The notes beneath the pieces are model-generated. The model had not been told where the DNA came from and searched no databases. It saw only the letters and a list, made by a program, of their open reading frames with translations. Source: Lachnospiraceae bacterium (GTDB lineage Bacteria > Bacillota > Clostridia > Lachnospirales > Lachnospiraceae). Taken from it: a stretch of DNA of 64,000 nucleotides. How positions within the stretch are numbered: the stretch's first letter is position 1; every line of letters begins with the position of its first letter. Position numbers and translations under genes: made by a program. Shown one piece after another: positions 1-64,000 of the stretch. The stretch is from contig JALCKY010000004.1 in NCBI GenBank assembly GCA_022647575.1, positions 124,001 to 188,000 on the forward strand, given 5' to 3'.

Positions 1-314
1 TTAAGCTGCACGTCTTTGCGGATAGAACCCGCCGAGCCGATGCGCACGATGTTCTCCACGCCGTAGAACTGATAAAGTTCATAGGAATAAATGCCGATGG
101 AAGGCATGCCCATTCCCGAAGCCATGACGGAAATTTTCTTTCCGTTATATGTTCCGGTATAGCCCAGGACATTCCGGACATCCGTCACGAGCTTTGCATC
201 CTTCAGATAATTCTCCGCGATGTATTTCGCTCTCAGGGGATCGCCCGGCATCAGAACAGTTTTTGCAAAATCGTTTTTTTTCGCCCGGATATGGGGTGTC
301 GGAATGTTTGCCAT
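1..314 (-). CDS. deoD: Purine nucleoside phosphorylase DeoD, 5' part only
   Basis: The N-terminal 104 codons read [13 protein letters not shown]..., then [14 protein letters not shown] and [15 protein letters not shown], the phosphate and nucleoside binding segments of the hexameric trimeric-fold DeoD family. The enzyme phosphorolyses purine (deoxy)ribonucleosides to base and (deoxy)ribose-1-phosphate in the cytoplasm. The window edge cuts the gene; roughly 130 C-terminal residues of a typical DeoD are outside. The ATG follows a good AAGGAG box. It sits 57 bp behind udp on the same strand, so the two are probably one nucleoside-salvage operon. Confidence 0.93.
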
Positions 315-371
315 CTTCTTCTCCTTTTTTTGGTTTGCTGGTTGACGGTACTGTCAGGACATGCTGCTTTC

Positions 372-1151
372 TTACTGTTTTTCCCTGTCGCTGCGTATCA
401 GTTCCCGGACTGCTTCCACGGCAATCCGTATCGCCGCATCCGTATCGTGGACAACAGGATTCTCCAGGCCTTTCTTTTCCCGCTCCTGGTTCGCCATGAC
501 CAGGAACAGCGAGCCGACGCGTACGCGAAGGAAAGAGCCTGCGATAAATAAGGCTGCCGATTCCATTTCAGAAGCAAGGCATCCCATGCGGATCCATGCT
601 TCCCACTTGTTCTGAAGTTCATAGGAAACCGGCATGATTTCAGGATTGTGCTGGCCGTAAAAAGCATCCTTGCATTCCACGACCCCGACATGATAAGTCT
701 GCTTTAATTTCACCGATGCGGAAATAATGGCATTCAGGACGTCGATATCCGGAACCGCAGGATATTCGATCGGAGCGTATTCCTTGCTGGTTCCTTCCAT
801 GCGGACGGCACCGGAAGCGATGACGATATCACCTGATTTGACATCGGTCTGCATGCCCCCGCAGGTGCCGATCCGGATAAAGGTCTTCGCTCCGCATTTC
901 GTAAGCTCCTCAAGGGCAATGGAAGCCGACGGACCGCCGATTCCTGTGGAAGTAACCGAAACCTTCGTGCCGTCCAGCGTTCCGCTGTAGGTCATGAACT
1001 CACGGCTGTCTGCTATTTTTACCGGATTGTCGAAATACTGAGCAATCTTGACGCATCGCTTGGGATCGCCGGGCAGAATGACGTACTGACCGATTTCCTC
1101 CGGTGACGTCTGGATGTGATACTGCCTGTTCGGGTCTTCAGAATAATGCAT
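372..1151 (-). CDS. udp: Uridine phosphorylase
   Basis: A 259-residue protein of normal family length with VILPGDPKR (phosphate loop) near the N-terminus, [16 protein letters not shown] and RIGTCGG in the middle, and the EMESAALF segment that contacts ribose. It should cleave uridine and phosphate to uracil and ribose-1-phosphate in the cytoplasm. The ATG is preceded by AAAGGAGGG. It is the upstream gene of an apparent udp-deoD operon. The N-terminal [13 protein letters not shown] is typical of Udp from Firmicutes. Family assignment is firm; whether it also accepts thymidine is not visible. Confidence 0.92.
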
Positions 1152-1191
1152 AAGCTTTGCCCTCCTTTAGACCTTGTTATTATATCATGCC

Positions 1192-2997
1192 TCATGCCCT
1201 GCTGTCGCCGGAATTCAGCACTTTTTCCGGTTTGACCAGATGCCCGAAAGTAACCGGATGCACGGTCGCCGTCACAGAAGTGCTGATGATATCCTTCACG
1301 CCGTTTTCCATCAGGGACTTGACGAAAGTCAGATTCAGATAGCCCGGCGATTTATTGACAAAATCCAGTCCGTCCTCGATGATGTCCTCGCCGGGTGATT
1401 CGTTCCAGCGCACCTCAAGGTCATCCCCCTCGAAATAAAGCTTGATCTTGCGGGTTCCGGCTTCTTCCAGGAAATCCGCTTTCAGGATCAGCGTGAGCCT
1501 CTCCTTTTCATCGCGGGCAATCGTCCCCTGCGTTCCCACATAATAAGGTTCGCCGTGAACCGTGATTTCCGAAATCTCCGCGGAACCTATGCCGACCTTC
1601 AGGGTATGCACTTCTTCGCCTTCATGGAAGTCCACTGCCAGATGGCGGTCTTCTTCCCGGAAGTCGATCTGCGAAATGCCGTCCGTGAAATTATTGTGGA
1701 ATACCTGCATGACCAGCGGGAAAAGACCGACCTGCTTCTGATCAAGTTCGTATTTCCTTCCCTTCAGCATGGAAATGAGATCTGCCTCTCCGACTTCCGG
1801 ACGGTACGCACTCCGCCTCTCTCCCCAGCCTCCGCGCACGATGCAGGGCAGATGGACCTCTTTCCCTTCCAGTCTCCGGACCGTGCTCCTCAGCTCCAAT
1901 GCTCCGGCGGTGTCCTCAGGCAGCGCCTCCTCTGAAGGTTCATAGCCCGCACCGAAATACCCGCGGATGATATCCGTCAGATTTCCTTCCTGGGTCATTT
2001 CCTTATTTCCGGCATTGATCACGATGACCATGTCCGTATCCGGATAGACGATGACGTCCTGTCCCAGCATTCCGTTGTAGGCAAAACTGCCCGGACGGTC
2101 GCTCATCCAGACCTGGTAGCCGTACCCGAAATTCCCTTCGCCGTTATCGATATGCTTCGTCGTGGACGTCTCGACCCAGCTTTCCGGGATCACCTGCACG
2201 CCGTTCCATTTCCCTTTCTGAAGATAGAGCTGTCCGAGCTTGGCGGCATCCTCCGGGCGCAGGAACATGCCCCAGCCGCCCTTCGTGATTCCTTTCGGGC
2301 AGGACTCCCAGAAGACCTCCGTAATGCCCAGCGGTTTGAAAAGACGCTCTTTCAGGAATTCAAACATCGGCATTCCCGTCTTCTTCGTCACGATGGCCGA
2401 GAGCATATAAGAATTCATGCTGTTGTATTCGAAGGCCCCGCCCGGCTCCCCCTTGCAGCCTGCTTTCATGAAGCCGCGCCGCCAGTCGTTGCCGGAAATG
2501 GCGCCGGCTTCCCCGAACTCGCAGCGGCTCGTCATGTCGAGAAGGTTCTCGACGGTAATGCTCTGCCGGAAAATTCCTATCAGACCGACATATTCGCTGA
2601 AAATGTCGCTGAGTTTCTCATCGAGAGTCAGCTTCCCATCCTCGATCAGCAGCCCGATGGCCATTCCGGTCACGCTCTTGCACATCGAATGCGTGATATG
2701 CCACATGTCTCTCGGATAGGGCGCATAGCCGCACTCCGCGATGATCTTTCCATGGCGCATCAGGATGACATGATGAGGATTGGCCTGCGGGTCGTCCTTA
2801 AGCTTCTGCAGGAATTCGGCCGTATAGGCTGACGATACGCCCTGGGATTCCGGAGTCGCCCTGGGAAAGGGCTGTTCTTCCGGGAAATTTTCATAGTGAG
2901 GCTTCTGCGGCTTATAATCGACGCGGCTGATATCTCCGGTCTGGCGGCCGAGTATCCTGAAAAGAAGCTGGAAAAATGCAAAATCAAATCTTGCCAT
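1192..2997 (-). CDS. Serine hydrolase of the beta-lactamase/PBP4* family
   Basis: A 601-residue protein. Residues about 45-345 form a class-C beta-lactamase-like serine hydrolase domain with the SxxK motif S104-M-C-K107 and a YNS motif at about 191, equivalent to the YxN catalytic tyrosine motif. The remaining 230 residues are a beta-rich C-terminal extension common in this family. There is no evident signal peptide, so it is probably cytoplasmic. These proteins act as esterases, D-amino peptidases or amidases; the substrate here cannot be told. The ATG follows AGAAGGA. It is not a likely resistance enzyme, because the fold alone does not predict beta-lactam hydrolysis. Confidence 0.85.
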   Translation of the reverse strand: MARFDFAFFQLLFRILGRQTGDISRVDYKPQKPHYENFPEEQPFPRATPESQGVSSAYTAEFLQKLKDDPQANPHHVILMRHGKIIAECGYAPYPRDMWHITHSMCKSVTGMAIGLLIEDGKLTLDEKLSDIFSEYVGLIGIFRQSITVENLLDMTSRCEFGEAGAISGNDWRRGFMKAGCKGEPGGAFEYNSMNSYMLSAIVTKKTGMPMFEFLKERLFKPLGITEVFWESCPKGITKGGWGMFLRPEDAAKLGQLYLQKGKWNGVQVIPESWVETSTTKHIDNGEGNFGYGYQVWMSDRPGSFAYNGMLGQDVIVYPDTDMVIVINAGNKEMTQEGNLTDIIRGYFGAGYEPSEEALPEDTAGALELRSTVRRLEGKEVHLPCIVRGGWGERRSAYRPEVGEADLISMLKGRKYELDQKQVGLFPLVMQVFHNNFTDGISQIDFREEDRHLAVDFHEGEEVHTLKVGIGSAEISEITVHGEPYYVGTQGTIARDEKERLTLILKADFLEEAGTRKIKLYFEGDDLEVRWNESPGEDIIEDGLDFVNKSPGYLNLTFVKSLMENGVKDIISTSVTATVHPVTFGHLVKPEKVLNSGDSRA

Positions 2998-3036
2998 GCG
3001 GCATCCTTCTTTCTTCTGTGTTATAATACCGGCAAA
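2991..3036 (+). promoter_or_regulatory. Extended -10 promoter of the Lgt-like gene, probably leaderless
   Basis: TGTTATAAT, an extended -10, has its hexamer at 3022-3027, only 8 bases before the ATG at 3036. There is no Shine-Dalgarno between them, and no credible -35 at 17 bp. Transcription would begin at or within two bases of the start codon, giving a leaderless or near-leaderless mRNA. Confidence 0.5.
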
Positions 3037-3818
3037 TGTGTCCGACCATTCATTTTTTCAACCTGACTCTCCCGACCTATTCTCTCATCGGGATCTCCGG
3101 CATCCTTCTTGGATGGCTCTTTTCAGTATACCACGGAATCCATCTTAATAAAGACAGGGATGACTGTACCTTTTTGTATATGTACGGCTTTATCGGAGGC
3201 CTTATCGGCGCCAAACTCCTGCCTGTTCTCCTCCGCCTGCCTGCAATCGTGACACACATCGGCCTGCTTTTCAGCGATCCTTCTGACTTTGCCGCACAGT
3301 ATCTGGGCGGCCTCGTCTTCTACGGAGGCCTCATCGGCGGAATGATCGGCGCCCTGATCTACTGCAGGCAGTACCGGCTTTATCTGCCGGATTATTTCAC
3401 GGCGGTCATCCCGGCAATTCCGCTGGTTCACGCCATCGGCCGCCTCGGCTGCTTCTGTGCCGGCTGCTGCTACGGAAAGCCGACCGGTCTGTGGTTCGGC
3501 GTAACCTTTCCCGCGGTCTCGGAAGCACCCGGCGGGATTCCCAGGATTCCGACGCAGCTCATCGAAAGTGCCTGCCTTTTTCTCCTTTTTTTCATTCTCT
3601 GGCGCTATTCTTTTGTCTGCCGCCGGGAAATGAACATGCTGCCGGCCTATCTCATTTCCTACGGAATCCTCCGTTTCCTGATTGAATTTCTTCGCGGTGA
3701 CGACATCCGCGGCTTCTTAGGCCCTCTGTCGACCTCGCAGTGGATCTCGATTGCCGCCGTTCTGACCGGACTCTTCCTGCTGTTCAAAAAAGACCGGCGG
3801 GAACCGGTCTCTATTTGA
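3036..3818 (+). CDS. Prolipoprotein diacylglyceryl transferase family protein
   Basis: A 260-residue polytopic membrane protein with about seven transmembrane segments. Lgt moves diacylglycerol from phosphatidylglycerol to the lipobox cysteine of prolipoproteins. The Lgt signature region is at 131-148 as HAIGRLGCFCAGCCYG, preserving H-x-x-G-R, and an R-F-x-x-E-F-x-R element lies near residue 215. The classical GNFxNxE part of the signature is replaced by a cysteine-rich CFCAGCCYG, a variant seen in Clostridia, so strict Lgt activity is probable rather than certain. The start is set by the N-terminal IHFFNLTLPTYSL, which aligns with other Lgt proteins. It ends in a GACCGG/CCGGTC hairpin lacking a T-tract. 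Confidence 0.8.
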   Translation: MCPTIHFFNLTLPTYSLIGISGILLGWLFSVYHGIHLNKDRDDCTFLYMYGFIGGLIGAKLLPVLLRLPAIVTHIGLLFSDPSDFAAQYLGGLVFYGGLIGGMIGALIYCRQYRLYLPDYFTAVIPAIPLVHAIGRLGCFCAGCCYGKPTGLWFGVTFPAVSEAPGGIPRIPTQLIESACLFLLFFILWRYSFVCRREMNMLPAYLISYGILRFLIEFLRGDDIRGFLGPLSTSQWISIAAVLTGLFLLFKKDRREPVSI

Positions 3819-3883
3819 AAGTATTCTTAACATGCCATCCACGCCAAATGTATGACAGATGATTCTCATTTCCTGAACATTCG

Positions 3884-4048
3884 TCAGGTCGCATTTTTAA
3901 GCAAAGAGGGATTGTTGATGATAGTATCTTTCCAGTCCTCAAAAGTATCAAATTCTTCTTTAGTTATCTTATGATATTCCGGAGCACAGACTGCTCCTGT
4001 AAGGAACTCCATCGCATAAAGTCTGTCAGAAAATTTTCCGACTGACAT
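3884..4048 (-). pseudogene. Short protein remnant of unknown origin
   Basis: An open frame of 54 codons from ATG (MSVGKFSDRLYAMEF...) ends in ...NNPSLLKNAT. It extends upstream without a start or ribosome binding site to a stop near 4093. Composition (EYHKITKEEFDTFEDWKD) looks like real protein rather than noise, so this may be the C-terminal tail of a decayed gene. I do not recognise the family. It overlaps the promoter of the small gene at 4165. The rest of 3819-4164 holds nothing else that I can identify. Confidence 0.3.
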
Positions 4049-4061
4049 CCAGCTGCCGGTT

Positions 4062-4097
4062 TTTGTTGCAGTTTTGTTGTTGGTTACGGTTTATGCT
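4062..4097 (+). promoter_or_regulatory. Direct-repeat promoter, copy 1
   Basis: TTTGTTG at 4062-4068 and again at 4073-4079, exactly 11 bp apart, followed 12 bp later by the -10-like TATGCT at 4092-4097. There is no -35 hexamer. The same arrangement precedes 5373, 28899 and, on the other strand, 5096 and 6001. It drives the double-glycine peptide gene at 4165. Confidence 0.6.
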
Positions 4098-4164
4098 AAA
4101 CGCATAATCCAAGGCGCTTCCGGATAAATGTCCATGTCATAATGAAAAATAAAGGAGGTTTTTT

Positions 4165-4359
4165 ATGGCGAATAAGGAGTTTGACAAAAAAATCAGTAAA
4201 GAACTAAATAGGGAAAAGGATCAAAACGGACTCGATGATTCTGAACTTGAAGGAGTAGCCGGCGGAGCAGGCGCATCTTCATATTGTTACCAAAGCGGCA
4301 AAGGGCCCACACAAGATACTGTGCCGGTAGACAATTCCGGAAATTTCTTGGTTCCGTAA
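4165..4359 (+). CDS. Double-glycine leader peptide precursor
   Basis: A 64-residue peptide whose first 34 residues end in LDDSELEGVAGG, the classic leader of bacteriocins and pheromones cleaved after GG by C39 peptidase-ABC exporters. Removal would leave a 30-residue core beginning AGASSYCYQSGKGP, with one cysteine. An AAAGGAGG ribosome binding site precedes the ATG. The core matches nothing I recognise; bacteriocin or signalling peptide are both possible. The 3' end runs into the antisense read-through of a transposase remnant. The shared direct-repeat promoter links it to the neighbouring leader-peptide genes. Confidence 0.7.
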   Translation: MANKEFDKKISKELNREKDQNGLDDSELEGVAGGAGASSYCYQSGKGPTQDTVPVDNSGNFLVP

Positions 4360-4853
4360 CTGTTTTGACTTCCGTATATAAACAGCTTAAATATTATTTT
4401 GAAAAAAAGGCGGGCCTGAAAAAGGTCCGCCTTCGGCTTATTTTTGCTACCCAGCGGTCTGCCACGTTTACGCTTTACCGGCTGTTCCGTCTGATCAGAT
4501 GGTGCCTCAGCCTTCGGACGATTCTTGCTTCCTCTGGGCCTGCCAGGTTTCTTTTTCGGCGGTTCTTCCGGCTTCGGAATGAGATCCAGCTTTTGAAGGA
4601 TTTCCAGGTGAGATGGGTTCATCCGTACAAGCTGCCAGTTTTCACTTCCGACACATGCTTTCTTCGCCCGGATTAGTACGGAGAGGATCTTTCTGTAGGT
4701 GTAATCCTCAAGAAGGCCTGCTTTGTCAAAAGCATCGATTAGGCGAAAAGTCAGGAGCGTTGAAAGGAAATCGCAAAACTCACTGCCGATCACAGAGTAA
4801 TCGTCCTGCACGCGGGTCTCATCGAATTCACAGGCTTGCAGCGATGATTCTGA
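4287..4853 (-). pseudogene. C-terminal remnant of an IS1634/IS4-type transposase
   Basis: The open frame starts directly after the stop codon of the cold-shock-like gene (same frame) and has no start or ribosome binding site. It reads DDYSVIGSEFCDFLSTLL... then two AT-hook-like blocks, KKKPGRPRGSKN and KRKRGRPLGSKN, as in the C-termini of IS1634-group transposases of Clostridia. The catalytic N-terminal two-thirds is missing. After GSKNKPK the frame runs on through a terminator and into the antisense of the 4165 gene, so the natural stop is also lost. The 5' junction lies in a sequence (CGATGATTCTGATTA) that is also present at 5742-5760. Confidence 0.7.
4402..4431 (-). terminator. Intrinsic terminator
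   Basis: On the minus strand GGCGGACC, a 7-base loop, then GGCCCGCC and seven T. Probably the original terminator of the transposase. Read on the plus strand the hairpin is followed by TTCGGCTTATTTTT, so it may also end the 4165 transcript. Confidence 0.7.
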
Positions 4854-5096
4854 TTAGATGATTCTTACGTTGGTTGCTATTCGACCCTGGTCGGTTTCAG
4901 TCACGTCATAGGCTACCCGCTGTCCATCTTCAAGGGAAACCCCTGGATTATCGCGGAAAAACACCATAGTTTCTTTCCCACTGCCATCGGCCAGCGAGCC
5001 ATATCCCTTCCTCGCATTGTACCATACCACTTTTCCGGTAATGCCTCCGCTTACGCCTTCGAGGTCTTCATCCGATAATGCTTTCTTGTCTTCCAT
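4854..5096 (-). CDS. Double-glycine leader fused to a cold-shock-like domain, copy 1
   Basis: 80 residues. Positions 1-18 (MEDKKALSDEDLEGVSGG) are a double-glycine leader. From residue 19 the protein reads ITGKVVWYNARKGYGSLAD, matching the start of a CspA-type cold-shock domain (GKVKWFN..KGFGFI), with an RNP1-like KGYGSL and an RNP2-like TMVFF, and it ends DQGRIATNVRII like the last strand of Csp proteins. CSDs normally bind single-stranded nucleic acid in the cytoplasm; with a GG leader this one could be cleaved and exported. The start is the ATG with GGAGG seven bases upstream, not the GTG four codons earlier. Copy 2 lies at 5756. Confidence 0.75.
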   Translation of the reverse strand: MEDKKALSDEDLEGVSGGITGKVVWYNARKGYGSLADGSGKETMVFFRDNPGVSLEDGQRVAYDVTETDQGRIATNVRII

Positions 5097-5208
5097 AATG
5101 TCCTCCACGTATCATTGTATTGTTATATGTTGATGTTTCAGTTTAAAAAAGTCCGCCTTCCTTTTCAAAACGTTTACTCTTAAAATAGATAAGTTTATTG
5201 TATAGATA

Positions 5209-5244
5209 TTATTAGCCCCTAAACTACAACAAATATATAACAGA
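5209..5244 (-). promoter_or_regulatory. Direct-repeat promoter, copy 2 (divergent)
   Basis: On the minus strand TCTGTTA then TTTGTTG at an 11-bp step, with TAATAAT about 30 bp from the start of the first half-site. It drives the cold-shock-like gene ending at 4854. It lies back to back with the plus-strand copy at 5250, separated by five bases, so one regulator could fire both directions. Confidence 0.55.
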
Positions 5245-5249
5245 TAAAA

Positions 5250-5285
5250 TTTGTTACAGTTTTGTTGTTGATCAAGCGCTAAGAT
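5250..5285 (+). promoter_or_regulatory. Direct-repeat promoter, copy 3
   Basis: TTTGTTA at 5250-5256 and TTTGTTG at 5261-5267 (11-bp step), then TAAGAT at 5280-5285, with the same 12-base gap as copies 1 and 5. It drives the leader-peptide gene at 5373. Confidence 0.55.
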
Positions 5286-5372
5286 ATAAAAAATCCATCG
5301 GAAAACAGAGAGGATTATTGATTCCGTAAAACATGTGCCACAATCCCCGAAACCATCAAAAGGAGGTCAATC

Positions 5373-5600
5373 ATGGAAAAAAACCGCAAAGAATTGAATG
5401 ACGATGAACTGGAAGGCGTAAGCGGTGGAATGAGCAGGGAGGAATACAAAACAAAAATGCACTATGTTGTCGATTATGCAGATGATGTAGTCGATTCTGA
5501 TATCATAGTATACAGAAAATTGCATCCTGGTGAAAGCCATACGACAGGGGAAATTCTTGATATACTATATCAGAGAGCCGTAAAAAATCACGATGTTTGA
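5373..5600 (+). CDS. Double-glycine leader peptide precursor
   Basis: 75 residues. MEKNRKELNDDELEGVSGG is a leader almost identical to those of the two cold-shock-like genes. The 56-residue remainder (MSREEYKTKMHYVVDYADDV...) is acidic and predicted partly helical, with no cysteine, and ends in RAVKNHDV. An AAAAGGAGG box sits in front of the ATG. I do not recognise the core. Since the leader is shared but the cargo is not, the leader seems to work as an exchangeable export tag in this island. A terminator-like hairpin follows at 5670. Confidence 0.65.
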   Translation: MEKNRKELNDDELEGVSGGMSREEYKTKMHYVVDYADDVVDSDIIVYRKLHPGESHTTGEILDILYQRAVKNHDV

Positions 5601-5669
5601 TGGATCTGGTGCTTCGTCAAATATGATGTCATGGTTTCCACCACTATGCACTATTCTGGATTTCATAGG

Positions 5670-5717
5670 ACATGGAAGAGCGGCAATAACTGCCACCCTT
5701 CCATGTTTCATTTTTCT
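5670..5717 (+). terminator. Hairpin terminator after the 5373 gene
   Basis: ACATGGAAG (5670-5678) pairs with CTTCCATGT (5698-5706), with an inner GGCA/TGCC, and is followed by TTCATTTTT. The interval 5601-5755 shows nothing else. Confidence 0.55.
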
Positions 5718-5755
5718 ACCTATTTTTTAAAACGTTTTTTCGATGATGATTCTGA

Positions 5756-6001
5756 TTATATGATTTTTACGTTGGCAGCCTTGCAAGGCCCACAATCACT
5801 CATGACTATATCGTAGGATAGCCTTTGTCCGACCTCAAGTTTGCCGCCTGGAACGTCTTTTGCAAACACCATCACAGCACGTTCCTTATTATCGACAAGC
5901 CTGCCTATTCCCGTGGCCGCATCGAAGGTTTGCACGCTTCCGGTAATGCCTCCGCTTACGCCTTCGAGTTCTTCATCCGATAACTCTTTCTTGTCTTCCA
6001 T
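5756..6001 (-). CDS. Double-glycine leader fused to a cold-shock-like domain, copy 2
   Basis: 81 residues, paralogous to the gene at 4854: leader MEDKKELSDEELEGVSGG, then a CSD-like body beginning ITGSVQTFDAATGIGRLVD and ending CGPCKAANVKII. The nucleic-acid binding positions are eroded (RNP1 is TGIGRL, the aromatic W/Y/F residues are mostly lost, and RNP2 is VMVFA), while the strand framework and C-terminal ANVKII are kept. Two cysteines form a CGPC motif absent from copy 1. The ribosome binding site is AAGGAGG. This suggests the fold is retained for something other than RNA binding; a disulfide-stabilised secreted OB-fold is one possibility. Confidence 0.72.
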   Translation of the reverse strand: MEDKKELSDEELEGVSGGITGSVQTFDAATGIGRLVDNKERAVMVFAKDVPGGKLEVGQRLSYDIVMSDCGPCKAANVKII

Positions 6002-6048
6002 AATGTCCTCCTTAATTCTTTCGAATGAATAAACCTACTATATGGATA

Positions 6049-6084
6049 TTATTAACGCTCAAACCGCAACAAAAGTATAACAAA
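6049..6084 (-). promoter_or_regulatory. Direct-repeat promoter, copy 4
   Basis: On the minus strand TTTGTTA then TTTGTTG at an 11-bp step, then TAATAAT about 30 bp from the start of the first half-site. The downstream TAATAATATC is shared with copy 2. It serves the cold-shock-like gene ending at 5756. Confidence 0.55.
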
Positions 6085-6218
6085 TAGTTTCGGTACTTGC
6101 GGAACATCTGGGATGAGATCTGCATCGTAGCTTGAGGGCATCGTAGCTCTGGAGAAATGCCGTGTAAATCATGCCGGACGAGAAAAACAAAGTTCTCTCG
6201 CGCGTGACCGGAGATTTT

Positions 6219-6267
6219 CAGAAATCGGCTTTTTTGCATAAAAAAACCGCCTCCTCTCGGAGACGGC
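6219..6267 (-). repeat. Repeat unit A with minus-strand terminator
   Basis: CAGAAATCGGC, a T/A-rich stretch and the hairpin CCGTCTCC-GAGA-GGAGGCGG (minus strand) followed by a run of T. A close copy is at 6762-6811. Each lies downstream of a Nif11-like gene, so gene plus terminator appear duplicated as a unit. No gene or further structure is seen in the rest of 6085-6422. Confidence 0.6.
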
Positions 6268-6422
6268 TGATGATTTTTTCTGTTGATGCGGTTTTATATC
6301 CCGTTGTCAGTTATCGCCATAATAATTCTTCTCGCAAACCGATATATGTTTGCAGTTCTCATGGCTCTTTTTAAGCAAATATATGCTTTCGCGTAAAACA
6401 TCCTTGGAAAAAGTCGATTATA

Positions 6423-6656
6423 TCAACGGAGCGGTACAAGTTTTGGTGCAATCTGACAGCCACCAGCTACTTTGTTCAAGTCGTCTTCGGAAAGCTTCCT
6501 GAACATGTCAAATACACGGCTGGCATCTTCATCTGTCAGTTCGAGGTCATGCTCTTTTGCAAGGGCACGTATTTCATCAGTACTTGCACATTCTTTGAAT
6601 TTCCCGGTTAGTTCCGTGTCAGACAACAGTTCTTTCAACTTTTCTTCATTATCCAT
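6423..6656 (-). CDS. Nif11-like leader peptide, short cysteine core
   Basis: 77 residues starting MDNEEKLKELLSDTELTGKF, the helical Nif11-type leader, ending LSEDDLNKVAGG and followed by only 11 residues, CQIAPKLVPLR. Nif11-like leaders normally carry ribosomally made peptides modified by lanthionine, radical-SAM or cyclodehydratase enzymes. The very short one-cysteine core is unusual; it may be a pheromone-like peptide or a vestige. The start was chosen at the ATG behind AGGAGG, not at upstream in-frame ATGs. A TGGTATAAT extended -10 lies at 6690-6698. Confidence 0.7.
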   Translation of the reverse strand: MDNEEKLKELLSDTELTGKFKECASTDEIRALAKEHDLELTDEDASRVFDMFRKLSEDDLNKVAGGCQIAPKLVPLR

Positions 6657-6689
6657 ATGCAGCCTCCTAATATTTAATTTCATAATTGT

Positions 6690-6698
6690 ATTATACCA
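6690..6698 (-). promoter_or_regulatory. Extended -10 of the Nif11-like gene
   Basis: TGGTATAAT on the minus strand, 33 bases before the start codon at 6656, with an AGGAGG box between. It lacks the TTTGTT direct repeats of its neighbours, so it is probably controlled separately. Confidence 0.45.
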
Positions 6699-6761
6699 CG
6701 CTTTGGCCATGATTTGGACCATCGGCAGTGGTCGTCAGTTCCACTTCCTGCGCATCCTGCT

Positions 6762-6811
6762 CAGAAATCGGCATTTTTGCATGAAAAAAACCGCCTTCTT
6801 TCGGAGACGGT
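6762..6811 (-). repeat. Repeat unit B with minus-strand terminator
   Basis: Near copy of the 6219-6267 element: CAGAAATCGGC, then the minus-strand hairpin CCGTCTCC-GAAA-GAAGGCGG and T7. It acts as terminator of the Nif11-like gene at 6839. Confidence 0.6.
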
Positions 6812-6838
6812 CAATGATTGCAGACATCTTACTCATGT

Positions 6839-7069
6839 TCAACACTTCATTCCGGCGCCTCCGCCAGCTACATTCTTTAATTCAGACAGGTCTAATTCGC
6901 CTTCTTCGGAGCTGAATGCTTCAAGTGCCTGTTTGCTTTCATCCTCATTAATATCGAGACCATTCTCCTTTGCAATATCCTTAATTTCTTCAGGATTCGT
7001 GCATGCCTTCAGTCTTTCCACGAGTTCGGAATTCGACAGCAGTTCGCTGATTTTTTCTTTCTTGCTCAT
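6839..7069 (-). CDS. Nif11-like leader peptide, minimal core
   Basis: 76 residues: MSKKEKISELLSNSELVERL then an acidic helical leader ending LDLSELKNVAGG, and a core of just GAGMKC. It is a paralog of the gene at 6423 (same leader architecture, aligned ELLS...EL...C...EEI..LAKE). A six-residue core with one cysteine is too small for a normal lanthipeptide; it could be a processed signal, or a remnant whose core was deleted. The ribosome binding site is GGAGGTG. No modifying enzyme is nearby. Confidence 0.68.
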   Translation of the reverse strand: MSKKEKISELLSNSELVERLKACTNPEEIKDIAKENGLDINEDESKQALEAFSSEEGELDLSELKNVAGGGAGMKC

Positions 7070-7124
7070 AGGGCACCTCCAAACGGTCTTTGTGATACTT
7101 GCTTAAATATTCATGATTGATTAA

Positions 7125-7157
7125 CAAAAAAAAGCCCCTGCATCCGGGCTTTTTTTT
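7125..7157. terminator. Bidirectional intrinsic terminator
   Basis: AAAAAAAGCCC-CTGCATCC-GGGCTTTTTTTT, a symmetric hairpin with T-tracts on both strands, directly downstream of tRNA-Met on the minus strand. Confidence 0.8.
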
Positions 7158-7159
7158 CG

Positions 7160-7233
7160 TAGCGAGAGGGGGACTTGAACCCTCGACACCGCGGGTATGA
7201 ACCGCGTGCTCTAGCCAGCTGAGCTACCTCGCC
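7160..7233 (-). tRNA. tRNA-Met (anticodon CAU)
   Basis: A 74-nt cloverleaf: acceptor GGCGAGG/TCTCGCT, D-arm TAGCTCAGCTGGCTAGAGC, anticodon stem CGCGG with loop TTCATAC (CAT), T-loop TTCAAGT and discriminator A; CCA is not encoded. An elongator Met tRNA is most likely. Modification to tRNA-Ile2 cannot be excluded from the anticodon alone. A GCGGGCTT/AAGCCCGC hairpin without T-tract sits upstream at 7239-7257. Confidence 0.93.
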
Positions 7234-7299
7234 ATCATGCGGGCTTTATAAGCCCGCTTTGTGATTATACTATTGCTTTTGGCCGAATGTCAACCGTAT

Positions 7300-7674
7300 T
7301 TATTCAACTACTGCCGAAAGTTCGATCTCACAGAGGACATTCTTCGGAAGCGTTTTGACTGCCACGCAGGAACGTGCCGGCTTATTGACGAAATATTTTG
7401 CATATACGCCGTTGAAAGCTGCAAAATCTCCCATATCCGCAAGGAAGCATGTCGTCTTGATGACCTTGTCAAATGATGTTCCTGCCGCTTCAAGAACTGC
7501 CGCAAGATTTTTGCAGGACTGTTCTGCCTGAGCTTCGATTCCGCCTTCCGCAACCTCTCCGGTTTCCGGGACGATCGGGATCTGACCTGATGTGAATAAG
7601 ATTCCGTTTGCCACGATTGCCTGTGAATAAGGTCCGATTGCTGCCGGTGCCTTTTCCGTACTGATAACCTGCAT
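7300..7674 (-). CDS. ridA: RidA family reactive imine/enamine deaminase
   Basis: 124 residues, the standard RidA length: APAAIGPYSQAIVANG at the start, LFTSGQIPIVPETGEV, and CVAVKTLPKNVLCEIEL containing the conserved arginine-to-CEIE C-terminal signature. RidA hydrolyses 2-aminoacrylate and related imines released by PLP enzymes. The start is the ATG behind AAAGGAG; a longer frame upstream has no ribosome binding site. Its -10 (TGGTATAAT, about 7711-7716) overlaps the stop codon of the helicase gene upstream. Confidence 0.92.
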   Translation of the reverse strand: MQVISTEKAPAAIGPYSQAIVANGILFTSGQIPIVPETGEVAEGGIEAQAEQSCKNLAAVLEAAGTSFDKVIKTTCFLADMGDFAAFNGVYAKYFVNKPARSCVAVKTLPKNVLCEIELSAVVE

Positions 7675-7711
7675 GATGTTTCTCCTTTCAGAACATTCTG
7701 TTGTCTGATTA

Positions 7712-10117
7712 TTATACCACATTCCAGAAAGAACGGAGAACCTCCTTTATTTCCTCAACCCTCACCGTTCTACCGCCCGTCCATTCCCTCGGGAACAGTG
7801 CCGCATATTCCTGCGTCAGGAACCGGTCGTCCAGCAGTAAAATGATTCCTCTGTCCGTCACGGTACGGATGACCCGTCCCGCCGCCTGCAGCACTTTGTT
7901 CATTCCCGGAATGCGATAGGCATAGCCGAAGCCGTCCCCGCCGTTTTTATCGTAGTAATCCCGGAGAATTTCCTTTTCATTGGAAATCTGCGGAAGTCCG
8001 GTCCCGATGACGATGGCCCCGATCAGCCTCGTTCCGGTCAGATCGATTCCCTCGGAGAAAATTCCCCCCATGACGCAGAATCCGATCAGCGTGTCCTTCG
8101 GATCCTCGTAAAAATTCTCAAGGAACATCTCACGGTCTTCCTCCCGCATCATCGGCGTCTGCACAACCCAGTTGATACCTTCTTCATCGTATCTGTCACG
8201 GTAGACTTCAAAGACATCCTGCATCATTTTATAGGAAGGGAAAAAAGCCAGGTAATTTCCTTTTTTCATCGACGCCGTATCATGAAGGTAGCGGGCGATT
8301 CTCTCGTAAGTCTTTTCACCGCGTGTCCGGTAGCGTGTGCTGACGTCCCGTCCGATCAGCAGCAGCTTCTGCCCGGGAAGGAAAGGAGTATCGGCATAAA
8401 TGGCATAGTCATCATCGTGCGTGCTGAGGAGTTTCTTATAATATGAAATCGGAAGCATCGTCGCGGAAAATAAAACGGCGCATCTTGCGCGGTCGATGCA
8501 TTTCTGGAGATTGGAGGCAGGATTCACGCAAAAAAGCTTAACGGAAAACTCCCCGTCCTCATTCAGTTCGGAATAGGTAACGTAATTCTCATCCGCGATT
8601 TCCGAAACAGAAAGAAAATCCCGCATTTCAAACCAGAAGTCCTGCAATGCCTTTTTCTCTTCGGCATCTGCCTTCTCCTGCAGAAAATCCTGCATTTTTT
8701 CGACAAGCGGCAGAAGACTCAGCACGAGCACTCCGGCTGTCTCAAGAACAGCATACTCATCGCATTCCCTCTTCAGGGAAAGCATCTGCTTATTCAGCTT
8801 TTCCAGCCCTTTGGCCAGGGCAGGATCTTTTTCCTTAACCGTCTTTTTGGCTGCCAGGACGTGTTCCTTCGTCAGGGAAGCGCTGTACATTTCCCGGCCG
8901 CGCTCGACCAGATTATGGGCCTCATCAATCAGGAGGATGGCATCGCTCTTCATGCCTTCGCTGAAAAAGCGTTTCAGTCGGACATTCGGATCGAAGACAT
9001 AATTGTAATCACAGATCACCGCATCCGTCCAGGAACTGACATCCAGGGAGAGCTCAAAAGGACAGACCTTTCTTTCTTCTGCCTGATGCAGGATCGTGTC
9101 CCTGTCAAAGAGATCTGTCTTCTGCAGCAGGTCGTAGACTGCGTCGTTGATGCGGTCGAAATGTCCTTTCGCATACGGGCAGTCATCCGGATTGCACGAC
9201 GGTTCGTTCATCGGGCAGAGTTTTTCCTTGGCCGTCAGCGAGACCAGTTTTATTTTCAGCCCCCTGCTTCGGAGAATGGCGAAAGCTTCCAGTCCGACGG
9301 TACGGGTCACGGTCTTGGACGTGAGGTAGAAAATGCGGTCTCCCTGGCCGGCTCCCAGCGCACGGACCGCTGGAAATACAGCCGACATCGTTTTTCCGAC
9401 TCCGGTCGGCGCCTCGATAAACAGTTCTTTCTGTTCGGAAATGGTATGCCAGACTGAAGCGACCAGTTCGCGCTGTCCCTTCCGGTACGGAAACGGGAAC
9501 GGAAGATCCTGCATGGATTCGTCCCGTTCCTTCCGGTGATCGGCAAGAAACTTCGCCCATTTATGGTACTCCGCCATCAGCCCTTCGTACCAGGTCTTCA
9601 GCTCTGATGCCGTATAAGAATAATCAAAGGTCTTTGTTCTTTCCGTATCCAGATTCACATAGATCATCCGGACGCCGGCCTCACTCAGGCTGTCGCGTTC
9701 AGCAAGCAGCGCGGCATAGCACTTGGCCTGTGCAAGATGCACGGGAACCGGTTCTTCAACATGTTCAAGATCCCGGTAGATTCCCTTGATTTCCTCGATG
9801 ACCTTTTTTTGTTCCGGATCCGTACTGCTGTCTGCCGGCTGCTCCGGGGAAGCCTCCTGCGTACTGCCGGAAGAATCGATCCCGTCCGCTCTGCCCTCCA
9901 CACGGATGATAAGATCCTCGAATTCTGTTTCGCCGGAAAGAAAGACCTCCGATTCGTATCCGCCTTTCCTGCTTTTCTGAATTTTCCGGTGCACCCTGCT
10001 GCCGGCAAGCATCGCTTCCCGGTCTGCCGACGCTCCCACCCGCATGTCGAGATCGCCCGATCTTAAGATAAATTCCACAAGGTTCCGGACCGATATCCGG
10101 ATGACTGGCTTTTCCAT
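7712..10117 (-). CDS. PD-(D/E)XK nuclease fused to a DinG/XPD-type Fe-S helicase
   Basis: 801 residues. Residues about 1-190 look like a RecB/Cas4-type nuclease: GRADGI, then EEIKG and QAKCY match the D...ExK...Q/Y pattern. From about 205 it is a superfamily-2 XPD/DinG helicase with Walker A APTGVGKT, four cysteines (LCPMNEPSC...DDCPYAKG...VCPFE) for an iron-sulfur cluster, motif II IDEAH, and SATMLP. It probably unwinds and trims DNA intermediates in repair. The ATG is the second possible start and lies six bases after TATAAT without a Shine-Dalgarno, implying a leaderless mRNA. The helicase assignment is firm, the nuclease moderately so. Confidence 0.85.
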   Translation of the reverse strand: MEKPVIRISVRNLVEFILRSGDLDMRVGASADREAMLAGSRVHRKIQKSRKGGYESEVFLSGETEFEDLIIRVEGRADGIDSSGSTQEASPEQPADSSTDPEQKKVIEEIKGIYRDLEHVEEPVPVHLAQAKCYAALLAERDSLSEAGVRMIYVNLDTERTKTFDYSYTASELKTWYEGLMAEYHKWAKFLADHRKERDESMQDLPFPFPYRKGQRELVASVWHTISEQKELFIEAPTGVGKTMSAVFPAVRALGAGQGDRIFYLTSKTVTRTVGLEAFAILRSRGLKIKLVSLTAKEKLCPMNEPSCNPDDCPYAKGHFDRINDAVYDLLQKTDLFDRDTILHQAEERKVCPFELSLDVSSWTDAVICDYNYVFDPNVRLKRFFSEGMKSDAILLIDEAHNLVERGREMYSASLTKEHVLAAKKTVKEKDPALAKGLEKLNKQMLSLKRECDEYAVLETAGVLVLSLLPLVEKMQDFLQEKADAEEKKALQDFWFEMRDFLSVSEIADENYVTYSELNEDGEFSVKLFCVNPASNLQKCIDRARCAVLFSATMLPISYYKKLLSTHDDDYAIYADTPFLPGQKLLLIGRDVSTRYRTRGEKTYERIARYLHDTASMKKGNYLAFFPSYKMMQDVFEVYRDRYDEEGINWVVQTPMMREEDREMFLENFYEDPKDTLIGFCVMGGIFSEGIDLTGTRLIGAIVIGTGLPQISNEKEILRDYYDKNGGDGFGYAYRIPGMNKVLQAAGRVIRTVTDRGIILLLDDRFLTQEYAALFPREWTGGRTVRVEEIKEVLRSFWNVV

Positions 10118-10123
10118 AAGAAG

Positions 10124-10132
10124 ATTATAACA
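10124..10132 (-). promoter_or_regulatory. Extended -10 of the helicase gene (leaderless)
   Basis: TGTTATAAT on the minus strand ends six bases before the ATG at 10117. A transcript starting seven bases after the -10 would begin exactly at the A of ATG. Confidence 0.55.
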
Positions 10133-10133
10133 C

Positions 10134-10159
10134 AAAAGGGCCGTCCATAAGGACGGCCC
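10134..10159 (-). terminator. Terminator of the HPr-like gene
   Basis: GGGCCGTCC-TTAT-GGACGGCCC followed by TTTTGTG on the minus strand, a perfect 9-bp stem. It ends just before the next promoter. Confidence 0.8.
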
Positions 10160-10191
10160 TCCTGCAGAAGCATCAATAAGCGAATGGTTAG

Positions 10192-10416
10192 TTAAGCGGC
10201 TGTGTATTTTCTGATTGCTTTCTCGAACTGCGGATCTCTCCCCATAAAAGCAACGGTCAGCACACGTGACAGATCCATGCTGAGAATGCCGAGGATGGAT
10301 TTGGCATCGATGATATAGTGGTTGTAGGAAATATCCACGTCACCTTCATGCTTCTCTGCAGCATTGACAAAATCTTTGACATCCTTTTCGGAAAGCTTCA
10401 CTTTGTATTCAGACAT
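10192..10416 (-). CDS. HPr-like protein without the catalytic histidine
   Basis: 74 residues with the HPr core: FVNAAEKHEGDVDISYN, then IIDAKSILGILSMDLSR, which holds the regulatory serine region (Ser46 equivalent), and LTVAFMG. The GLHARPA segment with the phosphorylatable His15 is absent; the N-terminus is instead SEYKVKLSEKDVKDF. It therefore cannot carry phosphate in sugar uptake, but could be a Crh-like regulatory partner, for example of CcpA. The start is the ATG behind GAGGTG; an upstream GTG is less likely. Monocistronic, with its own terminator. Confidence 0.75.
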   Translation of the reverse strand: MSEYKVKLSEKDVKDFVNAAEKHEGDVDISYNHYIIDAKSILGILSMDLSRVLTVAFMGRDPQFEKAIRKYTAA

Positions 10417-10551
10417 ACTAATCACCTCGTATCCTGTATCTGAAAACCCCTGAGTACCTCCTCAAAACAACACACGGATATTACAATACCCGGGTTTTTG
10501 TGTCAATGGTTTTTTGATAAAAACGGCATATTTTGGGGAAAATCCTGATTT

Positions 10552-10705
10552 GCTCAAATTTTTGCACTACATTTAGTACAAAGACGGTATCGTTTTCGTA
10601 AATCTTTTCGTGAATTTTCACGGTAAGCGAACCGAATACGGCCTGAGGTTGTTTTTTCATTTTTCATGTTGTAAGATAGCACTAATATGTATAAGGAGGA
10701 CAGAA
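10552..10705 (+). promoter_or_regulatory. xpt promoter region
   Basis: TTGTTT, 17 bases, TAAGAT gives a plausible promoter about 25 bp before the ribosome binding site AAGGAGG. Upstream lie the inverted repeat CGTGAA/TTCACG and several TTTTCGT / GCGAACCGAA elements that could be a PurR-type box. I see no purine riboswitch. Nothing else is evident in 10417-10705. Confidence 0.4.
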
Positions 10706-11287
10706 ATGAAAGCTCTGGAAGATCGGATTCTTAAAGACGGACAGGTTCGTCCCGGAAACATTCTGAAAGTAGACAGTTTCCTGAACCACCAGATGGACAT
10801 TCCTTTCATTAATGAAATCGGAAAAGAATTCAAAAGAATCTTCGCTGACAAGAAGATTACCAAGATCCTGACGATTGAAGCATCCGGCATCGGGATTGCC
10901 TGCATCACGGCACAGTACTTCAATGTTCCGGTCGTCTTTGCAAAAAAGGCACAGAGCATCAATCTGGACGGCGAGATGTACACGACGAAAATCCAGTCCT
11001 TTACCCACAAGAAAACTTATGATGTCATCCTCGCGAAAAGATTCCTTCTTCCGGAAGACCGCGTCCTCATCATCGATGACTTCATGGCAAACGGCTGTGC
11101 CGTTCAGGGACTGATTGATATCATAAAAGAATCCGGTGCAGAACTGGAAGGCGTCGGCATCGTGATTGAGAAGGGCTTCCAGGACGGCGGCAGAGAAATC
11201 CGGGAACAGGGCATTGAAGTCCATTCTCTTGCAATCATCGATTCCATGACCGACAGCGAAATCACTTTCCGGAAACAGGATAAATAA
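10706..11287 (+). CDS. xpt: Xanthine phosphoribosyltransferase
   Basis: 193 residues, normal Xpt length. MKALEDRILKDGQV and FLNHQMDIPFINEIG are typical; the PRPP loop reads VLIIDDFMANGCAVQGL. It converts xanthine plus PRPP to XMP in purine salvage. The start is at the ATG after AAGGAGG, although the frame is open further upstream. Its stop overlaps the start of the membrane gene at 11287 (TAATG), so both are translationally coupled. A xanthine permease of the NCS2 family lies separately at 24.1 kb. Confidence 0.93.
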   Translation: MKALEDRILKDGQVRPGNILKVDSFLNHQMDIPFINEIGKEFKRIFADKKITKILTIEASGIGIACITAQYFNVPVVFAKKAQSINLDGEMYTTKIQSFTHKKTYDVILAKRFLLPEDRVLIIDDFMANGCAVQGLIDIIKESGAELEGVGIVIEKGFQDGGREIREQGIEVHSLAIIDSMTDSEITFRKQDK

Positions 11288-11799
11288 TGTCTGACAAGCG
11301 AATTCAGAAGTCCGTCCTCACTGCCCTCTTCGCCGCGCTTACCTGTGTTGCCACCATGATCATCCGGATTCCGACTCCCGGGACTTCCGGATATATCCAT
11401 CCCGGCGATGCCATCGTCATCCTGTCCGGCGTCCTTCTCGGACCGGGTGCGGGTTTCCTTGCAGCCGGAATCGGCTCCGCTCTTTCCGATCTCATCGGAG
11501 GCTATCTGATTTATGCTCCGGTTACCTTTTTCGTCAAGGGACTGATTGCTCTCTTTACCGGAATGGTATTTGCAAAAATCGGAAAGGATAAAAAGAAAAA
11601 GCTCCTTGCCATTGTATTCGGAGGGCTGATTGATATGCTGCTCGTCCTTCTCGGATACGGCGTCTTTGAAATCATCCTGTATGGATTTGCAGGCGCTGTT
11701 GCTTCTGCCCTGCCGAACCTGATTCAGGGTGCGGTCGGACTCGGACTGGCACTGGTTCTCTATCCTCTGCTTTCAACCGTATCCAGACAGGAAAACTGA
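11287..11799 (+). CDS. ECF transporter S component, substrate unknown
   Basis: 170 residues with five or six hydrophobic segments. RIPTPGTSGYIHPGDAIVIL and GSALSDLIGGYLIYAPVTFFVKG are the hallmark of an ECF S-component subgroup. It would bind a vitamin or metabolite and use the shared EcfAA'T energising module, which is encoded elsewhere. A KIGKDKKKKLL cytoplasmic loop splits the protein. Coupling to xpt hints at a purine-related substrate, but other members of this subgroup are tied to vitamins and queuosine precursors, so this remains open. Confidence 0.75.
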   Translation: MSDKRIQKSVLTALFAALTCVATMIIRIPTPGTSGYIHPGDAIVILSGVLLGPGAGFLAAGIGSALSDLIGGYLIYAPVTFFVKGLIALFTGMVFAKIGKDKKKKLLAIVFGGLIDMLLVLLGYGVFEIILYGFAGAVASALPNLIQGAVGLGLALVLYPLLSTVSRQEN

Positions 11800-11833
11800 C
11801 ACGCAAATTTCCACACAAATTTACACACAAAAA

Positions 11834-11866
11834 CGGCGGGCGTCCTACGGACTGCCCGCCGCTGCT
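11834..11866. terminator. Convergent terminator
   Basis: CGGCGGGC and GCCCGCCG enclose an inner GTCC/GGAC. T-tracts follow on both strands (TGCTTTTC and GTTTTTG). It serves both the xpt operon and the H1-like gene. Confidence 0.75.
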
Positions 11867-11878
11867 TTTCTCTGTTGA

Positions 11879-12316
11879 TTATTTCTTCTCTGCTGCCTTT
11901 TTAGCCGGTGCCTTTTTTGCTGCCGGTTTCTTTGCCGGAGCGGCCTTCTTTGCCGGAGCGGCTTTCTTAGCCGGAGCAGCCTTCTTTGCCGGAGCAGCCT
12001 TCTTAGCCGGAGCAGCCTTCTTTGCCGGAGCAGCCTTCGCTGCCGGAGCAGCCTTCTTAGCCGGAGCGGCCTTCTTTGCCGGAGCAGCCTTCTTTGCCGG
12101 AGCAGTCTTCTTTGCCGGAGCAGCTTTCTTTGCCGGAGCAGCTTTCTTTGCTACATCCTTCTTAACTTCAGCAACTTTCTTCTCAGCTGCTTTCTTTGTC
12201 GCTGTTGCTTTCTTTTCTACTTTTTTCTCAACAGCCTTGACGTCTTTCTTGACTGCTTTCTTTGCAGCTTTTACATCTTTTTCGATCTTCGCTGCAAGAC
12301 TTTTTTTTGCTGCCAT
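11879..12316 (-). CDS. Histone H1-like lysine/alanine/proline-rich protein
   Basis: 145 residues. Residues 1-55 are a charged helical region (MAAKKSLAAKIEKDVKAAKK...), followed by about 14 near-perfect AAPAKK hexapeptides and a KKAPAKKAAEKK tail. Such proteins coat DNA through lysines, like eukaryotic H1 tails, Chlamydia Hc1 or the HupB C-terminus, and compact the nucleoid or act in stress. There is no folded DNA-binding domain. The start is set by GGAGGG upstream; five extra upstream codons lack a ribosome binding site. A strong promoter precedes it. The repeat number is likely to vary between strains. Confidence 0.8.
   Translation of the reverse strand: MAAKKSLAAKIEKDVKAAKKAVKKDVKAVEKKVEKKATATKKAAEKKVAEVKKDVAKKAAPAKKAAPAKKTAPAKKAAPAKKAAPAKKAAPAAKAAPAKKAAPAKKAAPAKKAAPAKKAAPAKKAAPAKKPAAKKAPAKKAAEKK
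11905..12160. repeat. Tandem 18-bp coding repeats
   Basis: Repeated units encoding AAPAKK inside the H1-like gene (GCCGGAGCAGCCTTCTTT and variants on the plus strand). Confidence 0.8.
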
Positions 12317-12378
12317 TTTTACCCTCCACATTAAACAAGAAAAGTGTTATTAAAAAAGTATAAAATCTTTACATTCAC

Positions 12379-12408
12379 AATATACAACTTTTAATAATTA
12401 TCTGTCAA
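12379..12408 (-). promoter_or_regulatory. Strong sigma-A promoter of the H1-like gene
   Basis: On the minus strand TTGACA, 18 bases, TATATT, followed by an A/T-rich leader of about 60 bases. It has the closest match to consensus among the promoters I examined here, which suggests an abundant protein. Confidence 0.75.
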
Positions 12409-12441
12409 TAAAACGGCTCTGATTTGAATGAGTGAAAATTC

Positions 12442-13353
12442 TCACTTCATTCCTTTTAAAACAACCTTGCGGTCTGTCTTATCTCCCTCGACAGAAATTC
12501 CCGGAATGCTGTCGATGAATTTGTAGAGTTGGGAATAACCGTAGACTTTCACGTTGAAATTTTTATGCTTCTTCCGGATTTCCTGTCCCAGCGTTCCGAG
12601 TGCGATGGCATGCGGAGCATGGCTCTTCACTATGGCAACGATTTCCTTCTGGATTCCGCTGTCATTTCCGCTGTCTTCCTTCAGGCTCACGGTCATCGTG
12701 TTGTTGTCTTTCATCAGCGTGATTCCCGGCATGTCTTCAAGGAATCTTGACAGCTGACTGTAGCCGAATGTACGGATATCAAAATCCGGATATTTGTTCT
12801 GCAGCTTGGATCCGATTTCACCGGTCCCCGTGCTCTTTCCCTTGTTGTCATTCTGCGTAATGATGTTGACGATGTCCGCTTCGATTGCTTCTTTATTCAT
12901 GCCGGATCCGGCGACTTCATTTTCCAGAAGATTCTCAAGTTCCGTAAAAACCGTACATGCCGCACGGAAAGAATCCGGAGTCTTCTTTTCTCCCATGCCG
13001 ATGACCATTTTTCCGGATTCGCGCAGGCGGCTTGCCAGACGCGTAAAGTCGCTGTCCGAAGAAACGATGCAGAAGCCGTCGACGTTGGAGTTGTAAAGAA
13101 GGTCCATGGCATCGATGATCAGTGCCGAATCCGTCGCATTTTTTCCTGCCGTATTCGAGAACTGCTGAATCGGAATAATCGATTTCTCAAGCAGTTTCTC
13201 ACTCCACTTTGCATTGGCCGGACTCGTAAAATCTCCGTAAATCCGACGGTACGTCGTAACGCCGTACTGCGTCAGCTCATCCAGGATTCCTGTCAGGTAT
13301 TTCGCCGAGACGTTATCGGAATCGATGAGAAGAGCAAGTTTATTATCTTCCAT
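12442..13353 (-). CDS. NYN-domain nuclease-like protein with two LOTUS (OST-HTH) domains
   Basis: 303 residues. Residues 1-150 are a NYN (PIN-like) domain: LLIDSDNVS, KNATDSALIIDAMDLL and CIVSSDSDFTRLASRLRE carry the acidic residues of the RNase centre. Two OST-HTH/LOTUS modules follow at about 155-230 (FGYSQLSRFLEDMPG) and 235-303 (YGYSQLYKFIDSIPG). LOTUS domains bind RNA, notably G-rich or G4 RNA, so this is probably an RNA-processing or silencing factor. The ribosome binding site is AAAGGAA. Domain assignment is firm; the biological target is unknown. Confidence 0.88.
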   Translation of the reverse strand: MEDNKLALLIDSDNVSAKYLTGILDELTQYGVTTYRRIYGDFTSPANAKWSEKLLEKSIIPIQQFSNTAGKNATDSALIIDAMDLLYNSNVDGFCIVSSDSDFTRLASRLRESGKMVIGMGEKKTPDSFRAACTVFTELENLLENEVAGSGMNKEAIEADIVNIITQNDNKGKSTGTGEIGSKLQNKYPDFDIRTFGYSQLSRFLEDMPGITLMKDNNTMTVSLKEDSGNDSGIQKEIVAIVKSHAPHAIALGTLGQEIRKKHKNFNVKVYGYSQLYKFIDSIPGISVEGDKTDRKVVLKGMK

Positions 13354-13471
13354 AATGATTCTGTTCCTTTCCTGTAACTTTTTCTATTATATCACAGCAG
13401 TTCCCTCTCAATCTGCGGAAACTGTTATCATGATCCTGCTGCAGCTGTCCCTCTGTTCACGGGGGCCGCTT

Positions 13472-14668
13472 TTATTTTTCTTCCGTAACCTGGAAAATGT
13501 AGAACTTTAAATAATAGGTCTCATCTGCCGACCAGAGGATCGGGTGATCCGGAGACTGCGTGCGGAATTCCACCTGGCGCAGGCGCCTGTGCGCATCCGA
13601 TGAAGCCAGATACAGCATTTTCGAAAACAGTTCCTGCGTCATGAAATGCGAGCAGGAGCAGGTCGCCAGAAAGCCTCCGTCCTTCACAAGTCCCATCGCC
13701 CGCCGGTTGATTTCCCGGTAGCCCTTTTCCGCATTTTTCACATTCTGCCTCGTCTTCGCAAAAGCCGGAGGGTCCAGAATGATCACGTCGAATTTTCTTC
13801 CTTCTTTTTCAAAAGCAGGCAGGGCTTCGAAGACGTCCGCCGTTTCAAAACGGGCAATCTCTTCCAGATGATTCAGCTCCGCATTTTTCCTCGCCTGCAG
13901 GATGCCGGTCTCGGAAGCATCCATGCCGAGAACGGATTTTGCTCCGGCCTTGGCTGCATTCAGCGCAAAGGCGCCGGTGTGGGTGAAGCAGTCCAGCACG
14001 TCCGCACCGTTGCAGCATTTCCGTATGGCAAGACGGTTGTATTTCTGATCCAGGAAATAGCCCGTCTTCTGACCTTCCTTCACATCCACGAAGAAGCGGA
14101 TTCCGTTCTCCTCAATGATAACCTGCGTATCGAATTCCGGTCCGATAAAGCCCTTGATCCGTTCCATTCCTTCCTTCAGCCGTTCCTTCGAATCGCTCCG
14201 CTCGTAGATGCCGCGCACGGTGATTCCGTCTTCCGCAAGGACTTCCTTCAGAATTTCCAGGATGCGCATCTTCAGCCGGTCGATGCCCAGTGAAAGCGAT
14301 TCGACGACAAGAACATCTCCGTATTTATCAACCGTAAGACCCGGCAGGAAATCCGCTTCTCCGAAAATGATCCTGCAAGCTTCCGTCTCCACTGTTTTCT
14401 TCCGGTACTCCCACGCATTTTTTACCCGCATGCGCAGAAACGCGTCGTCGATGTCCTGACCGGCTTTCCTCGTCAGCATCCGCACGCGAATTTTGGAAGC
14501 GGAATTCCAGACGCCTCTTCCCATCGGGTATCCGTCAAAATCGGCAACCTCGACGATGTCCCCGTCTGCCGTCTGTTCTTCCGGGTTCTCACATTCGTTG
14601 TCAAATATCCAGGCTCCACCGCTTTTTAAAAGCCGGCCGCCTCCCTTTTTCAGTTTAATGACTGACAT
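13472..14668 (-). CDS. RlmI-type 23S rRNA (cytosine-C5) methyltransferase
   Basis: 398 residues: an N-terminal PUA domain (LKKGGGRLLKSGGAWIFDNE, 1-75), an RlmI-like linker, then a class I SAM methyltransferase with VKEGQKTGYFLDQ, DVLDCFTHTGAFAL and VIILDPPAFAK. A cysteine in the CSCSHFM motif is the likely catalytic nucleophile. E. coli RlmI methylates C1962 of 23S rRNA. The ribosome binding site is GGAGG, four bases from ATG. It is followed on the same strand, upstream, by ogg with a 30-bp gap, so the two may be co-transcribed. RlmI versus RlmI-like is not resolved. Confidence 0.85.
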   Translation of the reverse strand: MSVIKLKKGGGRLLKSGGAWIFDNECENPEEQTADGDIVEVADFDGYPMGRGVWNSASKIRVRMLTRKAGQDIDDAFLRMRVKNAWEYRKKTVETEACRIIFGEADFLPGLTVDKYGDVLVVESLSLGIDRLKMRILEILKEVLAEDGITVRGIYERSDSKERLKEGMERIKGFIGPEFDTQVIIEENGIRFFVDVKEGQKTGYFLDQKYNRLAIRKCCNGADVLDCFTHTGAFALNAAKAGAKSVLGMDASETGILQARKNAELNHLEEIARFETADVFEALPAFEKEGRKFDVIILDPPAFAKTRQNVKNAEKGYREINRRAMGLVKDGGFLATCSCSHFMTQELFSKMLYLASSDAHRRLRQVEFRTQSPDHPILWSADETYYLKFYIFQVTEEK

Positions 14669-14697
14669 CGTTCCTCCGCCTTTCCGGCTGATGATTC

Positions 14698-15531
14698 TTA
14701 TACAGGCTTCTTTTCTTTATGGATTTCCGAATAAAACAGAAACTGCTGCAGGATTCCCGAAAATCCTTCGTATCTTTCAAACGGAAAACCATCCGGGTAA
14801 TGTTCCGCAAGCATCTGCCGGATATGCGTGTCAACCGGAAAGGAATCGATCCGGTGCAGGGCAAAGAGCATCACGCAGTCCGCTACCTTCGTTCCGACCC
14901 CGGTCAGTTGCAGAAGCTCCGCCTTTGCTTCCGCATCGGACATTTTCTGCAGCGCCCGGAGATCCGCCTCTCCTTTTTCAATCTGCGCCGAAGCTTCCTT
15001 CACATAGCGTGCCCGGTAGCCCAGGTTGCACGACAGAAGATCTTTTTCATCTGCCGCCGCCAGCACCTCTGCCTCCGGAAATGCAGAATATTCTCCGATG
15101 CCGCTTCGTCTTTTTCTCTTTCCGTATCTTTCGCACAGAAGCCCGACGCACCTCTTGATCCGCGGGATGTTGTTCTGCTGTGAAATGATGAAAGTGATGA
15201 GCGTCTCAAAGAAATCCTGCTTCAGCACCCGGAGACCGTCCGCCTGTTTTACCGCATCCGAAAGCCAGGCATCCGCAGGGTCGACGGTTCTTACTATTTT
15301 CCAGTAGTCGGTATGGAGATCGAAATAGTCTTGCCAGACTCCTGCAAATTCTTTTTCACTGCATTCAAACCGGAAAAGATTTCCCTTCTGAAAAATCCGG
15401 AGGGCATGCGCACCGGAAAAGAGAATAAAGACGCCGGGTTCATTTTCCGTCATGCGGAAGCACTGACCGGAATCCGCGATGATCTTCAGATTCAGTCCGG
15501 GTATCCTTTTTACGATTTCCGTTTTACTCAT
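14698..15531 (-). CDS. ogg: 8-oxoguanine DNA glycosylase/AP lyase (Ogg family)
   Basis: About 277 residues. The N-terminal OGG domain contains SGQCFRM; a helix-hairpin-helix reads LTGVGTKVADCVMLFAL with the catalytic lysine (GTK), and FPVDTHIRQML carries the catalytic aspartate. It excises 8-oxoG from DNA. I chose MSKTEI behind CAGGAAA because family proteins start there. A start 16 codons earlier at 15579, behind AAGGAAAG, is also possible. The amidohydrolase at 27 kb may deaminate the freed 8-oxoguanine, though no operon connects them. Confidence 0.87.
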   Translation of the reverse strand: MSKTEIVKRIPGLNLKIIADSGQCFRMTENEPGVFILFSGAHALRIFQKGNLFRFECSEKEFAGVWQDYFDLHTDYWKIVRTVDPADAWLSDAVKQADGLRVLKQDFFETLITFIISQQNNIPRIKRCVGLLCERYGKRKRRSGIGEYSAFPEAEVLAAADEKDLLSCNLGYRARYVKEASAQIEKGEADLRALQKMSDAEAKAELLQLTGVGTKVADCVMLFALHRIDSFPVDTHIRQMLAEHYPDGFPFERYEGFSGILQQFLFYSEIHKEKKPV

Positions 15532-15598
15532 TGTTTTGATTTTCCTGCAGTCCGTTATTTTGATTTTATCACAATTCATAGAAACTTTCCTTACCTCA

Positions 15599-15607
15599 TG
15601 TTATAAT
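15599..15607 (+). promoter_or_regulatory. Extended -10 of the decarboxylase gene
   Basis: TGTTATAAT, with the hexamer at 15602-15607, without a good -35, 31 bases before the ATG at 15639. It is followed by the ribosome binding site AGGGGG. Confidence 0.55.
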
Positions 15608-15638
15608 AAAAGGACTTTATGACAGGGGGTTTTTCTTT

Positions 15639-16775
15639 ATGGATCAGCTGCTGAATCTATTCTCCAACGCATCCAACATTACCTGGCAGATGGCCGTCAT
15701 GTGGGTCATCGGCGGAATCATGATTTACCTCGGCATCAAAAAAGATATGGAGCCGACACTTCTCGTACCGATGGGCTTCGGTGCCATTCTGGTCAACCTT
15801 CCGATGTCCGGAGCCGTGACGCAGGTCATCAACGGCGTAACGGAAACCGGACCTCTCAACTGGCTTTTCGACAAGGGAATCGCCAATGAAATCATCCTGC
15901 TTCTGCTTTTCCTCGGCATCGGCGCGATGATTGATTTCGCACCGCTTCTTTCCAATCCGAAAATGATGCTGTTCGGCGCCGCCGCACAGTTCGGCATTTT
16001 CTTCACGCTCAGCATGGCGACCCTTCTGGGATTCGATCTCCATGACGCAGCTTCCATCGGAATCATCGGCGCTGCGGACGGACCGACCGCCATCTTCGTG
16101 GCAAACTATTTCAACTCCAAATACATAGGGGCCATCATCGTGGCGGCTTATTCCTACATGGCACTCGTGCCGATCATCCAGCCGCCGGTCATCCGTCTCA
16201 TCACGACAAAGAAAGAGCGTCTGATCAAAATGCCGTATGCAACGAAGCACGTGAGCAAGACCGTCAAGATTCTCTTCCCGATCCTGGTCACGGTCGTTTC
16301 CAGCATCGTCGCTCCGAGGTCGGTCGCCCTGATCGGTTTCCTGATGTTCGGAAACCTGATCCGCGAATGCGGCGTCCTGAAATCACTGTCCGACACGGCT
16401 CAGGGAACGCTGGCCAATCTGGTCACCCTGCTTCTGGGCATTACGGTTGCCGTGAAAATGCAGGCAGACATCTTCCTGACATGGCAGACCCTCATGGTCA
16501 TCCTGCTCGGACTGGTCGCCTTTATTTTCGATACGGTCGGCGGCGTCCTCTTTGCAAAGCTGCTGAACCTGTTCACGCCTCACAATAAGATCAACCCGAT
16601 GATCGGTGCCGTCGGAATCTCCGCTTTCCCGATGTCTGCACGAGTCATCAATAAAATGGGAATGGATGAAGATCCGACCAACATCCTGCTGATGCATGCC
16701 GTCGGCGCAAACGTTTCCGGACAGATTGCTTCCGTCCTTGCAGGCGGACTGATCCTGACACTGGTAGCTCGTTAA
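15639..16775 (+). CDS. Sodium-pumping decarboxylase beta subunit (OadB/GcdB/MmdB type)
   Basis: 378 residues with nine or more transmembrane helices. GIGAMIDFAPLLSNPKMMLFGAAAQFG, GIIGAADGPTAIFVANY and AVGISAFPMSARVINKMG are the conserved core that holds the Na+-site aspartate (DGPT). The beta subunit decarboxylates a carboxybiotin carrier and exports Na+. Which acid is decarboxylated (oxaloacetate, glutaconyl-CoA, methylmalonyl-CoA) cannot be told, because the alpha and biotin-carrier subunits are not in the window. A gamma-like gene follows 12 bases later. Confidence 0.92.
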   Translation: MDQLLNLFSNASNITWQMAVMWVIGGIMIYLGIKKDMEPTLLVPMGFGAILVNLPMSGAVTQVINGVTETGPLNWLFDKGIANEIILLLLFLGIGAMIDFAPLLSNPKMMLFGAAAQFGIFFTLSMATLLGFDLHDAASIGIIGAADGPTAIFVANYFNSKYIGAIIVAAYSYMALVPIIQPPVIRLITTKKERLIKMPYATKHVSKTVKILFPILVTVVSSIVAPRSVALIGFLMFGNLIRECGVLKSLSDTAQGTLANLVTLLLGITVAVKMQADIFLTWQTLMVILLGLVAFIFDTVGGVLFAKLLNLFTPHNKINPMIGAVGISAFPMSARVINKMGMDEDPTNILLMHAVGANVSGQIASVLAGGLILTLVAR

Positions 16776-16787
16776 TAGGGGAGGCAG

Positions 16788-16937
16788 ATGAAAATGAACG
16801 CAAACTTTCTTGAATCTTTAAGAATCATGGGACTGGGAATGCTCGGCATCTTCCTCGTGACCCTTGTCCTGATCGGTCTGATGTATCTTCTCATGAAGCT
16901 CTTTCCCGACAAGAAGACGGGGACTCGAAAAAATTGA
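16788..16937 (+). CDS. Small gamma-like (OadG) subunit of the decarboxylase
   Basis: 49 residues, MKMNANFLESLRIMG, then a single transmembrane helix (LGMLGIFLVTLVLIGLMYLL) and a lysine-rich tail KLFPDKKTGTRKN. This is the layout of OadG/MmdD small subunits that hold the decarboxylase complex in the membrane. It has a strong AGGGGAGG box and lies directly downstream of the beta subunit. Its 3' 120 bases overlap the antisense C-terminus of the CLC gene. It is shorter than typical OadG (about 80), lacking the periplasmic tail. Confidence 0.8.
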   Translation: MKMNANFLESLRIMGLGMLGIFLVTLVLIGLMYLLMKLFPDKKTGTRKN

Positions 16938-18215
16938 CCCTGCCGCAGGCAGATGATCGGAAAAAGCTTCTCTTGATTCTTTATTGATGAATTGTGTCCT
17001 GGTTTTCGAATACATGATTTTCTGAGATCCGAATACACTGTAATAGCCCGAGAGCATATAGCTGACCGCAACCACGATAGAAAAGAATGCGGCGCCTTTG
17101 AAACCGAAAAGTTCAAAGGCAATCAGCAGCGATGTGATCGGGCTGTTTGTTACTGCGCAGAAAACCCCGCACATCCCGCAGGCCGCACACAGGTCTGCCG
17201 GAAGTCCCAGAAGACCCGAAAGGGCACTGCCCATCGTCGCGCCGATGAAAAGACTCGGAACGATCTCTCCTCCTTTAAATCCGAAACAGAGAGTAAGACA
17301 CGTAAAGACCATTTTCAGGAGAAATGCTTCCGGTCTGACATCCCCGCTGAAGCTTGCCTTGATGGTTTCGGCACCCAGTCCGAGATAATCCTGCGTCCGC
17401 AGGAGCAGGGACAGAAGGACAACCGAACCGCCTCCGATCAGGATGCGGACATACGGATTCACAAACCATTTCTTCGCGTATCTTCCTGTGTGGACCAGCA
17501 TGTTGCAGAACAGGATTCCAACCAGTGCGCAGGCAATTCCGACCGCAATGATTTTCAGGAAGGCAATGGAATAGATCGACTGCACGTCAAGCAGCTCATA
17601 GGGAGCCTGCAGTCCGTGAATATGGAAATAGACTGCCACGCTCTGCGCAATGAAAGAGGAAAGGACGCAGGGAACCAGCGCCGCATAGTACAGGACCCCG
17701 ATGCTGACAAATTCCATCGGAAGCACGGCAGCCGCCAGAGGCGTTCCGAAAAGGGCGGAAAAAGCAGCGCTCATGGCCGCCATCATCAGGATGGTCGTGT
17801 CGCTGTCATCCATATGCAGTCTGCGTGCGGTAAAACTTCCGATGGAACCGCCGAACTGCAGGGCAGCTCCTTCCCGACCGGCCGAACCGCCGAACAGATG
17901 GGTCAGAATCGTCGAAAGGAAAATCAGCGGTGCGACCCGGAGTGCCACCGTTTTCTCCGTACGGACCGCTTCGATGACAGAATTCGTATCGCTCATCTCC
18001 GCCCCGGCCCGGCGATACAGAAAAACGATCAGAAGACCGGCTGCCGGAAGACCGAATACGATATAGGGATGCGCTTCCCGGAAGGACGTCGAGACCATCA
18101 CCAGGTAGCTGAACAGGGAGGACGCGCCTCCCACGACGAATCCCGTAACCGCCGAAATCAGGATCCATTTCCCAAGTATGATTAATGTCTTTCCGAAACT
18201 TTTCAAAACCCTCAC
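16818..18215 (-). CDS. CLC family chloride/fluoride channel or antiporter
   Basis: 465 residues with about ten helices. GGSAGREGAALQFGGS holds the gating-glutamate motif and GGEIVPSLFIGA is the G-x-x-x-P motif of the second selectivity region. The GREG-A-x-LQ form resembles fluoride-specific CLC-F proteins more than classic GKEGP chloride exchangers, but this is only suggestive. The start appears to be GTG after TGTGGGG, with an extended -10 (TGCTATAAT) only 13 bases upstream, so the leader is very short. The final 40 residues (EKIHQTDQDKGHEEDAEH...) are hydrophilic and encoded antisense to oadG, perhaps through loss of an earlier stop. Confidence 0.85.
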   Translation of the reverse strand: MRVLKSFGKTLIILGKWILISAVTGFVVGGASSLFSYLVMVSTSFREAHPYIVFGLPAAGLLIVFLYRRAGAEMSDTNSVIEAVRTEKTVALRVAPLIFLSTILTHLFGGSAGREGAALQFGGSIGSFTARRLHMDDSDTTILMMAAMSAAFSALFGTPLAAAVLPMEFVSIGVLYYAALVPCVLSSFIAQSVAVYFHIHGLQAPYELLDVQSIYSIAFLKIIAVGIACALVGILFCNMLVHTGRYAKKWFVNPYVRILIGGGSVVLLSLLLRTQDYLGLGAETIKASFSGDVRPEAFLLKMVFTCLTLCFGFKGGEIVPSLFIGATMGSALSGLLGLPADLCAACGMCGVFCAVTNSPITSLLIAFELFGFKGAAFFSIVVAVSYMLSGYYSVFGSQKIMYSKTRTQFINKESREAFSDHLPAAGSIFSSPRLLVGKELHEKIHQTDQDKGHEEDAEHSQSHDS

Positions 18216-18228
18216 CCCACAGCAAAAG

Positions 18229-18237
18229 ATTATAGCA
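18229..18237 (-). promoter_or_regulatory. Extended -10 of the CLC gene
   Basis: TGCTATAAT on the minus strand, overlapping the stop region of the MATE gene. There are only 13 bases between it and the GTG start. Confidence 0.45.
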
Positions 18238-19594
18238 CGTCTTTCCCGTCCGGTGGGAGTTTCTTAAGGAAGGAAACCAGAAACGGCACGGAAGTCAGGC
18301 AGGCCAGAATATCCGCGGCCGGCTGGGCCGTCTCAATGCCGGCAAGTCCGATCATGCCCGGAAGGATCAGGATGAGCGGGATAAAGTAAACGCCGTTCCG
18401 CAGCTGTGCGAGGAAAAAGGCACGACCGCTTTTTCCGATGCTCTGAAACAGCATATTCGTGCAGACGGCAAACGGCTGGAAAAGCACGCCGATGCAGGCA
18501 TAGCGCAGCGCCGGAACTCCGACCGCGATGACTTCCGGATCATTCCGGAACCAGGCAACGACCGGTCCCGCCGAAAAGAAACCGATCACGGCAAGAACGG
18601 CAAGCATCAGTCCGCCCGAAATCAGCGTAAAGAAAAATCCCTGCCTCATACGCGAGTATTTCTTTGCTCCGTAGTTGAAGGCGGAAACCGGCTGGAACCC
18701 CTGCCCCATTCCGAGTCCTACGGCAAAGATGAGAAAGGAGACACGGCCGACGATGCTCATAGCCGCAACAGCGGCATCCCCGTAAAGAGCCGCCTGATGA
18801 TTCAGGATCATCGTGGAAATGCTGTTCAGCCCCTGACGGGCAAGCGAAGGAGATCCGACCGTGAAAATATTCCAGAATTCACGGAACCGGCGTGCGATCT
18901 TCGTGAGGCGGATCTTGCTGGACGTCTTGCCGGAAAGCGGCATCCACAGAAGGATCAGAAAACTGACCGCCTGCGAAATCGCAGTCGACATTCCCGCTCC
19001 CGTCACTCCCAGTCCGCAGCCGAACATCAGGATCGGATCGCCGATCATGTTCAAAAGGCCTCCGGCCGTCAGCCCGATCATGGCATAGAAGGAACGTCCC
19101 TCATAGCGGAGAATGTTGTTCAGGACGCAGCTGGCGCACATGAAAGGGGCTGCTATCAGGATCCAGACTGCATATTCTTTCGCATAAGGAAGAATCGTAT
19201 CCGTACTTCCCAGAAGATACATGAAAGGAGTAAGAAACAGGAGGCCCAAAATCATGATGATCAGGCCGAAGACCAGAGAAAGAAAAAAACTGGTCGAGGT
19301 ATAGACCGTCGCCTCTTCCGCTTTTTTTGCGCCCAGCAGACGGGAAACGCTGGATCCGGCTCCGTGACCGAGCATGAAGCCGAAGGCCTGAATGACGGCC
19401 ATCAGGGAAAAGACCACGCCGATGGCACCGCTCGCCGACGTGCTGATCTGACTGACGAAATAAGTATCTGCCGTGTTGTAGATATTCGTAATGAGCATGC
19501 TGATGATTGTCGGAATGCCGAGCTGAAAAATCAGTTTGGAAACCGGTGTCTTCGTCATGCGGTCATACTGGGTCATTTCCTGTGAAGTGCTCAA
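18230..19594 (-). CDS. MATE family efflux transporter
   Basis: 454 residues and 12 helices in two MatE repeats: LGIPTIISMLITNIYNTADTYFVSQ at the start and VGSPSLARQGLNSISTMILN at the start of the second half. MATE proteins export cationic drugs or metabolites with Na+ or H+; many Clostridia encode numerous copies and the substrate cannot be predicted. The CLC gene follows 15 bases downstream, but with its own promoter. Start ATG at 19594, weak ribosome binding site (AAAGGAT). Confidence 0.9.
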   Translation of the reverse strand: MSTSQEMTQYDRMTKTPVSKLIFQLGIPTIISMLITNIYNTADTYFVSQISTSASGAIGVVFSLMAVIQAFGFMLGHGAGSSVSRLLGAKKAEEATVYTSTSFFLSLVFGLIIMILGLLFLTPFMYLLGSTDTILPYAKEYAVWILIAAPFMCASCVLNNILRYEGRSFYAMIGLTAGGLLNMIGDPILMFGCGLGVTGAGMSTAISQAVSFLILLWMPLSGKTSSKIRLTKIARRFREFWNIFTVGSPSLARQGLNSISTMILNHQAALYGDAAVAAMSIVGRVSFLIFAVGLGMGQGFQPVSAFNYGAKKYSRMRQGFFFTLISGGLMLAVLAVIGFFSAGPVVAWFRNDPEVIAVGVPALRYACIGVLFQPFAVCTNMLFQSIGKSGRAFFLAQLRNGVYFIPLILILPGMIGLAGIETAQPAADILACLTSVPFLVSFLKKLPPDGKDVL

Positions 19595-19633
19595 GAGAAA
19601 TCCTTTCTGCTCATTCCGTATGAAAACTTTCCA

Positions 19634-20410
19634 TCAGGCGCGGCGAAGCAGCGCCCACACTCCCATCATGAGTTCGTGCGGAATTACTTTCGCCACGATT
19701 CTATGAAGAAAACACATAATGCCCGGAACGGAAACGGCGAATCCCAGCCGGCTGTCGCGAAGAGCAACAGCAGCAACCAAAGATGCATGGGTTGCCAGCG
19801 GATAATGACGGATTCTTCTTTTGGTCTGTTCGGTCTCTTCAGCAGTCGGGATAAAATCCGTATCCTTGATCCAGTACGGACAGACTGCCGTCACTTTGAT
19901 TCCCCTTGGAAAAAGCTCGACGCGGAGTGCCCGTGAATAGCGGTAGAGAAATGCCTTTGTCGCCGCATAGACGCTCAGGAACTGAAACGGCTGAAAAGCT
20001 GCCGTCGAACAGATTTCCAGAATCCGGCTGCCTTTTTCCATATAGGGAAGTGAAATCATTGTCATGTCGACCGCAGCACGGCAGTTCAGTTCAATCATGC
20101 GCCCGTCATCTTCGCGGCTGACTTCTTCATAGTTCCCGATTTTTCCGAAACCGGCCGCATTGATCAGGATCCCGATTACGGGTTTTTCCTCCCTGAACCG
20201 TCCGGCGATTTTACGGATGGACTCCGGATCGGTGAGATCACAGGGAAACGGACGGATCCTGACCGGAACCTCGTTCTGCAGTGCCTCCAGTTTTTCCTTC
20301 GTACGCGCCAGGACCCAGATTTCTTCGATATCTTTTTCTTTTTCAGCGATGCGTCTGACGAACTGTCTGCCGAGTCCGCAGGACGCACCCGTCACAACGG
20401 CAATCCTCAT
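19634..20410 (-). CDS. Short-chain dehydrogenase/reductase
   Basis: About 258 residues with the SDR nucleotide motif VVTGASCGLG at the N-terminus, INAAGFGKIGN, and the catalytic SVYAATKAFLYRYS (YxxxK) motif. The C-terminal segment LHRIVAKVIPHELMMG may be membrane-associated. The substrate is unknown. The true start is uncertain: ATG at 20410 fits family proteins, while ATG at 20464 overlaps the end of the protease gene by 14 bases behind AGAGGAA. Either way it is co-transcribed with the upstream Zn protease. Confidence 0.85.
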   Translation of the reverse strand: MRIAVVTGASCGLGRQFVRRIAEKEKDIEEIWVLARTKEKLEALQNEVPVRIRPFPCDLTDPESIRKIAGRFREEKPVIGILINAAGFGKIGNYEEVSREDDGRMIELNCRAAVDMTMISLPYMEKGSRILEICSTAAFQPFQFLSVYAATKAFLYRYSRALRVELFPRGIKVTAVCPYWIKDTDFIPTAEETEQTKRRIRHYPLATHASLVAAVALRDSRLGFAVSVPGIMCFLHRIVAKVIPHELMMGVWALLRRA

Positions 20411-20450
20411 CGCCGTGCCTATTTCGCGCCTGATTGGATCAGCCGCTTCT

Positions 20451-21203
20451 TCAGTCACGGTCATTTCCTCTGACGATCAGCAGGATCCTGACAAGCTGCA
20501 GGATTGAGGAAGCCAGAGCCGCCACATACGTCATGGCCGCCGCCGTCAGGACTTTTCTGGAACCGGCCAGTTCTTCCGGTGAAACGATCTGGTAATCCCT
20601 GAGCATCTTCAGTCCCCTGCGGGAAGCATCAAATTCAACCGGAAGCGTTACCAGCTGGAAAATGACGACGGCACAGAACAGACCGATACCGATCTTGGCC
20701 AGCATCGACCAGGAAAAAATGAGACCGATAATAATGAGCGGCCAGGAAAGCATGCTTCCGAAATTCGCAACCGGAACAATCGAAGACCGGATCCGGAGCG
20801 GTGCATAATTCGTCGCATCCTGCACGGCATGTCCGCATTCATGGGCAGCAATCGCAATCGATGCAACGGAACCCCTTCCGTAGCTTTCCTCCGCAAGTCC
20901 GACTGTCTTATCCCTCGGATCGTAGTGGTCGGTCAGCTGACCGCTGATCGGTCTGACGCCGACCTGCGGTATCCCGGCCCCGCCCAGGATTCTCTGTGCA
21001 GCCTGTCCGCCGGTGATTCCCGAACCGGATGGGATCTGCGAATACTTTGAAACCGTATTTTTCATGACAAGAGAAGCAATTCCCGTTACGGCAACAGCCG
21101 CAATGATCAGGATCCACTCCCAGACATAAAGACCGAGTCCGCTCTGGTAATTTCCGACTCCGTAATAGCTTCCGTATCCGTACATTATCATTGAACTGAT
21201 CAT
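20451..21203 (-). CDS. YugP-type membrane zinc metallopeptidase
   Basis: 250 residues. AIAAHECGHAVQDA holds the HExxH zinc motif, flanked by an N-terminal membrane helix and two or three C-terminal helices; DRSIxL-like region DPRDKTVGLAEESYG is typical of the family (Zn_peptidase_2). Its physiological substrate is unknown. The start is the ATG after GGAGG; 12 further codons upstream lack a ribosome binding site. The N-terminus YGYGSYYGVGNYQSG is glycine/tyrosine-rich. Confidence 0.88.
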   Translation of the reverse strand: MISSMIMYGYGSYYGVGNYQSGLGLYVWEWILIIAAVAVTGIASLVMKNTVSKYSQIPSGSGITGGQAAQRILGGAGIPQVGVRPISGQLTDHYDPRDKTVGLAEESYGRGSVASIAIAAHECGHAVQDATNYAPLRIRSSIVPVANFGSMLSWPLIIIGLIFSWSMLAKIGIGLFCAVVIFQLVTLPVEFDASRRGLKMLRDYQIVSPEELAGSRKVLTAAAMTYVAALASSILQLVRILLIVRGNDRD

Positions 21204-21262
21204 AAAACCTCCGAAAAACCGACTGAATTCTTTCTTCAATTATACCAATCCGTTTCCGTAAT

Positions 21263-23908
21263 TCAAGTAAACAAAAACTTCCGCCGCGCATCAAAACGAC
21301 GGAACTGTCGCCTGATGCGGACGGAAGCCTTGAGGAGCAGACTGCTGCGGTTATTAATCTGTGCCGTCTGCCTTATCTTTCCTGCCCGGCCTGTCTTTTC
21401 TGTCGGATCTGTCTGATTTACTTCTTCTGAATCCCTTGTCGAATCCTTCTGTCCTTCGGTCGTATCCGCCTGTTCTTGTTTTTCTGTCTGTCCGGCCTGC
21501 TGCGTCCGATCTTTCCGACCTGCCGGCTTTCTCTGTCCTGTCGTATCTGTCCGTTCTGCCGGATCTCTCCGTTCTGTCGGATTTGTACGTTCTGTCGGAT
21601 TTGTACGTTCTGCCGGATTTCTCTGTTCTGTCGGATTTGTACGTTCTGATTTCTCTGTTCTGTCAGATTTCTCTGTTCTGTCGAGATTTCTCTGTCGGAT
21701 CTTTGCCTCCGATCTCCGATCTATTTCTCTGTTCTGTCGTTCTGCCGATCTCTTTCTCGTTCTGTCGGATCTTTCCGGCCTACCGGATTTCTCCGATCTG
21801 CCGAATTTCTCTGTTCTGTCGGACCTGTACGTTCTGTCTGATCTTTCCGGCCTGTCGGATCTGTCGGATCTCTCTGTCCTGTCGGATCTCTCAGCTCTGT
21901 CAGATTTTTCTGCTCTGTCGTATCTCTCTGCTCTGTCAGATTTCTCTGCTCTGTCGTATCTCTCAGCTCTGTCAGATTTCTCAGTTCTGTCGGATCTCTC
22001 AGCTCTGTCGGATTTCTCTGCTCCGTCGGATCTCTCTGTTATGTCTGCGCCGTCTTTCCCCTCTGTCTTTCCGGCTGTCTTTTCCATATGGACATTCATT
22101 CCGCGGATTTTGACATCCTGCATGGCATCGATGACTTTTTCAGCACTGTTCCGGTCTACGTCGACAAAGGAATAACTGTCAAACAGGTCAATCGATCCGA
22201 CCATGCGGCCGGAAATTCCGGATTCTCCGGCAATTGCTCCGAGGATATCGGACGGGCGCACGTGCTGATTCCTTCCGATATTGATAAAGAGTCTTTCCAT
22301 GTCATCGTCTTCATGTCCTTCGCTCCGGCGTCCTCTTCCGGTGCTTTCCCCGCGGCTGCTGCGGTCTCCGCGGCCTGCTGCGTCACGGCTGCTTCTGCCT
22401 CTTCCGTCACGTCCGCCGCTCTTCCGGTCGCCCAGGTCATCCAGGGAACGCGGTACCCGGCTGTCAATGATGTCGTCTTCGACATTTTCTTCATTTCCCA
22501 TCTGGATCTTAAGAAGCGCTGCCGCCAGGTCCATGGAATTGACATCATTTTCAAAGATGCACTTGTCGATCATGCTGCGCATCTTTTCAAGATCCGTATC
22601 TTCATCTTCAATCAGTTCAACCGCATGCTCCAGGTATTTTCCGGCCCGGATCTCCGTAATATCATTGAGAGAGGGAATCGCCTGCGGAAGAATCTTCGTC
22701 TTGCAGTATCTCTGGATTTCGCGGAGCTTATAGACATCGCGTCCGACAACCAGGGAAAATGCAGTCCCCTTGCGACCGGCACGTCCGGTTCTTCCGATCC
22801 TGTGGACATAGTACTCGTCATCCTGCGGGATATCGTAATTGAATACCGCTTCGATATCCTCGACATCAATGCCTCTTGCCATGACGTCGGTCGCCACCAG
22901 GATTTCCGTCCGTCCTGCCCGGAAACTCTTCATGACGCGGTCACGCTGTGCCTGGCTCAGGTCGCCGTGCAATCCTTCTGCATAATACCCTCTGCCCTTC
23001 AGCTCATCGACGACTTCATCGACTTTTCGCTTCGTGTTGCAGAAGACAACCGAAAGCTTCGGCTCATAAAGATCGATCAGCCGGCAGAGCACTTCCGTCT
23101 TATTGGTCGGACGCACATCGTAATAATACTGGGTAACTTCCGGAACCGTCAGCTCCTTCTTCGCGATCCGCACCATGACCGGATCCTTCTGGAAATTCTC
23201 AGCAATCTCGGCAATCTCTTTGGGTACGGTCGCAGAGAACATGACCGTCTGTCTCTCTTCCGGGAGTTCCGCCAGGATCGTCTTCATGTCATCAATGAAG
23301 CCCATGTCCAGCATTTCATCCGCTTCGTCGAGAATGATCAGGCCGACTTCATCAAACTTGACCGTTCCTCTTCTCATATGGTCCATGACACGGCCCGGAG
23401 TGCCGACAATGATCTGCGTGCCGTCTTTCAGACCGCGGATCTGCTTGACGATATCCTGTCCGCCGTAGACCGGGAGGATTTTCACGTTATGCATATATTT
23501 TGCATATTTATGAAGTTCATCCGATACCTGGATTGCCAGCTCACGGGTCGGGCACAGGACGACAGCCTGAAGCTTCTTGATCTTCGGATCAATCTTCATC
23601 AGCATCGGGATGCCGAATGCCGCTGTTTTTCCCGTACCGGTCTGCGCCTGTCCGATGACGTCGCGTCCTTCCAGTTCAATGGGGATTGCCTGTTCCTGAA
23701 TCGGAGAGGCAGAATCAAAACCCATATCCTTGACCGCGTGGAGAATCTTCGCATCGATGTTCAGTCTCTCGAAGCTCCCCTCTTTCTCATCGGCTGCGGC
23801 ATTGTCCGTCTCAGATACTGTTTCTTTTTCCGTTTCTTTTTCTGTTTCTTTCTCTGTCACTTTTTCCGTTTCTTTCTCTGTCACTTTTTCTGTTTCTTCT
23901 TTCCGCAT
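21263..23908 (-). CDS. DEAD-box RNA helicase (CshA/DeaD type) with long repeat tail
   Basis: 881 residues. Helicase core at about 45-410: Q motif FERLNIDAKILHAVKDMGF, AQTGTGKT, PTRELAIQV, DEAD, SAT, HRIGRTGRAG. A DbpA-type RNA-binding domain follows (LFINIGRNQHVRPSDILGAIAGE, about 560-630). The last 250 residues are degenerate SDRAERSDRTEK-type repeats, hydrophilic and disordered, suited to RNA binding. The role would be in ribosome assembly or mRNA decay at low temperature. The ATG at 23908 has no ribosome binding site; the natural start is likely MSKKKEIE at 23984 in another frame (see next entry). Confidence 0.88.
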   Translation of the reverse strand: MRKEETEKVTEKETEKVTEKETEKETEKETVSETDNAAADEKEGSFERLNIDAKILHAVKDMGFDSASPIQEQAIPIELEGRDVIGQAQTGTGKTAAFGIPMLMKIDPKIKKLQAVVLCPTRELAIQVSDELHKYAKYMHNVKILPVYGGQDIVKQIRGLKDGTQIIVGTPGRVMDHMRRGTVKFDEVGLIILDEADEMLDMGFIDDMKTILAELPEERQTVMFSATVPKEIAEIAENFQKDPVMVRIAKKELTVPEVTQYYYDVRPTNKTEVLCRLIDLYEPKLSVVFCNTKRKVDEVVDELKGRGYYAEGLHGDLSQAQRDRVMKSFRAGRTEILVATDVMARGIDVEDIEAVFNYDIPQDDEYYVHRIGRTGRAGRKGTAFSLVVGRDVYKLREIQRYCKTKILPQAIPSLNDITEIRAGKYLEHAVELIEDEDTDLEKMRSMIDKCIFENDVNSMDLAAALLKIQMGNEENVEDDIIDSRVPRSLDDLGDRKSGGRDGRGRSSRDAAGRGDRSSRGESTGRGRRSEGHEDDDMERLFINIGRNQHVRPSDILGAIAGESGISGRMVGSIDLFDSYSFVDVDRNSAEKVIDAMQDVKIRGMNVHMEKTAGKTEGKDGADITERSDGAEKSDRAERSDRTEKSDRAERYDRAEKSDRAERYDRAEKSDRAERSDRTERSDRSDRPERSDRTYRSDRTEKFGRSEKSGRPERSDRTRKRSAERQNREIDRRSEAKIRQRNLDRTEKSDRTEKSERTNPTEQRNPAERTNPTERTNPTERRDPAERTDTTGQRKPAGRKDRTQQAGQTEKQEQADTTEGQKDSTRDSEEVNQTDPTEKTGRAGKIRQTAQINNRSSLLLKASVRIRRQFRRFDARRKFLFT
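21390..22060. repeat. Low-complexity repeats encoding the helicase tail
   Basis: Degenerate units around TCTGTCGGATCTCTC (plus strand) encode E-R/K-S-D-R-A/T. The repeats grade from regular (21840-22040) to scrambled (21400-21700). Confidence 0.75.
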
Positions 23909-23984
23909 TTTCTGAATCGCCGGCCTGAATTTCTTCCGGCGTCATTTCCTCTGATGCTGTTTCAATTTCTTTCTTTTTACTCAT
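23811..23984 (-). pseudogene. Frameshifted N-terminus of the DEAD-box helicase
   Basis: The frame MSKKKEIETASEEMTPEEIQAG follows a good AGAAAGGAA box. It continues into the same repeat DNA as the helicase but one base out of frame, ending ...KRNGKRNSI. Removing one base within the repeats (between about 23811 and 23908) would join it to the helicase. The region is made of GTGACAGAGAAAGAAAC-like repeats with A runs, prone to slippage. Confidence 0.65.
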
Positions 23985-24061
23985 TTTAAGTTCCTTTCTG
24001 GTGAACCGACACTTAACTAAAGCACAGCGCACCGCAAAAGTCAATGAAAAGCTTTCCTGAC

Positions 24062-24093
24062 AGAAAAACAAGCCGCTCTCCCGCGCGGCTTGT
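24062..24093 (-). terminator. Terminator of the permease gene
   Basis: ACAAGCCGC (minus strand) pairs with GCGGCTTGT across an 8-base loop, followed by TTTTTCTG. Confidence 0.75.
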
Positions 24094-24108
24094 CTGATCT
24101 TTCCTTAT

Positions 24109-25572
24109 TTACTGTTTCTTTGCCGTATCTGAATCGGACGGTCCGTCCTGGCTGTCTTCCGTCCCGTACGTGCCTTCGCCGATCTTCAGGACTTCCGCCC
24201 TCTCCTCTGTCTTTACCTGAACCTTGGAATCCTTCGGCAGGATCAGGTTCAGTACGATGGCCAGAAGAGTCGCAATCACAACCGGGGACTTTCCGAAAAT
24301 AATCGTAAATGCCGCCGGGAACTGGCTCAGAGAAGACGACGCCTGTGCGATGCCGACACCGAGGGCAGCAGAAAGACCGACGATGGTCGTATTGCGGGCA
24401 TTCATTTCCGTACTGTTGATCAGCTTCATGCCGGTCATGGCGATCGTCGAGAAGACCGTGACCGTTGCGCCGCCCAGGACGCACTGGGGAATCGTTGTCA
24501 GAACGGCTGAGAATTTCGGGCAGATGCCTGCAAGGAGAATGAACCCGGCCGCAAAAGCGAATACCTTTCTTGCAACAACTTTATTCGTCGTCACGATACC
24601 GACGTTCTGGGAATAAGTTGCGGTCGGAAGTCCTCCGCAAAATGCCGTCAGGATATTGGTAAGTCCGTAGGCAATGATGCCGCCCTTCAGTTCCTGATTG
24701 GTCGGTTCACGGTTGAAGCCGCCGACCGTCGTGGAGGTAAAGTCGCCGATGGCCTGCACGGAATTAATGGCAAACAGAATGCCCAGCGCAATACAGGCGG
24801 ACGGTTCAAAAGTAATGCCGAAATGCAGCGGCTGCGGAACACTGAACCAGGCTGCGGTCCCGACACTGGAGAAATCGACCATGCCGCAGACTGCCGCGAT
24901 GATGTAGCCGACGATCATTCCCAGAAGGATCGAAGCCAGCTTGAAGACTCCCTTGCCGTAATTGTTGAACAGCATGACGGCAACCAGCGTCGCAATGGCG
25001 ATGGTCCAGTTCTGCCAGGAGCCGTAGATCAGGGCGGTGTTCAGCCCTTTCTTCGCAATCAGGTCGGCCGTGTTGGAAGTGCCGCCGGCCATATAATTGA
25101 TGGCGGTCGGGTACAGTGACAGGCCGATCGTGAAGACAACGGTTCCGGTGATGATGGCCGGGAAGAACTTGCGGATTTTTTCAGAGAAGATGCCGAAAAC
25201 AACCGCCACGACACCGCCGACAACCATGGCTCCGGTTATCGCCGCAATACCGCCGGTTTCTTCGGCAATTGCCTGCATCGAAGGCAGATACGCGAAACTG
25301 GTTCCCAGAATGACAGGAAGCGCAGATCCGATCTTGCCGCCGATCGGGAACAGCTGGATGAAAGTGGAAACGGCCGACATGACCAGGCAGGCCTGAATCA
25401 GGATGATCCGGTCATCCGAGCTCAGTCCGATGACATTTGCTATGATGATGGCCGGCGTGACGCAGCCGACGATCATCGCTACCAGATGCTGCATGGCCAG
25501 GGAAATAGATGCTCCCGCGGGAGGATTTCCTTTCCATTTGAAAAGTTCCTGATTAACCGAATGCTGGTTCAT
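24109..25572 (-). CDS. NCS2 nucleobase permease, probably xanthine/uric acid
   Basis: 487 residues, 14 helices. AMQHLVAMIVGCVTPAIIIA at the start, SVQAIGDFTSTTVGGFNREP (TM8 region) and TYSQNVGIVTTNKV with the NCS2 Q-N-x-G motif place it in the purine branch of the family. It imports xanthine, or related purines, with protons. The C-terminus is a hydrophilic 60-residue tail. The ribosome binding site is GGGGAGG. A palindrome overlaps its promoter. Xpt at 10.7 kb would convert imported xanthine to XMP. Confidence 0.88.
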   Translation of the reverse strand: MNQHSVNQELFKWKGNPPAGASISLAMQHLVAMIVGCVTPAIIIANVIGLSSDDRIILIQACLVMSAVSTFIQLFPIGGKIGSALPVILGTSFAYLPSMQAIAEETGGIAAITGAMVVGGVVAVVFGIFSEKIRKFFPAIITGTVVFTIGLSLYPTAINYMAGGTSNTADLIAKKGLNTALIYGSWQNWTIAIATLVAVMLFNNYGKGVFKLASILLGMIVGYIIAAVCGMVDFSSVGTAAWFSVPQPLHFGITFEPSACIALGILFAINSVQAIGDFTSTTVGGFNREPTNQELKGGIIAYGLTNILTAFCGGLPTATYSQNVGIVTTNKVVARKVFAFAAGFILLAGICPKFSAVLTTIPQCVLGGATVTVFSTIAMTGMKLINSTEMNARNTTIVGLSAALGVGIAQASSSLSQFPAAFTIIFGKSPVVIATLLAIVLNLILPKDSKVQVKTEERAEVLKIGEGTYGTEDSQDGPSDSDTAKKQ

Positions 25573-25623
25573 TTTTCAATGCCTCCCCGGAAAACCAAAA
25601 CAACGCCGTTCTGTTCCGAATGA

Positions 25624-25665
25624 ATCGTAGCACAAGAACCGGCGGGATACAAACTATTTTTGTAT
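25624..25665 (-). promoter_or_regulatory. Permease promoter with palindromic operator
   Basis: On the minus strand a -35 TTGTAT and a -10 TACGAT are 17 bases apart. The -35 lies within a perfect inverted repeat ATACAAA-N5-TTTGTAT (25647-25665), well placed for a repressor. No riboswitch fits in the short leader. Confidence 0.55.
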
Positions 25666-25689
25666 AATTCTAACTTTTTTTGTAATCTG

Positions 25690-26853
25690 TCAGCGGCCGC
25701 TCTCCGCCTTATATGCTTTTTTGTCTTCATAGAGCTTCCGGTCCGCTGCCGCAATCAGTTCACTGACCGGCATGGAACCGTCTTTCGGATACTCCGCCAC
25801 GCCGATGGAAACCGAAACTTCGTACGGCCTTTTACTGGCTGCATTTGCTTCACGGAATCCCTTCCGGATCTGTTCCCGTATATTCTCAACCAGCAGGGGA
25901 TTCGGAAGCTTTGCCACAATGGCGAACTCATCCCCGCCGTAACGGGCAAGGAAGACGTCATAGTCCTGTCCTACTTTTTTCAGAAGACTGCTGGTTTCCC
26001 GCAGCGCCTGGTCGCCTTCATAATGACCGTACTGATCATTGATGGACTTGAACGAATTGACGTCCATCAGGAAAAGATAAAGTCGCATCGGGGCGATTTT
26101 CTCCTCCGTGACCGAAGCCAGATAGCTGTCGAACTTCGCACGGTTGTTCATTCCCGTGAGGCCGTCTGTCGAAACCTGCATTTTCTGCATGGAAGCAAAT
26201 ACGATCAGGAGGGAAATCACGCACATCGGCCAGACGAACGGTGCATCATTGATGAAGCATGTCAGGATGCCGCCGGCCAGCGGAAAGATCACAAAGGAAA
26301 GCAGCGTGTAGTAGCCTTCGGCACTCTGCCGATTATCGGACAGCCAGATGGCACGCTTGAGCTTGACCGCTGCACCGATCAGATAGAAAACCGGAATCAC
26401 CAGCTGCAGGAAATAAAGCGAGCCCGGAACATAGCGGTTGTTTTCGTCCAGGCGGAAGAACCAGCCTGTCCAGACCGAAAGAAAGGCGATCAGGAACTGG
26501 ATCAGAATCGGGGATGAAAACAGGATCCCGTGCCTGCGGAAATTCTTCAGGGAGAAATCCATCCCGCCGGTGCGGGTGATCACAAAGAAATTGAAGATCC
26601 AGCAGATAAAGGCATACTGCGTCGCCGCGATAATGTTGACGGCATATTCCGCAATCCTGGCCGGCAGCCCCGGGAAACCGTTCAGCAGCTCCCAGAGACA
26701 GTCGACGGCAAGAGCTGTCAGCACCGCCACCACGACGCGCCGGAACGCCAGCATGCTCATCTGTTCCCCGCCGTTTGCCTTCAGTTCATAAAGGATATAG
26801 GCAAGAATCAGAATGCAGAAAAGATTCAGTTCAATGTAAATAAAAACTGTCAT
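25690..26853 (-). CDS. Membrane-bound diguanylate cyclase (GGDEF)
   Basis: 387 residues. Six hydrophobic helices (about 1-215) form an uncharacterised sensor, then a GGDEF domain at about 225-380 with TDGLTGMNNRAKFD, FLMDVNSFKSIND and an intact RYGGDEFAIV active site. The RxxD inhibitory site five residues before GGDEF is not present, so product inhibition may be weak. It makes c-di-GMP. The ATG lacks a Shine-Dalgarno and sits nine bases after the extended -10 TGCTAGAAT, so it may be leaderless. Confidence 0.9.
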   Translation of the reverse strand: MTVFIYIELNLFCILILAYILYELKANGGEQMSMLAFRRVVVAVLTALAVDCLWELLNGFPGLPARIAEYAVNIIAATQYAFICWIFNFFVITRTGGMDFSLKNFRRHGILFSSPILIQFLIAFLSVWTGWFFRLDENNRYVPGSLYFLQLVIPVFYLIGAAVKLKRAIWLSDNRQSAEGYYTLLSFVIFPLAGGILTCFINDAPFVWPMCVISLLIVFASMQKMQVSTDGLTGMNNRAKFDSYLASVTEEKIAPMRLYLFLMDVNSFKSINDQYGHYEGDQALRETSSLLKKVGQDYDVFLARYGGDEFAIVAKLPNPLLVENIREQIRKGFREANAASKRPYEVSVSIGVAEYPKDGSMPVSELIAAADRKLYEDKKAYKAESGR

Positions 26854-26862
26854 TGTATTTCT

Positions 26863-26871
26863 ATTCTAGCA
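26863..26871 (-). promoter_or_regulatory. Extended -10 of the GGDEF gene
   Basis: TGCTAGAAT on the minus strand, nine bases before the ATG at 26853. Confidence 0.4.
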
Positions 26872-26960
26872 TATCAGCAGAAGAAGTGTACGGATAAAGT
26901 ACTGATATTCATGCAAAAATATTTTTATTTCGCCAAAAGGTTTTATTTCACATGCAATTC

Positions 26961-26969
26961 TGCTATAAC
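26961..26969 (+). promoter_or_regulatory. Promoter of the amidohydrolase gene
   Basis: Extended -10 TGCTATAAC with the hexamer at 26964-26969, about 37 bases before the ATG. A GAAAGGAG box lies between. Confidence 0.45.
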
Positions 26970-27005
26970 AGAATCAGAAACCTTTCTGAAAGGAGCGCAC
27001 CATTT

Positions 27006-28403
27006 ATGAAAAAAACTCTTCTGGTTAAAAACGCCCGTACGATTGTCACCTGCGACCTTCAGGACCGCGTCCTGGAAAATGCCTATCTGTATGCCGAAGA
27101 CGGAGTCATTTCCACAGTCGGCCCGATGTCGGATCTGAATCCGGAAATGAATCCGGCTTTCCGGCCCGAAGAAGCGGAAGAAGTCATCGATGCCTCCGGA
27201 ATGCTGGTCTATCCGGGACTGGTCAATACCCACCATCATCTTTATCAGATCTTCACGCGCAATCTTCCGGAAGTCCAGAATCTGGAACTCTTTCCGTGGC
27301 TGACTGCGCTCTATGAATACTGGAAGAACATCGATCCGGACGTCATGCGCTATGCTTCCCTGTCCGGTCTCGGCGAGCTGCTGAAATGCGGCTGCACGAC
27401 CTGCTTCGATCATCATTACGTATTTCCGGAAGGAGTCGGCGGACTGATGGACGCGGAATTCCAGGCGGCTTCGGAACTCGGAATCCGTTCTGCCGTATCC
27501 CGCGGCTCCATGTCCCTCAGCAAGAAAGACGGCGGGCTTCCGCCGGATTCCGTTGTACAGCCTACCGAAGAGATCATCCGTGACTCACAGGAAGCCGTCG
27601 AGAAATTCCATGACCCGAACCGTTTCTCGATGCGCCAGGTCGTTCTGGCTCCCTGCTCTCCTTTTTCTGTTACGGCCGACCTCATGCGCGAATCCGCAAA
27701 ACTTGCGCGCTCGCTGCATGTCCGTCTTCATACGCACCTGTGCGAGACCAAGGATGAGGAACGTTTCACGCTTGAAAAAACCGGCATGCGGCCGCTGGCC
27801 TATATGGAGTCTCTCGGATGGATCGGCTCAGACGTATGGTTCGCACACGGCATCCATTTCAATGATGAAGAACTGAAGCTTCTGGCTTCAACCCATACAG
27901 GCATCGCGCACTGCCCCATTTCCAATATGAAGCTTTCCTCGGGCATCGCCCGGATTCCGGAAATGCTGAGCCTGGGAATCCCGGTCGGACTTGCCGTCGA
28001 CGGTTCCGCCAGCAACGACGGCTCCAACCTTCTTGAGGAAATGCGCGTCGGATTCCTGCTGCACCGCCTGAACGAAAGCGAAAAGGCTCCGACCGGCTAC
28101 GATATGCTGAAGATCGCGACCCGCGGTGGTGCTGCCGTTCTGGGACGCGACGATATCGGACAGCTCTCCGAAGGCATGGCTGCCGACTTCTTCATGATTG
28201 ATTCAAACCGGCTGGATCTGGTCGGTGCCCTGGATGATCCGAAAGCAGTGCTTTCCGTCGTCGGATACAAAGGTTCTGTGGCCCGTACGGTCGTCGCCGG
28301 AAAAACCGTCATGAAAGACGGAAAGCTTTTGGGAATCGATGAAGAAAAGACAGCCGCCGAGGCAGCTGTCTGCAGAAAGCATTTTCTGGATAAGAACCGC
28401 TAA
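27006..28403 (+). CDS. Amidohydrolase, 8-oxoguanine deaminase-like
   Basis: 465 residues, TIM-barrel amidohydrolase of the TrzN/AtzB/8-oxoguanine deaminase group: metal motif VNTHHHLYQ, substrate region FTRNLPEVQNLELFPWL, LHTHLCETKDE, AHGIHFNDEE and the metal aspartate in AVDGSASNDGSNL. The FTRNLPxVQxxELFxWL stretch is characteristic of 8-oxoguanine deaminases, which make urate from 8-oxoG; guanine- or triazine-type activity is an alternative. The start is behind AAAGGAG; the frame opens 18 codons further upstream without one. It sits next to the Ogg/xanthine-permease purine theme, but in its own transcript with a strong terminator. Confidence 0.85.
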   Translation: MKKTLLVKNARTIVTCDLQDRVLENAYLYAEDGVISTVGPMSDLNPEMNPAFRPEEAEEVIDASGMLVYPGLVNTHHHLYQIFTRNLPEVQNLELFPWLTALYEYWKNIDPDVMRYASLSGLGELLKCGCTTCFDHHYVFPEGVGGLMDAEFQAASELGIRSAVSRGSMSLSKKDGGLPPDSVVQPTEEIIRDSQEAVEKFHDPNRFSMRQVVLAPCSPFSVTADLMRESAKLARSLHVRLHTHLCETKDEERFTLEKTGMRPLAYMESLGWIGSDVWFAHGIHFNDEELKLLASTHTGIAHCPISNMKLSSGIARIPEMLSLGIPVGLAVDGSASNDGSNLLEEMRVGFLLHRLNESEKAPTGYDMLKIATRGGAAVLGRDDIGQLSEGMAADFFMIDSNRLDLVGALDDPKAVLSVVGYKGSVARTVVAGKTVMKDGKLLGIDEEKTAAEAAVCRKHFLDKNR

Positions 28404-28406
28404 CGT

Positions 28407-28441
28407 GAATGCCTTCCTTCGGGAAGGCATTCTTTTTTTTG
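28407..28441 (+). terminator. Strong intrinsic terminator
   Basis: GAATGCCTTCC-TTCG-GGAAGGCATTC followed by T8. Confidence 0.9.
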
Positions 28442-28443
28442 TC

Positions 28444-28665
28444 TTATTTTACAAAACCTCTGCGGAATTCCATGGAAATTTCCTTCAGTTCCTTTTTTCC
28501 GTCGATGTAATCCTGATACATCTCATCCCCGAGTCCGCAGGCGCAGCCGTCGCAGTTCCCGTCACAGTTTCCGATGGAATCCCTGACTATTTTCTCGCGC
28601 TGGGCGCGCGTCGTATTCTTAATAAGATATCTGTCTTCCTGTGATTCCTGTTTTTCTGATTTCAT
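28444..28665 (-). CDS. Small cysteine-rich hypothetical protein
   Basis: 73 residues, MKSEKQESQEDRYLIKNTTR, then a cysteine cluster GNCDGNCDGCACGLGDEMYQDYIDG (four cysteines in ten residues) and a C-terminal helix. Proteins with a YLIK(N/D)TT...CDGC...MYQDYIDGK pattern are familiar from Lachnospiraceae but have no known function; the cysteines could bind iron-sulfur or zinc. The start is behind AGAGGAG; the frame extends upstream without support. Monocistronic. Confidence 0.65.
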   Translation of the reverse strand: MKSEKQESQEDRYLIKNTTRAQREKIVRDSIGNCDGNCDGCACGLGDEMYQDYIDGKKELKEISMEFRRGFVK

Positions 28666-28810
28666 GAAGTTCTCCTCTCCGGCGTTTCCGTCTCCGCCGT
28701 CATCCCTTATCCATTTGTAAATTAAATTGTAGCAGGAAACTTTTTTTCTGCAATCCTCGAAATCGCTTTTCCTGCATCCGTTATGCCGTACCATCTGCGG
28801 AAGACATAAA

Positions 28811-28846
28811 TTTGTTTCAGTTTTGTTGTGGGTCATCGTTTATATT
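28811..28846 (+). promoter_or_regulatory. Direct-repeat promoter, copy 5 (remote)
   Basis: TTTGTTT at 28811-28817 and TTTGTTG at 28822-28828 (11-bp step), then TATATT at 28841-28846. Spacing is identical to copies 1 and 3 in the double-glycine island 22 kb away. Confidence 0.6.
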
Positions 28847-28898
28847 AAAAAAAATAATTTGAGAAATGAATCATACATCAGACAGCGGAGAATAAGCG

Positions 28899-29438
28899 AT
28901 GAGGATACTGATCATGGGACAGCCGCGGAGCGGCAAGAGCACGCTCGCAAAAAGGATGGCAGGGCTGACCGGATTCGCGGTGATCAATACGGACAGATAC
29001 AGGAGAGAATGGGGATACCATGAACCATGGAAGGGCTATCCTACCGAAATTTCGCCGCAGAACCAGCCCATTTTCTACCAGCGCCTGACCGACCTGTGCG
29101 GAAGCTCCGATGTCATCATCGAAGGATCCGCGATAGCGCCTGAAGACAGCGCGCTTCTTTGTCCGTCGGCATCGGTGCTTCTTGGCCGGCCGGGCCTTTC
29201 CCCAGAGGGCATGTTTGCCGCAAGCCGCAGGTACGATACTGACTGGACGTCCAGGAGGGAAGACGATTACCTGCTGAAACTTTTCTCGGACTATCATAAC
29301 TATACAGTTAAATGGTTCCGGGACAATGGCGCAATAGCCGTCGACACGACGGATTATGAGAAGGGACTTGCGGATGCGGAGGCCTGCCTCATGGATGAAT
29401 ACCGGCATGCGCTGCATGCAAGTACTGATGCACTTTAA
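28899..29438 (+). CDS. P-loop NTPase, adenylate-kinase/topology-modulation-like
   Basis: 179 residues. Walker A GQPRSGKST at 7-15; INTDRYRREWGYHEPWKG and VIIEGSAI resemble small-molecule kinases and FlaR-type proteins. A lid-like R-R stretch (DWTSRREDDY) follows. The substrate is not identifiable: nucleotide, sugar or cofactor kinase. It follows GCGGAGAA at the ATG. Its promoter carries the same direct repeats as the leader-peptide genes, so it may belong to their regulon. A CGGCTGTAC/GTACAGCCG hairpin at 29439-29464 follows. Confidence 0.7.
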   Translation: MRILIMGQPRSGKSTLAKRMAGLTGFAVINTDRYRREWGYHEPWKGYPTEISPQNQPIFYQRLTDLCGSSDVIIEGSAIAPEDSALLCPSASVLLGRPGLSPEGMFAASRRYDTDWTSRREDDYLLKLFSDYHNYTVKWFRDNGAIAVDTTDYEKGLADAEACLMDEYRHALHASTDAL

Positions 29439-29464
29439 CGGCTGTACTATTTACGGTACAGCCG
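29439..29464 (+). terminator. Hairpin between convergent genes
   Basis: CGGCTGTAC and GTACAGCCG with an 8-base loop; the following bases are only moderately T-rich, so termination is probably weak. Confidence 0.5.
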
Positions 29465-29497
29465 CTCTTCTGTCTTAACCGGTTTGAAGTTTTCTTT

Positions 29498-32125
29498 CTA
29501 TTTCAGCACATTGTTAATTGCCGTCTTCATCGTATCCGACACCGCGCCATCCCCGCCGAGGATCCAGACATCGCCCGCATTCCCGATGATCGTCTTCTGG
29601 TCATCCGTAAGCGATGTGCCGCTGCCATCCACGAGCAGGATCGTCCCGCCGGACTTTCCGGCAAGCGCCGCTCCCACGAGGGCATCCGGATAGTTTGTCC
29701 CTGTCGCGACGGCAAGTACCGGGGCATAGCCGTCGAACAGCTTGTTAATGACATCGATCGACGTGCCGTAGCGGTCCGTCCCTTCATAGCGCGCCGTCTT
29801 CATGACCGTCAGCTGCTTCTCAACATCAGGGCTCACCGCCTTTTCACCGCCGACGATGATGGCCTTTCCGAAGTTCTCCGCGATCGCAAGCGAGTCCGCC
29901 GTTAGCTTCCCGTCGCTCCCCGCAAGGAGGATCGGCATCTTCTTTGCGTAGGCATAGGAGGAAATCGACAGCGCATCCGGGAAGTTCTGCCCGGAGCAGA
30001 TGATGATCGTATCCGCATCGCTGCTGTCGATGACACGCCGTGCCACAAGGTCAGCCGTCTGCGTGCGGTCACTTCCCCAGATGCGCTCCGTCGTGATGCT
30101 CTTCGCTTCAACAGCCGCTTTCATATCATCGGAAATCGCAGCCGTCCCGCCGACGATGATGACGTTCGTCACCTTGAGGGATGCAAGAAGATCTGCCGTC
30201 TGCTGTGTGAGCTGCCCCGGCTCCGTCAGGATGACCGGGCAGTCTTTCACGCCGGCAAGGGAAGAGGCCGAAAGGGCGTCCGGCCAGTTCTCGCCCGAGG
30301 CAAGGACTGCCGTTTCGCAGCCGTTCGGGAATGCCTTCTTTACCGTCTCGGTCATCGTATCATAGCGTGTCGTCCCAAAGACCCGTGCGGAGGACGATGC
30401 CCGGAAATGGGCCGTGATGGTGCGGTCGCTGGAGACAGCGATGTCGATCGTCGCACCGGTACCGATGGACTTGCCGTCTTCGTACCAGCCGAGGAACGTA
30501 TAGCCTTCCTTTGCTGAAGCTTTCAGCGTTACGCTTGTCCCTTCGACATAAGTCCCGCCGCCCGTGACGGTGCCGCCGGAAGACGGGGATGCGGATGCCG
30601 TGATGGTGTAATATGTATGTACAGGATCTGCTGCGAAATTTGCCGTATATGTTGCCGATGTATAACTATTACTTGTACGATTCTTTGCAGGAATAAATAC
30701 TGCATTCGTGGATACCTGATTACCTTCCTGATCTGTCCAATTCACGAAATGATACCCGCTTTTGGCTGTTGCCGTAGAACCGGAGGATGTGCCATATGTC
30801 TCTTTGATGTTTTCGCTTTCAAGACTTACCGTTCCCATCCTCTGATCAGCCGATTCATAACAGATGGTGATGAGCGGATTCAAATACGGATAACCGCCAT
30901 TCGTACCGCTTGCCTGATGCCACGTATTATAGGAACCAGTGATCTGCCCGGTCACCCATGTATTCAGCGAATCGACCAGTGCATTTTCAGTTTTGGTTGC
31001 TGCTTTCATCTGATTGGCTGAAAGTGATGTGCCAACAGCATCATTTGTGTTTCCAGCACCTTTATCTGGTTCTATGCCTGACTGCCAATAACAATGTTCG
31101 ACTTTTCCCGGGGAAGTAAGTTGACCTATGATACAGCCGGCATAGTTATTTCGACTTCCATTCGTGGCGTTTACCACACCGGCATTATAGCAGTTCTCTG
31201 CATAATTGCCCTCACCGATGATACCTCCCGCAATGCTATTAAAACCGTTAACGCTACAATTTGCTGTCACGCTCCCAATATTACAGCAATTTCTCACATT
31301 GCATAAACCACTTCCGAGAATACCTCCGGCATTGGCTGTACTGGCGTTATATGCTGTTGTTTCTGCCGATATCCTACCAGTATTGCTGCAATTTGTTATT
31401 TGATTATTAGCAAAACTCGAATGACCAGCAATCCCGCCACAATCTATTTGAAAAACATGTCCGGGCTGACTGATTGTCCCTGAAAAACTGCAGTTGTCTA
31501 TCTCGGAGGCACATTCACCGGCAATACCACCGCATTCAGCGCTGCTGCATTGATTGATGTCCATATTCACGCTGGAACTGCAGTTCAGGATTTTGCCATC
31601 AGAGAATCCAACGATTCCACCGGCAAAAATACCTGCTGTGCCAGGCAAATCGTTGTTTACGATGCTCCCAGCCACATCAACATTCCTGATGAGTGAATCC
31701 TCATAAGCTACGCCAAAGAAACCGTAGTGCATATCCATGCTGACAGCAATACCGATTCCACTGACCTTATGCCCTCTGCCATCGAATGTTCCATTAAACC
31801 AATGTTTGTCACTTTCACTATTATAATATCCGATTGGTAGCCAACGATGTCCATTCAATTCAATGTTTGCGGACAGGGACACCGCCTTCCCGGTAAAAGA
31901 ATCAGCCGTCTGTCCGTTCATCCCGTTCACGATGACCGCTAGTCCTGCCAGCTCAGCTGCGCAATCTATTGTGAACGAAGTAGCCGTCGCATTGTACCAG
32001 CTTATGTCATAATTATTGACATCAGTCCAATTATCCGTATCCGCACTAACTGACATCATTCCCGCAGGTATGAGCGCCAATACCATGCTGAGTACCATCA
32101 GAACCGCAGTTATTTTTTTCTTCAT
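29498..32125 (-). CDS. Secreted protein with GLUG-like repeats and three cell-wall-binding-2 repeats
   Basis: 875 residues: signal peptide MKKKITAVLMVLSMVLALIPAG...ADT (about 29), a region of five GLUG-like repeats (AGGIVGFS..NCSSS, CGGIAGEC..NCSFSG and so on, rich in paired cysteines), InlB-type B-repeat sequence (ITASASPSSGGTVTGGGTY), then three CWB2 repeats (ARVFGTTRYDTM..., IWGSDRTQTADL..., YEGTDRYGTSID...) that bind secondary wall polymers non-covalently. A surface adhesin or S-layer-associated protein is likely. The final 1.1 kb is almost identical to the neighbouring gene at 32369. Ribosome binding site AGGGTGG. Confidence 0.88.
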   Translation of the reverse strand: MKKKITAVLMVLSMVLALIPAGMMSVSADTDNWTDVNNYDISWYNATATSFTIDCAAELAGLAVIVNGMNGQTADSFTGKAVSLSANIELNGHRWLPIGYYNSESDKHWFNGTFDGRGHKVSGIGIAVSMDMHYGFFGVAYEDSLIRNVDVAGSIVNNDLPGTAGIFAGGIVGFSDGKILNCSSSVNMDINQCSSAECGGIAGECASEIDNCSFSGTISQPGHVFQIDCGGIAGHSSFANNQITNCSNTGRISAETTAYNASTANAGGILGSGLCNVRNCCNIGSVTANCSVNGFNSIAGGIIGEGNYAENCYNAGVVNATNGSRNNYAGCIIGQLTSPGKVEHCYWQSGIEPDKGAGNTNDAVGTSLSANQMKAATKTENALVDSLNTWVTGQITGSYNTWHQASGTNGGYPYLNPLITICYESADQRMGTVSLESENIKETYGTSSGSTATAKSGYHFVNWTDQEGNQVSTNAVFIPAKNRTSNSYTSATYTANFAADPVHTYYTITASASPSSGGTVTGGGTYVEGTSVTLKASAKEGYTFLGWYEDGKSIGTGATIDIAVSSDRTITAHFRASSSARVFGTTRYDTMTETVKKAFPNGCETAVLASGENWPDALSASSLAGVKDCPVILTEPGQLTQQTADLLASLKVTNVIIVGGTAAISDDMKAAVEAKSITTERIWGSDRTQTADLVARRVIDSSDADTIIICSGQNFPDALSISSYAYAKKMPILLAGSDGKLTADSLAIAENFGKAIIVGGEKAVSPDVEKQLTVMKTARYEGTDRYGTSIDVINKLFDGYAPVLAVATGTNYPDALVGAALAGKSGGTILLVDGSGTSLTDDQKTIIGNAGDVWILGGDGAVSDTMKTAINNVLK
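29500..30590. repeat. Duplicated CWB2/B-repeat segment, copy 1
   Basis: Nearly identical by eye to 32370-33470 over about 1.1 kb. The two differ by scattered single-base changes, mostly at third codon positions. Confidence 0.85.
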
Positions 32126-32169
32126 CTTTTTCTACCACCCTATTGAAAACATCCTTCACTTTTTTCTTC

Positions 32170-32290
32170 CCATGCAATCATTGGTTCCATTTATTAGTTC
32201 CATTTCACGCGGAAAGTTCGTAGTAAATTTCTTACAAATTTTCATAATTTGATTTGTGAATTTTTCAGCTATTGAAAAGAGAGTGCCACA
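32170..32290. repeat. Duplicated upstream region, copy 1
   Basis: About 120 bp in common with 35490-35610, including a stretch around TTACAAATTTTCATAATTTGATTTG. These are the shared 5' regions of the two cell-wall-binding genes or their operon. Confidence 0.75.
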
Positions 32291-32336
32291 TAAAAAAAAC
32301 ACGCTAACCGCCATTTGCATGACAGATCAGCGTGTT
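32291..32336 (-). terminator. Terminator of the second cell-wall-binding gene
   Basis: On the minus strand AACACGCT...AGCGTGTT followed by T6 or more, with a long loop. It sits just downstream of the stop at 32369. Confidence 0.65.
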
Positions 32337-32368
32337 ATCTTTATAAGGTGCCTTTCTTCTTTTAACTT

Positions 32369-35285
32369 TTATTTCAATATATTGTCAATTGCGGTCCTCA
32401 TCGTATCCGACACCGCGCCATCCCCGCCCAGGATCCAGACATCGCCCGCATTCCCGATGATCGTCTTCTGGTCATCCGTAAGCGATGTGCCGCTGCCATC
32501 CACGAGCAGGATCGTCCCGCCGGACTTTCCGGCAAGCGCCGCTCCCACGAGGGCATCCGGATAGTTTGTCCCTGTCGCGACGGCAAGTACCGGGGCATAG
32601 CCGTCGAACAGCTTGTTAATGACATCGATCGACGTGCCGTAGCGGTCCTTCCCTTCATAGCGCGCCGTCTTCATGACCGTCAGCTGCTTCTCGACATCGA
32701 GGCTCACCGCCTTCTCACCGCCAACGATGATGGCCTTGCCGAAGTTCTCCGCGATCGTAAGCGAGTCCGCCGTCAGCTTCCCGTCGCTCCCGGCCAGGAG
32801 GATCGGCATCTTCTTCGCGTAGGCGTAGGAGGAAATCGACAGCGCGTCCGGGAAGTTCTGCCCGGAACAGATGATGATCGTATCCGCATCGCTGCTGTCG
32901 ATGACGCGCCGTGCCACAAGGTCAGCCGTCTGCGTGCGGTCATTTCCCCAGATGCGCTCCGTCGTGATGCTCTTCGCCTCAACAGCCGCTTTCACATCAT
33001 CGGAAATCGCAGACGTCCCGCCAACGATGATAACGTTCTTTACCTTGAGGGATGCGAGAAGGTCTGCCGTCTGCTGTGTGAGCTGCCCTGGCTCCGTCAG
33101 GATGACCGGACAGCCTTTCACGCCGGCAAGGGAAGAGGCAGAAAGGGCGTCCGGCCAGTTCTCGCCCGAGGCAAGGACTGCCGTTTCGCAGCCGTCCGGG
33201 AATGCCTTCTTCACGGTTTCGGCCATCGTATCATAGCGTGTCGTCCCAAAGACCCGTGCGGAGGACGATGCCCGGAAATGGGCCGTGATGGTGCGGTCGC
33301 CGGAGACAGCGATGTCAATCGTCGCACCGGTACCGATGGACTTGCCGTCTTCGTACCAGCCGAGGAACGTATAACCTTCCTTTATGGCAGCTTTCAGCGT
33401 TACGCTCGACCCTTCGACATAAGTCCCATCGCCCGTGACGGTACCGCCCTCGGACGGGGATGCCGATGCCGTGATGGTGTAATAAGTTGGATTGACCGCA
33501 AAATTTGCCTTATATGTAGTGGCTACATTCAGTCCTCCTACTTTCGCCGGCGTATAGGATTCTTCCGTGCTGACTGCTTTGCCTGTTAAATCTGTCCAGT
33601 TCACGAAATGGTATCCAGAGGCCAACGTTGCCTTCGAACCGGTCGCTGTGCCGGTTACACGGGCAGGACTTTCGCTCGTGGGATTTACACTGCCGCCCGT
33701 GCTGGCCTTATAGGTGATCGTGACAGGAGAATCTCCATACAGTGTTCCCGTCGTCGTAACGGTCCCACTCGCCGTTTTGATTTCACTGGTGCTGAGATAA
33801 CTTGTAGCGGTCGTGCCGTCCGTCAGTGTCGCCGATGACGTGACGGTATCCGCCGGGAGCCAGAGATACAGCTTGCTATTTTCATCCGTGTACACGTCAT
33901 TCAATCTGTAGGTGTAATCCGATTTATTCAATACGCATTTAAGTGCAGTAACTGGCAAGGACTTTGTGATTCCGTCAAGCGTGACTGTTGTAAGATAAAC
34001 GGCCCTGCTGTCACTTGACGAAACGGCCGGGGTGGTGCCGATACTTGTATTCACGCTGCCGCCGCTGATATAAACGCTGCTGCAATTCCCGTCACTCCCA
34101 TTCTGACCGGCTGCACTGCCGCTTCCTTTGCTTCCGCCGGCTCCGGCCGCACCACCGCTGATATTGCTGCAGGTGACCGTGCCGCCTGTAATCGTGATGT
34201 TGCTGCAGCCTCCTCCATTGCCGCCGTTGCCGCCGGGACATAGTGTTCCATTTCTACTCGTGCCGCTATGAGCTGAACCGCCAATCCCACCGGAAATCTT
34301 GCTGCAATTAACAGTTCCGCCACTGATAACAATGTTTGAGCAATCACCCCCATTACCTCCATATGATTCTGCCAAAGGGTGAATAGCTCCAGAGGAATCG
34401 CCGTCCATATTTCTACCATTGCCGCCTCCTATGCTGGCATCAACTATACCTCCGCTGATATTAATCCCTGTACACGAGCCTCCGCTACACCCATAATAAT
34501 AGTTATAATCACCTATAGCATTTGAGGAATATGCATCGCCCCCATTCCCACCACCAATTCCTGGTGCATTGCCTTCATTGCCGTCACCTCGAGCAGTGAC
34601 TGAACCTCCCTCTATTGTTATGTTGCTACAGTTGCCTTGACCGTTATTTTTTACCATACCTCCGCCAATCCCGGCCGAGTGACCCGCACCTACTGCAGTA
34701 ATGATTCCCCCTTTAATCGTGATATTCGTGCAATCCTCTTGAGTAGAGCCTGAGGAATTAAATCCACCGCCTATTCCAGCTGCGGAAGCATTAGATTGCG
34801 CATAGAGTTTCCCGTTCCCTTTTTGTCCTCCGGCAATCGTCAGATTGGCGGTGTTTTCTTTGTGGATTCCTGCATGACCCCAACCCAGTGCTTAAAAGTT
34901 GATTATCAGTATCGTCCGCAAGCGTGAGCGTCACAGTCCCTGCAGCCTCAGATATGTCAAATGCACATTCGGCCTGGATATTTACTCCGGCAAGAGTTAT
35001 CTTTACCCCATTACCGGCATTGACCGTAATAGAGTTTGTAGTAACAGTCTTGGAATTTGTCTGATCGATTTTTATTTCAGCCGTCGATTCAATCTCATCA
35101 TATGTTGTACTTCCTTGTGCAACCGTAATTTTTCCTGAAGTATTACCGTCATTTATCGTGATGCTTCCTGAATCAATATGAAGTCCTCCCGTTGGAAGAG
35201 ATGCCGCCTTCACGTCCCTTGTTCCGCCCATCATTACCAGACAGGCTGCAAGCGCAGCCAATATTGCCAGTGCCCATTTTTTCAT
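32369..35285 (-). pseudogene. Secreted beta-helix/CWB2 protein, frameshifted
   Basis: The N-terminal 140 residues (signal peptide MKKWALAILAALAACLVMMGG and a SITVNAGNGVKITLAGVNI domain) are in one frame; the remaining approximately 780 residues (AGIGGG-type glycine-rich repeats, B-repeat, three CWB2 repeats) are in another. Deleting one base near 34875-34890 (GGGTTGGGG on the minus strand) would join them as ...LLSTGWGHAGIHKENTA..., a normal sequence for this family. The protein would be a surface adhesin. The ATG follows AGGAGG with eight-base spacing. It could be a pseudogene, a phase-off allele or a sequence error. Confidence 0.8.
32370..33470. repeat. Duplicated CWB2/B-repeat segment, copy 2
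   Basis: Counterpart of 29500-30590, offset by about 2.87 kb in the same orientation. Suitable for unequal crossing-over or gene conversion between the two surface genes. Confidence 0.85.
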
Positions 35286-35289
35286 TCCT

Positions 35290-35496
35290 TCATCCTCCTT
35301 CATGTCCTCTTTTTTCTGTTTCGCCGTCTTCTGTTTTTCCTGTCAGCGATTTTCTGAGTTTCAGGCATACCGCCGTCGCAACAACCCCTGCCGTGAAGGC
35401 GATGACCGCCGTAAGCACATAGCCGCCAATGCCGCTTCCGCACGCCGGCGCATCTCTCTTACCTTTCTCTCCTGATTCATGACTCTCTCTTTCCAT
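35290..35496 (-). CDS. Small single-pass membrane protein
   Basis: 68 residues starting MERESHESGEKGKRDAPACG, one transmembrane helix (YVLTAVIAFTAGVVATAVCL) and a charged C-terminus LRKSLTGKTEDGETEKRGHEGG. Its stop overlaps the ribosome binding site of the surface protein gene (GGAGGATGA then AGGAATG), suggesting translational coupling. No clear ribosome binding site precedes its own ATG, so the start is uncertain. Function unknown. Confidence 0.45.
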   Translation of the reverse strand: MERESHESGEKGKRDAPACGSGIGGYVLTAVIAFTAGVVATAVCLKLRKSLTGKTEDGETEKRGHEGG

Positions 35497-35610
35497 GCAA
35501 TTATCGGTTCTACCTATTAGTTCCATTTCACACGGAAAGTTCGCAGTAAATTTCTTACAAATTTTCATAATTTGATTTGTGAATTTTTCAGCTGTTGAAA
35601 GGAGAGTGCC
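35490..35610. repeat. Duplicated upstream region, copy 2
   Basis: Homologous to 32170-32290, upstream of the frameshifted surface gene operon. Otherwise the 35497-35721 interval shows only the ribosome binding site of the symporter. Confidence 0.75.
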
Positions 35611-35721
35611 CCGGTTAAACCGTGCTGAATGCACTGCAGAAAATACATAAGAAAGATTGACTTTCCTGCTTTAAAGCGTTACACTTTAACCCATAAAATC
35701 GCTTTTGAGGAGGGTTCTTTC

Positions 35722-37281
35722 ATGTTCATCAAGGTATTTCTGCTGGTTGTTTTCTTTGCCATCATGATCGGCGTCGGCTGGTACACCAGGCGTCACGCCC
35801 GCACGGTAGACGGCTTTGTTCTGGGCGGCCGCAATGTCGGTCCGTGGCTGACTGCCTTCGCTTACGGAACCTCCTATTTCTCCGCCGTCATATTTGTCGG
35901 CTACGCCGGACAGTTCGGCTGGAAATACGGCCTGGCATCGACCTGGATCGGAATCGGAAATGCGCTGATCGGCTCTCTTCTGGCCTGGGTGGTTCTCGGC
36001 AGACGCACGCGCGTCATGACCAAATCGCTGAAATCGGCAACGATGCCTTCTTTCTTTGAAAAACGTTTTGATTCGAAAACCCTGAAAATCGTTTCTTCAA
36101 TGATTATCTTCATTTTCCTGGTTCCCTATACCGCTTCTGTCTACAACGGCCTGTCAAAACTTTTCGGCATGGCTTTCAACATTCCGTATATCGTCTGCGT
36201 CATCCTGATGGCCGGCCTCACCTGCATCTATGTCCTGCTCGGCGGCTACATGGCCACGGCATGGAATGATTTCATCCAGGGCATCATCATGCTGATCGGC
36301 ATCTGCTGCGTCATCGGAGCGGTTCTGACCGGACACGGCGGGTTCATGGCGGCGGTCCGCCAGCTGGCCGAGATTCCGTCCGAAAGCACCATGACCCTCG
36401 GTCAGCCCGGTGCCTATACTTCCTTCTTCGGGCCGGATCCCCTGGGACTTCTCGGCGTCGTCATCCTGACTTCGCTCGGCACCTGGGGACTTCCGCAGAT
36501 GGTTCAGAAATTCTATGCGATCCGTTCGGAAAAAGCCATTGCGACGGGCACGGTCATCTCGACGATTTTTGCCTTCGTCATCGCCGGCGGCTCCTATTTC
36601 CTCGGAGGATTCGGACGCCTCATCGATGTTACCCAGGTCAGCTCGACAGCCGCTGACGGAACGGTCAAGATTGCTTACGATTCCATCATGCCCACCCTGC
36701 TGCAGAATCTTCCGGATCTGCTCATGGGAATCCTGATCATGCTGATCATGAGCGCTTCGATGTCGACCCTCTCTTCACTGGTTCTGACTTCCAGCTCAAC
36801 GCTGACGATCGACTTCATCAAAGGAACCCTGATCAAGGAAATGTCGGAAAAGAAGCAGCTTTTCTTCCTGCGCATCCTGGTCGTTGTCTTCATCGTTCTT
36901 TCCGTCGTCCTGGCCATTAATCCGCCGACCTTCATCGCCCAGCTGATGGGAATCTCCTGGGGTGCACTGGCAGGAGCGTTCCTTGCTCCCTTCATGTACG
37001 GCCTGTACTGGAAAGGCGTCACCAAAGGATCCGTCTGGGCATCGTTCCTCTTCGGCGTCGGCTTTACGGTCCTCAACATCTTCTTCAAATTCGTCAGCCC
37101 GATCAATGCCGGTGCCATCGCCATGATCGGCGGACTGATCATCGTTCCGCTCGTCAGCCTGATTACTCCGAAAATGAAGAAAGATTTCGTGGAAAAGATC
37201 TTTACCTGCTACGATATTCAGGTGGAAGCAACCTCTGTCAAAATTCTTCCGGAAACAAAAGATACCGACATCCTCGACTGA
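35722..37281 (+). CDS. Sodium:solute symporter (SSS family)
   Basis: 519 residues and 13 predicted helices. The start is the ATG behind GAGGAGGG; the frame is open upstream without a ribosome binding site. GFVLGGRNVGPWLTAFAYGTSYFSA, FVGYAGQFGWKYGLAS and SASMSTLSSLVLTSSSTLT (TM8 Na+-site serines and threonines) are SSS signatures. It resembles the broad 'sodium:solute symporter' group near proline/pantothenate carriers; the solute is not identifiable. It is flanked on both sides by surface-protein genes on the opposite strand, so there is no operon context. Confidence 0.88.
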   Translation: MFIKVFLLVVFFAIMIGVGWYTRRHARTVDGFVLGGRNVGPWLTAFAYGTSYFSAVIFVGYAGQFGWKYGLASTWIGIGNALIGSLLAWVVLGRRTRVMTKSLKSATMPSFFEKRFDSKTLKIVSSMIIFIFLVPYTASVYNGLSKLFGMAFNIPYIVCVILMAGLTCIYVLLGGYMATAWNDFIQGIIMLIGICCVIGAVLTGHGGFMAAVRQLAEIPSESTMTLGQPGAYTSFFGPDPLGLLGVVILTSLGTWGLPQMVQKFYAIRSEKAIATGTVISTIFAFVIAGGSYFLGGFGRLIDVTQVSSTAADGTVKIAYDSIMPTLLQNLPDLLMGILIMLIMSASMSTLSSLVLTSSSTLTIDFIKGTLIKEMSEKKQLFFLRILVVVFIVLSVVLAINPPTFIAQLMGISWGALAGAFLAPFMYGLYWKGVTKGSVWASFLFGVGFTVLNIFFKFVSPINAGAIAMIGGLIIVPLVSLITPKMKKDFVEKIFTCYDIQVEATSVKILPETKDTDILD

Positions 37282-37346
37282 ACGGGGACATCGGTACCTC
37301 AGACTTTCTTTCTATGACTGCCGGGATCTGTAAAATGATTCCGGCT

Positions 37347-40300
37347 TTATTTTTCTCTTCTTTTTCTCCCGTCCATGAATACCCAGAGGATGACGGCCGA
37401 TGCCAGAAGCAGCATCATTTCAAATGGGAACTCTTCCGGCGTCGCATCGCCTGTCGAAGCACCCGTGCCTGACGTTGAAGCAGTCGATCCGGAAGATCCG
37501 GAGGATCTTGAGGAAGTACCTGTGCTCGATGCTGACGTTCTGTTGGAAGAAGCCTTATAGGTATTCGTCAGCGTCGCCGTCCACAGCCCTGCCTTGCTGA
37601 AATTCGTCACGCTCGAAGTCAGTCTGTAATTTGACACGGTATCTTCATAGACCCGGTATTCATATTTTGCGCCGCTGCTCTTGTATTTCGGGAGCTTCGT
37701 GAACTGTGCCGTCCAGCCGTTCGCCGCATTCAGCGTCACGGTCAGGCCGGTGTCCTTCCCCTCCTGATACAGATGCACCGTGACGGACGACGGCCAGGCA
37801 GACTGTGACTGCGTGCCGTGCTCCCAGACTTTCGTCACCGTAAAGGTCGTTGTCGGATCATACGTGTTCGTCACCTTAATCAGATGGCCCGCATCGTCGG
37901 AACCTGCATCCGCCGAATAGGCCGGCGTATAATTGGCAATCTCATCTTCCACGACGGTATAGGTATAGCCCGTCAGCAGTCCCGTAAATGTCCAGGTCCA
38001 GCTGTTCGCCGCATTGAGCGTCGCCGTTATGTCTGTCGCACTTCCGTTCATATAGAGCCGGAACACCGCCTGTGCCGGATAATCCGCCGGATCCTGTGCT
38101 CCGTAATTCCAGGTTTTCTGAATCGTCAGGGTCGTCAGATTGCTGCCGTAAGTATTTTTGAAAGATGCCGTATATCCGTCTGCTGCGGAACCGCTCAGGG
38201 TTCCCCCGCTCACGGCGTAATGATCGACCGGATCTTCCGTCAGCGTATAGACAATGGCATTTCCGGACTCATCATACGCAGCCAGGTCATCGAATGTATA
38301 GCTCCAGCTGTTTGCGGAAGACAGCGTGCAGGTCCGGAGCTGCTTTCCGTTCTGATTCAGGAAGACCGTCGCGGAATTCGGCCGGTCTGCTTCCGGCTGC
38401 GCACCATAGTCCCAGGTCTTGGTCACCGAAACTTTTGTATATTCATACGTGTTGAGAATCGTCTGCTTCCAGTTTCCGTCGCTTCCCTGCGCAGCGGAAT
38501 CCGATGTCATCCGGTAATTCGGCACCGTGTCTTCATAAGCCTTGTACAGGATCTTCGTGCCGTCGGCCAGGTAGCCGGGCAGGTCCGTCCAGGATGCCGT
38601 CCAGCTGCCTGCTGCCGTCAGCGCCGCTGATTTCCCTGTATCGGTATAAGTCTTCCCGCCATCGAGGCTCTGCTGCAGATGGACCATGACGGCAGACGGC
38701 TGCCGGGAAGCTTCCGTATTGATGCCGTGGTTCCAGGACTTGGTAACCGTGAAGGAACAGAGCTGCGGTGTATTGTCGATTCCGAGATATGCGAAATGAT
38801 TCAGCCTGATAAGTTTTTCTGCTTCCGCCGTATAGCCCGGTACGCTGTTTTCCTTCAGCGTGTAATTTTCGGTACTGCTCATATTCGGCCAGATTGTATA
38901 CCAGTCATTTGCATCGCTCAGCGTGACCGGATTCGTGATGGCATTTCCGTTGGCATCCTTGTCGACCGGCGTTCCGTCGGCTTTGCAGAGCGTCATCGTG
39001 ACAGAAGATGGACGGTACGTATCGTCGCTGTCCTTCCAGTATTTGAATGCTGCCAGTGAAATCTGGCTGGAAGTATTATAGATGTTGACCACATAGATTC
39101 CGTATCCGTCTTCCGGAGTTCCGCCCGGTCCGAAAACGGCACTGTCATAACCTGAAACCGTATCCTCCGTCAGGGAATAGGTCAGCGACGGATCCAGTCC
39201 GTAAATGGTGGAAGTCCAGGTAGTTTTCGAAGTATCTCCCGTGACTGTATAGCCATTGTTTGTGTACTTCACCTCACCGGCTGCATTCTTTCCGGTAATA
39301 TTCACGGTGACTGATGTGGGCCAGTCTGCCTGATTCTGGCTTCCGTGATCCCAGACCTTCTTGATTACCAGGTAGGTCGGCTGATAGGTGTTCGTCACCG
39401 TCTGCGCATATCCGTCCGACGCATTTCCGGTTACATTTCCGTATGCGGTCTGATAGCCGGCTACTGCATTTTCCGTTACCGAATAGGTCTTCGCCGGATC
39501 CAGGGCCGTCCAGGTATAGTTCACGGAAGATGACGTATTCCATGTCACGGGATTCGTGATTGCATCCCCTGCTGCATCCGCCGTCACGACATTTCCGCTG
39601 CCGTCCTTTAAAGTCATCGTCACGGACTGCGGAAGATATTCCGTATCCGTATAAGTCTGATTATCTGCCGAGATGCCGCTGCGGTTCCAGGTCTTGGTCA
39701 CGGTAAAGGATGCTGCCGTCAGCGTAAAACTGTACGGAGAAGTCATGCCCTGGGAAGAATAATTCGCCCAGATATCCAGTGCAGTCTGATCTCCGGCCTT
39801 GTTGGTATAGACCATCGCGCCGGAAGCCGAACTGACTCCCGCCGTCTCGTCTTTCTTGTCCGCCACATTCCAGTTCACGTCAGGCGACCACGGGGCCGTC
39901 GCATCCCCGATATTCGAGGAACCGGAATTGTTGTAGTGAACCGTATAATCCGGAGAGGCCTCGGAAGCACCGGTTCCGTTGATTCTCCCGATGATCAGTC
40001 CTTTCGGATTCGATTCCGCATCCAGAAGCGGGAAATGAACCTCGCCGCCTTTCAGCTCTACATTTGCCGCACTGACCGTGTAGGTACCTGCCGGCACGTA
40101 TTTTCCGTTCGCATCTTTTCCGTTCCAGAAAATGCTGTTCTTGCCATTGGAAAGCGTATTGGAAAGAACGACTTTTCCGCCGCCGGTTCCCGTGAAATCC
40201 AGCGTGATCTGATAGGAAGTCGCTGTCACCTTGTCCGTATCGACTGAGAAGCTGAAGGTTCCTCCCTTGCCGACATAGCCGGTGCCGTCAGCGTTTCCGG

Positions 40301-41412
40301 TAAATTTAAAGTCCGATACCGAGCCGCTCGTATCCGGATTCCCGATTCCGAGTGCCTCAAGGGCCGTGCTGTCCGGCTTATTGAAGAAAATGGAATACGT
40401 CTGATCGGCGGCAGGATCATAAGGAAGATTGTTCAGCAGGATGCTGTGGGCCGAAAGATCCGACAGCTGATTGTTGAGTGATTTGACGGAATGGTAAAGA
40501 GAACGGATGCTGCCGGACTTGCTGCTGTCCAGAAGACCGCGGTTATTTGCAAAGAACACGAAGCCGTAGGGATCGAGACCGTTGAAATTGACGAGGTACT
40601 GATAGCCGTCTCCGGTTACCGCATAAACCTTGGACATCAGGACGCTTTCTCCGTTTGATCCGTTCTGGCCCATATTGAGAAAGAGCGTATCCGTGAAGGT
40701 GCGTCCGTTGATGACCTTTCCGTCAGTTCCCACGACCGTCGTATCCCAGGCCGCGACGCAGTTGCCTCTTTGATTCCAGGCTGCGGTGACGCGGACTTTT
40801 TCGGGATTGCCCTTGTCATGATTTTCCGAGAAGAATTTGAAGCAGTAGACGCCGGACTCTTCCGCCTTGTAGGAAAACGGTGCATAGCCTGCCGTCTCTG
40901 TCCCCAGATTCGGTCCTGCGGTTTCACGTGCATAATCCGCGATATAGCCCCGGGTTGTATCCGCCGGATTTTCCGCCACATTATAGAGAAGGATGGAATC
41001 ATCCTTTTTTCCGTTGATATAAGGATAGGCATGGGAATTTGCCGATGAGTCCCAGGACGGAGTCATGATCAGGATATCGTTGTCGTTCAGGGCAGTCAGT
41101 TCCGCGGCCGTCAGGGCTGTACCCATCTTGGCATTGGTAAAGCCGAGCTTCGCATTGCTGACGGAAGTTCCGAAGCAGACTGTCTCTCCCTGTTTCATGT
41201 AGACCTTGATGACCTGATCCCGTACCTCCCCGGCCGTTTCCGATGAATTGCGCTCGGTATACGGACGGTAGCCCACGCTTGCTGATGCCCCTTCGCACAG
41301 CTCTTTGCTGCCTTCCGCAGAGACCGAAGTGCTGAAGCCGGCCGAAAGAATCAGGCACGCAAAAAAATGCAGCCGAAAACAGAAGTGTTCTGTGCAGTAC
41401 AGTTCTCTTCAT
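37347..41412 (-). CDS. Large Cna_B-repeat surface protein, interrupted by a T7 frameshift
   Basis: About 1,353 residues once reconstructed. The signal peptide begins MKRTVLHRTLLFSAAFF at 41412, but a run of seven T (41361-41367) puts it out of frame with the rest; with six T it reads on as ACLILSAGFSTSVSAEG. Then come an N-terminal adhesin-like region, a FlgD-like segment (FTGTGGGKVVLSNT), and seven Cna_B (SpaA-type) stalk repeats, each opening like FTVTKTWNHG..., ending in a Ser/Thr-rich linker, TGDATP, a helix and RKRREK. LPxTG is absent; TGD resembles the alternative sorting motif seen in Clostridia. Probably a pilin-like or adhesin protein. If the start used is GTG/ATG near 41276 there would be no export signal. 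Confidence 0.85.
41361..41367. repeat. Homopolymer A7 (T7 in the coding strand)
   Basis: Lies inside the signal-peptide codons of the Cna_B gene and is the point where the two reading frames diverge; loss of one base restores the frame. Confidence 0.8.
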
Positions 41413-41535
41413 GACCCGTTCCCGCCTTTACTTTTTCTGTAAGATCAACCGCTATCTGACATTCTATTATACCGCTCCGTCTCAACTTATGTAAAGCCTT
41501 TCGGCTCTCCGTGAGAACCTGTTTCCGGAATCCGC

Positions 41536-42600
41536 TCAGGTTTTTTCGGTAATGATCCAGCCGTCGGAATTATTTCCCGAAACTTCGTATGAGCCCGAAG
41601 GTTTTTCAATCGTGCTCTCCGCCGTATACCAGATGTGAAATGACCCTGCATCGCAGCTGACGGTCAGCGGGTTTTCCGCGGAAGTGCTGTTTTTCAGAAA
41701 TTCCAGATATTCCTCGAGGCAGAGATTCTGCTGGGTCATGTACACGGCATGCGGGATTCCGACGTACCGGAAATGCCAGGCCTCATTATTGACCTTCGTG
41801 ACCGATACCTTATCCTCCGCATAGCGGCGTACAAACCCGAAACGGCTGCAGTTCTCCTCCATCCAGACGGCATTCGGGCTTTCTGAAAATGACTCTTCCG
41901 TACCGTCCGCCTCGATAATGCCGAGGTCGACGGCAAGTCCTGTATGATGCTCGCTGAAGCCGGGCACGGCCACGTATTTTTCCGCATAGCTTTCGCCGTA
42001 TTCCTGTACCGCCTCGTCCCATACCTGCTGCTGGTATTCTTTTGTCCGGTAGGCACTTTCGATTCCGGTGACCTCCGTCCCCATCGCTTCATTGCAGGCT
42101 TTGATCATCGCATCGAGCGGCGCCATCACATGGGAGGAAAGCTGAAACTCCGCCTTGGCGACCGGATAGGAAAAGGACTGCGCTTCCTGAATGCTGACAA
42201 GATCAATCAGGGAGGCATTTGCCTCAAAGTCATAAGAATGTTCATAGTTGACCAGGATCAGATCTCCCGTAACCTTCTGCGATTCGGAAAGCGTGACCGT
42301 CCCTGATGCCGTTGAAACGGCAGAAGCAGAGGATCCTGAAGCTGATAACCGGGATGCGGAGGATTCTGAAACGGACTTCCCGGATGCGGAAGAATCCCCT
42401 GTGCCGGATTCCGATGCGCCGGAAGAATCCGGCTGGGATGCAGCGGACTCTGCAGAGGCGGAAGATTCCGCACGTCCGGAAGTTCCGTTCAGTTTCACGA
42501 TCAGCAGAATCAGCGTGACCAGGACTCCGGTCAGTGCCGCAATCAGGATTCCCCGTAAAATAAGTCTGTTTTTTCTTTTCTTTCTTCCTCTTTCCGTCAT
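41536..42600 (-). CDS. Membrane-anchored D,D-carboxypeptidase VanY (peptidase M15B)
   Basis: 354 residues: cytoplasmic KKRKNRLILRG, a transmembrane helix at 15-37, a Ser/Ala-rich linker to about 100, then the M15B domain with SEHHTGLAVDLG (zinc His/Asp), ESAYRTKEYQQQVW and EAWHFRYVG (general base Glu and zinc His). It removes the terminal D-Ala of peptidoglycan peptides at the outer face of the membrane. No vancomycin operon is nearby, so a housekeeping role is more likely. The last 60 residues form an extra C-terminal domain. Confidence 0.9.
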   Translation of the reverse strand: MTERGRKKRKNRLILRGILIAALTGVLVTLILLIVKLNGTSGRAESSASAESAASQPDSSGASESGTGDSSASGKSVSESSASRLSASGSSASAVSTASGTVTLSESQKVTGDLILVNYEHSYDFEANASLIDLVSIQEAQSFSYPVAKAEFQLSSHVMAPLDAMIKACNEAMGTEVTGIESAYRTKEYQQQVWDEAVQEYGESYAEKYVAVPGFSEHHTGLAVDLGIIEADGTEESFSESPNAVWMEENCSRFGFVRRYAEDKVSVTKVNNEAWHFRYVGIPHAVYMTQQNLCLEEYLEFLKNSTSAENPLTVSCDAGSFHIWYTAESTIEKPSGSYEVSGNNSDGWIITEKT

Positions 42601-42618
42601 TCCGGACTCCGTTTTCCT

Positions 42619-43782
42619 TTATTTTCCGAATTCTTCCGTCAGCTTCCGTGCCAGTCTGATACCCGGGAGCAGGCTGTCCGCTTCAATATATTCTTCCCTG
42701 GTGTGGGCACCTTTTCCCCGGCACGCTCCGAGACACACGGACGGGATGCCTGCTGCCAGGAAAAGATTGCAGTCGGTTGAGCCCGAGGCCGTGTACGGTT
42801 TTTCATTATAGCATTCACGGACCGCGGCGGCCGCCGCCTTCACCAGTTCCATTTCCTTCTCCGGATCGACGCCTTCTGCACACGGCCGCTCGCCGAGGCT
42901 CCTGACGCTGATCTTCACTTCATCCGACTGCATCGATTCAAAAACTTTATTGAAACGCTTCTTCATTTTCTGCAGGGACCCGCTGCGGTCCGAACGGAAC
43001 TCAAAAAGCATCTTCACTTCCTGCGCAATGGAATTGACGGAAGTGCCTCCGCTGATTGTCCCGAAATTGTAAGTCGTCCGTCCCTTTTTCGGAAGCTTCA
43101 CCCTGCAGGCTTCTTCAATCAGTTCTGCCGCTGCTTCGATCGCGCTTTTCTTTCCGAAATCCCGGTAGGAATGTCCGCCTTCGGTCCGGACGGCAATCTC
43201 GTACCGTTCCGATCCGACGGCATCGTCCACGATTTCTTCCGAAGTGCTGTCGAAGGAAATGAACCTCCGGATCCGGCTGCCGTAATCCTTCAGAATCCGG
43301 CGCGCTCCCTTCAGGTTTCCGAGACCCTCTTCGCCGGAGTTGATGACAAAGAGCAGTCCGTCCTCCTTCGGGCAATGCCCGCTCTTTACGAAAGCCTCTG
43401 CCGCTGTCATCAGGACTGCCACATTTGCCGAATTGTCACCGATGCCCGGGCAGAAGATCCGCCCGTTCTCCTCTCTGAGCGGCAGCTTTTCCGTATCCGG
43501 AAAGACGACGTCGCTGTGGGCGGCAAAAACCGTCAGCCGGTTCGACTCCGTCACATGGACCGGGACCAGGACATTCAGGGCTTCGTCCGTCACGGCGTCC
43601 TTCACTCCGTGTTTCCGCAGGTATTCCAGGCAGAATGCCGCGCGCTTTTCTTCACCGCCGCAGGGGGCGGGAATCACCACCAGTTCCTTAAGGAGTGCAA
43701 GCGTTTCAGCGGACAGTTTTTCCCATCCAGGATCCCCGCTGTTTCCTGCAGCCTGTTTGTCTTTTGCCTTCATCATCCGCAT
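42619..43782 (-). CDS. M20-family metallopeptidase (PepT-like)
   Basis: 387 residues: HSDVVFPD (first zinc His/Asp), GIGDNSAN (bridging Asp), INSGEEGLGN (catalytic Glu pair) and GKGAHTREEYIEADS (last His) make a complete M20 dizinc site, with a dimerisation domain inserted at about 195-310. Likely a cytoplasmic tri/dipeptidase or aminoacyl hydrolase. The ATG is at 43782 behind AGAGGAAG. VanY follows 18 bases downstream, so the two probably share a transcript. Confidence 0.88.
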   Translation of the reverse strand: MRMMKAKDKQAAGNSGDPGWEKLSAETLALLKELVVIPAPCGGEEKRAAFCLEYLRKHGVKDAVTDEALNVLVPVHVTESNRLTVFAAHSDVVFPDTEKLPLREENGRIFCPGIGDNSANVAVLMTAAEAFVKSGHCPKEDGLLFVINSGEEGLGNLKGARRILKDYGSRIRRFISFDSTSEEIVDDAVGSERYEIAVRTEGGHSYRDFGKKSAIEAAAELIEEACRVKLPKKGRTTYNFGTISGGTSVNSIAQEVKMLFEFRSDRSGSLQKMKKRFNKVFESMQSDEVKISVRSLGERPCAEGVDPEKEMELVKAAAAAVRECYNEKPYTASGSTDCNLFLAAGIPSVCLGACRGKGAHTREEYIEADSLLPGIRLARKLTEEFGK

Positions 43783-43853
43783 GCTTCCTCTTCCGTGTGC
43801 TCATTCTTTTTCGTGCGCCTTCATTCTACCACGAATTTCCCCCTGTGCGAAAT

Positions 43854-43903
43854 GAGACCGTCCCCGGCATGCTCACGGCACGGCGAAGACGGTCTCTTTT
43901 TTT
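43854..43903 (+). terminator. GAGACCGTC/GACGGTCTC hairpin with T7
   Basis: Arms at 43854-43862 and 43888-43896, with T7 after the right arm on the plus strand. No plus-strand gene lies upstream; on the minus strand it follows the rhamnosidase gene but lacks a T-tract, so its role is unclear. Confidence 0.45.
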
Positions 43904-43916
43904 GTCTGAATCCGGT

Positions 43917-46568
43917 TTATCGAAGCTTCGCCCGGATCGTATATTTTCCGGATCCTGCCTCCGCACGGAGCCCCTTCTCCGTTTTCCTGAATTCCAGTCC
44001 GTCTGCTTCCAGGATCTCCGCACATCCGTACGGAATGATTTCCGCCGACGTATTGACCGGCACGGAAAATGAAACGGTCACCTCATCCCCCTGCCGCTTC
44101 CATGCACACGATACATTTCCGTAAACGGATTCATAGGAGCCTTCGGCAAAGTCCAGACGCCGTGTGGGATGCGGCTGGAAGAGAATTCTTTCAAAACCCG
44201 GTTTCCCCGGATCGGCTTCAATGCCGGCGCACACGCGGTACAGCCATTCCCCGACCGCCCCGTATGCGTAATGATTGAAGGAGTTCATGTCCGGGCTCCA
44301 CATCGACCCGTCGGGACGGATGCCGTCCCAGTGCTCCCAGACCGTCGTCGCGCCCATCCGGACCTGATAAAGCCATGACGGAAAATCGTCTTTCAGAAGC
44401 AGGTCGTACGCCTCGGCCGTGCAGCCGTTCTGACTGAGTGCATGACAGAAATAAGGCGTTCCGACGAAACCGGTGACCAGGTGTCCGTTCTCTTTTGCAA
44501 GCAGCTTCCTGAGTCCTTCTGTCACCGTCACTTTGAATTTCTCCGGAACAAGTCCGAAATACAGGCTGACGATGTGGGCTGTCTGCGTCTGCGCCTTCAT
44601 CGTGCCGTCGTCATTGAAGAAGGTCTTCTGATATTTTGCGCAAACCGCAGAATACAGTTCCCGGTAGTTCTTCTCCTCTTCCTTCCGTCCGAGGATTCTG
44701 CAGATTTCCGCAAACAGGCCGGTTGAATAGGCGAAATAAGCCGTACACGTCAGGTCATTCGGCGTTGCGCCGAAATAGCTTCCTTCTTCGGCATCCAGCG
44801 CGACCCAGTCGCCGAACTGCAGCCGGTAATTCCAGATGTAATCATTCGAATGACGGCGCATGAATTCGATCCATTTCTTCATGCTGTCAAACTGCTTTTC
44901 CAGGATGGCCGTATCCCCGTAAGTCAGGTACATGGTCCACGGCACGATTACGGCGGCATCCGCCCAGGCTGCCGCGGAATCAGCCCCTTCCGCCATCATG
45001 TCGTTGTCCGATGCATGTCCCGACGCGGTCAGCGTATCCGGAACCACATGCGGAACCCCGCCTTCCGGTGTCTGGTCTGCCGAAAGATCCGTCAGCCATT
45101 TCTCATAAAACAGGTACGTGTTCATCAGATAGCTGGCCGTACGGCAGAAGATCTGCGCATCGCCGGTCCAGCCGAGACGCTCATCCCTCTGCGGGCAGTC
45201 CGTCGGAACATCCACGAAATTGCTTTTCATTCCCCAGAGGATGTTGTGATGCAGCTGATTGACATCCGGGTTTGAGCAGCGGAACGTGCCGGTCATGTCC
45301 ATATCCGAAGAAACTGCCCGGGCTGTAAAACATTCCTTCCGGAGCTCTCCCGGGAATTCCAGAACTTCCGCATAGCGGAAACCGTAATAGGTGAAATGAG
45401 GCCGGTATTCGATTTCCCCGTCTTCTCCGAGCACGACTTCCAGTTCCTGCTTCGCTGTCCTTAAGTTTGCCGTATAGACATTGCCTTCTCCGTCAAGGAT
45501 TTCAAAAAAGCGCATGCGGATCCGGTCGCCTTTTCTGCCTTCCGCCCGTATGTGCGGCCAGGCAGACATATTCTGACCGAAGTCCAGGACGGTCTCATTT
45601 TTCGGAGTACGGATGATTTCCTTTACTCCGATGGTTTCCATTTCACGCACCTTCGGGAATGCCTGCGCCGTCAGCACGCTTTTATCAAAAGGAATTTCTT
45701 CGACAGGACGCCAGCCGGACTCGTTCAGTCCGGGCAGATTCCATCCCGCGATTTCCCTGCCTGCGTCATACCGTTCGCCGTCATAGATTTCGGCAAATAC
45801 GACAGGGGAATCATTTCCTTTCCAGCTTTCATCCGTAACGATGTCATCCGTGCTTCCGTCTTCGTATTCGACGTGCAGCTGCATCAGGAAGGCCGTGCGT
45901 TTTCCGTAATTGTTGCGGTGCCGCACAAACGTCATGATTCCCTTGTACCATCCTGCCCCCAGCATGGCTCCGGCAGCATTCTTCCCTTCCTTCAGGTACT
46001 CCTTCACATCGTACGTCTGATACAGAAGGTGCCGGTTATAGGACGTATAGCCCGGCGTCAGGATGTCCTCCCCCACTTTTCTTCCGTTCAGATAGAACTC
46101 ATAAAGTCCGAGCGCCGTGGAAGTCACACAGGCTTTCCGGATTCCTCCCTTCAGCGTGAATTCCCTGCGGACATAGGTGCCCTTGGAATTTTCCGCGTCG
46201 GCATCCGTTTCGGCGGAAATAAACTTTCCGCTCCATTCCTCATGCGGTTCCAGCGCCGTCAGGAAATGTCCCGGACGGCTCCATTCACTGTGCTCTCCGT
46301 TTTCGGCGCAGACCATGACTTCGGCAAAATAATCCGTCAGGGGCTTCGGGCGGAAATCTGCCTGCACATGGGCGGAATTCCCGCTTTCGATTTCTCCGCT
46401 GTCATAGACGGTCTTTTCAAAACGGCTGTCCTCCGCAATGCGGAGACGATAACGGCTCTGCTTCCGGTTCCGTCCGTCAGCTTCCGTCTGCCAGGAAAAA
46501 GACGGTACCTTCGCCGTCCCGATCAGTTCCTCACTGTAATCCATCCGTATCTTCTTTACGCAGATCAT
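43917..46568 (-). CDS. Alpha-L-rhamnosidase, glycoside hydrolase family 78
   Basis: 883 residues in the five-domain GH78 layout: two N-terminal beta-domains (1-360), then an (alpha/alpha)6 barrel with DCPQRDERLGWTGDAQIF (general acid Glu) and TTVWEHWDGI (second catalytic Glu), and a C-terminal beta-domain. No signal peptide, so it acts in the cytoplasm on imported rhamnosides. It lies behind the terminator of the TRAP operon with its own ribosome binding site (GGAGGG). A functional link to the TRAP-imported acid sugar is plausible but not proven. Confidence 0.92.
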   Translation of the reverse strand: MICVKKIRMDYSEELIGTAKVPSFSWQTEADGRNRKQSRYRLRIAEDSRFEKTVYDSGEIESGNSAHVQADFRPKPLTDYFAEVMVCAENGEHSEWSRPGHFLTALEPHEEWSGKFISAETDADAENSKGTYVRREFTLKGGIRKACVTSTALGLYEFYLNGRKVGEDILTPGYTSYNRHLLYQTYDVKEYLKEGKNAAGAMLGAGWYKGIMTFVRHRNNYGKRTAFLMQLHVEYEDGSTDDIVTDESWKGNDSPVVFAEIYDGERYDAGREIAGWNLPGLNESGWRPVEEIPFDKSVLTAQAFPKVREMETIGVKEIIRTPKNETVLDFGQNMSAWPHIRAEGRKGDRIRMRFFEILDGEGNVYTANLRTAKQELEVVLGEDGEIEYRPHFTYYGFRYAEVLEFPGELRKECFTARAVSSDMDMTGTFRCSNPDVNQLHHNILWGMKSNFVDVPTDCPQRDERLGWTGDAQIFCRTASYLMNTYLFYEKWLTDLSADQTPEGGVPHVVPDTLTASGHASDNDMMAEGADSAAAWADAAVIVPWTMYLTYGDTAILEKQFDSMKKWIEFMRRHSNDYIWNYRLQFGDWVALDAEEGSYFGATPNDLTCTAYFAYSTGLFAEICRILGRKEEEKNYRELYSAVCAKYQKTFFNDDGTMKAQTQTAHIVSLYFGLVPEKFKVTVTEGLRKLLAKENGHLVTGFVGTPYFCHALSQNGCTAEAYDLLLKDDFPSWLYQVRMGATTVWEHWDGIRPDGSMWSPDMNSFNHYAYGAVGEWLYRVCAGIEADPGKPGFERILFQPHPTRRLDFAEGSYESVYGNVSCAWKRQGDEVTVSFSVPVNTSAEIIPYGCAEILEADGLEFRKTEKGLRAEAGSGKYTIRAKLR

Positions 46569-46584
46569 AGAACCCTCCGTTTAA

Positions 46585-46617
46585 AAAACACCCGCCGGAC
46601 CCTCTGCCGGCGGGTGT
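46585..46617 (-). terminator. Terminator of the TRAP operon
   Basis: ACACCCGCCGG and CCGGCGGGTGT arms with an 8-base loop, followed by T6 on the minus strand. Confidence 0.85.
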
Positions 46618-46623
46618 TCCCGA

Positions 46624-47085
46624 TTACATTTTAATCTTGAAAACAATTTTCCGGCCTTTTTCTCTCCGGCCTTCTTCCGCCTCGATGCAGGGCATATGCG
46701 CATCCCATGGCGCGTAATAGCCGAACATTCCGGCACTGATCAGATTGCCTCCGCGGTTCTTTCCTTTTTCATAAAACAGGATGTCGCCTTCGGTCGGTTT
46801 CCCATCCGGAACCAGGTTCTCCGTCAGGTCATAATAAATGAATTCCCTGCCATCCGTAATGTACTGCAGGTCGGCATACAGGTGATGCGATTCCATTCTG
46901 CCTTCGGCGAACGGCTTTGTCTCATACTCCTGTACCAGGGCAAACAGCCTGTCCGATCCGATCAGCGGATACTTTCCGTCCGGCAGCTTTTCCTTCCTGT
47001 CCTTTTCTATGAAGGCCCTGATGGCTTCCAGGCAGGATCCGAACTGCGGATACATTTCCAGATTCCTGATATCATCTACGATCAT
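46624..47085 (-). CDS. YhcH/YjgK/YiaL (EbgC-type) family protein
   Basis: 153 residues, cupin-like beta-sandwich. HHLYADLQYITDG, FYEKG and FAIFxP-equivalent AGMFGYYAPWDAHMPCI hold the conserved metal-binding His and Glu. Family members such as YhcH (nan operon) and NanM-linked proteins are proposed anomerases or isomerases for sugars released during sialic or uronic acid catabolism. It is the last gene of the operon aldolase-dctP-dctQ-dctM-yhcH. Ribosome binding site AAGGAG. Confidence 0.87.
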   Translation of the reverse strand: MIVDDIRNLEMYPQFGSCLEAIRAFIEKDRKEKLPDGKYPLIGSDRLFALVQEYETKPFAEGRMESHHLYADLQYITDGREFIYYDLTENLVPDGKPTEGDILFYEKGKNRGGNLISAGMFGYYAPWDAHMPCIEAEEGRREKGRKIVFKIKM

Positions 47086-47110
47086 GGAATCTCCTTTTCA
47101 TCTCAATTTA

Positions 47111-48400
47111 CTACTGCATAAAATGATTCGGAATGAACATGACAATATCCGGCACATACGTCATCAGGAAAAGCTCGATGATCATCAGCACAATCATCGG
47201 CCAGATCTCCTTGATCATGTCCGCAAGTTTTGTCTTGCCCAGCTGCGAAGTGATGAACAGCAGCATTCCGAACGGCGGTGTGGAAAGACCGATCATCATG
47301 TTGAAGCAGATGACAACACCGAAATGCACCAGGTCGATTCCGAAGGCATTGACCAGCGGAAGTACCATCGGTACGAAGACCAGCTGAATCGTGCTGACAT
47401 CCAGAACGCATCCGAGAAGCAGGAAGACGATATTGACGACCAGCAGGAAGATATACTTATTGCTCGTGATGCTCGTGACGACAGCCGCGACGTCTGCCGG
47501 TACCTGCTCCTTGGCGATAATATAGGAGAAAAGCATCGAGGTCCCGCAAAGGAGAGCCAGTGTTGCCGTATTGGCTGCTGATTTCCTGATGATTCCCCAG
47601 AGTTTCTTCCATCCCATCGTACGATAAACGAAGGTGGAAATCAAGAGGGCATACGCGGAAGCAACAGCGCCCGCCTCGGTCGGCGTGCAGACGCCGGAAT
47701 AAATGCCTCCGAGGAGGATGACGACTGTCAGAAGGGCAGGCAGGGCGCGAACTGTTGCGCGTCCGAATTCCCTTCTCGACATGATCACGCCGGACGGATA
47801 ATTTCTCTTATTGGAAATGTAGAAGACATAGGCACCCAGGAAAATGGCCAGCAGGACGCCGGGAACCATGCCGCCCATGAAGAGCTTGCCGATCGACGCG
47901 CCGGATAGCATCGCGTAGATGACCATCGGGATTGAGGGCGGGAAAATCGGGCCGATCGTGGCGGAAGCTGCCGTAATGGCACAGGTGAATCCGTCATCGT
48001 AGCCCTCTTTCTTCATCTGGGCAATTTCCATGATGCCGATGCCGGAAGCATCCGCGATGGCTGAACCCGTCATGCCCGAAAAGATCAGGGACAGGAGGAC
48101 GTTCACGTGAGCGGTGCCGCCTTTCAGCTTGCCCAGAAGTCCGTTGCAGAAATCGAAGATCCTGTCGGTGACTTCGCCCTCATTGAGGACGTTCGCCATG
48201 AAAATGAAAAGCGGCGCCGCCAGCATCGTATAGTTCGAAAACATATTGCCGGTAATGACCGTGAAAACCTGTCCCATCTGTGCAGGCGCAGCCATGATGA
48301 AATAAATGATGGACGCCGCCAGCATTGAAAAAGAAATCGGCATGCGGATGATGAAGCAGATTGCCAGTGAAACGAATAAAATCAGTACGGCCCAGTTCAT
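47111..48400 (-). CDS. dctM: TRAP transporter large permease (DctM/SiaM type)
   Basis: 429 residues, 11-12 helices. DctM signatures: MTGSAIADASGIGIMEIAQMKKEGYD, IGPIFPPSIPMVIY and GVVICFNMMIGLSTPPFG. It is the Na+-driven membrane subunit of a tripartite TRAP uptake system. Its ATG overlaps the stop of dctQ by four bases (ATGA-type coupling). Ligand undetermined; context (DHDPS-type aldolase, YhcH) suggests a sugar acid. Confidence 0.93.
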   Translation of the reverse strand: MNWAVLILFVSLAICFIIRMPISFSMLAASIIYFIMAAPAQMGQVFTVITGNMFSNYTMLAAPLFIFMANVLNEGEVTDRIFDFCNGLLGKLKGGTAHVNVLLSLIFSGMTGSAIADASGIGIMEIAQMKKEGYDDGFTCAITAASATIGPIFPPSIPMVIYAMLSGASIGKLFMGGMVPGVLLAIFLGAYVFYISNKRNYPSGVIMSRREFGRATVRALPALLTVVILLGGIYSGVCTPTEAGAVASAYALLISTFVYRTMGWKKLWGIIRKSAANTATLALLCGTSMLFSYIIAKEQVPADVAAVVTSITSNKYIFLLVVNIVFLLLGCVLDVSTIQLVFVPMVLPLVNAFGIDLVHFGVVICFNMMIGLSTPPFGMLLFITSQLGKTKLADMIKEIWPMIVLMIIELFLMTYVPDIVMFIPNHFMQ

Positions 48401-49074
48401 TCCTGCTTACCTCCTTCTTTATTTTCTGTCTGAACGTCGGACGCTTTCCCCTGTTTCTCCATCTCAAGCACAGCCGCTTTCGCTTTGTCCGAAAGCTCGA
48501 TGCTCTCGTCCGTCGTACTGTCGAGGGCGCTCTTGATCAGGTTTTCCTGGAAGGATGTCACTTTGCCTTTGTTCAGTTCATATTCTTTTTTTGCTTTGAA
48601 GACATTGATGATGGAACGCACGATGACTTCCGCCAGCATATAGATGAATGGCGCAAAAACAACAGCGTGAGGCATCTGGAGGACGCCCGTCACGTTTTTC
48701 TTTTTCATCATCGACTGGATGCAGGGAACGAATGCGACAGACAGAAGAACTGCCAGAAGAATGTTGTAAACGACCTTGCAGATATACTGTCCCTTGGGCT
48801 GGAGGCTGTCGTACACCAGGCTGAAGACTACGTGCTCATCATTTTCCATGGCCTTCCCGACGCCGAAGAACATTGTCCACATATACCCGAGTACGGAAAT
48901 CTCATAGCTCCAGGCAACCGGTACTCGAAAGATATAGCGGGAGATGATAGAGACCATGAAAGTAATGAAGATAATGGTGAAGCAGACGGAAGTAACGCCT
49001 ACTCCCAGGAAGTTCATGATCCATTTTCCGGTCTTTCTTCCCTTGGATACGGGTGCTTCGTTATTGGTTTCCAC
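48397..49074 (-). CDS. dctQ: TRAP transporter small permease (DctQ)
   Basis: 225 residues with four helices typical of DctQ (WIMNFLGVGVTSVCFTIIFITF and so on) plus an unusual 60-residue cytoplasmic C-terminus rich in K/E/S (ALDSTTDESIELSDKAKAAV...). Most DctQ proteins are 160-180 residues, so this tail is extra. It partners DctM and docks the binding protein. The ATG is preceded by GAGGAGGG. Confidence 0.88.
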   Translation of the reverse strand: METNNEAPVSKGRKTGKWIMNFLGVGVTSVCFTIIFITFMVSIISRYIFRVPVAWSYEISVLGYMWTMFFGVGKAMENDEHVVFSLVYDSLQPKGQYICKVVYNILLAVLLSVAFVPCIQSMMKKKNVTGVLQMPHAVVFAPFIYMLAEVIVRSIINVFKAKKEYELNKGKVTSFQENLIKSALDSTTDESIELSDKAKAAVLEMEKQGKASDVQTENKEGGKQE

Positions 49075-49103
49075 TTATAAACCCTCCTCAATAACTGTCT
49101 GAC

Positions 49104-49137
49104 GGGATGCAGGCCGACCGGAGCCTGCCCGCATCCC
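49104..49137 (-). promoter_or_regulatory. Hairpin between dctP and dctQ
   Basis: GGGATG..CAGGC pairs with GCCTGCATCCC (11 bp with a 4-base bulge), without a T-tract. Probably an mRNA-stabilising or attenuating stem that lets the binding protein be made in excess of the membrane subunits. Confidence 0.5.
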
Positions 49138-49177
49138 ATCGGATCTTCACAAAAACTGTCTGCTGCCTGATTCTGCT

Positions 49178-50350
49178 TTATTTCGCAGCAGCCTGGATTT
49201 CGTTGTAAAGATCCATATCCCACTGTGCTGTCTGTTCCGGATGGTTGGTGTAATAAGCCTGAACGTTTTTCTTGAACTCTTCTTTATCCGGTTTCGTAAC
49301 CGTGATTCCGTTGTCTGTCAGGGTCTGGATGTCTTTTGCTTCCTCAGCGATACGGGCATCGTCGTTGACGCCGCGGGCATATTCCATGGCATCCGTGACT
49401 GCCTGCTGCTGAGCTGCCGTCATGCCGTTCCAGGTATCTTTGTTGATGCAGGGCATAATGGAGTCGATGACATGATCCGTCATGGCGATGTACTTGGTGA
49501 CTTCGTAGAATTTAGCACTGACATCTGTCGGAAGCGGGTTCTCCTGGCCGTCAACTGCACCGGTCTGAAGTGCGGTGTAAAGTTCGGAGAAGGAAATCGG
49601 GGTCGGGTTGGCTCCGAGTGCCTCGCCCAGATGCAGCCATGTCTCGGAGTTCGGCATTCTGAGAAGAAGTCCGCTCATATCTGCATAGCTGTTGATGGCC
49701 TTTGTACGGGTATTGACTTCGCGTGCGCCCAGATAGAAGCTGGAAAGCGGTACGCAGTTCGTCGCATCCTGAATCTTCTTGCGGATCTCATTCTTGCCGA
49801 TGTCGCCGTTCAGGACGGATGTCATGTGATCATAGCTGCTCCAGAAATATCCGGAAGCAATCATGGAGCACCATTCCAGACCGGACTGGGTTGCCAGTGT
49901 CGGGAAGGAAAGATAAGCAATATCCGCATCGCCGTTCAGCAGAGCATCCAGTTCGTTGTCTGCCGTAAATAAAGTGCCGTCTGAGTAGACTTTGCAGGTG
50001 ACGGATCCGCCGGAAAGTTCCTTGACCTTATCCGCGAAAGCCGACATAGCTGTCGTATGGGAATCGCCTGTTACGGAAACCGATGTGAAGATCAGTTCCA
50101 CTGCCGGATCCTTGGAAGCATCGCCGGCTGCCGTGGAAGCTGCTGTCGAGGCTGCCGTCGAAGCTGCTGTCGAAGCCGCTTTCGAAGCTGCCACAGAGGC
50201 TGCCGTCGAAGCTGCTGTCGAGGCCGCTGTAGAAGCTGCCTTGGAAGCTGCTGTCGATGTCGCCGTGGAAGCTGCTGAACTGCCGCAGCCCAGAACCGAT
50301 GCTGCTACCATCGCTGCACAAAGAACTGATGCTAAAATTCTCTTTCTCAT
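49178..50350 (-). CDS. dctP: TRAP transporter substrate-binding lipoprotein (DctP)
   Basis: 390 residues: lipoprotein signal peptide with lipobox VLGCGS (Cys22), a long Ala/Ser/Thr linker (about 24-75) and then a SBP_bac_7 domain with GDADIAYLSFPTL, LLLRMPNSETWLHLGEALGANPTPISFSELYTALQTGAVDGQENPL (Arg for carboxylate ligands) and MTDHVIDSIMPCINK. It delivers a carboxylated ligand to DctQM. The linker is encoded by GCTGCC/GTCGAA-type repeats at 50124-50283. Ribosome binding site GGAGGG. Confidence 0.92.
   Translation of the reverse strand: MRKRILASVLCAAMVAASVLGCGSSAASTATSTAASKAASTAASTAASTAASVAASKAASTAASTAASTAASTAAGDASKDPAVELIFTSVSVTGDSHTTAMSAFADKVKELSGGSVTCKVYSDGTLFTADNELDALLNGDADIAYLSFPTLATQSGLEWCSMIASGYFWSSYDHMTSVLNGDIGKNEIRKKIQDATNCVPLSSFYLGAREVNTRTKAINSYADMSGLLLRMPNSETWLHLGEALGANPTPISFSELYTALQTGAVDGQENPLPTDVSAKFYEVTKYIAMTDHVIDSIMPCINKDTWNGMTAAQQQAVTDAMEYARGVNDDARIAEEAKDIQTLTDNGITVTKPDKEEFKKNVQAYYTNHPEQTAQWDMDLYNEIQAAAK
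50124..50283. repeat. Ala/Ser/Thr linker coding repeat
   Basis: 12-bp-period degenerate repeats encode A-S-x-A units in DctP. The gene copy number of the units is likely to vary. Confidence 0.7.
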
Positions 50351-50449
50351 TTTTTTCCCTCCGTTTGATTTGCTTCATGATTAAAAATCTGAATCTATTT
50401 TCAATGCCCTGCCGGCATCAAAAAACAATTCTGTCCGGGTCGGATTCCC

Positions 50450-51370
50450 TTACATCTCAGCGAAAAAGGATTCCCGGAAATGCTGTGTGATATCATGGAA
50501 CTCTTCAATTTCGAGCTTTCTGCTTCCGGTCAGCAGCGCGTCATCCTGTTTTCTCGACTTCGTCGTAATCGGCACGCCTTCCAGCTGCATGTGGTATTTC
50601 GCATTGCACGGATAAACCTGGCACTCGATCATCGAAGCCGCCCCGAGGAAGTCCATCATAACCTTCGCCCTTTCCGGTTCCTTCTGCCAGTTTTTCACCA
50701 GCCAGGCATAGAGATCTGCATGGAAATTCGCCATGACGCCCGAATATCCCGCCACTCCGTAGGACAGGCTTTCCAGAAGCGTCGCCGCATTGGCATTGAA
50801 GATCTTCAGGTCGCTTCCTTTCACGGCTTCGCATTTTGCCTTCAGCTGCGGAAGATCGCAGCAGGTATCCTTGAGGAAGGAGAACTTGCCGGTATCCGCG
50901 CACCATTTCAGAAGTTCCGGACTCAAAAGCCTCTTGTACGGATAAGGACATTCATAGACGCCGAAGCTTTCCGCATCGATATGGTCAAGCAGATACTCGA
51001 TTCTCTTTTTCGCAGCATCTTCGCTTTCATTGACCTTTGCAAACTGGTTGGAAATGAAAACATAGGACTGGACGCCCGCATCGATGACCGCCTGCGCCTC
51101 CCGCACCTGATCCTCCGGATCTTCGGCTACGTGCCCCGAGGCTACGACTCCGATGTGCTTCGGCGTATTCTCAATCACGAATTTGGCAAGTTCAAAACGT
51201 TCCCTGGCATTCAGCTGAAACATCTCGCTTGACTGACAGACGGCGAAGATGCCCGTCACGCCCATTTTATCGTACCATTCGATAATCTTCAGAACTCCGT
51301 CATAATCAATCTTGTTGTCTTCCGTAAACGGAGTGATCATAACCGGCCATACACCGCCCGCAATCTTCAT
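50450..51370 (-). CDS. DHDPS/N-acetylneuraminate lyase family aldolase
   Basis: 306 residues, TIM barrel. GGVWPVMITPFTED at the start, CQSSEM in place of the GTTGE/GSTGE motif, VYECPYPYKR with the catalytic Tyr, and FSFLKDTCCDL with the Schiff-base Lys. The altered CQSSE loop means it is neither standard DapA nor NanA; it probably cleaves or forms another 2-keto acid such as a deoxy-sugar acid. First gene of the TRAP operon, divergent from the AraC regulator. Ribosome binding site AGGAGGG. Confidence 0.88.
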   Translation of the reverse strand: MKIAGGVWPVMITPFTEDNKIDYDGVLKIIEWYDKMGVTGIFAVCQSSEMFQLNARERFELAKFVIENTPKHIGVVASGHVAEDPEDQVREAQAVIDAGVQSYVFISNQFAKVNESEDAAKKRIEYLLDHIDAESFGVYECPYPYKRLLSPELLKWCADTGKFSFLKDTCCDLPQLKAKCEAVKGSDLKIFNANAATLLESLSYGVAGYSGVMANFHADLYAWLVKNWQKEPERAKVMMDFLGAASMIECQVYPCNAKYHMQLEGVPITTKSRKQDDALLTGSRKLEIEEFHDITQHFRESFFAEM

Positions 51371-51456
51371 TGCCTGTCCCTCCTGCTGCCGATGCAGTCA
51401 TGCTGCATTGATTCATCTACAAGCAGTGTAAGTCATTCCGAAACATTTCGCTTTCA

Positions 51457-51482
51457 ATTTTATACGCAATACGATTTTATAC
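51457..51482. promoter_or_regulatory. ATTTTATAC direct repeats, candidate AraC operator
   Basis: ATTTTATAC at 51457-51465 and 51474-51482, 17 bp apart, inside the 247-bp region between the aldolase and AraC genes. Two half-sites in tandem are typical of AraC-family binding. The rest of the region is A+T-rich and contains no other clear element. Confidence 0.4.
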
Positions 51483-51617
51483 TTTTTTAAGAAAATGCTT
51501 CCTTTTTCTATAAATGTATGGAATAATACTATACAGAAATGAAGTATCTGTTTTGGTACAATTGACGAATTTTCCCGGAACACTTTCTATTCTATTTGTT
51601 CTCTTCTGAGGAGCGCC

Positions 51618-52526
51618 ATGGAGAAGCTTGAAATATTTGATGATTACAACTGGACGAAAGAAAAAAAGGTCATCACGAAAGACAAGCATCATGTCACGGG
51701 ACTGGGAAATTTCTCTTACTGGAATTACAACTCTTCAACCGTACCCTCACCGATGCATTTTCATTCCGACATCATGGAACTGCACTGCATGATCAAGGGC
51801 ATCCGTCTGACGCAGATTGAAAAAAACGGAGAGATCCTGAAATACATCACGACCGGCAACCAGATCTGCATCGTCTATCCCTACGAAATGCACAGCAACG
51901 GAACACAGCCTCAGATGCCCTGTGAATTCTATGCCTTCCAGGTCAACCTTTCCGATCCCGGGAATATGTTCGGACTGAATCACGAATACAGCTATGCCCT
52001 CTGCCGCCTTCTGACCGGCATGAAGGATCATCAGCTGGTCATGGGAGAATCGGGACTGTCGATGCTGCGCACGGCCTTCAATCTTTTCAGCGACCTCAAT
52101 CCCGACACGATCCGGATCGGCGTGCAGTATCTGACTTCCTTCCTGTTCACGCTGCAGTACCTGACACCGCTTCAGAAGACAGAAGTCATGACCGTGGATT
52201 CCGGCATCCGCGACTCCATCCGCTACCTGAATGAAAATCTTCAGGCCAATCTGCGCCTTGAAGACCTGGCCCAGGTTTCCGGTTATTCACTGTCCCGCTT
52301 CAAGGTGAAATTCAAAAAAGAGATCGGCGTCACGCCGGCCGAATTCATTACGCTGCAGAAACTGGACGAGGCCAAGAAGCAGCTCCGGGAAACTGATAAA
52401 AATATAACCGAGATCGCATACGACCTCGGTTTCTCCTCAAGCAATTATTTCAGTTCCGTCTTCAAGAAAATTGAAGCCTGCACGCCTCAGTACTACCGGA
52501 AAAAAGTCGGCATCCCGGATTCGTGA
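51618..52526 (+). CDS. AraC-family transcriptional regulator
   Basis: 302 residues: an N-terminal cupin ligand-binding domain (PMHFHSDIMELHCMIKG, IVYPYEMHS) and a C-terminal double helix-turn-helix (LEDLAQVSGYSLSRFKVKFKKEIG, ITEIAYDLGFSSSNYFSSVFKKI). It probably activates the divergent TRAP/aldolase operon in response to the imported sugar acid. Ribosome binding site GAGGAG. Confidence 0.92.
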   Translation: MEKLEIFDDYNWTKEKKVITKDKHHVTGLGNFSYWNYNSSTVPSPMHFHSDIMELHCMIKGIRLTQIEKNGEILKYITTGNQICIVYPYEMHSNGTQPQMPCEFYAFQVNLSDPGNMFGLNHEYSYALCRLLTGMKDHQLVMGESGLSMLRTAFNLFSDLNPDTIRIGVQYLTSFLFTLQYLTPLQKTEVMTVDSGIRDSIRYLNENLQANLRLEDLAQVSGYSLSRFKVKFKKEIGVTPAEFITLQKLDEAKKQLRETDKNITEIAYDLGFSSSNYFSSVFKKIEACTPQYYRKKVGIPDS

Positions 52527-52538
52527 ATTACTGCCGGT

Positions 52539-52904
52539 TCATTTCCCGTCCTGCTGTTTTTTCTGTTCTTCCTGCTGCATGTCAACCAGTTCCTTGATGA
52601 TCTTGTTCTGGTAATAATAAACCAGGACTACCACTCCGAGAACAGCCGCCAGAAGAATAAACAGGAAATACGGCGGAAGGATGCTGTTGAACAGAAACGC
52701 CAGAAGCACAAGGATATCCAGAAAAAGAAGTCCCGCTCCGGTTATGCGGCACATCCGCTGGCCTTTCTTTTTTTCTTCCTCATTGCGGAAGGTCGTAAAC
52801 TTCCGGACAAGGATCACGCCGCCCTTTCCCATCAGAAGCGGAATGGAAAGCCCCGTGAGAAGCGCAATGATGATGACTGCCGCGATGATTTCCTTAATCG
52901 ACAT
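52539..52904 (-). CDS. Small membrane protein (DUF3784-like)
   Basis: 121 residues, three helices. LMGKGGVILVRKFTTFRNEEEKKKG followed by helix pairs resembles DUF3784-type proteins of Firmicutes, with no known function. The true start is MSIKEI at 52904; the open frame continues into the acetyltransferase gene, with which it overlaps by 11 bases. Confidence 0.65.
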   Translation of the reverse strand: MSIKEIIAAVIIIALLTGLSIPLLMGKGGVILVRKFTTFRNEEEKKKGQRMCRITGAGLLFLDILVLLAFLFNSILPPYFLFILLAAVLGVVVLVYYYQNKIIKELVDMQQEEQKKQQDGK

Positions 52905-53493
52905 TTCTTTCCTCCGTTCCGTACAGGTCTTTTGCCGGAAGAATCCTCTTCGGATCCGCGGGATGCTCTCCCAGCATTTTTTCCATCCATACCATATCAT
53001 ACCATGTCCCGAATTTGTACCCGCATTTTGTAAAATGCGCAGCATTCCGGTAGCCCATATGCTCATGAAAGCCGACGCTGTCATTTGTAAGATGAGGATC
53101 TGGTGCCGCCGTATAGGAAATGCAGGCACAGACATTCAGGATTCCCTGGCGGCGGAGAATCTCCTCCAGCCTTTCCAGAAGAGCCCGGCCGATGCCCGAT
53201 TCTCTCAGATCCTTTTTCACGTAAATGCTGGTCTCGACGGCATAGTCGTATGCCTCCCGTTCCTTGAAAGGTCCCGCGTAGGCATAGCCGGCGATCCTGC
53301 CGGAAAGCTCCGCCGCCAGGTACGGATACATTTCCTTCGTATGCCGGATCCGTTTGCGGAATTCGGATACGGAAGGAACCTCGATCTCAAAGGTGATTGC
53401 CGTGTCACGCACATACGGAGCGTAAATATCCAGCAGTGCCTGCGCGTCCGTTTCCTCTGCTTCCCTGATGATCAGTCCTGAATCCGTTTTCAT
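52894..53493 (-). CDS. GNAT N-acetyltransferase (phosphinothricin acetyltransferase-like)
   Basis: 199 residues. IREAEETDAQALLDIYAPYVRDTAITFE is the typical Pat/YncA N-terminus and VKKDLRESGIGRALLERLEEI the acetyl-CoA loop. Likely targets are methionine sulfone/sulfoximine-type amino acids or xenobiotics. The C-terminus carries an additional 20 residues. The start is the ATG at 53493 behind AAAGGCGG. Confidence 0.85.
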   Translation of the reverse strand: MKTDSGLIIREAEETDAQALLDIYAPYVRDTAITFEIEVPSVSEFRKRIRHTKEMYPYLAAELSGRIAGYAYAGPFKEREAYDYAVETSIYVKKDLRESGIGRALLERLEEILRRQGILNVCACISYTAAPDPHLTNDSVGFHEHMGYRNAAHFTKCGYKFGTWYDMVWMEKMLGEHPADPKRILPAKDLYGTEERNVD

Positions 53494-53631
53494 TTTCAGC
53501 CGCCTTTCTGTACCGACAGACTCATCATACAGGAAAATGTTTTAAATGGACACAGAAAACTGAAAAAAAGCTGGATACAAAGCCATTTTCCGGAGGACTT
53601 TTATTCTTTTTATGGAAAATTACGTCAACCC

Positions 53632-53660
53632 TTGCAATTATTACAGTTCTGTGACATAAT
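53632..53660 (+). promoter_or_regulatory. Promoter of the NlpC/P60 gene
   Basis: TTGCAA, 17 bases, CATAAT, followed by a leader of about 55 bases (GAGGGAG in it). Confidence 0.6.
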
Positions 53661-53719
53661 ATTTCATAATTATTATTGTTAACATAAACCCGGTATGAGG
53701 GAGTCAGGTAAAAAACTTT

Positions 53720-55045
53720 ATGAAGAAACGTATTTTTTGCTTTATGCTCGGACTTACGCTCGCCTTCTCTTCCGTCAGCGTCATGGCTGACCAGGAAAGC
53801 GATCTTCAGGCTCAGAAAGAACAGAACAGCAATGCTCTTGACAGCACGAATTCCGCACTGAACGATGCGGAAAGCGCTCAGAGCAGCCTTCAGCAGGAAG
53901 TCTCCGATCTGGACAGCCAGCTTGTATCCCTGATGTCCAGTATCGATGTTGTCAATGCAGATATCCAGTCGACGCAGAGTCAGATCGACCAGAAGACGTC
54001 GGATCTGTCGGATGCGGAAGCGACGCGCGACCAGCAGTATGCCGATATGGAAACGCGCATCCAGTATATGTATGAAAACGGCGGCGGCATGACCTGGTTC
54101 TCCTATATTCTGCAGGCGCAGGATATCAGCGATCTTCTGAACCGGGTGGAATATTCTTCCCAGATGAATCAGTACGACCGCAGCCAGCTCTCCGAATATG
54201 AGCAGAACATCCAGAGTATTTCCGATATGAAAGATGCTCTGGAAGTCAATAAATCAGAACTCGTGGAAGAACAGAACAGTCTTCAGGATCAGCAGGATGC
54301 TCTTAATACTGCCCTCGAAGAAAAGAAGGCACAGTCCGCCGATTACGACACAGACATTGCTTCTCTCCGTGAACAGGCAGATGCCCTCAATGCAAAGATT
54401 GCCGAGCAGAATGAACAGCTGAAGCAGATCCAGGCAGAAAAGCAGGCAGCAGCGGAAGCAGCAGCCAAAGCGGCGGCAGAAGCCGCAGCATCTCAGGCGG
54501 CTGCACAGGCAGCAGCAGATTCCGAAGCAGCCCAGACAGCGGCAAAAGAAGCGGCAGATGCCGCAGCTTCAAAAGCATCTGCAGAAGCAGCCTCTCAGGC
54601 AGCAGCTTCCCAGGAAGCTTCACAGGCGGCAGCATCCGATACGCAGCCTTCCGCTTCCGAAGGATCCTCTTCTGCTTCCTCTTCTTCCGGTTCAAACATC
54701 GGCCAGCAGATTGCTGACTACGCCTGCCAGTTCGTCGGCAATCCTTATGTCGTAGCCGGTGAAAGCCTGACCGAAGGTGCCGACTGCGCCGGATTCGTCA
54801 AAGCCGTCTATGCGCATTTCGGCGTCTATTTTATCCGCAATCTTGAAATCATCGGACAGCTCGGCCATTCCGTTCCTCTTTCGGAAGCAAAGCCCGGCGA
54901 CATCCTGATGTATTCCGGCCATACAGCCATCTACATCGGAAATGATTCCCTTGTCAACGCAAGTTCTCCGGCTCTGGGAATCATGATCCGTTCTCCTGTC
55001 ACATATCGTACCCTGATCGATGTCCGGAGAGTCTTCGATTATTGA
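53720..55045 (+). CDS. Secreted coiled-coil NlpC/P60 peptidoglycan hydrolase
   Basis: 441 residues: signal peptide (cut near VMA-DQ, 23), PcsB/CwlO-like coiled coils at about 25-235 with the YMYENGGGMTWFSYILQAQD segment, an Ala/Ser/Gln-rich linker of about 90 residues, and a C-terminal NlpC/P60 domain with EGADCAGFVKAVYAHFG (catalytic Cys) and SGHTAIYIGN (catalytic His). It should cleave D-iGlu-diaminopimelate bonds in septal peptidoglycan, possibly controlled by FtsEX as CwlO/PcsB are. The downstream gene is convergent. Confidence 0.9.
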   Translation: MKKRIFCFMLGLTLAFSSVSVMADQESDLQAQKEQNSNALDSTNSALNDAESAQSSLQQEVSDLDSQLVSLMSSIDVVNADIQSTQSQIDQKTSDLSDAEATRDQQYADMETRIQYMYENGGGMTWFSYILQAQDISDLLNRVEYSSQMNQYDRSQLSEYEQNIQSISDMKDALEVNKSELVEEQNSLQDQQDALNTALEEKKAQSADYDTDIASLREQADALNAKIAEQNEQLKQIQAEKQAAAEAAAKAAAEAAASQAAAQAAADSEAAQTAAKEAADAAASKASAEAASQAAASQEASQAAASDTQPSASEGSSSASSSSGSNIGQQIADYACQFVGNPYVVAGESLTEGADCAGFVKAVYAHFGVYFIRNLEIIGQLGHSVPLSEAKPGDILMYSGHTAIYIGNDSLVNASSPALGIMIRSPVTYRTLIDVRRVFDY

Positions 55046-55070
55046 TGCGGAAATAAACAGTGTCATGGCT

Positions 55071-56108
55071 TCAGAGCAGCCACTCTGACCAGGAAACAGC
55101 GAAACCGTCTGCTGCCTCATCCTGCACATATGCGTAGAATTTCTCTGCCATGTCCGCTTTTTCATTGTAATACGGCGTTTTCCATCCTGCCTGTCCGTCT
55201 GCCGGCCGGTATCCGAGATAATTGCCGCCGAGCAGGCATTGGCGGTATTCAATGTCCTTCAGTGAAACATCCGGATTGCATATCATGTCATACATTGCCA
55301 TAAATTCCACGGTTCTTCCGACTCCTCCCGCACAGTGGAAATGAAGCCAGCTGTCCCGGGGCAGTTCTTTAACGAATTCGATAAAGGCATCGATGCATTC
55401 CGGTTCCGGCCAAGCATGGTCGGTTGCCGTGATTCTGAAATACTGCAGCCCTTCGTTTTTCACCGCCTCTTCTTCTGTCAGTGCCTGCACCGTTTCAATG
55501 GTTCTTTTCTCATCCGCATTTTTCTCTCCGTCAAGAGTACAGATTTCCGTCTGTTTTCCGACGGTATCCTGCAGGCGTTCCTTCTCATCCGCCAGGACTT
55601 CCTCCCGGGTCATTCCAAGATTGCTCCAGTCGTTCTTTCCGTACCAGCTCACGGCAGTTCCGTTAAGGAAGCCATGCGATTCCTGCCGGAGATCGACTAT
55701 ATAAACCGGTCCGTCCGACTGCTTTTTTATTTCCGCGGCAAGCAGACGAAGGCCGTCCAGCGAAAACTGCGCGCTTCCGGACATACGGCATTGTTCCATA
55801 CCCTGCCGTGACGGAACATAATTCGCGTCCATCTTGTATTTATCTTTTGCTTTTCCAAACACTGACTGCATTGTGCGAAAGCCTTCGGGAAGTTCAGCTG
55901 CATCTGAATCGATGATCCATTCCGTGCCGTCATATTCCGCTGTACTGCCTTTTGCAATTTCCTGCTCCAGCAGCGTCATCGTTTTCTGTGACGCCGCTTT
56001 TGTACTCCCGCACGCGGACAGAAGACATGCCGGAACCAGAAGTCCTGCAATCAGGAACCTCCGGATTTTCTTTGCCGTACGCTTCCGGTACACCTTATCC
56101 CTCTGCAC
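55071..56108 (-). CDS. PTP-like phytase family lipoprotein
   Basis: 345 residues: lipoprotein signal peptide with LLSACGS (Cys33), PTP-like inositol-phosphatase fold with SRQGMEQCRMSGSAQFS, the general acid in ATDHAWPEPE and the P-loop HCAGGVGRT (Cys259, Arg265). Selenomonas-type phytases carry HCEAGVGRT; here Glu-Ala is replaced by Ala-Gly, so inositol phosphate or a phosphotyrosine target are both possible. It would be displayed on the outer face of the membrane. Start ATG at 56108 lacks a strong ribosome binding site (GGAAGA). Confidence 0.85.
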   Translation of the reverse strand: MQRDKVYRKRTAKKIRRFLIAGLLVPACLLSACGSTKAASQKTMTLLEQEIAKGSTAEYDGTEWIIDSDAAELPEGFRTMQSVFGKAKDKYKMDANYVPSRQGMEQCRMSGSAQFSLDGLRLLAAEIKKQSDGPVYIVDLRQESHGFLNGTAVSWYGKNDWSNLGMTREEVLADEKERLQDTVGKQTEICTLDGEKNADEKRTIETVQALTEEEAVKNEGLQYFRITATDHAWPEPECIDAFIEFVKELPRDSWLHFHCAGGVGRTVEFMAMYDMICNPDVSLKDIEYRQCLLGGNYLGYRPADGQAGWKTPYYNEKADMAEKFYAYVQDEAADGFAVSWSEWLL

Positions 56109-56314
56109 AGATCTTCCTCCTCTTTCTCATCGCATAAAATTTTTATCATGATGACATACCGCATACAACAAATCTGTTACAAAGAGAATCGTGCATGACC
56201 TGCGGGGTTCCTGAAAAAGAGTCCTGCCGTTAAATTTCAGATGACGCAGAGACTCTTTTAACTTGCAAAGGACAGCCATATAGGGCACAATGTGTCAGAG
56301 AGACATTCTGATAA

Positions 56315-56956
56315 GCATCTGATGCATCATCAACAGCGGAGGCAGGGACATCCGATATGAAAAGTACACAGAGCGAGGGAAATGAAGATTTCAGCATCTC
56401 TGAAATATCCGATGAAATCTTTGCAAAAATGCAGGGGAAATCATACAAGGAGAATTGTACGGTTCCAAGAGAGGATCTTCGGTATCTTCATGTGCTCCAT
56501 GTCGGATTTGACGGTGAGACGCACGAAGGCGAATTGGTCTGCAGCAAAATGATTGCTGAAGACCTCCTGGAGATATTCAAAGAATTATATGAGTCCGGGT
56601 ACCAGATTGAGAAAATCCGTTTGATCGATGAATATGACGCGGACGATGAAACCGCCATGCGCGACAACGACTCTTCCTGTTTTAATTTCAGGTTCATTTC
56701 GCACACGGAAAAAGTATCGAAGCACGGATCCGGCCTGGCAGTCGATATTAACCCGCTGTACAATCCTTATATCAAAGAGGTCGATGGGAAAACCATCGTG
56801 GAACCGGCTACCTCTGATGAATACACCGACCGCAGCAAAGACTTTCCGCATAAAATCGATGAAAGCGATCCGGCATATCAGCTTTTTACGGAACACGGTT
56901 TTAAATGGGGCGGGTCCTGGTCTGACAGCAAGGATTACCAGCATTTTGAAAAGTGA
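56315..56956 (+). pseudogene. M15 peptidase paralog without signal peptide
   Basis: The coding frame opens at 56315 right after a stop with ASDASSTAEAGTSDMKSTQ, the Ser/Ala linker of the paralog at 59370, then the complete M15 domain (SKHGSGLAVDINPLYNPY, WSDSKDYQHFE). The lipoprotein signal is gone and no ribosome binding site precedes any ATG (first ATG 56357). So this is probably a 5'-truncated copy. Protein identity with the 59370 gene is high over about 190 residues. Confidence 0.7.
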
Positions 56957-56961
56957 ATCGA

Positions 56962-57441
56962 TTATCGCTGCAGATATTTCAGTATCCGGGTTGTTGCCAA
57001 TTCATTTTTACTCATTGATAGCAGCTCATCAAGGCTGATCCACTTATAAGCCACCGTTTCCCCATATTGCAATTTAATATCGGTTTTCCTGATATTGGTT
57101 ATGCAGATATATTCGTAATAAATCGTCTGATGATCCGTATTGACTTCAAAGCCAAGCTGTTCCAAATCATCTGACAAAACTCCGGTTTCTTCATGCAATT
57201 CTCTGCCGGCACATTCTGCAGGACTTTCTCCCTGCAATGCTGAGCCGCCGGCCGAAGCTTCCCACATTCCGCCAAGGTGTTTTCCGGGATCGCGCTGCAT
57301 GATCAGATAGCTGCCGTCAATATGTTTCACTACAATGCCGCATACCAGGTGAAAAACTCCATCAGGAATTCGTTCTCCGCGGATAAGCGGTGACATGTGC
57401 AGTTTATTCATGTGCTCATCATATGCATCCCATAATTCCAT
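56962..57441 (-). CDS. NUDIX hydrolase
   Basis: 159 residues with a full Nudix box GSALQGESPAECAGRELHEETGV. MELWDAYDEHMNKL and GERIPDGVFHLV match the subgroup of isopentenyl-diphosphate-isomerase-like/YfcD NUDIX proteins of Firmicutes. Substrate unknown. The start is the ATG behind GAGAGGTG; the frame continues upstream without a ribosome binding site. It ends five bases from the truncated peptidase, in the accessory island. Confidence 0.85.
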   Translation of the reverse strand: MELWDAYDEHMNKLHMSPLIRGERIPDGVFHLVCGIVVKHIDGSYLIMQRDPGKHLGGMWEASAGGSALQGESPAECAGRELHEETGVLSDDLEQLGFEVNTDHQTIYYEYICITNIRKTDIKLQYGETVAYKWISLDELLSMSKNELATTRILKYLQR

Positions 57442-57505
57442 AACGCACCTCTCACAAATGAATGTATGAGTGAAGGTCGCAAAATACTGAAAACCGAAAT
57501 AACAA

Positions 57506-57539
57506 TTTCCCATTTTAAGATAAATTCATTTTTGGGAAA
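57506..57539. repeat. Inverted repeat TTTCCCA/TGGGAAA, copy 1
   Basis: TTTCCCA 57506-57512 and TGGGAAA 57533-57539 with a 20-base spacer. It overlaps the stop of the ATPase gene. It shares the 15-mer TTCATTTTTGGGAAA with copy 2 at 58781. Confidence 0.65.
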
Positions 57540-58740
57540 CGGCCTTTTCGCTTTCTCTTAGCCAATTTGCCACATCGACTATTTTTATCCCTTCATATTG
57601 ATAATCCTCATGTCTGGTTCTGGCAATCAGAATCTTAGGATAGGCATCCTTAATCTGTAAAAGAGGAGTTATCTCTCTTTTAAAAGTACTTTCACCGGAA
57701 ATATCATCTGATACCTGAACATAAAATTTCTCATCATGCTTCATTGCAACAAAATCAATTTCTTTTTTATAAAGAACACCGGTATAGATTTCATATCCTC
57801 TGCGCATTAGTTCAATGGCAACTATATTCTCAATCATTCTGCCATAGTCCATATTTCTTGTTCCCAACTTTGCATAACGAAATGCATGGTCACTCAGATA
57901 ATACTTATCGCTTGAGGCAAGATATTTTTTTCCGCGAATGTCATATCTTCTGACTTTATAAAAGGCAAAAGCATTACATAAATATTCCAAGTATTTTCCA
58001 ACCGTTTTATGATTGATCCTGTCATTGTTTTTCGTCATCGTATCTGCAATCTGGCGCATAGAGGACAGATTTGCAACATTGTCCATCAGGAAATCTGAAA
58101 TACGATCCATCAATACAGTATTTCTGATTTTGTACTTTTGTCTGATATCACGAACAATCAGCGTATCAAATACATCTTTGATATAGTGATATCGTTCTTC
58201 TTGATCACGATATACATAAGAACCGGACAAGCCGCCATCTTTTATATATTGGTCGAATGCTTTGTCCATATCTTCAGGCTGATAATATTCCACATACTCT
58301 TCAAAGGAAAACGGGAATATCTCTATCTCATAAGTTCTTCCGGTAAACAGAGTTGCAAGGTCGCTGCTTAATAAAAATGCATTAGAGCCTGTAACGTAAA
58401 TATCATATTTTTCAGAAGTATGCAGACTGTTTATCGTAAGTTCAAACTGCGGGCACATCTGTACTTCATCCACAAAGAGATAATTACTCTTTCCCCGCTG
58501 ATAGTGTTCCTCCACATATTTATTAAAGGCGTGGTATTCTTTTAAACCTTCAAATTGCAGGCTGGTATAGTCAATATAGATAATATTTGCATCTTTATCT
58601 GTTTTTTCAAGCCAGTCAATATAGCTTTCCATCAACCTTGACTTACCGCTGCGCCTGACGCCTGTAATTACCTTAATATCCGGAGTTCCTTTCAGACGTT
58701 TCAGTTTCTCAAGATAAGTGCTTCGTTCTATTATCTTCAT
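57526..58740 (-). CDS. AAA_14/DUF4143 ATPase
   Basis: 404 residues. Walker A TGVRRSGKSRLM at 26-37, VDEVQMCPQFE (Walker B) and VTGSNAFLLSSDL are the AAA_14 domain; the C-terminal DUF4143 region has GRMIENIVAIELMRRGYEIYTG and KEIDFVAM, a PD-(D/E)XK-like nuclease fold. Such proteins occur in many copies in bacteria and archaea; their role is unknown, with links to mobile elements and defence proposed. The ATG is preceded by GGAGGGG. Inverted repeats bracket the gene. Confidence 0.88.
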   Translation of the reverse strand: MKIIERSTYLEKLKRLKGTPDIKVITGVRRSGKSRLMESYIDWLEKTDKDANIIYIDYTSLQFEGLKEYHAFNKYVEEHYQRGKSNYLFVDEVQMCPQFELTINSLHTSEKYDIYVTGSNAFLLSSDLATLFTGRTYEIEIFPFSFEEYVEYYQPEDMDKAFDQYIKDGGLSGSYVYRDQEERYHYIKDVFDTLIVRDIRQKYKIRNTVLMDRISDFLMDNVANLSSMRQIADTMTKNNDRINHKTVGKYLEYLCNAFAFYKVRRYDIRGKKYLASSDKYYLSDHAFRYAKLGTRNMDYGRMIENIVAIELMRRGYEIYTGVLYKKEIDFVAMKHDEKFYVQVSDDISGESTFKREITPLLQIKDAYPKILIARTRHEDYQYEGIKIVDVANWLRESEKAVSQK

Positions 58741-58780
58741 TCATGCTACCCCTCCTTTCCAATCTATTATATCTGTCCTA

Positions 58781-58815
58781 TTTCCCAATATCAATATTAT
58801 TTCATTTTTGGGAAA
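58781..58815. repeat. Inverted repeat TTTCCCA/TGGGAAA, copy 2
   Basis: TTTCCCA 58781-58787 and TGGGAAA 58809-58815, spacer 21 bases, about 40 bp upstream of the ATPase start. Matches copy 1 in arms and in TTCATTTTTGGGAAA. Confidence 0.65.
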
Positions 58816-58878
58816 TATAGCAGATTGCCAGAGATCTGATAGCAATATCATTGCCCGTCGCACCGCAAACCCTGAAAT

Positions 58879-59225
58879 TTACCGCGTAAGTCTGCTGATT
58901 CCTTCTTCAATAAGGGTAAATACCCTTGCTACAGCGAACCCGTCAGCAATCGCATGGTTCAGCCTTACAGAGACCGGCATCTTTATGATACCGTTTTCAT
59001 CCTCATATCTTTCCCAATTGACAATAGGATTGAAATACAGATATCCATCCGGCAGTTCAACGCTAAGCGAATCGTATGAAATCCAGGGAATACACGAAGC
59101 ATCAAACCAATTAGGATGATTAACCATGTCTAATCCGTACTCGCGCGTCTGCTTGGCTTTTTCAAGGTCAGCAAGTGCATTTTTATAGAACACATGATAA
59201 TCTTCATTGTACTCCGTATAAGCAA
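58879..59225 (-). pseudogene. Chloramphenicol acetyltransferase remnant (C-terminal half)
   Basis: Reads TEYNEDYHVFYKNALADLEK, REYGLDMVNHPNWFDASCIPWISYDSL, LPDGYLYFNPIVNW and VSVRLNHAIADG, the last holding the catalytic His. The first 100 residues of a normal 215-residue CAT are missing; upstream of about 59225 the similarity stops and no start with a ribosome binding site is present. It cannot give resistance as it stands. Confidence 0.75.
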
Positions 59226-59369
59226 TGGTAATCGCGGCAGCCCTTGCATTGCAAAAATACCGGTATTAGAATACAAGTGAATTCTAGGAAAAGGGTTACG
59301 CAGGCTGATGGCAGAAGGCATAAGACATGCTTTAGTCCAATGAGAATTTAAAACTGTGGGGTAAACCAT

Positions 59370-60290
59370 ATGAGGGAAGAAGGCGCTAAAAAACTGTTGG
59401 CTATGCTTTTTACAGGAATGCTGGTTATCGGACTCGTGGCCTGCGGCAATAAAAATAACGCGGACAGTACTTCGTCCGATGCAGTTTCATCAGCTGAAGC
59501 CTTGACATCCGATATGGCACCATCAGCTGCGGCAGAGACGTCCGATGTGACATCATCGACTGAGGCAAAGACAGCCGATACATCGTCATCCTCTGAGACA
59601 CAGACAGCCGATGCGGCATCGTCAGCAGCGAAGTCAGAAATATCCGGTACGGAAGTAACTCAGAGTGGAGAAAATAAAGATTTCTTCATCTCTGAAATAT
59701 CCGATGAGCTCTTTGAAAAAATGCAGGGAAAATCATACAAAGAGGATTGTACTGTCCCAAGAGAAGATCTTCGCTATCTTCATGTACTCCATGTCGGATT
59801 TGACGGTGAGACACACGAAGGCGAATTGGTCTGCAACAAATTTATTGCAGAAGACCTTCTGGAAATATTTCAGGAGTTATATAAGTCCGGTTATCAGATT
59901 GAGAAGATCCGTTTGATCGATGAGTATGATGCAGACGACGAAACCGCCATGCGCGACAACGACTCTTCCTGTTTCAATTTCAGGTTCATTTCCCATACGA
60001 AAAGAGTGTCAAAGCATGGGGCCGGACTGGCTGTTGATATTAACACGCTTTACAATCCTTACATCAAGGAAGTCGATGGGGAAACCATACTGGAACCGGC
60101 AACGGCAGGTGAGTATGTCGACCACAGCAGAGACTTTCCGCATAAAATCAATGAAAACGATCTGGCATATCAGCTTTTTACGGAACACGGTTTTGAATGG
60201 GGCGGGTCCTGGACGGACAGAAAAGACTACCAGCATTTTGAGATCCCCAATGACGTAATCGAGGAGAACAATCTGAATTACGGAGCCTGA
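59370..60290 (+). CDS. Lipoprotein M15 peptidase (D-Ala-D-Ala carboxypeptidase-like)
   Basis: 306 residues: lipoprotein signal peptide with lipobox LVACGN (Cys26), a Ser/Ala/Asp/Thr linker of 85 residues, and a VanY/CwlK-like M15 domain with FRFISHTKRVSKHGAGLAVDINTLYNPY and WTDRKDYQHFE (zinc ligands His, Asp, His). Probably trims cell-wall peptides on the membrane outside. The paralog at 56315 lost the exported part. The start lacks a good ribosome binding site, so the precise start could be the next ATG. Confidence 0.85.
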   Translation: MREEGAKKLLAMLFTGMLVIGLVACGNKNNADSTSSDAVSSAEALTSDMAPSAAAETSDVTSSTEAKTADTSSSSETQTADAASSAAKSEISGTEVTQSGENKDFFISEISDELFEKMQGKSYKEDCTVPREDLRYLHVLHVGFDGETHEGELVCNKFIAEDLLEIFQELYKSGYQIEKIRLIDEYDADDETAMRDNDSSCFNFRFISHTKRVSKHGAGLAVDINTLYNPYIKEVDGETILEPATAGEYVDHSRDFPHKINENDLAYQLFTEHGFEWGGSWTDRKDYQHFEIPNDVIEENNLNYGA

Positions 60291-60360
60291 ACCAGCAAAA
60301 CACTGAAGCAGCGGTTTTCAGGTTTATTTTCCATCGACTCCTGACAGCAATACTACCGTC

Positions 60361-60528
60361 TCAACATGGCTTGGTTGCTCCAGATTGATGTCTGGATGTT
60401 GCAAATATGTTCCGGCTTATACTTGGGAATTTATCCATAAACTCGGCGAAGCGCTCCATTTTAAGCTCTGCCGTCCTGTCCATCTCCGGCATATATATAT
60501 CGACACCGTCCTTCATAAATGTTGTCAT
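60361..60528 (-). pseudogene. Small ORF with fused remnants
   Basis: A 55-codon frame (MTTFMKDGVDIYMPEMDRTAE...) with a strong GGAGGGG box. An adjacent out-of-frame stretch (about 60325-60400) reads HPDINLEQPSHVETVVLLSGVDGK, like the C-terminus of an RlmD-type methyltransferase. Looks like a deletion junction of two genes. Nothing else is visible in 60291-60621. Confidence 0.35.
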
Positions 60529-60621
60529 CAGCGTCCCCTCCGAAATGCAGAGTAAGTATCTCTCCTTCTACCTTCCTAAGCGCTTCTGAAGAACGATTTT
60601 CCGGTCGCTTTAAAAATATTT

Positions 60622-61638
60622 TCAATACATATCCAGAGCTGCTTTCACAAACTTTTTATATTCGTCGATGCACTTATCAGGGCTCTCAATTTTTATATTT
60701 TTCCCGAACTGTGCAAGCCACTGATAGAATCCTTCTCCTTCCGCTACATCTATGTTTACAGAAAACCGTTCATCCGGTTCATCCCTGAACATAATATCCC
60801 GGCCAAACTTCTTAATAACTTCTCTTTTCAGATGATTGATTCCACTTAACTTTATACTAACTGTCTTGCCGCTCCACAGATTAACACTCTCTTTTATATA
60901 ATTACCGAACGTCCTCCCATGTCTTCCGATCTCCTTGAACTCCTGTACTTCAGACATTGGATGTGCCTTTTGATCGGTCATTTCAAGATTAGTCATCATT
61001 TCTATCCGGTAATGGCTCGTATTATCGTAGCCATTCGTATTGGCGACGACAAAATATTCATGACTCCAGACCCCAAGATAATATGGCGTTACCTGGTAAA
61101 ATTTCCCGTTTTTCCTTGCACAACGCTTATTTCCATGAGCATCTTCCAAGTATTGGAAATGTATCTGTTTTTGATCGGCTATGGCCCTCATTACTTTGTC
61201 AAACTTTATAGCAAAGCCGTTATCGCGGAGTTTTAGTGAATCCTCTATGACAAGACTGGAATCAATGATCCTTTCGCCTTCTTTTGTTGCCATTCCTTTG
61301 ATTTTCTTTACCAGCTCCCTGGTATCCTTCATGGTCAGAAACTGGGCGCTTGCAACAGCGTCAACCAACATTTTCAGCTGATAATCCTCAAATGCCTGAT
61401 TGATCATGTACCAGCCATCATTTCGATTTTCAGCCATAATGATCTCATATCCGGCATCCTGAAGAGCATGTATATCCCGGCCTATTGCTTTGCGCTCTGC
61501 TGATATCCCGTACTTGCCAAGTTCCTGAATGATCTCCGTAGAATTGATTGGATGACGCTCATCGGTTTTACGCATAATATCCAAGAGGTATATGATCTTC
61601 AGCTTATTCTTCTCTTTTCCTATAAGTTCCTCGCTCAT
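60622..61638 (-). CDS. WYL-domain transcriptional regulator
   Basis: 338 residues: N-terminal winged HTH (IIYLLDIMRKTDERHPINSTEIIQEL...ERKAIGRDIHALQ, 15-75), a helical linker and a WYL domain at about 150-230 (FHFQYLE-like IHFQYLEDA and YYLGVWSHEYFVVA), then a C-terminal WCX region. WYL proteins sense nucleotides or nucleic-acid fragments and regulate CBASS, BREX and CRISPR loci. Its ATG overlaps the stop of the upstream gene by four bases, and it is the last gene in the three-gene operon, so it may act as autoregulator. Confidence 0.9.
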   Translation of the reverse strand: MSEELIGKEKNKLKIIYLLDIMRKTDERHPINSTEIIQELGKYGISAERKAIGRDIHALQDAGYEIIMAENRNDGWYMINQAFEDYQLKMLVDAVASAQFLTMKDTRELVKKIKGMATKEGERIIDSSLVIEDSLKLRDNGFAIKFDKVMRAIADQKQIHFQYLEDAHGNKRCARKNGKFYQVTPYYLGVWSHEYFVVANTNGYDNTSHYRIEMMTNLEMTDQKAHPMSEVQEFKEIGRHGRTFGNYIKESVNLWSGKTVSIKLSGINHLKREVIKKFGRDIMFRDEPDERFSVNIDVAEGEGFYQWLAQFGKNIKIESPDKCIDEYKKFVKAALDMY

Positions 61639-62672
61639 ATGACTGCCCCATCTTTGTATTTATAGGTCATAAGAAAGTATGTAATGCCTGCGCTTCTTTT
61701 ATTCATCATCTCTACAATACGCTTATCCGCCATTAATGGATGCACATTTCCCTCATCTGAGAACATTACCATATTAATTTTGTCTATCTCATTGTTTTTC
61801 AATTCTTCATATCCACGGAACGATTTGTTCTTTCCGGGTTTTTTATTAAAAAGGCCATTTCGACAATACACATCATAACAATAATGCCCATAAAACCATG
61901 CTTCTGTAATTTCACCGATCATCTTGTTAAGCGTTTTCAGTTCAACCACCGTCATTACAGACTCATCATTAATACTGGATAAATTCCAGAAGTCCATGGC
62001 TCCTTTATTCCCAGCAAATACAGTATGTGAAGTATGCACTTCCTTGTAAAACAATCCGCAGGGAAGCTGCCTGTGAATCTTACCCGTAATTCCTGGTATT
62101 TGCCTCTCTGCAATCTCAAAAAACTTCTGTGGCTCTTTTTCAAAAAACAATTCTACCCTATGTTCAGGATCTCCATCGTCTTCTGCCTTTCCTTCCGCTG
62201 AAGGATAATTATTAAAAAAGCTTCCATTTTGTAAAAACCCCTCAAATTCCTTCACAGCTCTTTTTAGATCTTCAGATAATTCAAACCAATCTTCATCCAA
62301 TCCAAATTGTTTATAAAATGTGAGAACCCTATATAGAAATCTTCCATAATGTCCAATTGCAAAATTTCCATTTTTCATAAATACGTTGTCCCAATCAGGT
62401 ATCTCACCGTTCACATCAAGCAGAATCTTTGTGTTTCCCGGGACATAACAATGACATGCTAATGCCCACCCCTCAAACGCTGCATCGTCGTTCTGCATAT
62501 TACTATAGTTATTTTTACCTTTTACCGCTGCAGCTCTTGCGGACAACCTGATCTGGATATTAGCTCCATCGTCTTTCGTGTCAAAGCATATACCCGAAGG
62601 AAGCTCAGTATAATTTACTGCCGCTGAGAAGGCATCGATTAACCACTGATTTGAATTCGTCTGATTTTTCAT
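61635..62672 (-). CDS. Uncharacterised protein, possible PD-(D/E)XK nuclease
   Basis: 345 residues of unknown family. GNKGAMDFWNL followed by VMTVVELKTLNKM (D..-E-x-K), then EAWFYGHY, suits a PD-(D/E)XK active site. The N-terminus has a small beta-rich region (ICFDTKDDGANIQIRLSARAAA). No signal peptide or membrane segment. Middle gene of the operon, overlapping both neighbours by four bases. If nuclease-like it could be the effector of the operon. Confidence 0.55.
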   Translation of the reverse strand: MKNQTNSNQWLIDAFSAAVNYTELPSGICFDTKDDGANIQIRLSARAAAVKGKNNYSNMQNDDAAFEGWALACHCYVPGNTKILLDVNGEIPDWDNVFMKNGNFAIGHYGRFLYRVLTFYKQFGLDEDWFELSEDLKRAVKEFEGFLQNGSFFNNYPSAEGKAEDDGDPEHRVELFFEKEPQKFFEIAERQIPGITGKIHRQLPCGLFYKEVHTSHTVFAGNKGAMDFWNLSSINDESVMTVVELKTLNKMIGEITEAWFYGHYCYDVYCRNGLFNKKPGKNKSFRGYEELKNNEIDKINMVMFSDEGNVHPLMADKRIVEMMNKRSAGITYFLMTYKYKDGAVI

Positions 62673-63979
62673 CTGATTTTTATCCTCTTCTTTAAGTCAT
62701 CTGAAATACCCAAATTCATAAATCCCTTTGGATTCTCAGTATGTATTGGCACTATTGCCTCTTTCGGATTAATCGTAGTAATAACCTCAGCAATTGTCTC
62801 TGGATCTGCATGTCCACTGGTATGAAGATGTTCAATATCAAATTCCCATTTTTCCGCCTGCCTGACAACTGCTATAAGTTCTGGCTTCGCATACTCTTCG
62901 TTCTCATCAAGATACCCGTCCCACATGGAGTAAATGAGAACAGGCTTAGGATTACAGTCCTTAAATTTTTCCATAATTTCTCTGTAATACTCGCTGCTAC
63001 CGATCATCATTACGAAACCTTCCTTCAGCATATACTCATACTGAGTCATGTTGAATAGCGGATCAGTCTTTCTTCTAAGCTTTTTATCGAGTGATATTAT
63101 GTATGATCTATGGAACTGAAACCTCCAGTCTCTCTCGTCCTCTCCGACTAACTCAGTGAAAAGCTGAAGCTGCTTTTTTACATAAGAATTACAGTAGAGA
63201 GCTTTCTTTTTATCTGTACTTTGATATGCAGCCCAATAAAATGAAGCTATACTTTCAAGATTGGTTGATGAGCAGATAAGAAAGGAATAAGGATGATTTC
63301 TAAGAATATCGGTAGCGGTTTTCTGCATTTCTTCTTCAGAAAGAACCTTTTGATTTTGTCTGGACATCATCGTTCCTTCTGTAAAAAGAACATCTACAGG
63401 CTTATCAGTAAGATGTTTTTTTATATCCTCTGTGAGATTTTTCCCCAGTCGACCATGTGACCTATAATCACCCGTGTGCACATAGGTCTTTCCGTCAGCC
63501 TCAAACCTGAGCATATATGCATCAAATGCAGAATGATCCACCCTTAGCGCCTTAAATCTAATGTCTTTATAATAATCCTCTTCTCTGTTTTTATAGAATC
63601 TTACATTCTTACCTGACAGCAGCGTTTTTTCTCTTTCCAAGATCTTACGCTCTTCATCTGATAGCGATTCTATATTGAGCAGAGTATCCCTGATATTTTC
63701 CATCAGCAACTGCCCGACTCTCCCGATAAAAATATCCACACCGTCCGGAATATGTGACAAAAGTCCTATGTGGTCGCCATGGATATGTGTGAAGAATACC
63801 GCATCCGGCCTGGTGTCAGCAGCCTGCATCATGGCAATCATCTGATCATCAGATGATTGCTCCTCATCAACGGAGAGTTCCATACCAAAATCCACCCAGA
63901 TCTTTGTGTCGGCATCAGTAGTGATCTGTACTATTGCACCGCCAATCTGGTCCGCTCCTCTTAAAATCTGAAAACCCAT
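62669..63979 (-). CDS. Metallo-beta-lactamase-fold hydrolase, RNase J/beta-CASP-like
   Basis: 436 residues: THIHGDHIGLLSH (HxHxDH zinc motif), DHSAFDAY, YVHTGDYRSHG and the C-terminal HTSGHADPETI and PIHTENP, all of RNase J/CPSF-type. Beta-CASP enzymes cleave RNA or DNA; here the substrate is unknown. First gene of a three-gene operon, with GGAAGGAA upstream of the ATG, near the window edge. The G+C content is visibly lower than the core genome. Confidence 0.85.
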   Translation of the reverse strand: MGFQILRGADQIGGAIVQITTDADTKIWVDFGMELSVDEEQSSDDQMIAMMQAADTRPDAVFFTHIHGDHIGLLSHIPDGVDIFIGRVGQLLMENIRDTLLNIESLSDEERKILEREKTLLSGKNVRFYKNREEDYYKDIRFKALRVDHSAFDAYMLRFEADGKTYVHTGDYRSHGRLGKNLTEDIKKHLTDKPVDVLFTEGTMMSRQNQKVLSEEEMQKTATDILRNHPYSFLICSSTNLESIASFYWAAYQSTDKKKALYCNSYVKKQLQLFTELVGEDERDWRFQFHRSYIISLDKKLRRKTDPLFNMTQYEYMLKEGFVMMIGSSEYYREIMEKFKDCNPKPVLIYSMWDGYLDENEEYAKPELIAVVRQAEKWEFDIEHLHTSGHADPETIAEVITTINPKEAIVPIHTENPKGFMNLGISDDLKKRIKIR

Positions 63980-64000
63980 ATTTTCATTCCTTCCGATGCA

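Follow-up and report, generated by a model that had tools for sequence, protein, structure and literature searches.

Results

An island of double-glycine precursors

The stretch of DNA analysed here, called the window, comprises 64,000 nucleotides from a Lachnospiraceae genome. Between an Lgt-like gene (3036-3818, assigned by eye) and a tRNA-Met gene (7159-7233) it contains an island of six genes whose products begin with a double-glycine (GG) leader (Table 1). Two of these genes are paralogs, and in both a leader of 18 residues (MEDKKALSDEDLEGVSGG and MEDKKELSDEELEGVSGG) is joined directly to a cold-shock domain (CSD) of 62-63 residues. The earlier note had located the pair correctly without giving the strand, which is the minus strand. 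Its claim that leader and CSD-like sequence share one reading frame was borne out as well, with copy 1 lying above the Pfam threshold and copy 2 being a diverged paralog below it. A GGAGG sequence is found a short way 5' of the ATG in both genes.

Table 1. Features of the GG-leader island (positions within the window).
Feature	Position	Strand	Basis
GG-leader gene, cargo without identity, 64 aa	4165..4359	+	ORF, leader; unmatched in Pfam and NCBIfam
Leader-CSD gene, copy 1, 80 aa	4854..5096	-	ORF; CSD above Pfam cut-off; model and fold match
Copy 1 GG leader, residues 1-18	5043..5096	-	Sequence; L-12, D-8, L-7, V-4, G-2, G-1
Copy 1 CSD, residues 19-80; predicted mature protein from ITGKV	4857..5042	-	Profile, model, alignment, PDB search
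GG-leader gene, cargo without identity, 75 aa, leader MEKNRKELNDDELEGVSGG	5373..5600	+	ORF; leader matches sub-threshold only
Leader-CSD gene, copy 2, 81 aa; CGPC-containing diverged CSD	5756..6001	-	ORF, paralogy, model
Copy 2 GG leader, residues 1-18	5948..6001	-	Sequence; leader plus ITG identical to copy 1 in 60/63 nt
Nif11-type precursor, leader end KVAGG	6423..6656	-	Pfam Nif11, 26.1 bits (cut-off 23.8)
Nif11-type precursor, leader end NVAGG	6839..7069	-	Pfam Nif11, 33.1 bits (cut-off 23.8)
Putative promoter box of 4165 gene	4062..4079	+	Pattern search
Putative promoter box of copy 1, one mismatch to pattern	5227..5244	-	Pattern search
Putative promoter box of 5373 gene	5250..5267	+	Pattern search
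Putative promoter box of copy 2	6067..6084	-	Pattern search

The two Nif11-type precursors score just under the TIGR03798 cut-off of 32.3 bits (31.8 bits for the gene at 6423, 32.0 bits for that at 6839). No modifying enzyme was recognised beside the CSD genes. Another genome of the genus (G302) has an Lgt-like gene, 57% identical over residues 1-191, on an 8,216-base contig; it adjoins a counterpart of the window's 1192-2997 gene, which is beta-lactamase-like by eye, and the contig yielded no GG-leader gene. Two further minus-strand reading frames of the window were noticed. One (4287-4811) carries AT-hook-like RGRP repeats and overlaps the 3' end of the 4165-4359 gene on the opposite strand, the other (11879-12331) encodes a lysine/alanine-rich, Histone-H1-like repeat protein (KKAAPAKKAAPA).

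The cargo is a cold-shock domain

Residues 20-78 of copy 1 match the Pfam CSD profile PF00313 with 35.3 bits (cut-off 27); the canonical cold-shock protein (Csp) of the same genome reaches 104.9 bits. Copy 2 stays below this cut-off (16.5 bits, E 0.0079) and was missing from the whole-genome CSD profile search even at E 10, so that it is tied to the family by its paralogy with copy 1 and by a low-confidence model. The AlphaFold model of copy 1, built without templates and from two sequences only (pLDDT 77.7), is a five-stranded barrel with strands from residue 18 onwards and a leader of low confidence. Searched against the PDB, it gave 39 matches at E <=0.001 with cold-shock proteins at the top, the best being CspB (5jx4, E 5.9e-6, TM 0.84 on the target). 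The AlphaFold model of copy 2 has five strands of low confidence (pLDDT only 60.2), and its two matches at E <=0.001 are both CspA structures (1mjc and 2l15, E 7.9e-4). At the sequence level, a PDB search with copy 1 returned 31 matches, namely cold-shock and Y-box proteins plus one entry labelled nucleic acid binding protein, and copy 2 returned weak cold-shock matches only (E >=0.083). Structure prediction and profile comparison, which were among the checks proposed in the earlier note, hence point to a Csp-like cargo, clearly for copy 1 and below threshold with a low-confidence model for copy 2.

The joint between leader and domain is exact. In an alignment with 39 Csps, including the canonical one of this genome, the segment ITGKVVWYN that directly follows the GG motif lies opposite the N-terminal MNKGTVKWFN. 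These reference proteins were taken from the loci of our own-genome, family and genus searches and are mostly best matches rather than a random sample. That the leader is a part of the folded domain was rejected, since its pLDDT is low and its end coincides with the start of ordinary Csps. Judged from the sequence, a cut after GG would free the whole domain (62 or 63 residues).

Erosion of the nucleic-acid-binding face

Twenty-eight columns of the alignment hold one residue in at least 90% of the 39 Csps; copy 1 retains 17 of them and copy 2 retains 12. Common to both copies are G4, V6, G14, G16, V28, L41, G44, G57, A60, N62 and V63, while K7, F17, F27, H29 and the G37/F38 loop are among the positions altered in both. 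Two of the substitutions are shared (F27M and H29F), as is a deletion of three residues, including G37 and F38, in the loop preceding the SLEEGQ stretch.

The nucleic-acid-binding face, which we take to be the RNP1/RNP2 aromatics, is therefore incomplete in both copies: F17, F27 and H29 are replaced and F38 is deleted. Copy 1 retains W8, N10, K13 and Y15, and may still bind single-stranded nucleic acid weakly. In copy 2, W8, Y15, F17, F27 and H29 are all replaced and K13 is lost too. The loss of binding aromatics had previously been attributed to copy 2, where it stands; it extends in part (F17, F27, H29) to copy 1. The CGPC sequence noted before in copy 2 is present as well, in a loop that reads RGMQ or KGPQ in most ordinary Csps. 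To read it as a sign of adaptation to secretion is speculative, because it falls into a loop of the low-confidence model.

Duplication with a conserved leader and a diverged cargo

Both proteins align end to end with 56% identity. A 14-mer, GATGATTCTGATTA, overlaps the stop codons of both genes (plus-strand positions 4843 and 5745), and about 30 bases of similarity return at their 3' ends and reach into the flank. Together with the shared loop deletion, F27M and H29F, this common 3' flank supports the duplication that the earlier note had deduced. Since both copies carry the same deletion and the same two substitutions, they presumably derive from a single ancestral leader-CSD gene that was subsequently duplicated.

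The two parts of the gene differ strongly in divergence. Across the leader and the following ITG, 60 of 63 nucleotides are the same (dS 0.08), whereas the remaining cargo has dS 1.40 and dN 0.61. Counted as rounded synonymous differences per site, the contrast is 1/13 in the leader against 26/41 in the cargo (Fisher p 0.0009). Within the cargo, pN is 0.42 and pS 0.63 (Fisher p 0.02), which is consistent with weak purifying selection, a rough estimate because synonymous sites are near saturation. Selection at the protein level would not preserve synonymous sites. Hence, it is likely that the leader underwent recent exchange or conversion, or that the start of the RNA is constrained. The leader behaves like a cassette placed ahead of a diverging cargo.

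Leader recognition and C39 exporters

Both leaders contain all residues by which C39 peptidases recognise their substrates (L-12, D/E-8, L-7, V-4, G-2 and G-1). One Lachnospiraceae exporter binds V-4, L-7 and L-12 of the leader through its C39 domain (PMC6363468), and a 90-residue substrate is recognised via L-7 and L-12 (PMC6959990). Neither CSD protein was listed with a Nif11 domain ahead of the GG motif (TIGR03798). Of the leader models for class II bacteriocins, TIGR01847 (15.5 bits, cut-off 15.7) and PF10439 (15.4 bits, cut-off 27.1) match copy 2 below their cut-offs, and neither was listed for copy 1 in the Pfam and NCBIfam profile search.

An exporter within the island was ruled out by a whole-genome search with the C39 profile PF03412, as all four matches above cut-off, three covering the full domain and one partial, lie elsewhere. 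Three full-length proteins are of the NHLM type, scoring 902.8, 900.9 and 900.9 bits against the TIGR03796 cut-off of 853.3. A TIGR03797-like partner comes after each of them; one of these partners exceeds the cut-off of its model and two fall short of it. These exporter families were defined in PMC2887384. By eye, Cys, His and Asp of the C39 domains appear intact. The genome thus provides the exporter elsewhere for which the earlier note had suggested a search. Ahead of one NHLM pair (L044:10057-16635) lies a short HlyD-like gene, whose TIGR03794 match is below cut-off and covers just 71 of 421 positions; behind the pair come a radical SAM-like sequence split between two overlapping frames and then a Nif11-like precursor.

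A shared, putative promoter type

Upstream of both CSD genes and of the genes at 4165 and 5373 we found a common element, TTTGTTR-N4-TTTGTTG (with one change in copy 1), made of repeats of seven bases at a period of 11 bases. OmpR/PhoB-type regulators use seven-base repeats with this period. No box was found in the 180 bases upstream of either Nif11-type precursor. Throughout the genome, TTTGTTR-N4-TTTGTTG with <=1 mismatch occurs at 26 sites, and the reversed control at none. Positions outside the searched pattern are conserved as well: offset 20 is G in 25/26 sites, offset 22 is T in 23/26 and offset 31 is A in 25/26. In 17 of the 26 sites TANNNT starts precisely at offset 30, which gives the full pattern TTTGTTR-N4-TTTGTTG-N12-TANNNT; elsewhere between offsets 18 and 45, TANNNT occurs at most twice per position, apart from offset 18 (seven), which is the 3' extension of the box itself. 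In both CSD genes, offset 30 reads TAATAA in place of TANNNT. From its sequence, the element looks like a rigid promoter of a species-specific export regulon.

Inspected by eye, the genes following the 26 sites comprise 11 with a GG leader, six encoding Sec-type secreted proteins or lipoproteins, three for signalling and six others. A GG-leader reading frame with a ribosome-binding sequence follows 10 of the 26 sites, compared with 132 of 20,000 random positions drawn from a pool of eight stretches that includes the window; the eleventh GG-leader site (C2:111752) was dropped by the ribosome-binding criterion. As four of the ten lie in the island, six are independent of it. Without mismatch, the box occurs at nine sites in this genome, once in one other genome of the genus (G321) and in none of the other 40; the reversed control gave one site (G327). 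With the box all but missing from the remaining 41 genomes of the genus, the regulon appears to be confined to this species or close relatives of it. The box is absent (260 bases upstream, <=4 mismatches) from 12 of 13 leader-pattern loci of other genomes, and the single occurrence (L113, three mismatches) was taken as chance.

Among the remaining sites, one (L063:1587 onward; L049:15135-17942) precedes a hybrid histidine kinase with solute-binding-like domains, as judged by eye, which is a possible sensor of the regulon. Another (L108, motif at C1:694899) precedes a long protein whose start is TIR- or SEFIR-like by eye. The promoter type offers a means to list such genes in this species independently of leader similarity.

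Distribution of the fusion and other folded cargo

The earlier note had called for a search of other genomes for the same fusion. In this search the fusion was found in its own genome only, in samples of genus, family, class and phylum that overlap. Among 42 genomes of the genus (36 with a match at E 0.01), an alignment starting at residue 1 was obtained for the window's own two genes only; a match from residue 2 (G335) has an SH3b domain, not a CSD, behind its GG leader. Likewise, among the matches listed for 299 genomes of the family (270 with a match at E 1e-4), only the same two genes start at residue 1. Family matches from residue 3 (G114) and residue 10 (G206) are ordinary Csps, and some of those starting at residues 11-17 were inspected. 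In 391 genomes of the class (limit 1e-11) and 398 of the phylum (limit 1e-12) the own genome alone matched, at limits strict enough that a diverged fusion could be missed.

A GTDB contig scan gave 92 pattern matches with one confirmed, a Butyrivibrio leader with another cargo, and viral contigs gave 65 pattern matches with none confirmed. Three plasmid records match from residue 20 or 21, two of them annotated as cold-shock protein, and two phage records match from residues 12 and 15, the one inspected being an ordinary Csp without leader. Because the fusion is known from one genome, conservation across species is unusable as evidence. The earlier note knew of no description of the combination, and no account of it appears in the titles and abstract openings of the literature searched.

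The leader pattern is wider spread, with 18 sites in 12 of the 42 genus genomes (reversed control: two); two of these loci (L117 and L120) bear no resemblance to such genes. In three genomes of the genus a GG leader precedes an SH3b domain (L113 in G307, L114 in G310 and L092 ~880-1150 in G335), with Pfam SH3_3 scores of 24.6, 34.2 and 29.2 bits, two of them above the cut-off of 27. SH3b domains are normally extracellular. At two further loci (L119 in G326 and L122 in G335) the leader is followed by a zinc-ribbon-like CxxC...CxxC cargo with Pfam matches below cut-off.

Discussion

The leader-CSD fusion is real and unusual, and on sequence evidence it is best read as adding a new class of cargo to the known route of GG-leader/C39 export. 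Thus, both genes probably encode small secreted proteins with a cold-shock (OB) fold as cargo. The leader may be regarded as a working export tag, because it carries the recognition residues, shares its promoter type with GG-leader and secreted genes, and has counterparts in the genus that carry SH3b cargo. We therefore rate the predicted export itself as quite likely; an extracellular role of the domain is far less certain. Several points count against this reading. The island has no exporter of its own, the fusion was found in a single genome, copy 2 is a sub-threshold CSD with a low-confidence model, and the promoter box is not conserved in the genus. C39 exporters are believed to pass their cargo through in an unfolded state, so a fast-folding domain might jam the exporter, and six of the 26 regulon sites precede genes without visible export link.

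In the mechanism that we propose, a regulator acting at the shared promoter type would turn the genes on. One of the three NHLM-type exporters would receive the leader in its C39 peptidase groove, by way of V-4, L-7, D/E-8 and L-12, and would cut after GG while threading out the still-unfolded chain; the barrel of 62-63 residues would fold outside the cell. There the domain would most likely act as a small binding or competition protein and not as an RNA chaperone, because the RNA-binding face is eroded while core residues and glycines are kept.

Csps are normally cytoplasmic proteins, and copy 1 retains W8, N10, K13 and Y15. Both facts would suit a Csp paralog that stays inside the cell with a GG-like N-terminus, either unused or tethering it to a C39 exporter, and that serves as an RNA-binding regulator of peptide export. 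We consider this unlikely, since the leader ends where a Csp starts, contains every recognition residue and is the best-conserved part of the gene. An intracellular RNA-binding role also fits poorly with the loss of F17, F27 and H29 in both copies and of W8 and K13 in copy 2. Alternatively, the products could be unmodified class II-type bacteriocins whose active peptide happens to form an OB barrel. Bacteriocin-type precursors as neighbours, the weak leader-model matches of copy 2 and a nearly fixed leader ahead of diverging cargo would be expected in this case. However, the cargo is a recognisable housekeeping fold, the leader models stay under cut-off for copy 2 and are unlisted for copy 1, and no immunity gene came to notice among the neighbours; we regard this explanation as quite unlikely. 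An accidental recombination that joined a duplicated Csp to a leader without function could account for the occurrence in a single genome within the samples searched and for the strong divergence of copy 2, but is very improbable given that both reading frames are intact, that both genes have a regulon promoter and a ribosome-binding site of their own, and that pN is below pS in the cargo.

Several known systems resemble a secreted leader-CSD protein in part. PCAT1 of Clostridium thermocellum is a C39 exporter that recognises its 90-residue substrate CtA by L-7 and L-12 of the leader (PMC6959990); there, one substrate with a cargo drawn as unstructured was studied with one exporter, whereas here a regulon of scattered precursors is found. 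The Lah cluster of Lachnospiraceae bacterium C6A11 combines related GG leaders with diverse cores and the C39 protein LahT, which acts via V-4, L-7 and L-12 (PMC6363468). Its nine precursors are of the Nif11 type and belong to one lanthipeptide cluster, in contrast to the CSD genes, whose leaders have no Nif11 domain and whose cargo is a folded domain. The NHLP/Nif11 system (Haft 2010, PMC2887384) shares the TIGR03796 exporters with TIGR03797-like partners, and Nif11 precursors are present in the island; the CSD genes themselves have neither a Nif11 nor a nitrile hydratase leader domain, and nothing beside them was recognised as a modifying enzyme. The EbfG1-4 proteins of Synechococcus elongatus are small GG-motif biofilm proteins with a non-antibiotic role that need a C39 peptidase transporter for efficient secretion (PMC4997328), but they come from a cyanobacterium and the abstract names no CSD. 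The microcin V type I system exports many unrelated small proteins within a length limit, with engineered cargo in Gram-negative hosts (PMC10231218).

With respect to the cargo, CspA and CspB are the nearest relatives in fold and sequence. They differ by the absence of a leader, by three additional loop residues including G37 and F38, and by F17, F27 and H29, which are replaced here.

As a more tentative proposal, which we put forward with reservation, a portable leader could have taken over a housekeeping fold for nucleic-acid binding, which thereby became a secreted protein that diversifies fast. This would have taken place within a genome-wide export regulon of about 26 promoters that also covers sensors, surface proteins secreted through Sec and further small proteins with GG leaders, with the leader cassette homogenised between genes and the cargo evolving freely. 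C39 exporters would then be a general route for small folded domains such as CSD, SH3b and perhaps zinc ribbons.

If export is true, C39 exporters are a route that brings ordinary folds into the secretome, including CSDs, which have hitherto been regarded as cytoplasmic. Some short proteins with bacteriocin-like leaders may then count among small, folded proteins that are secreted, instead of among peptides.
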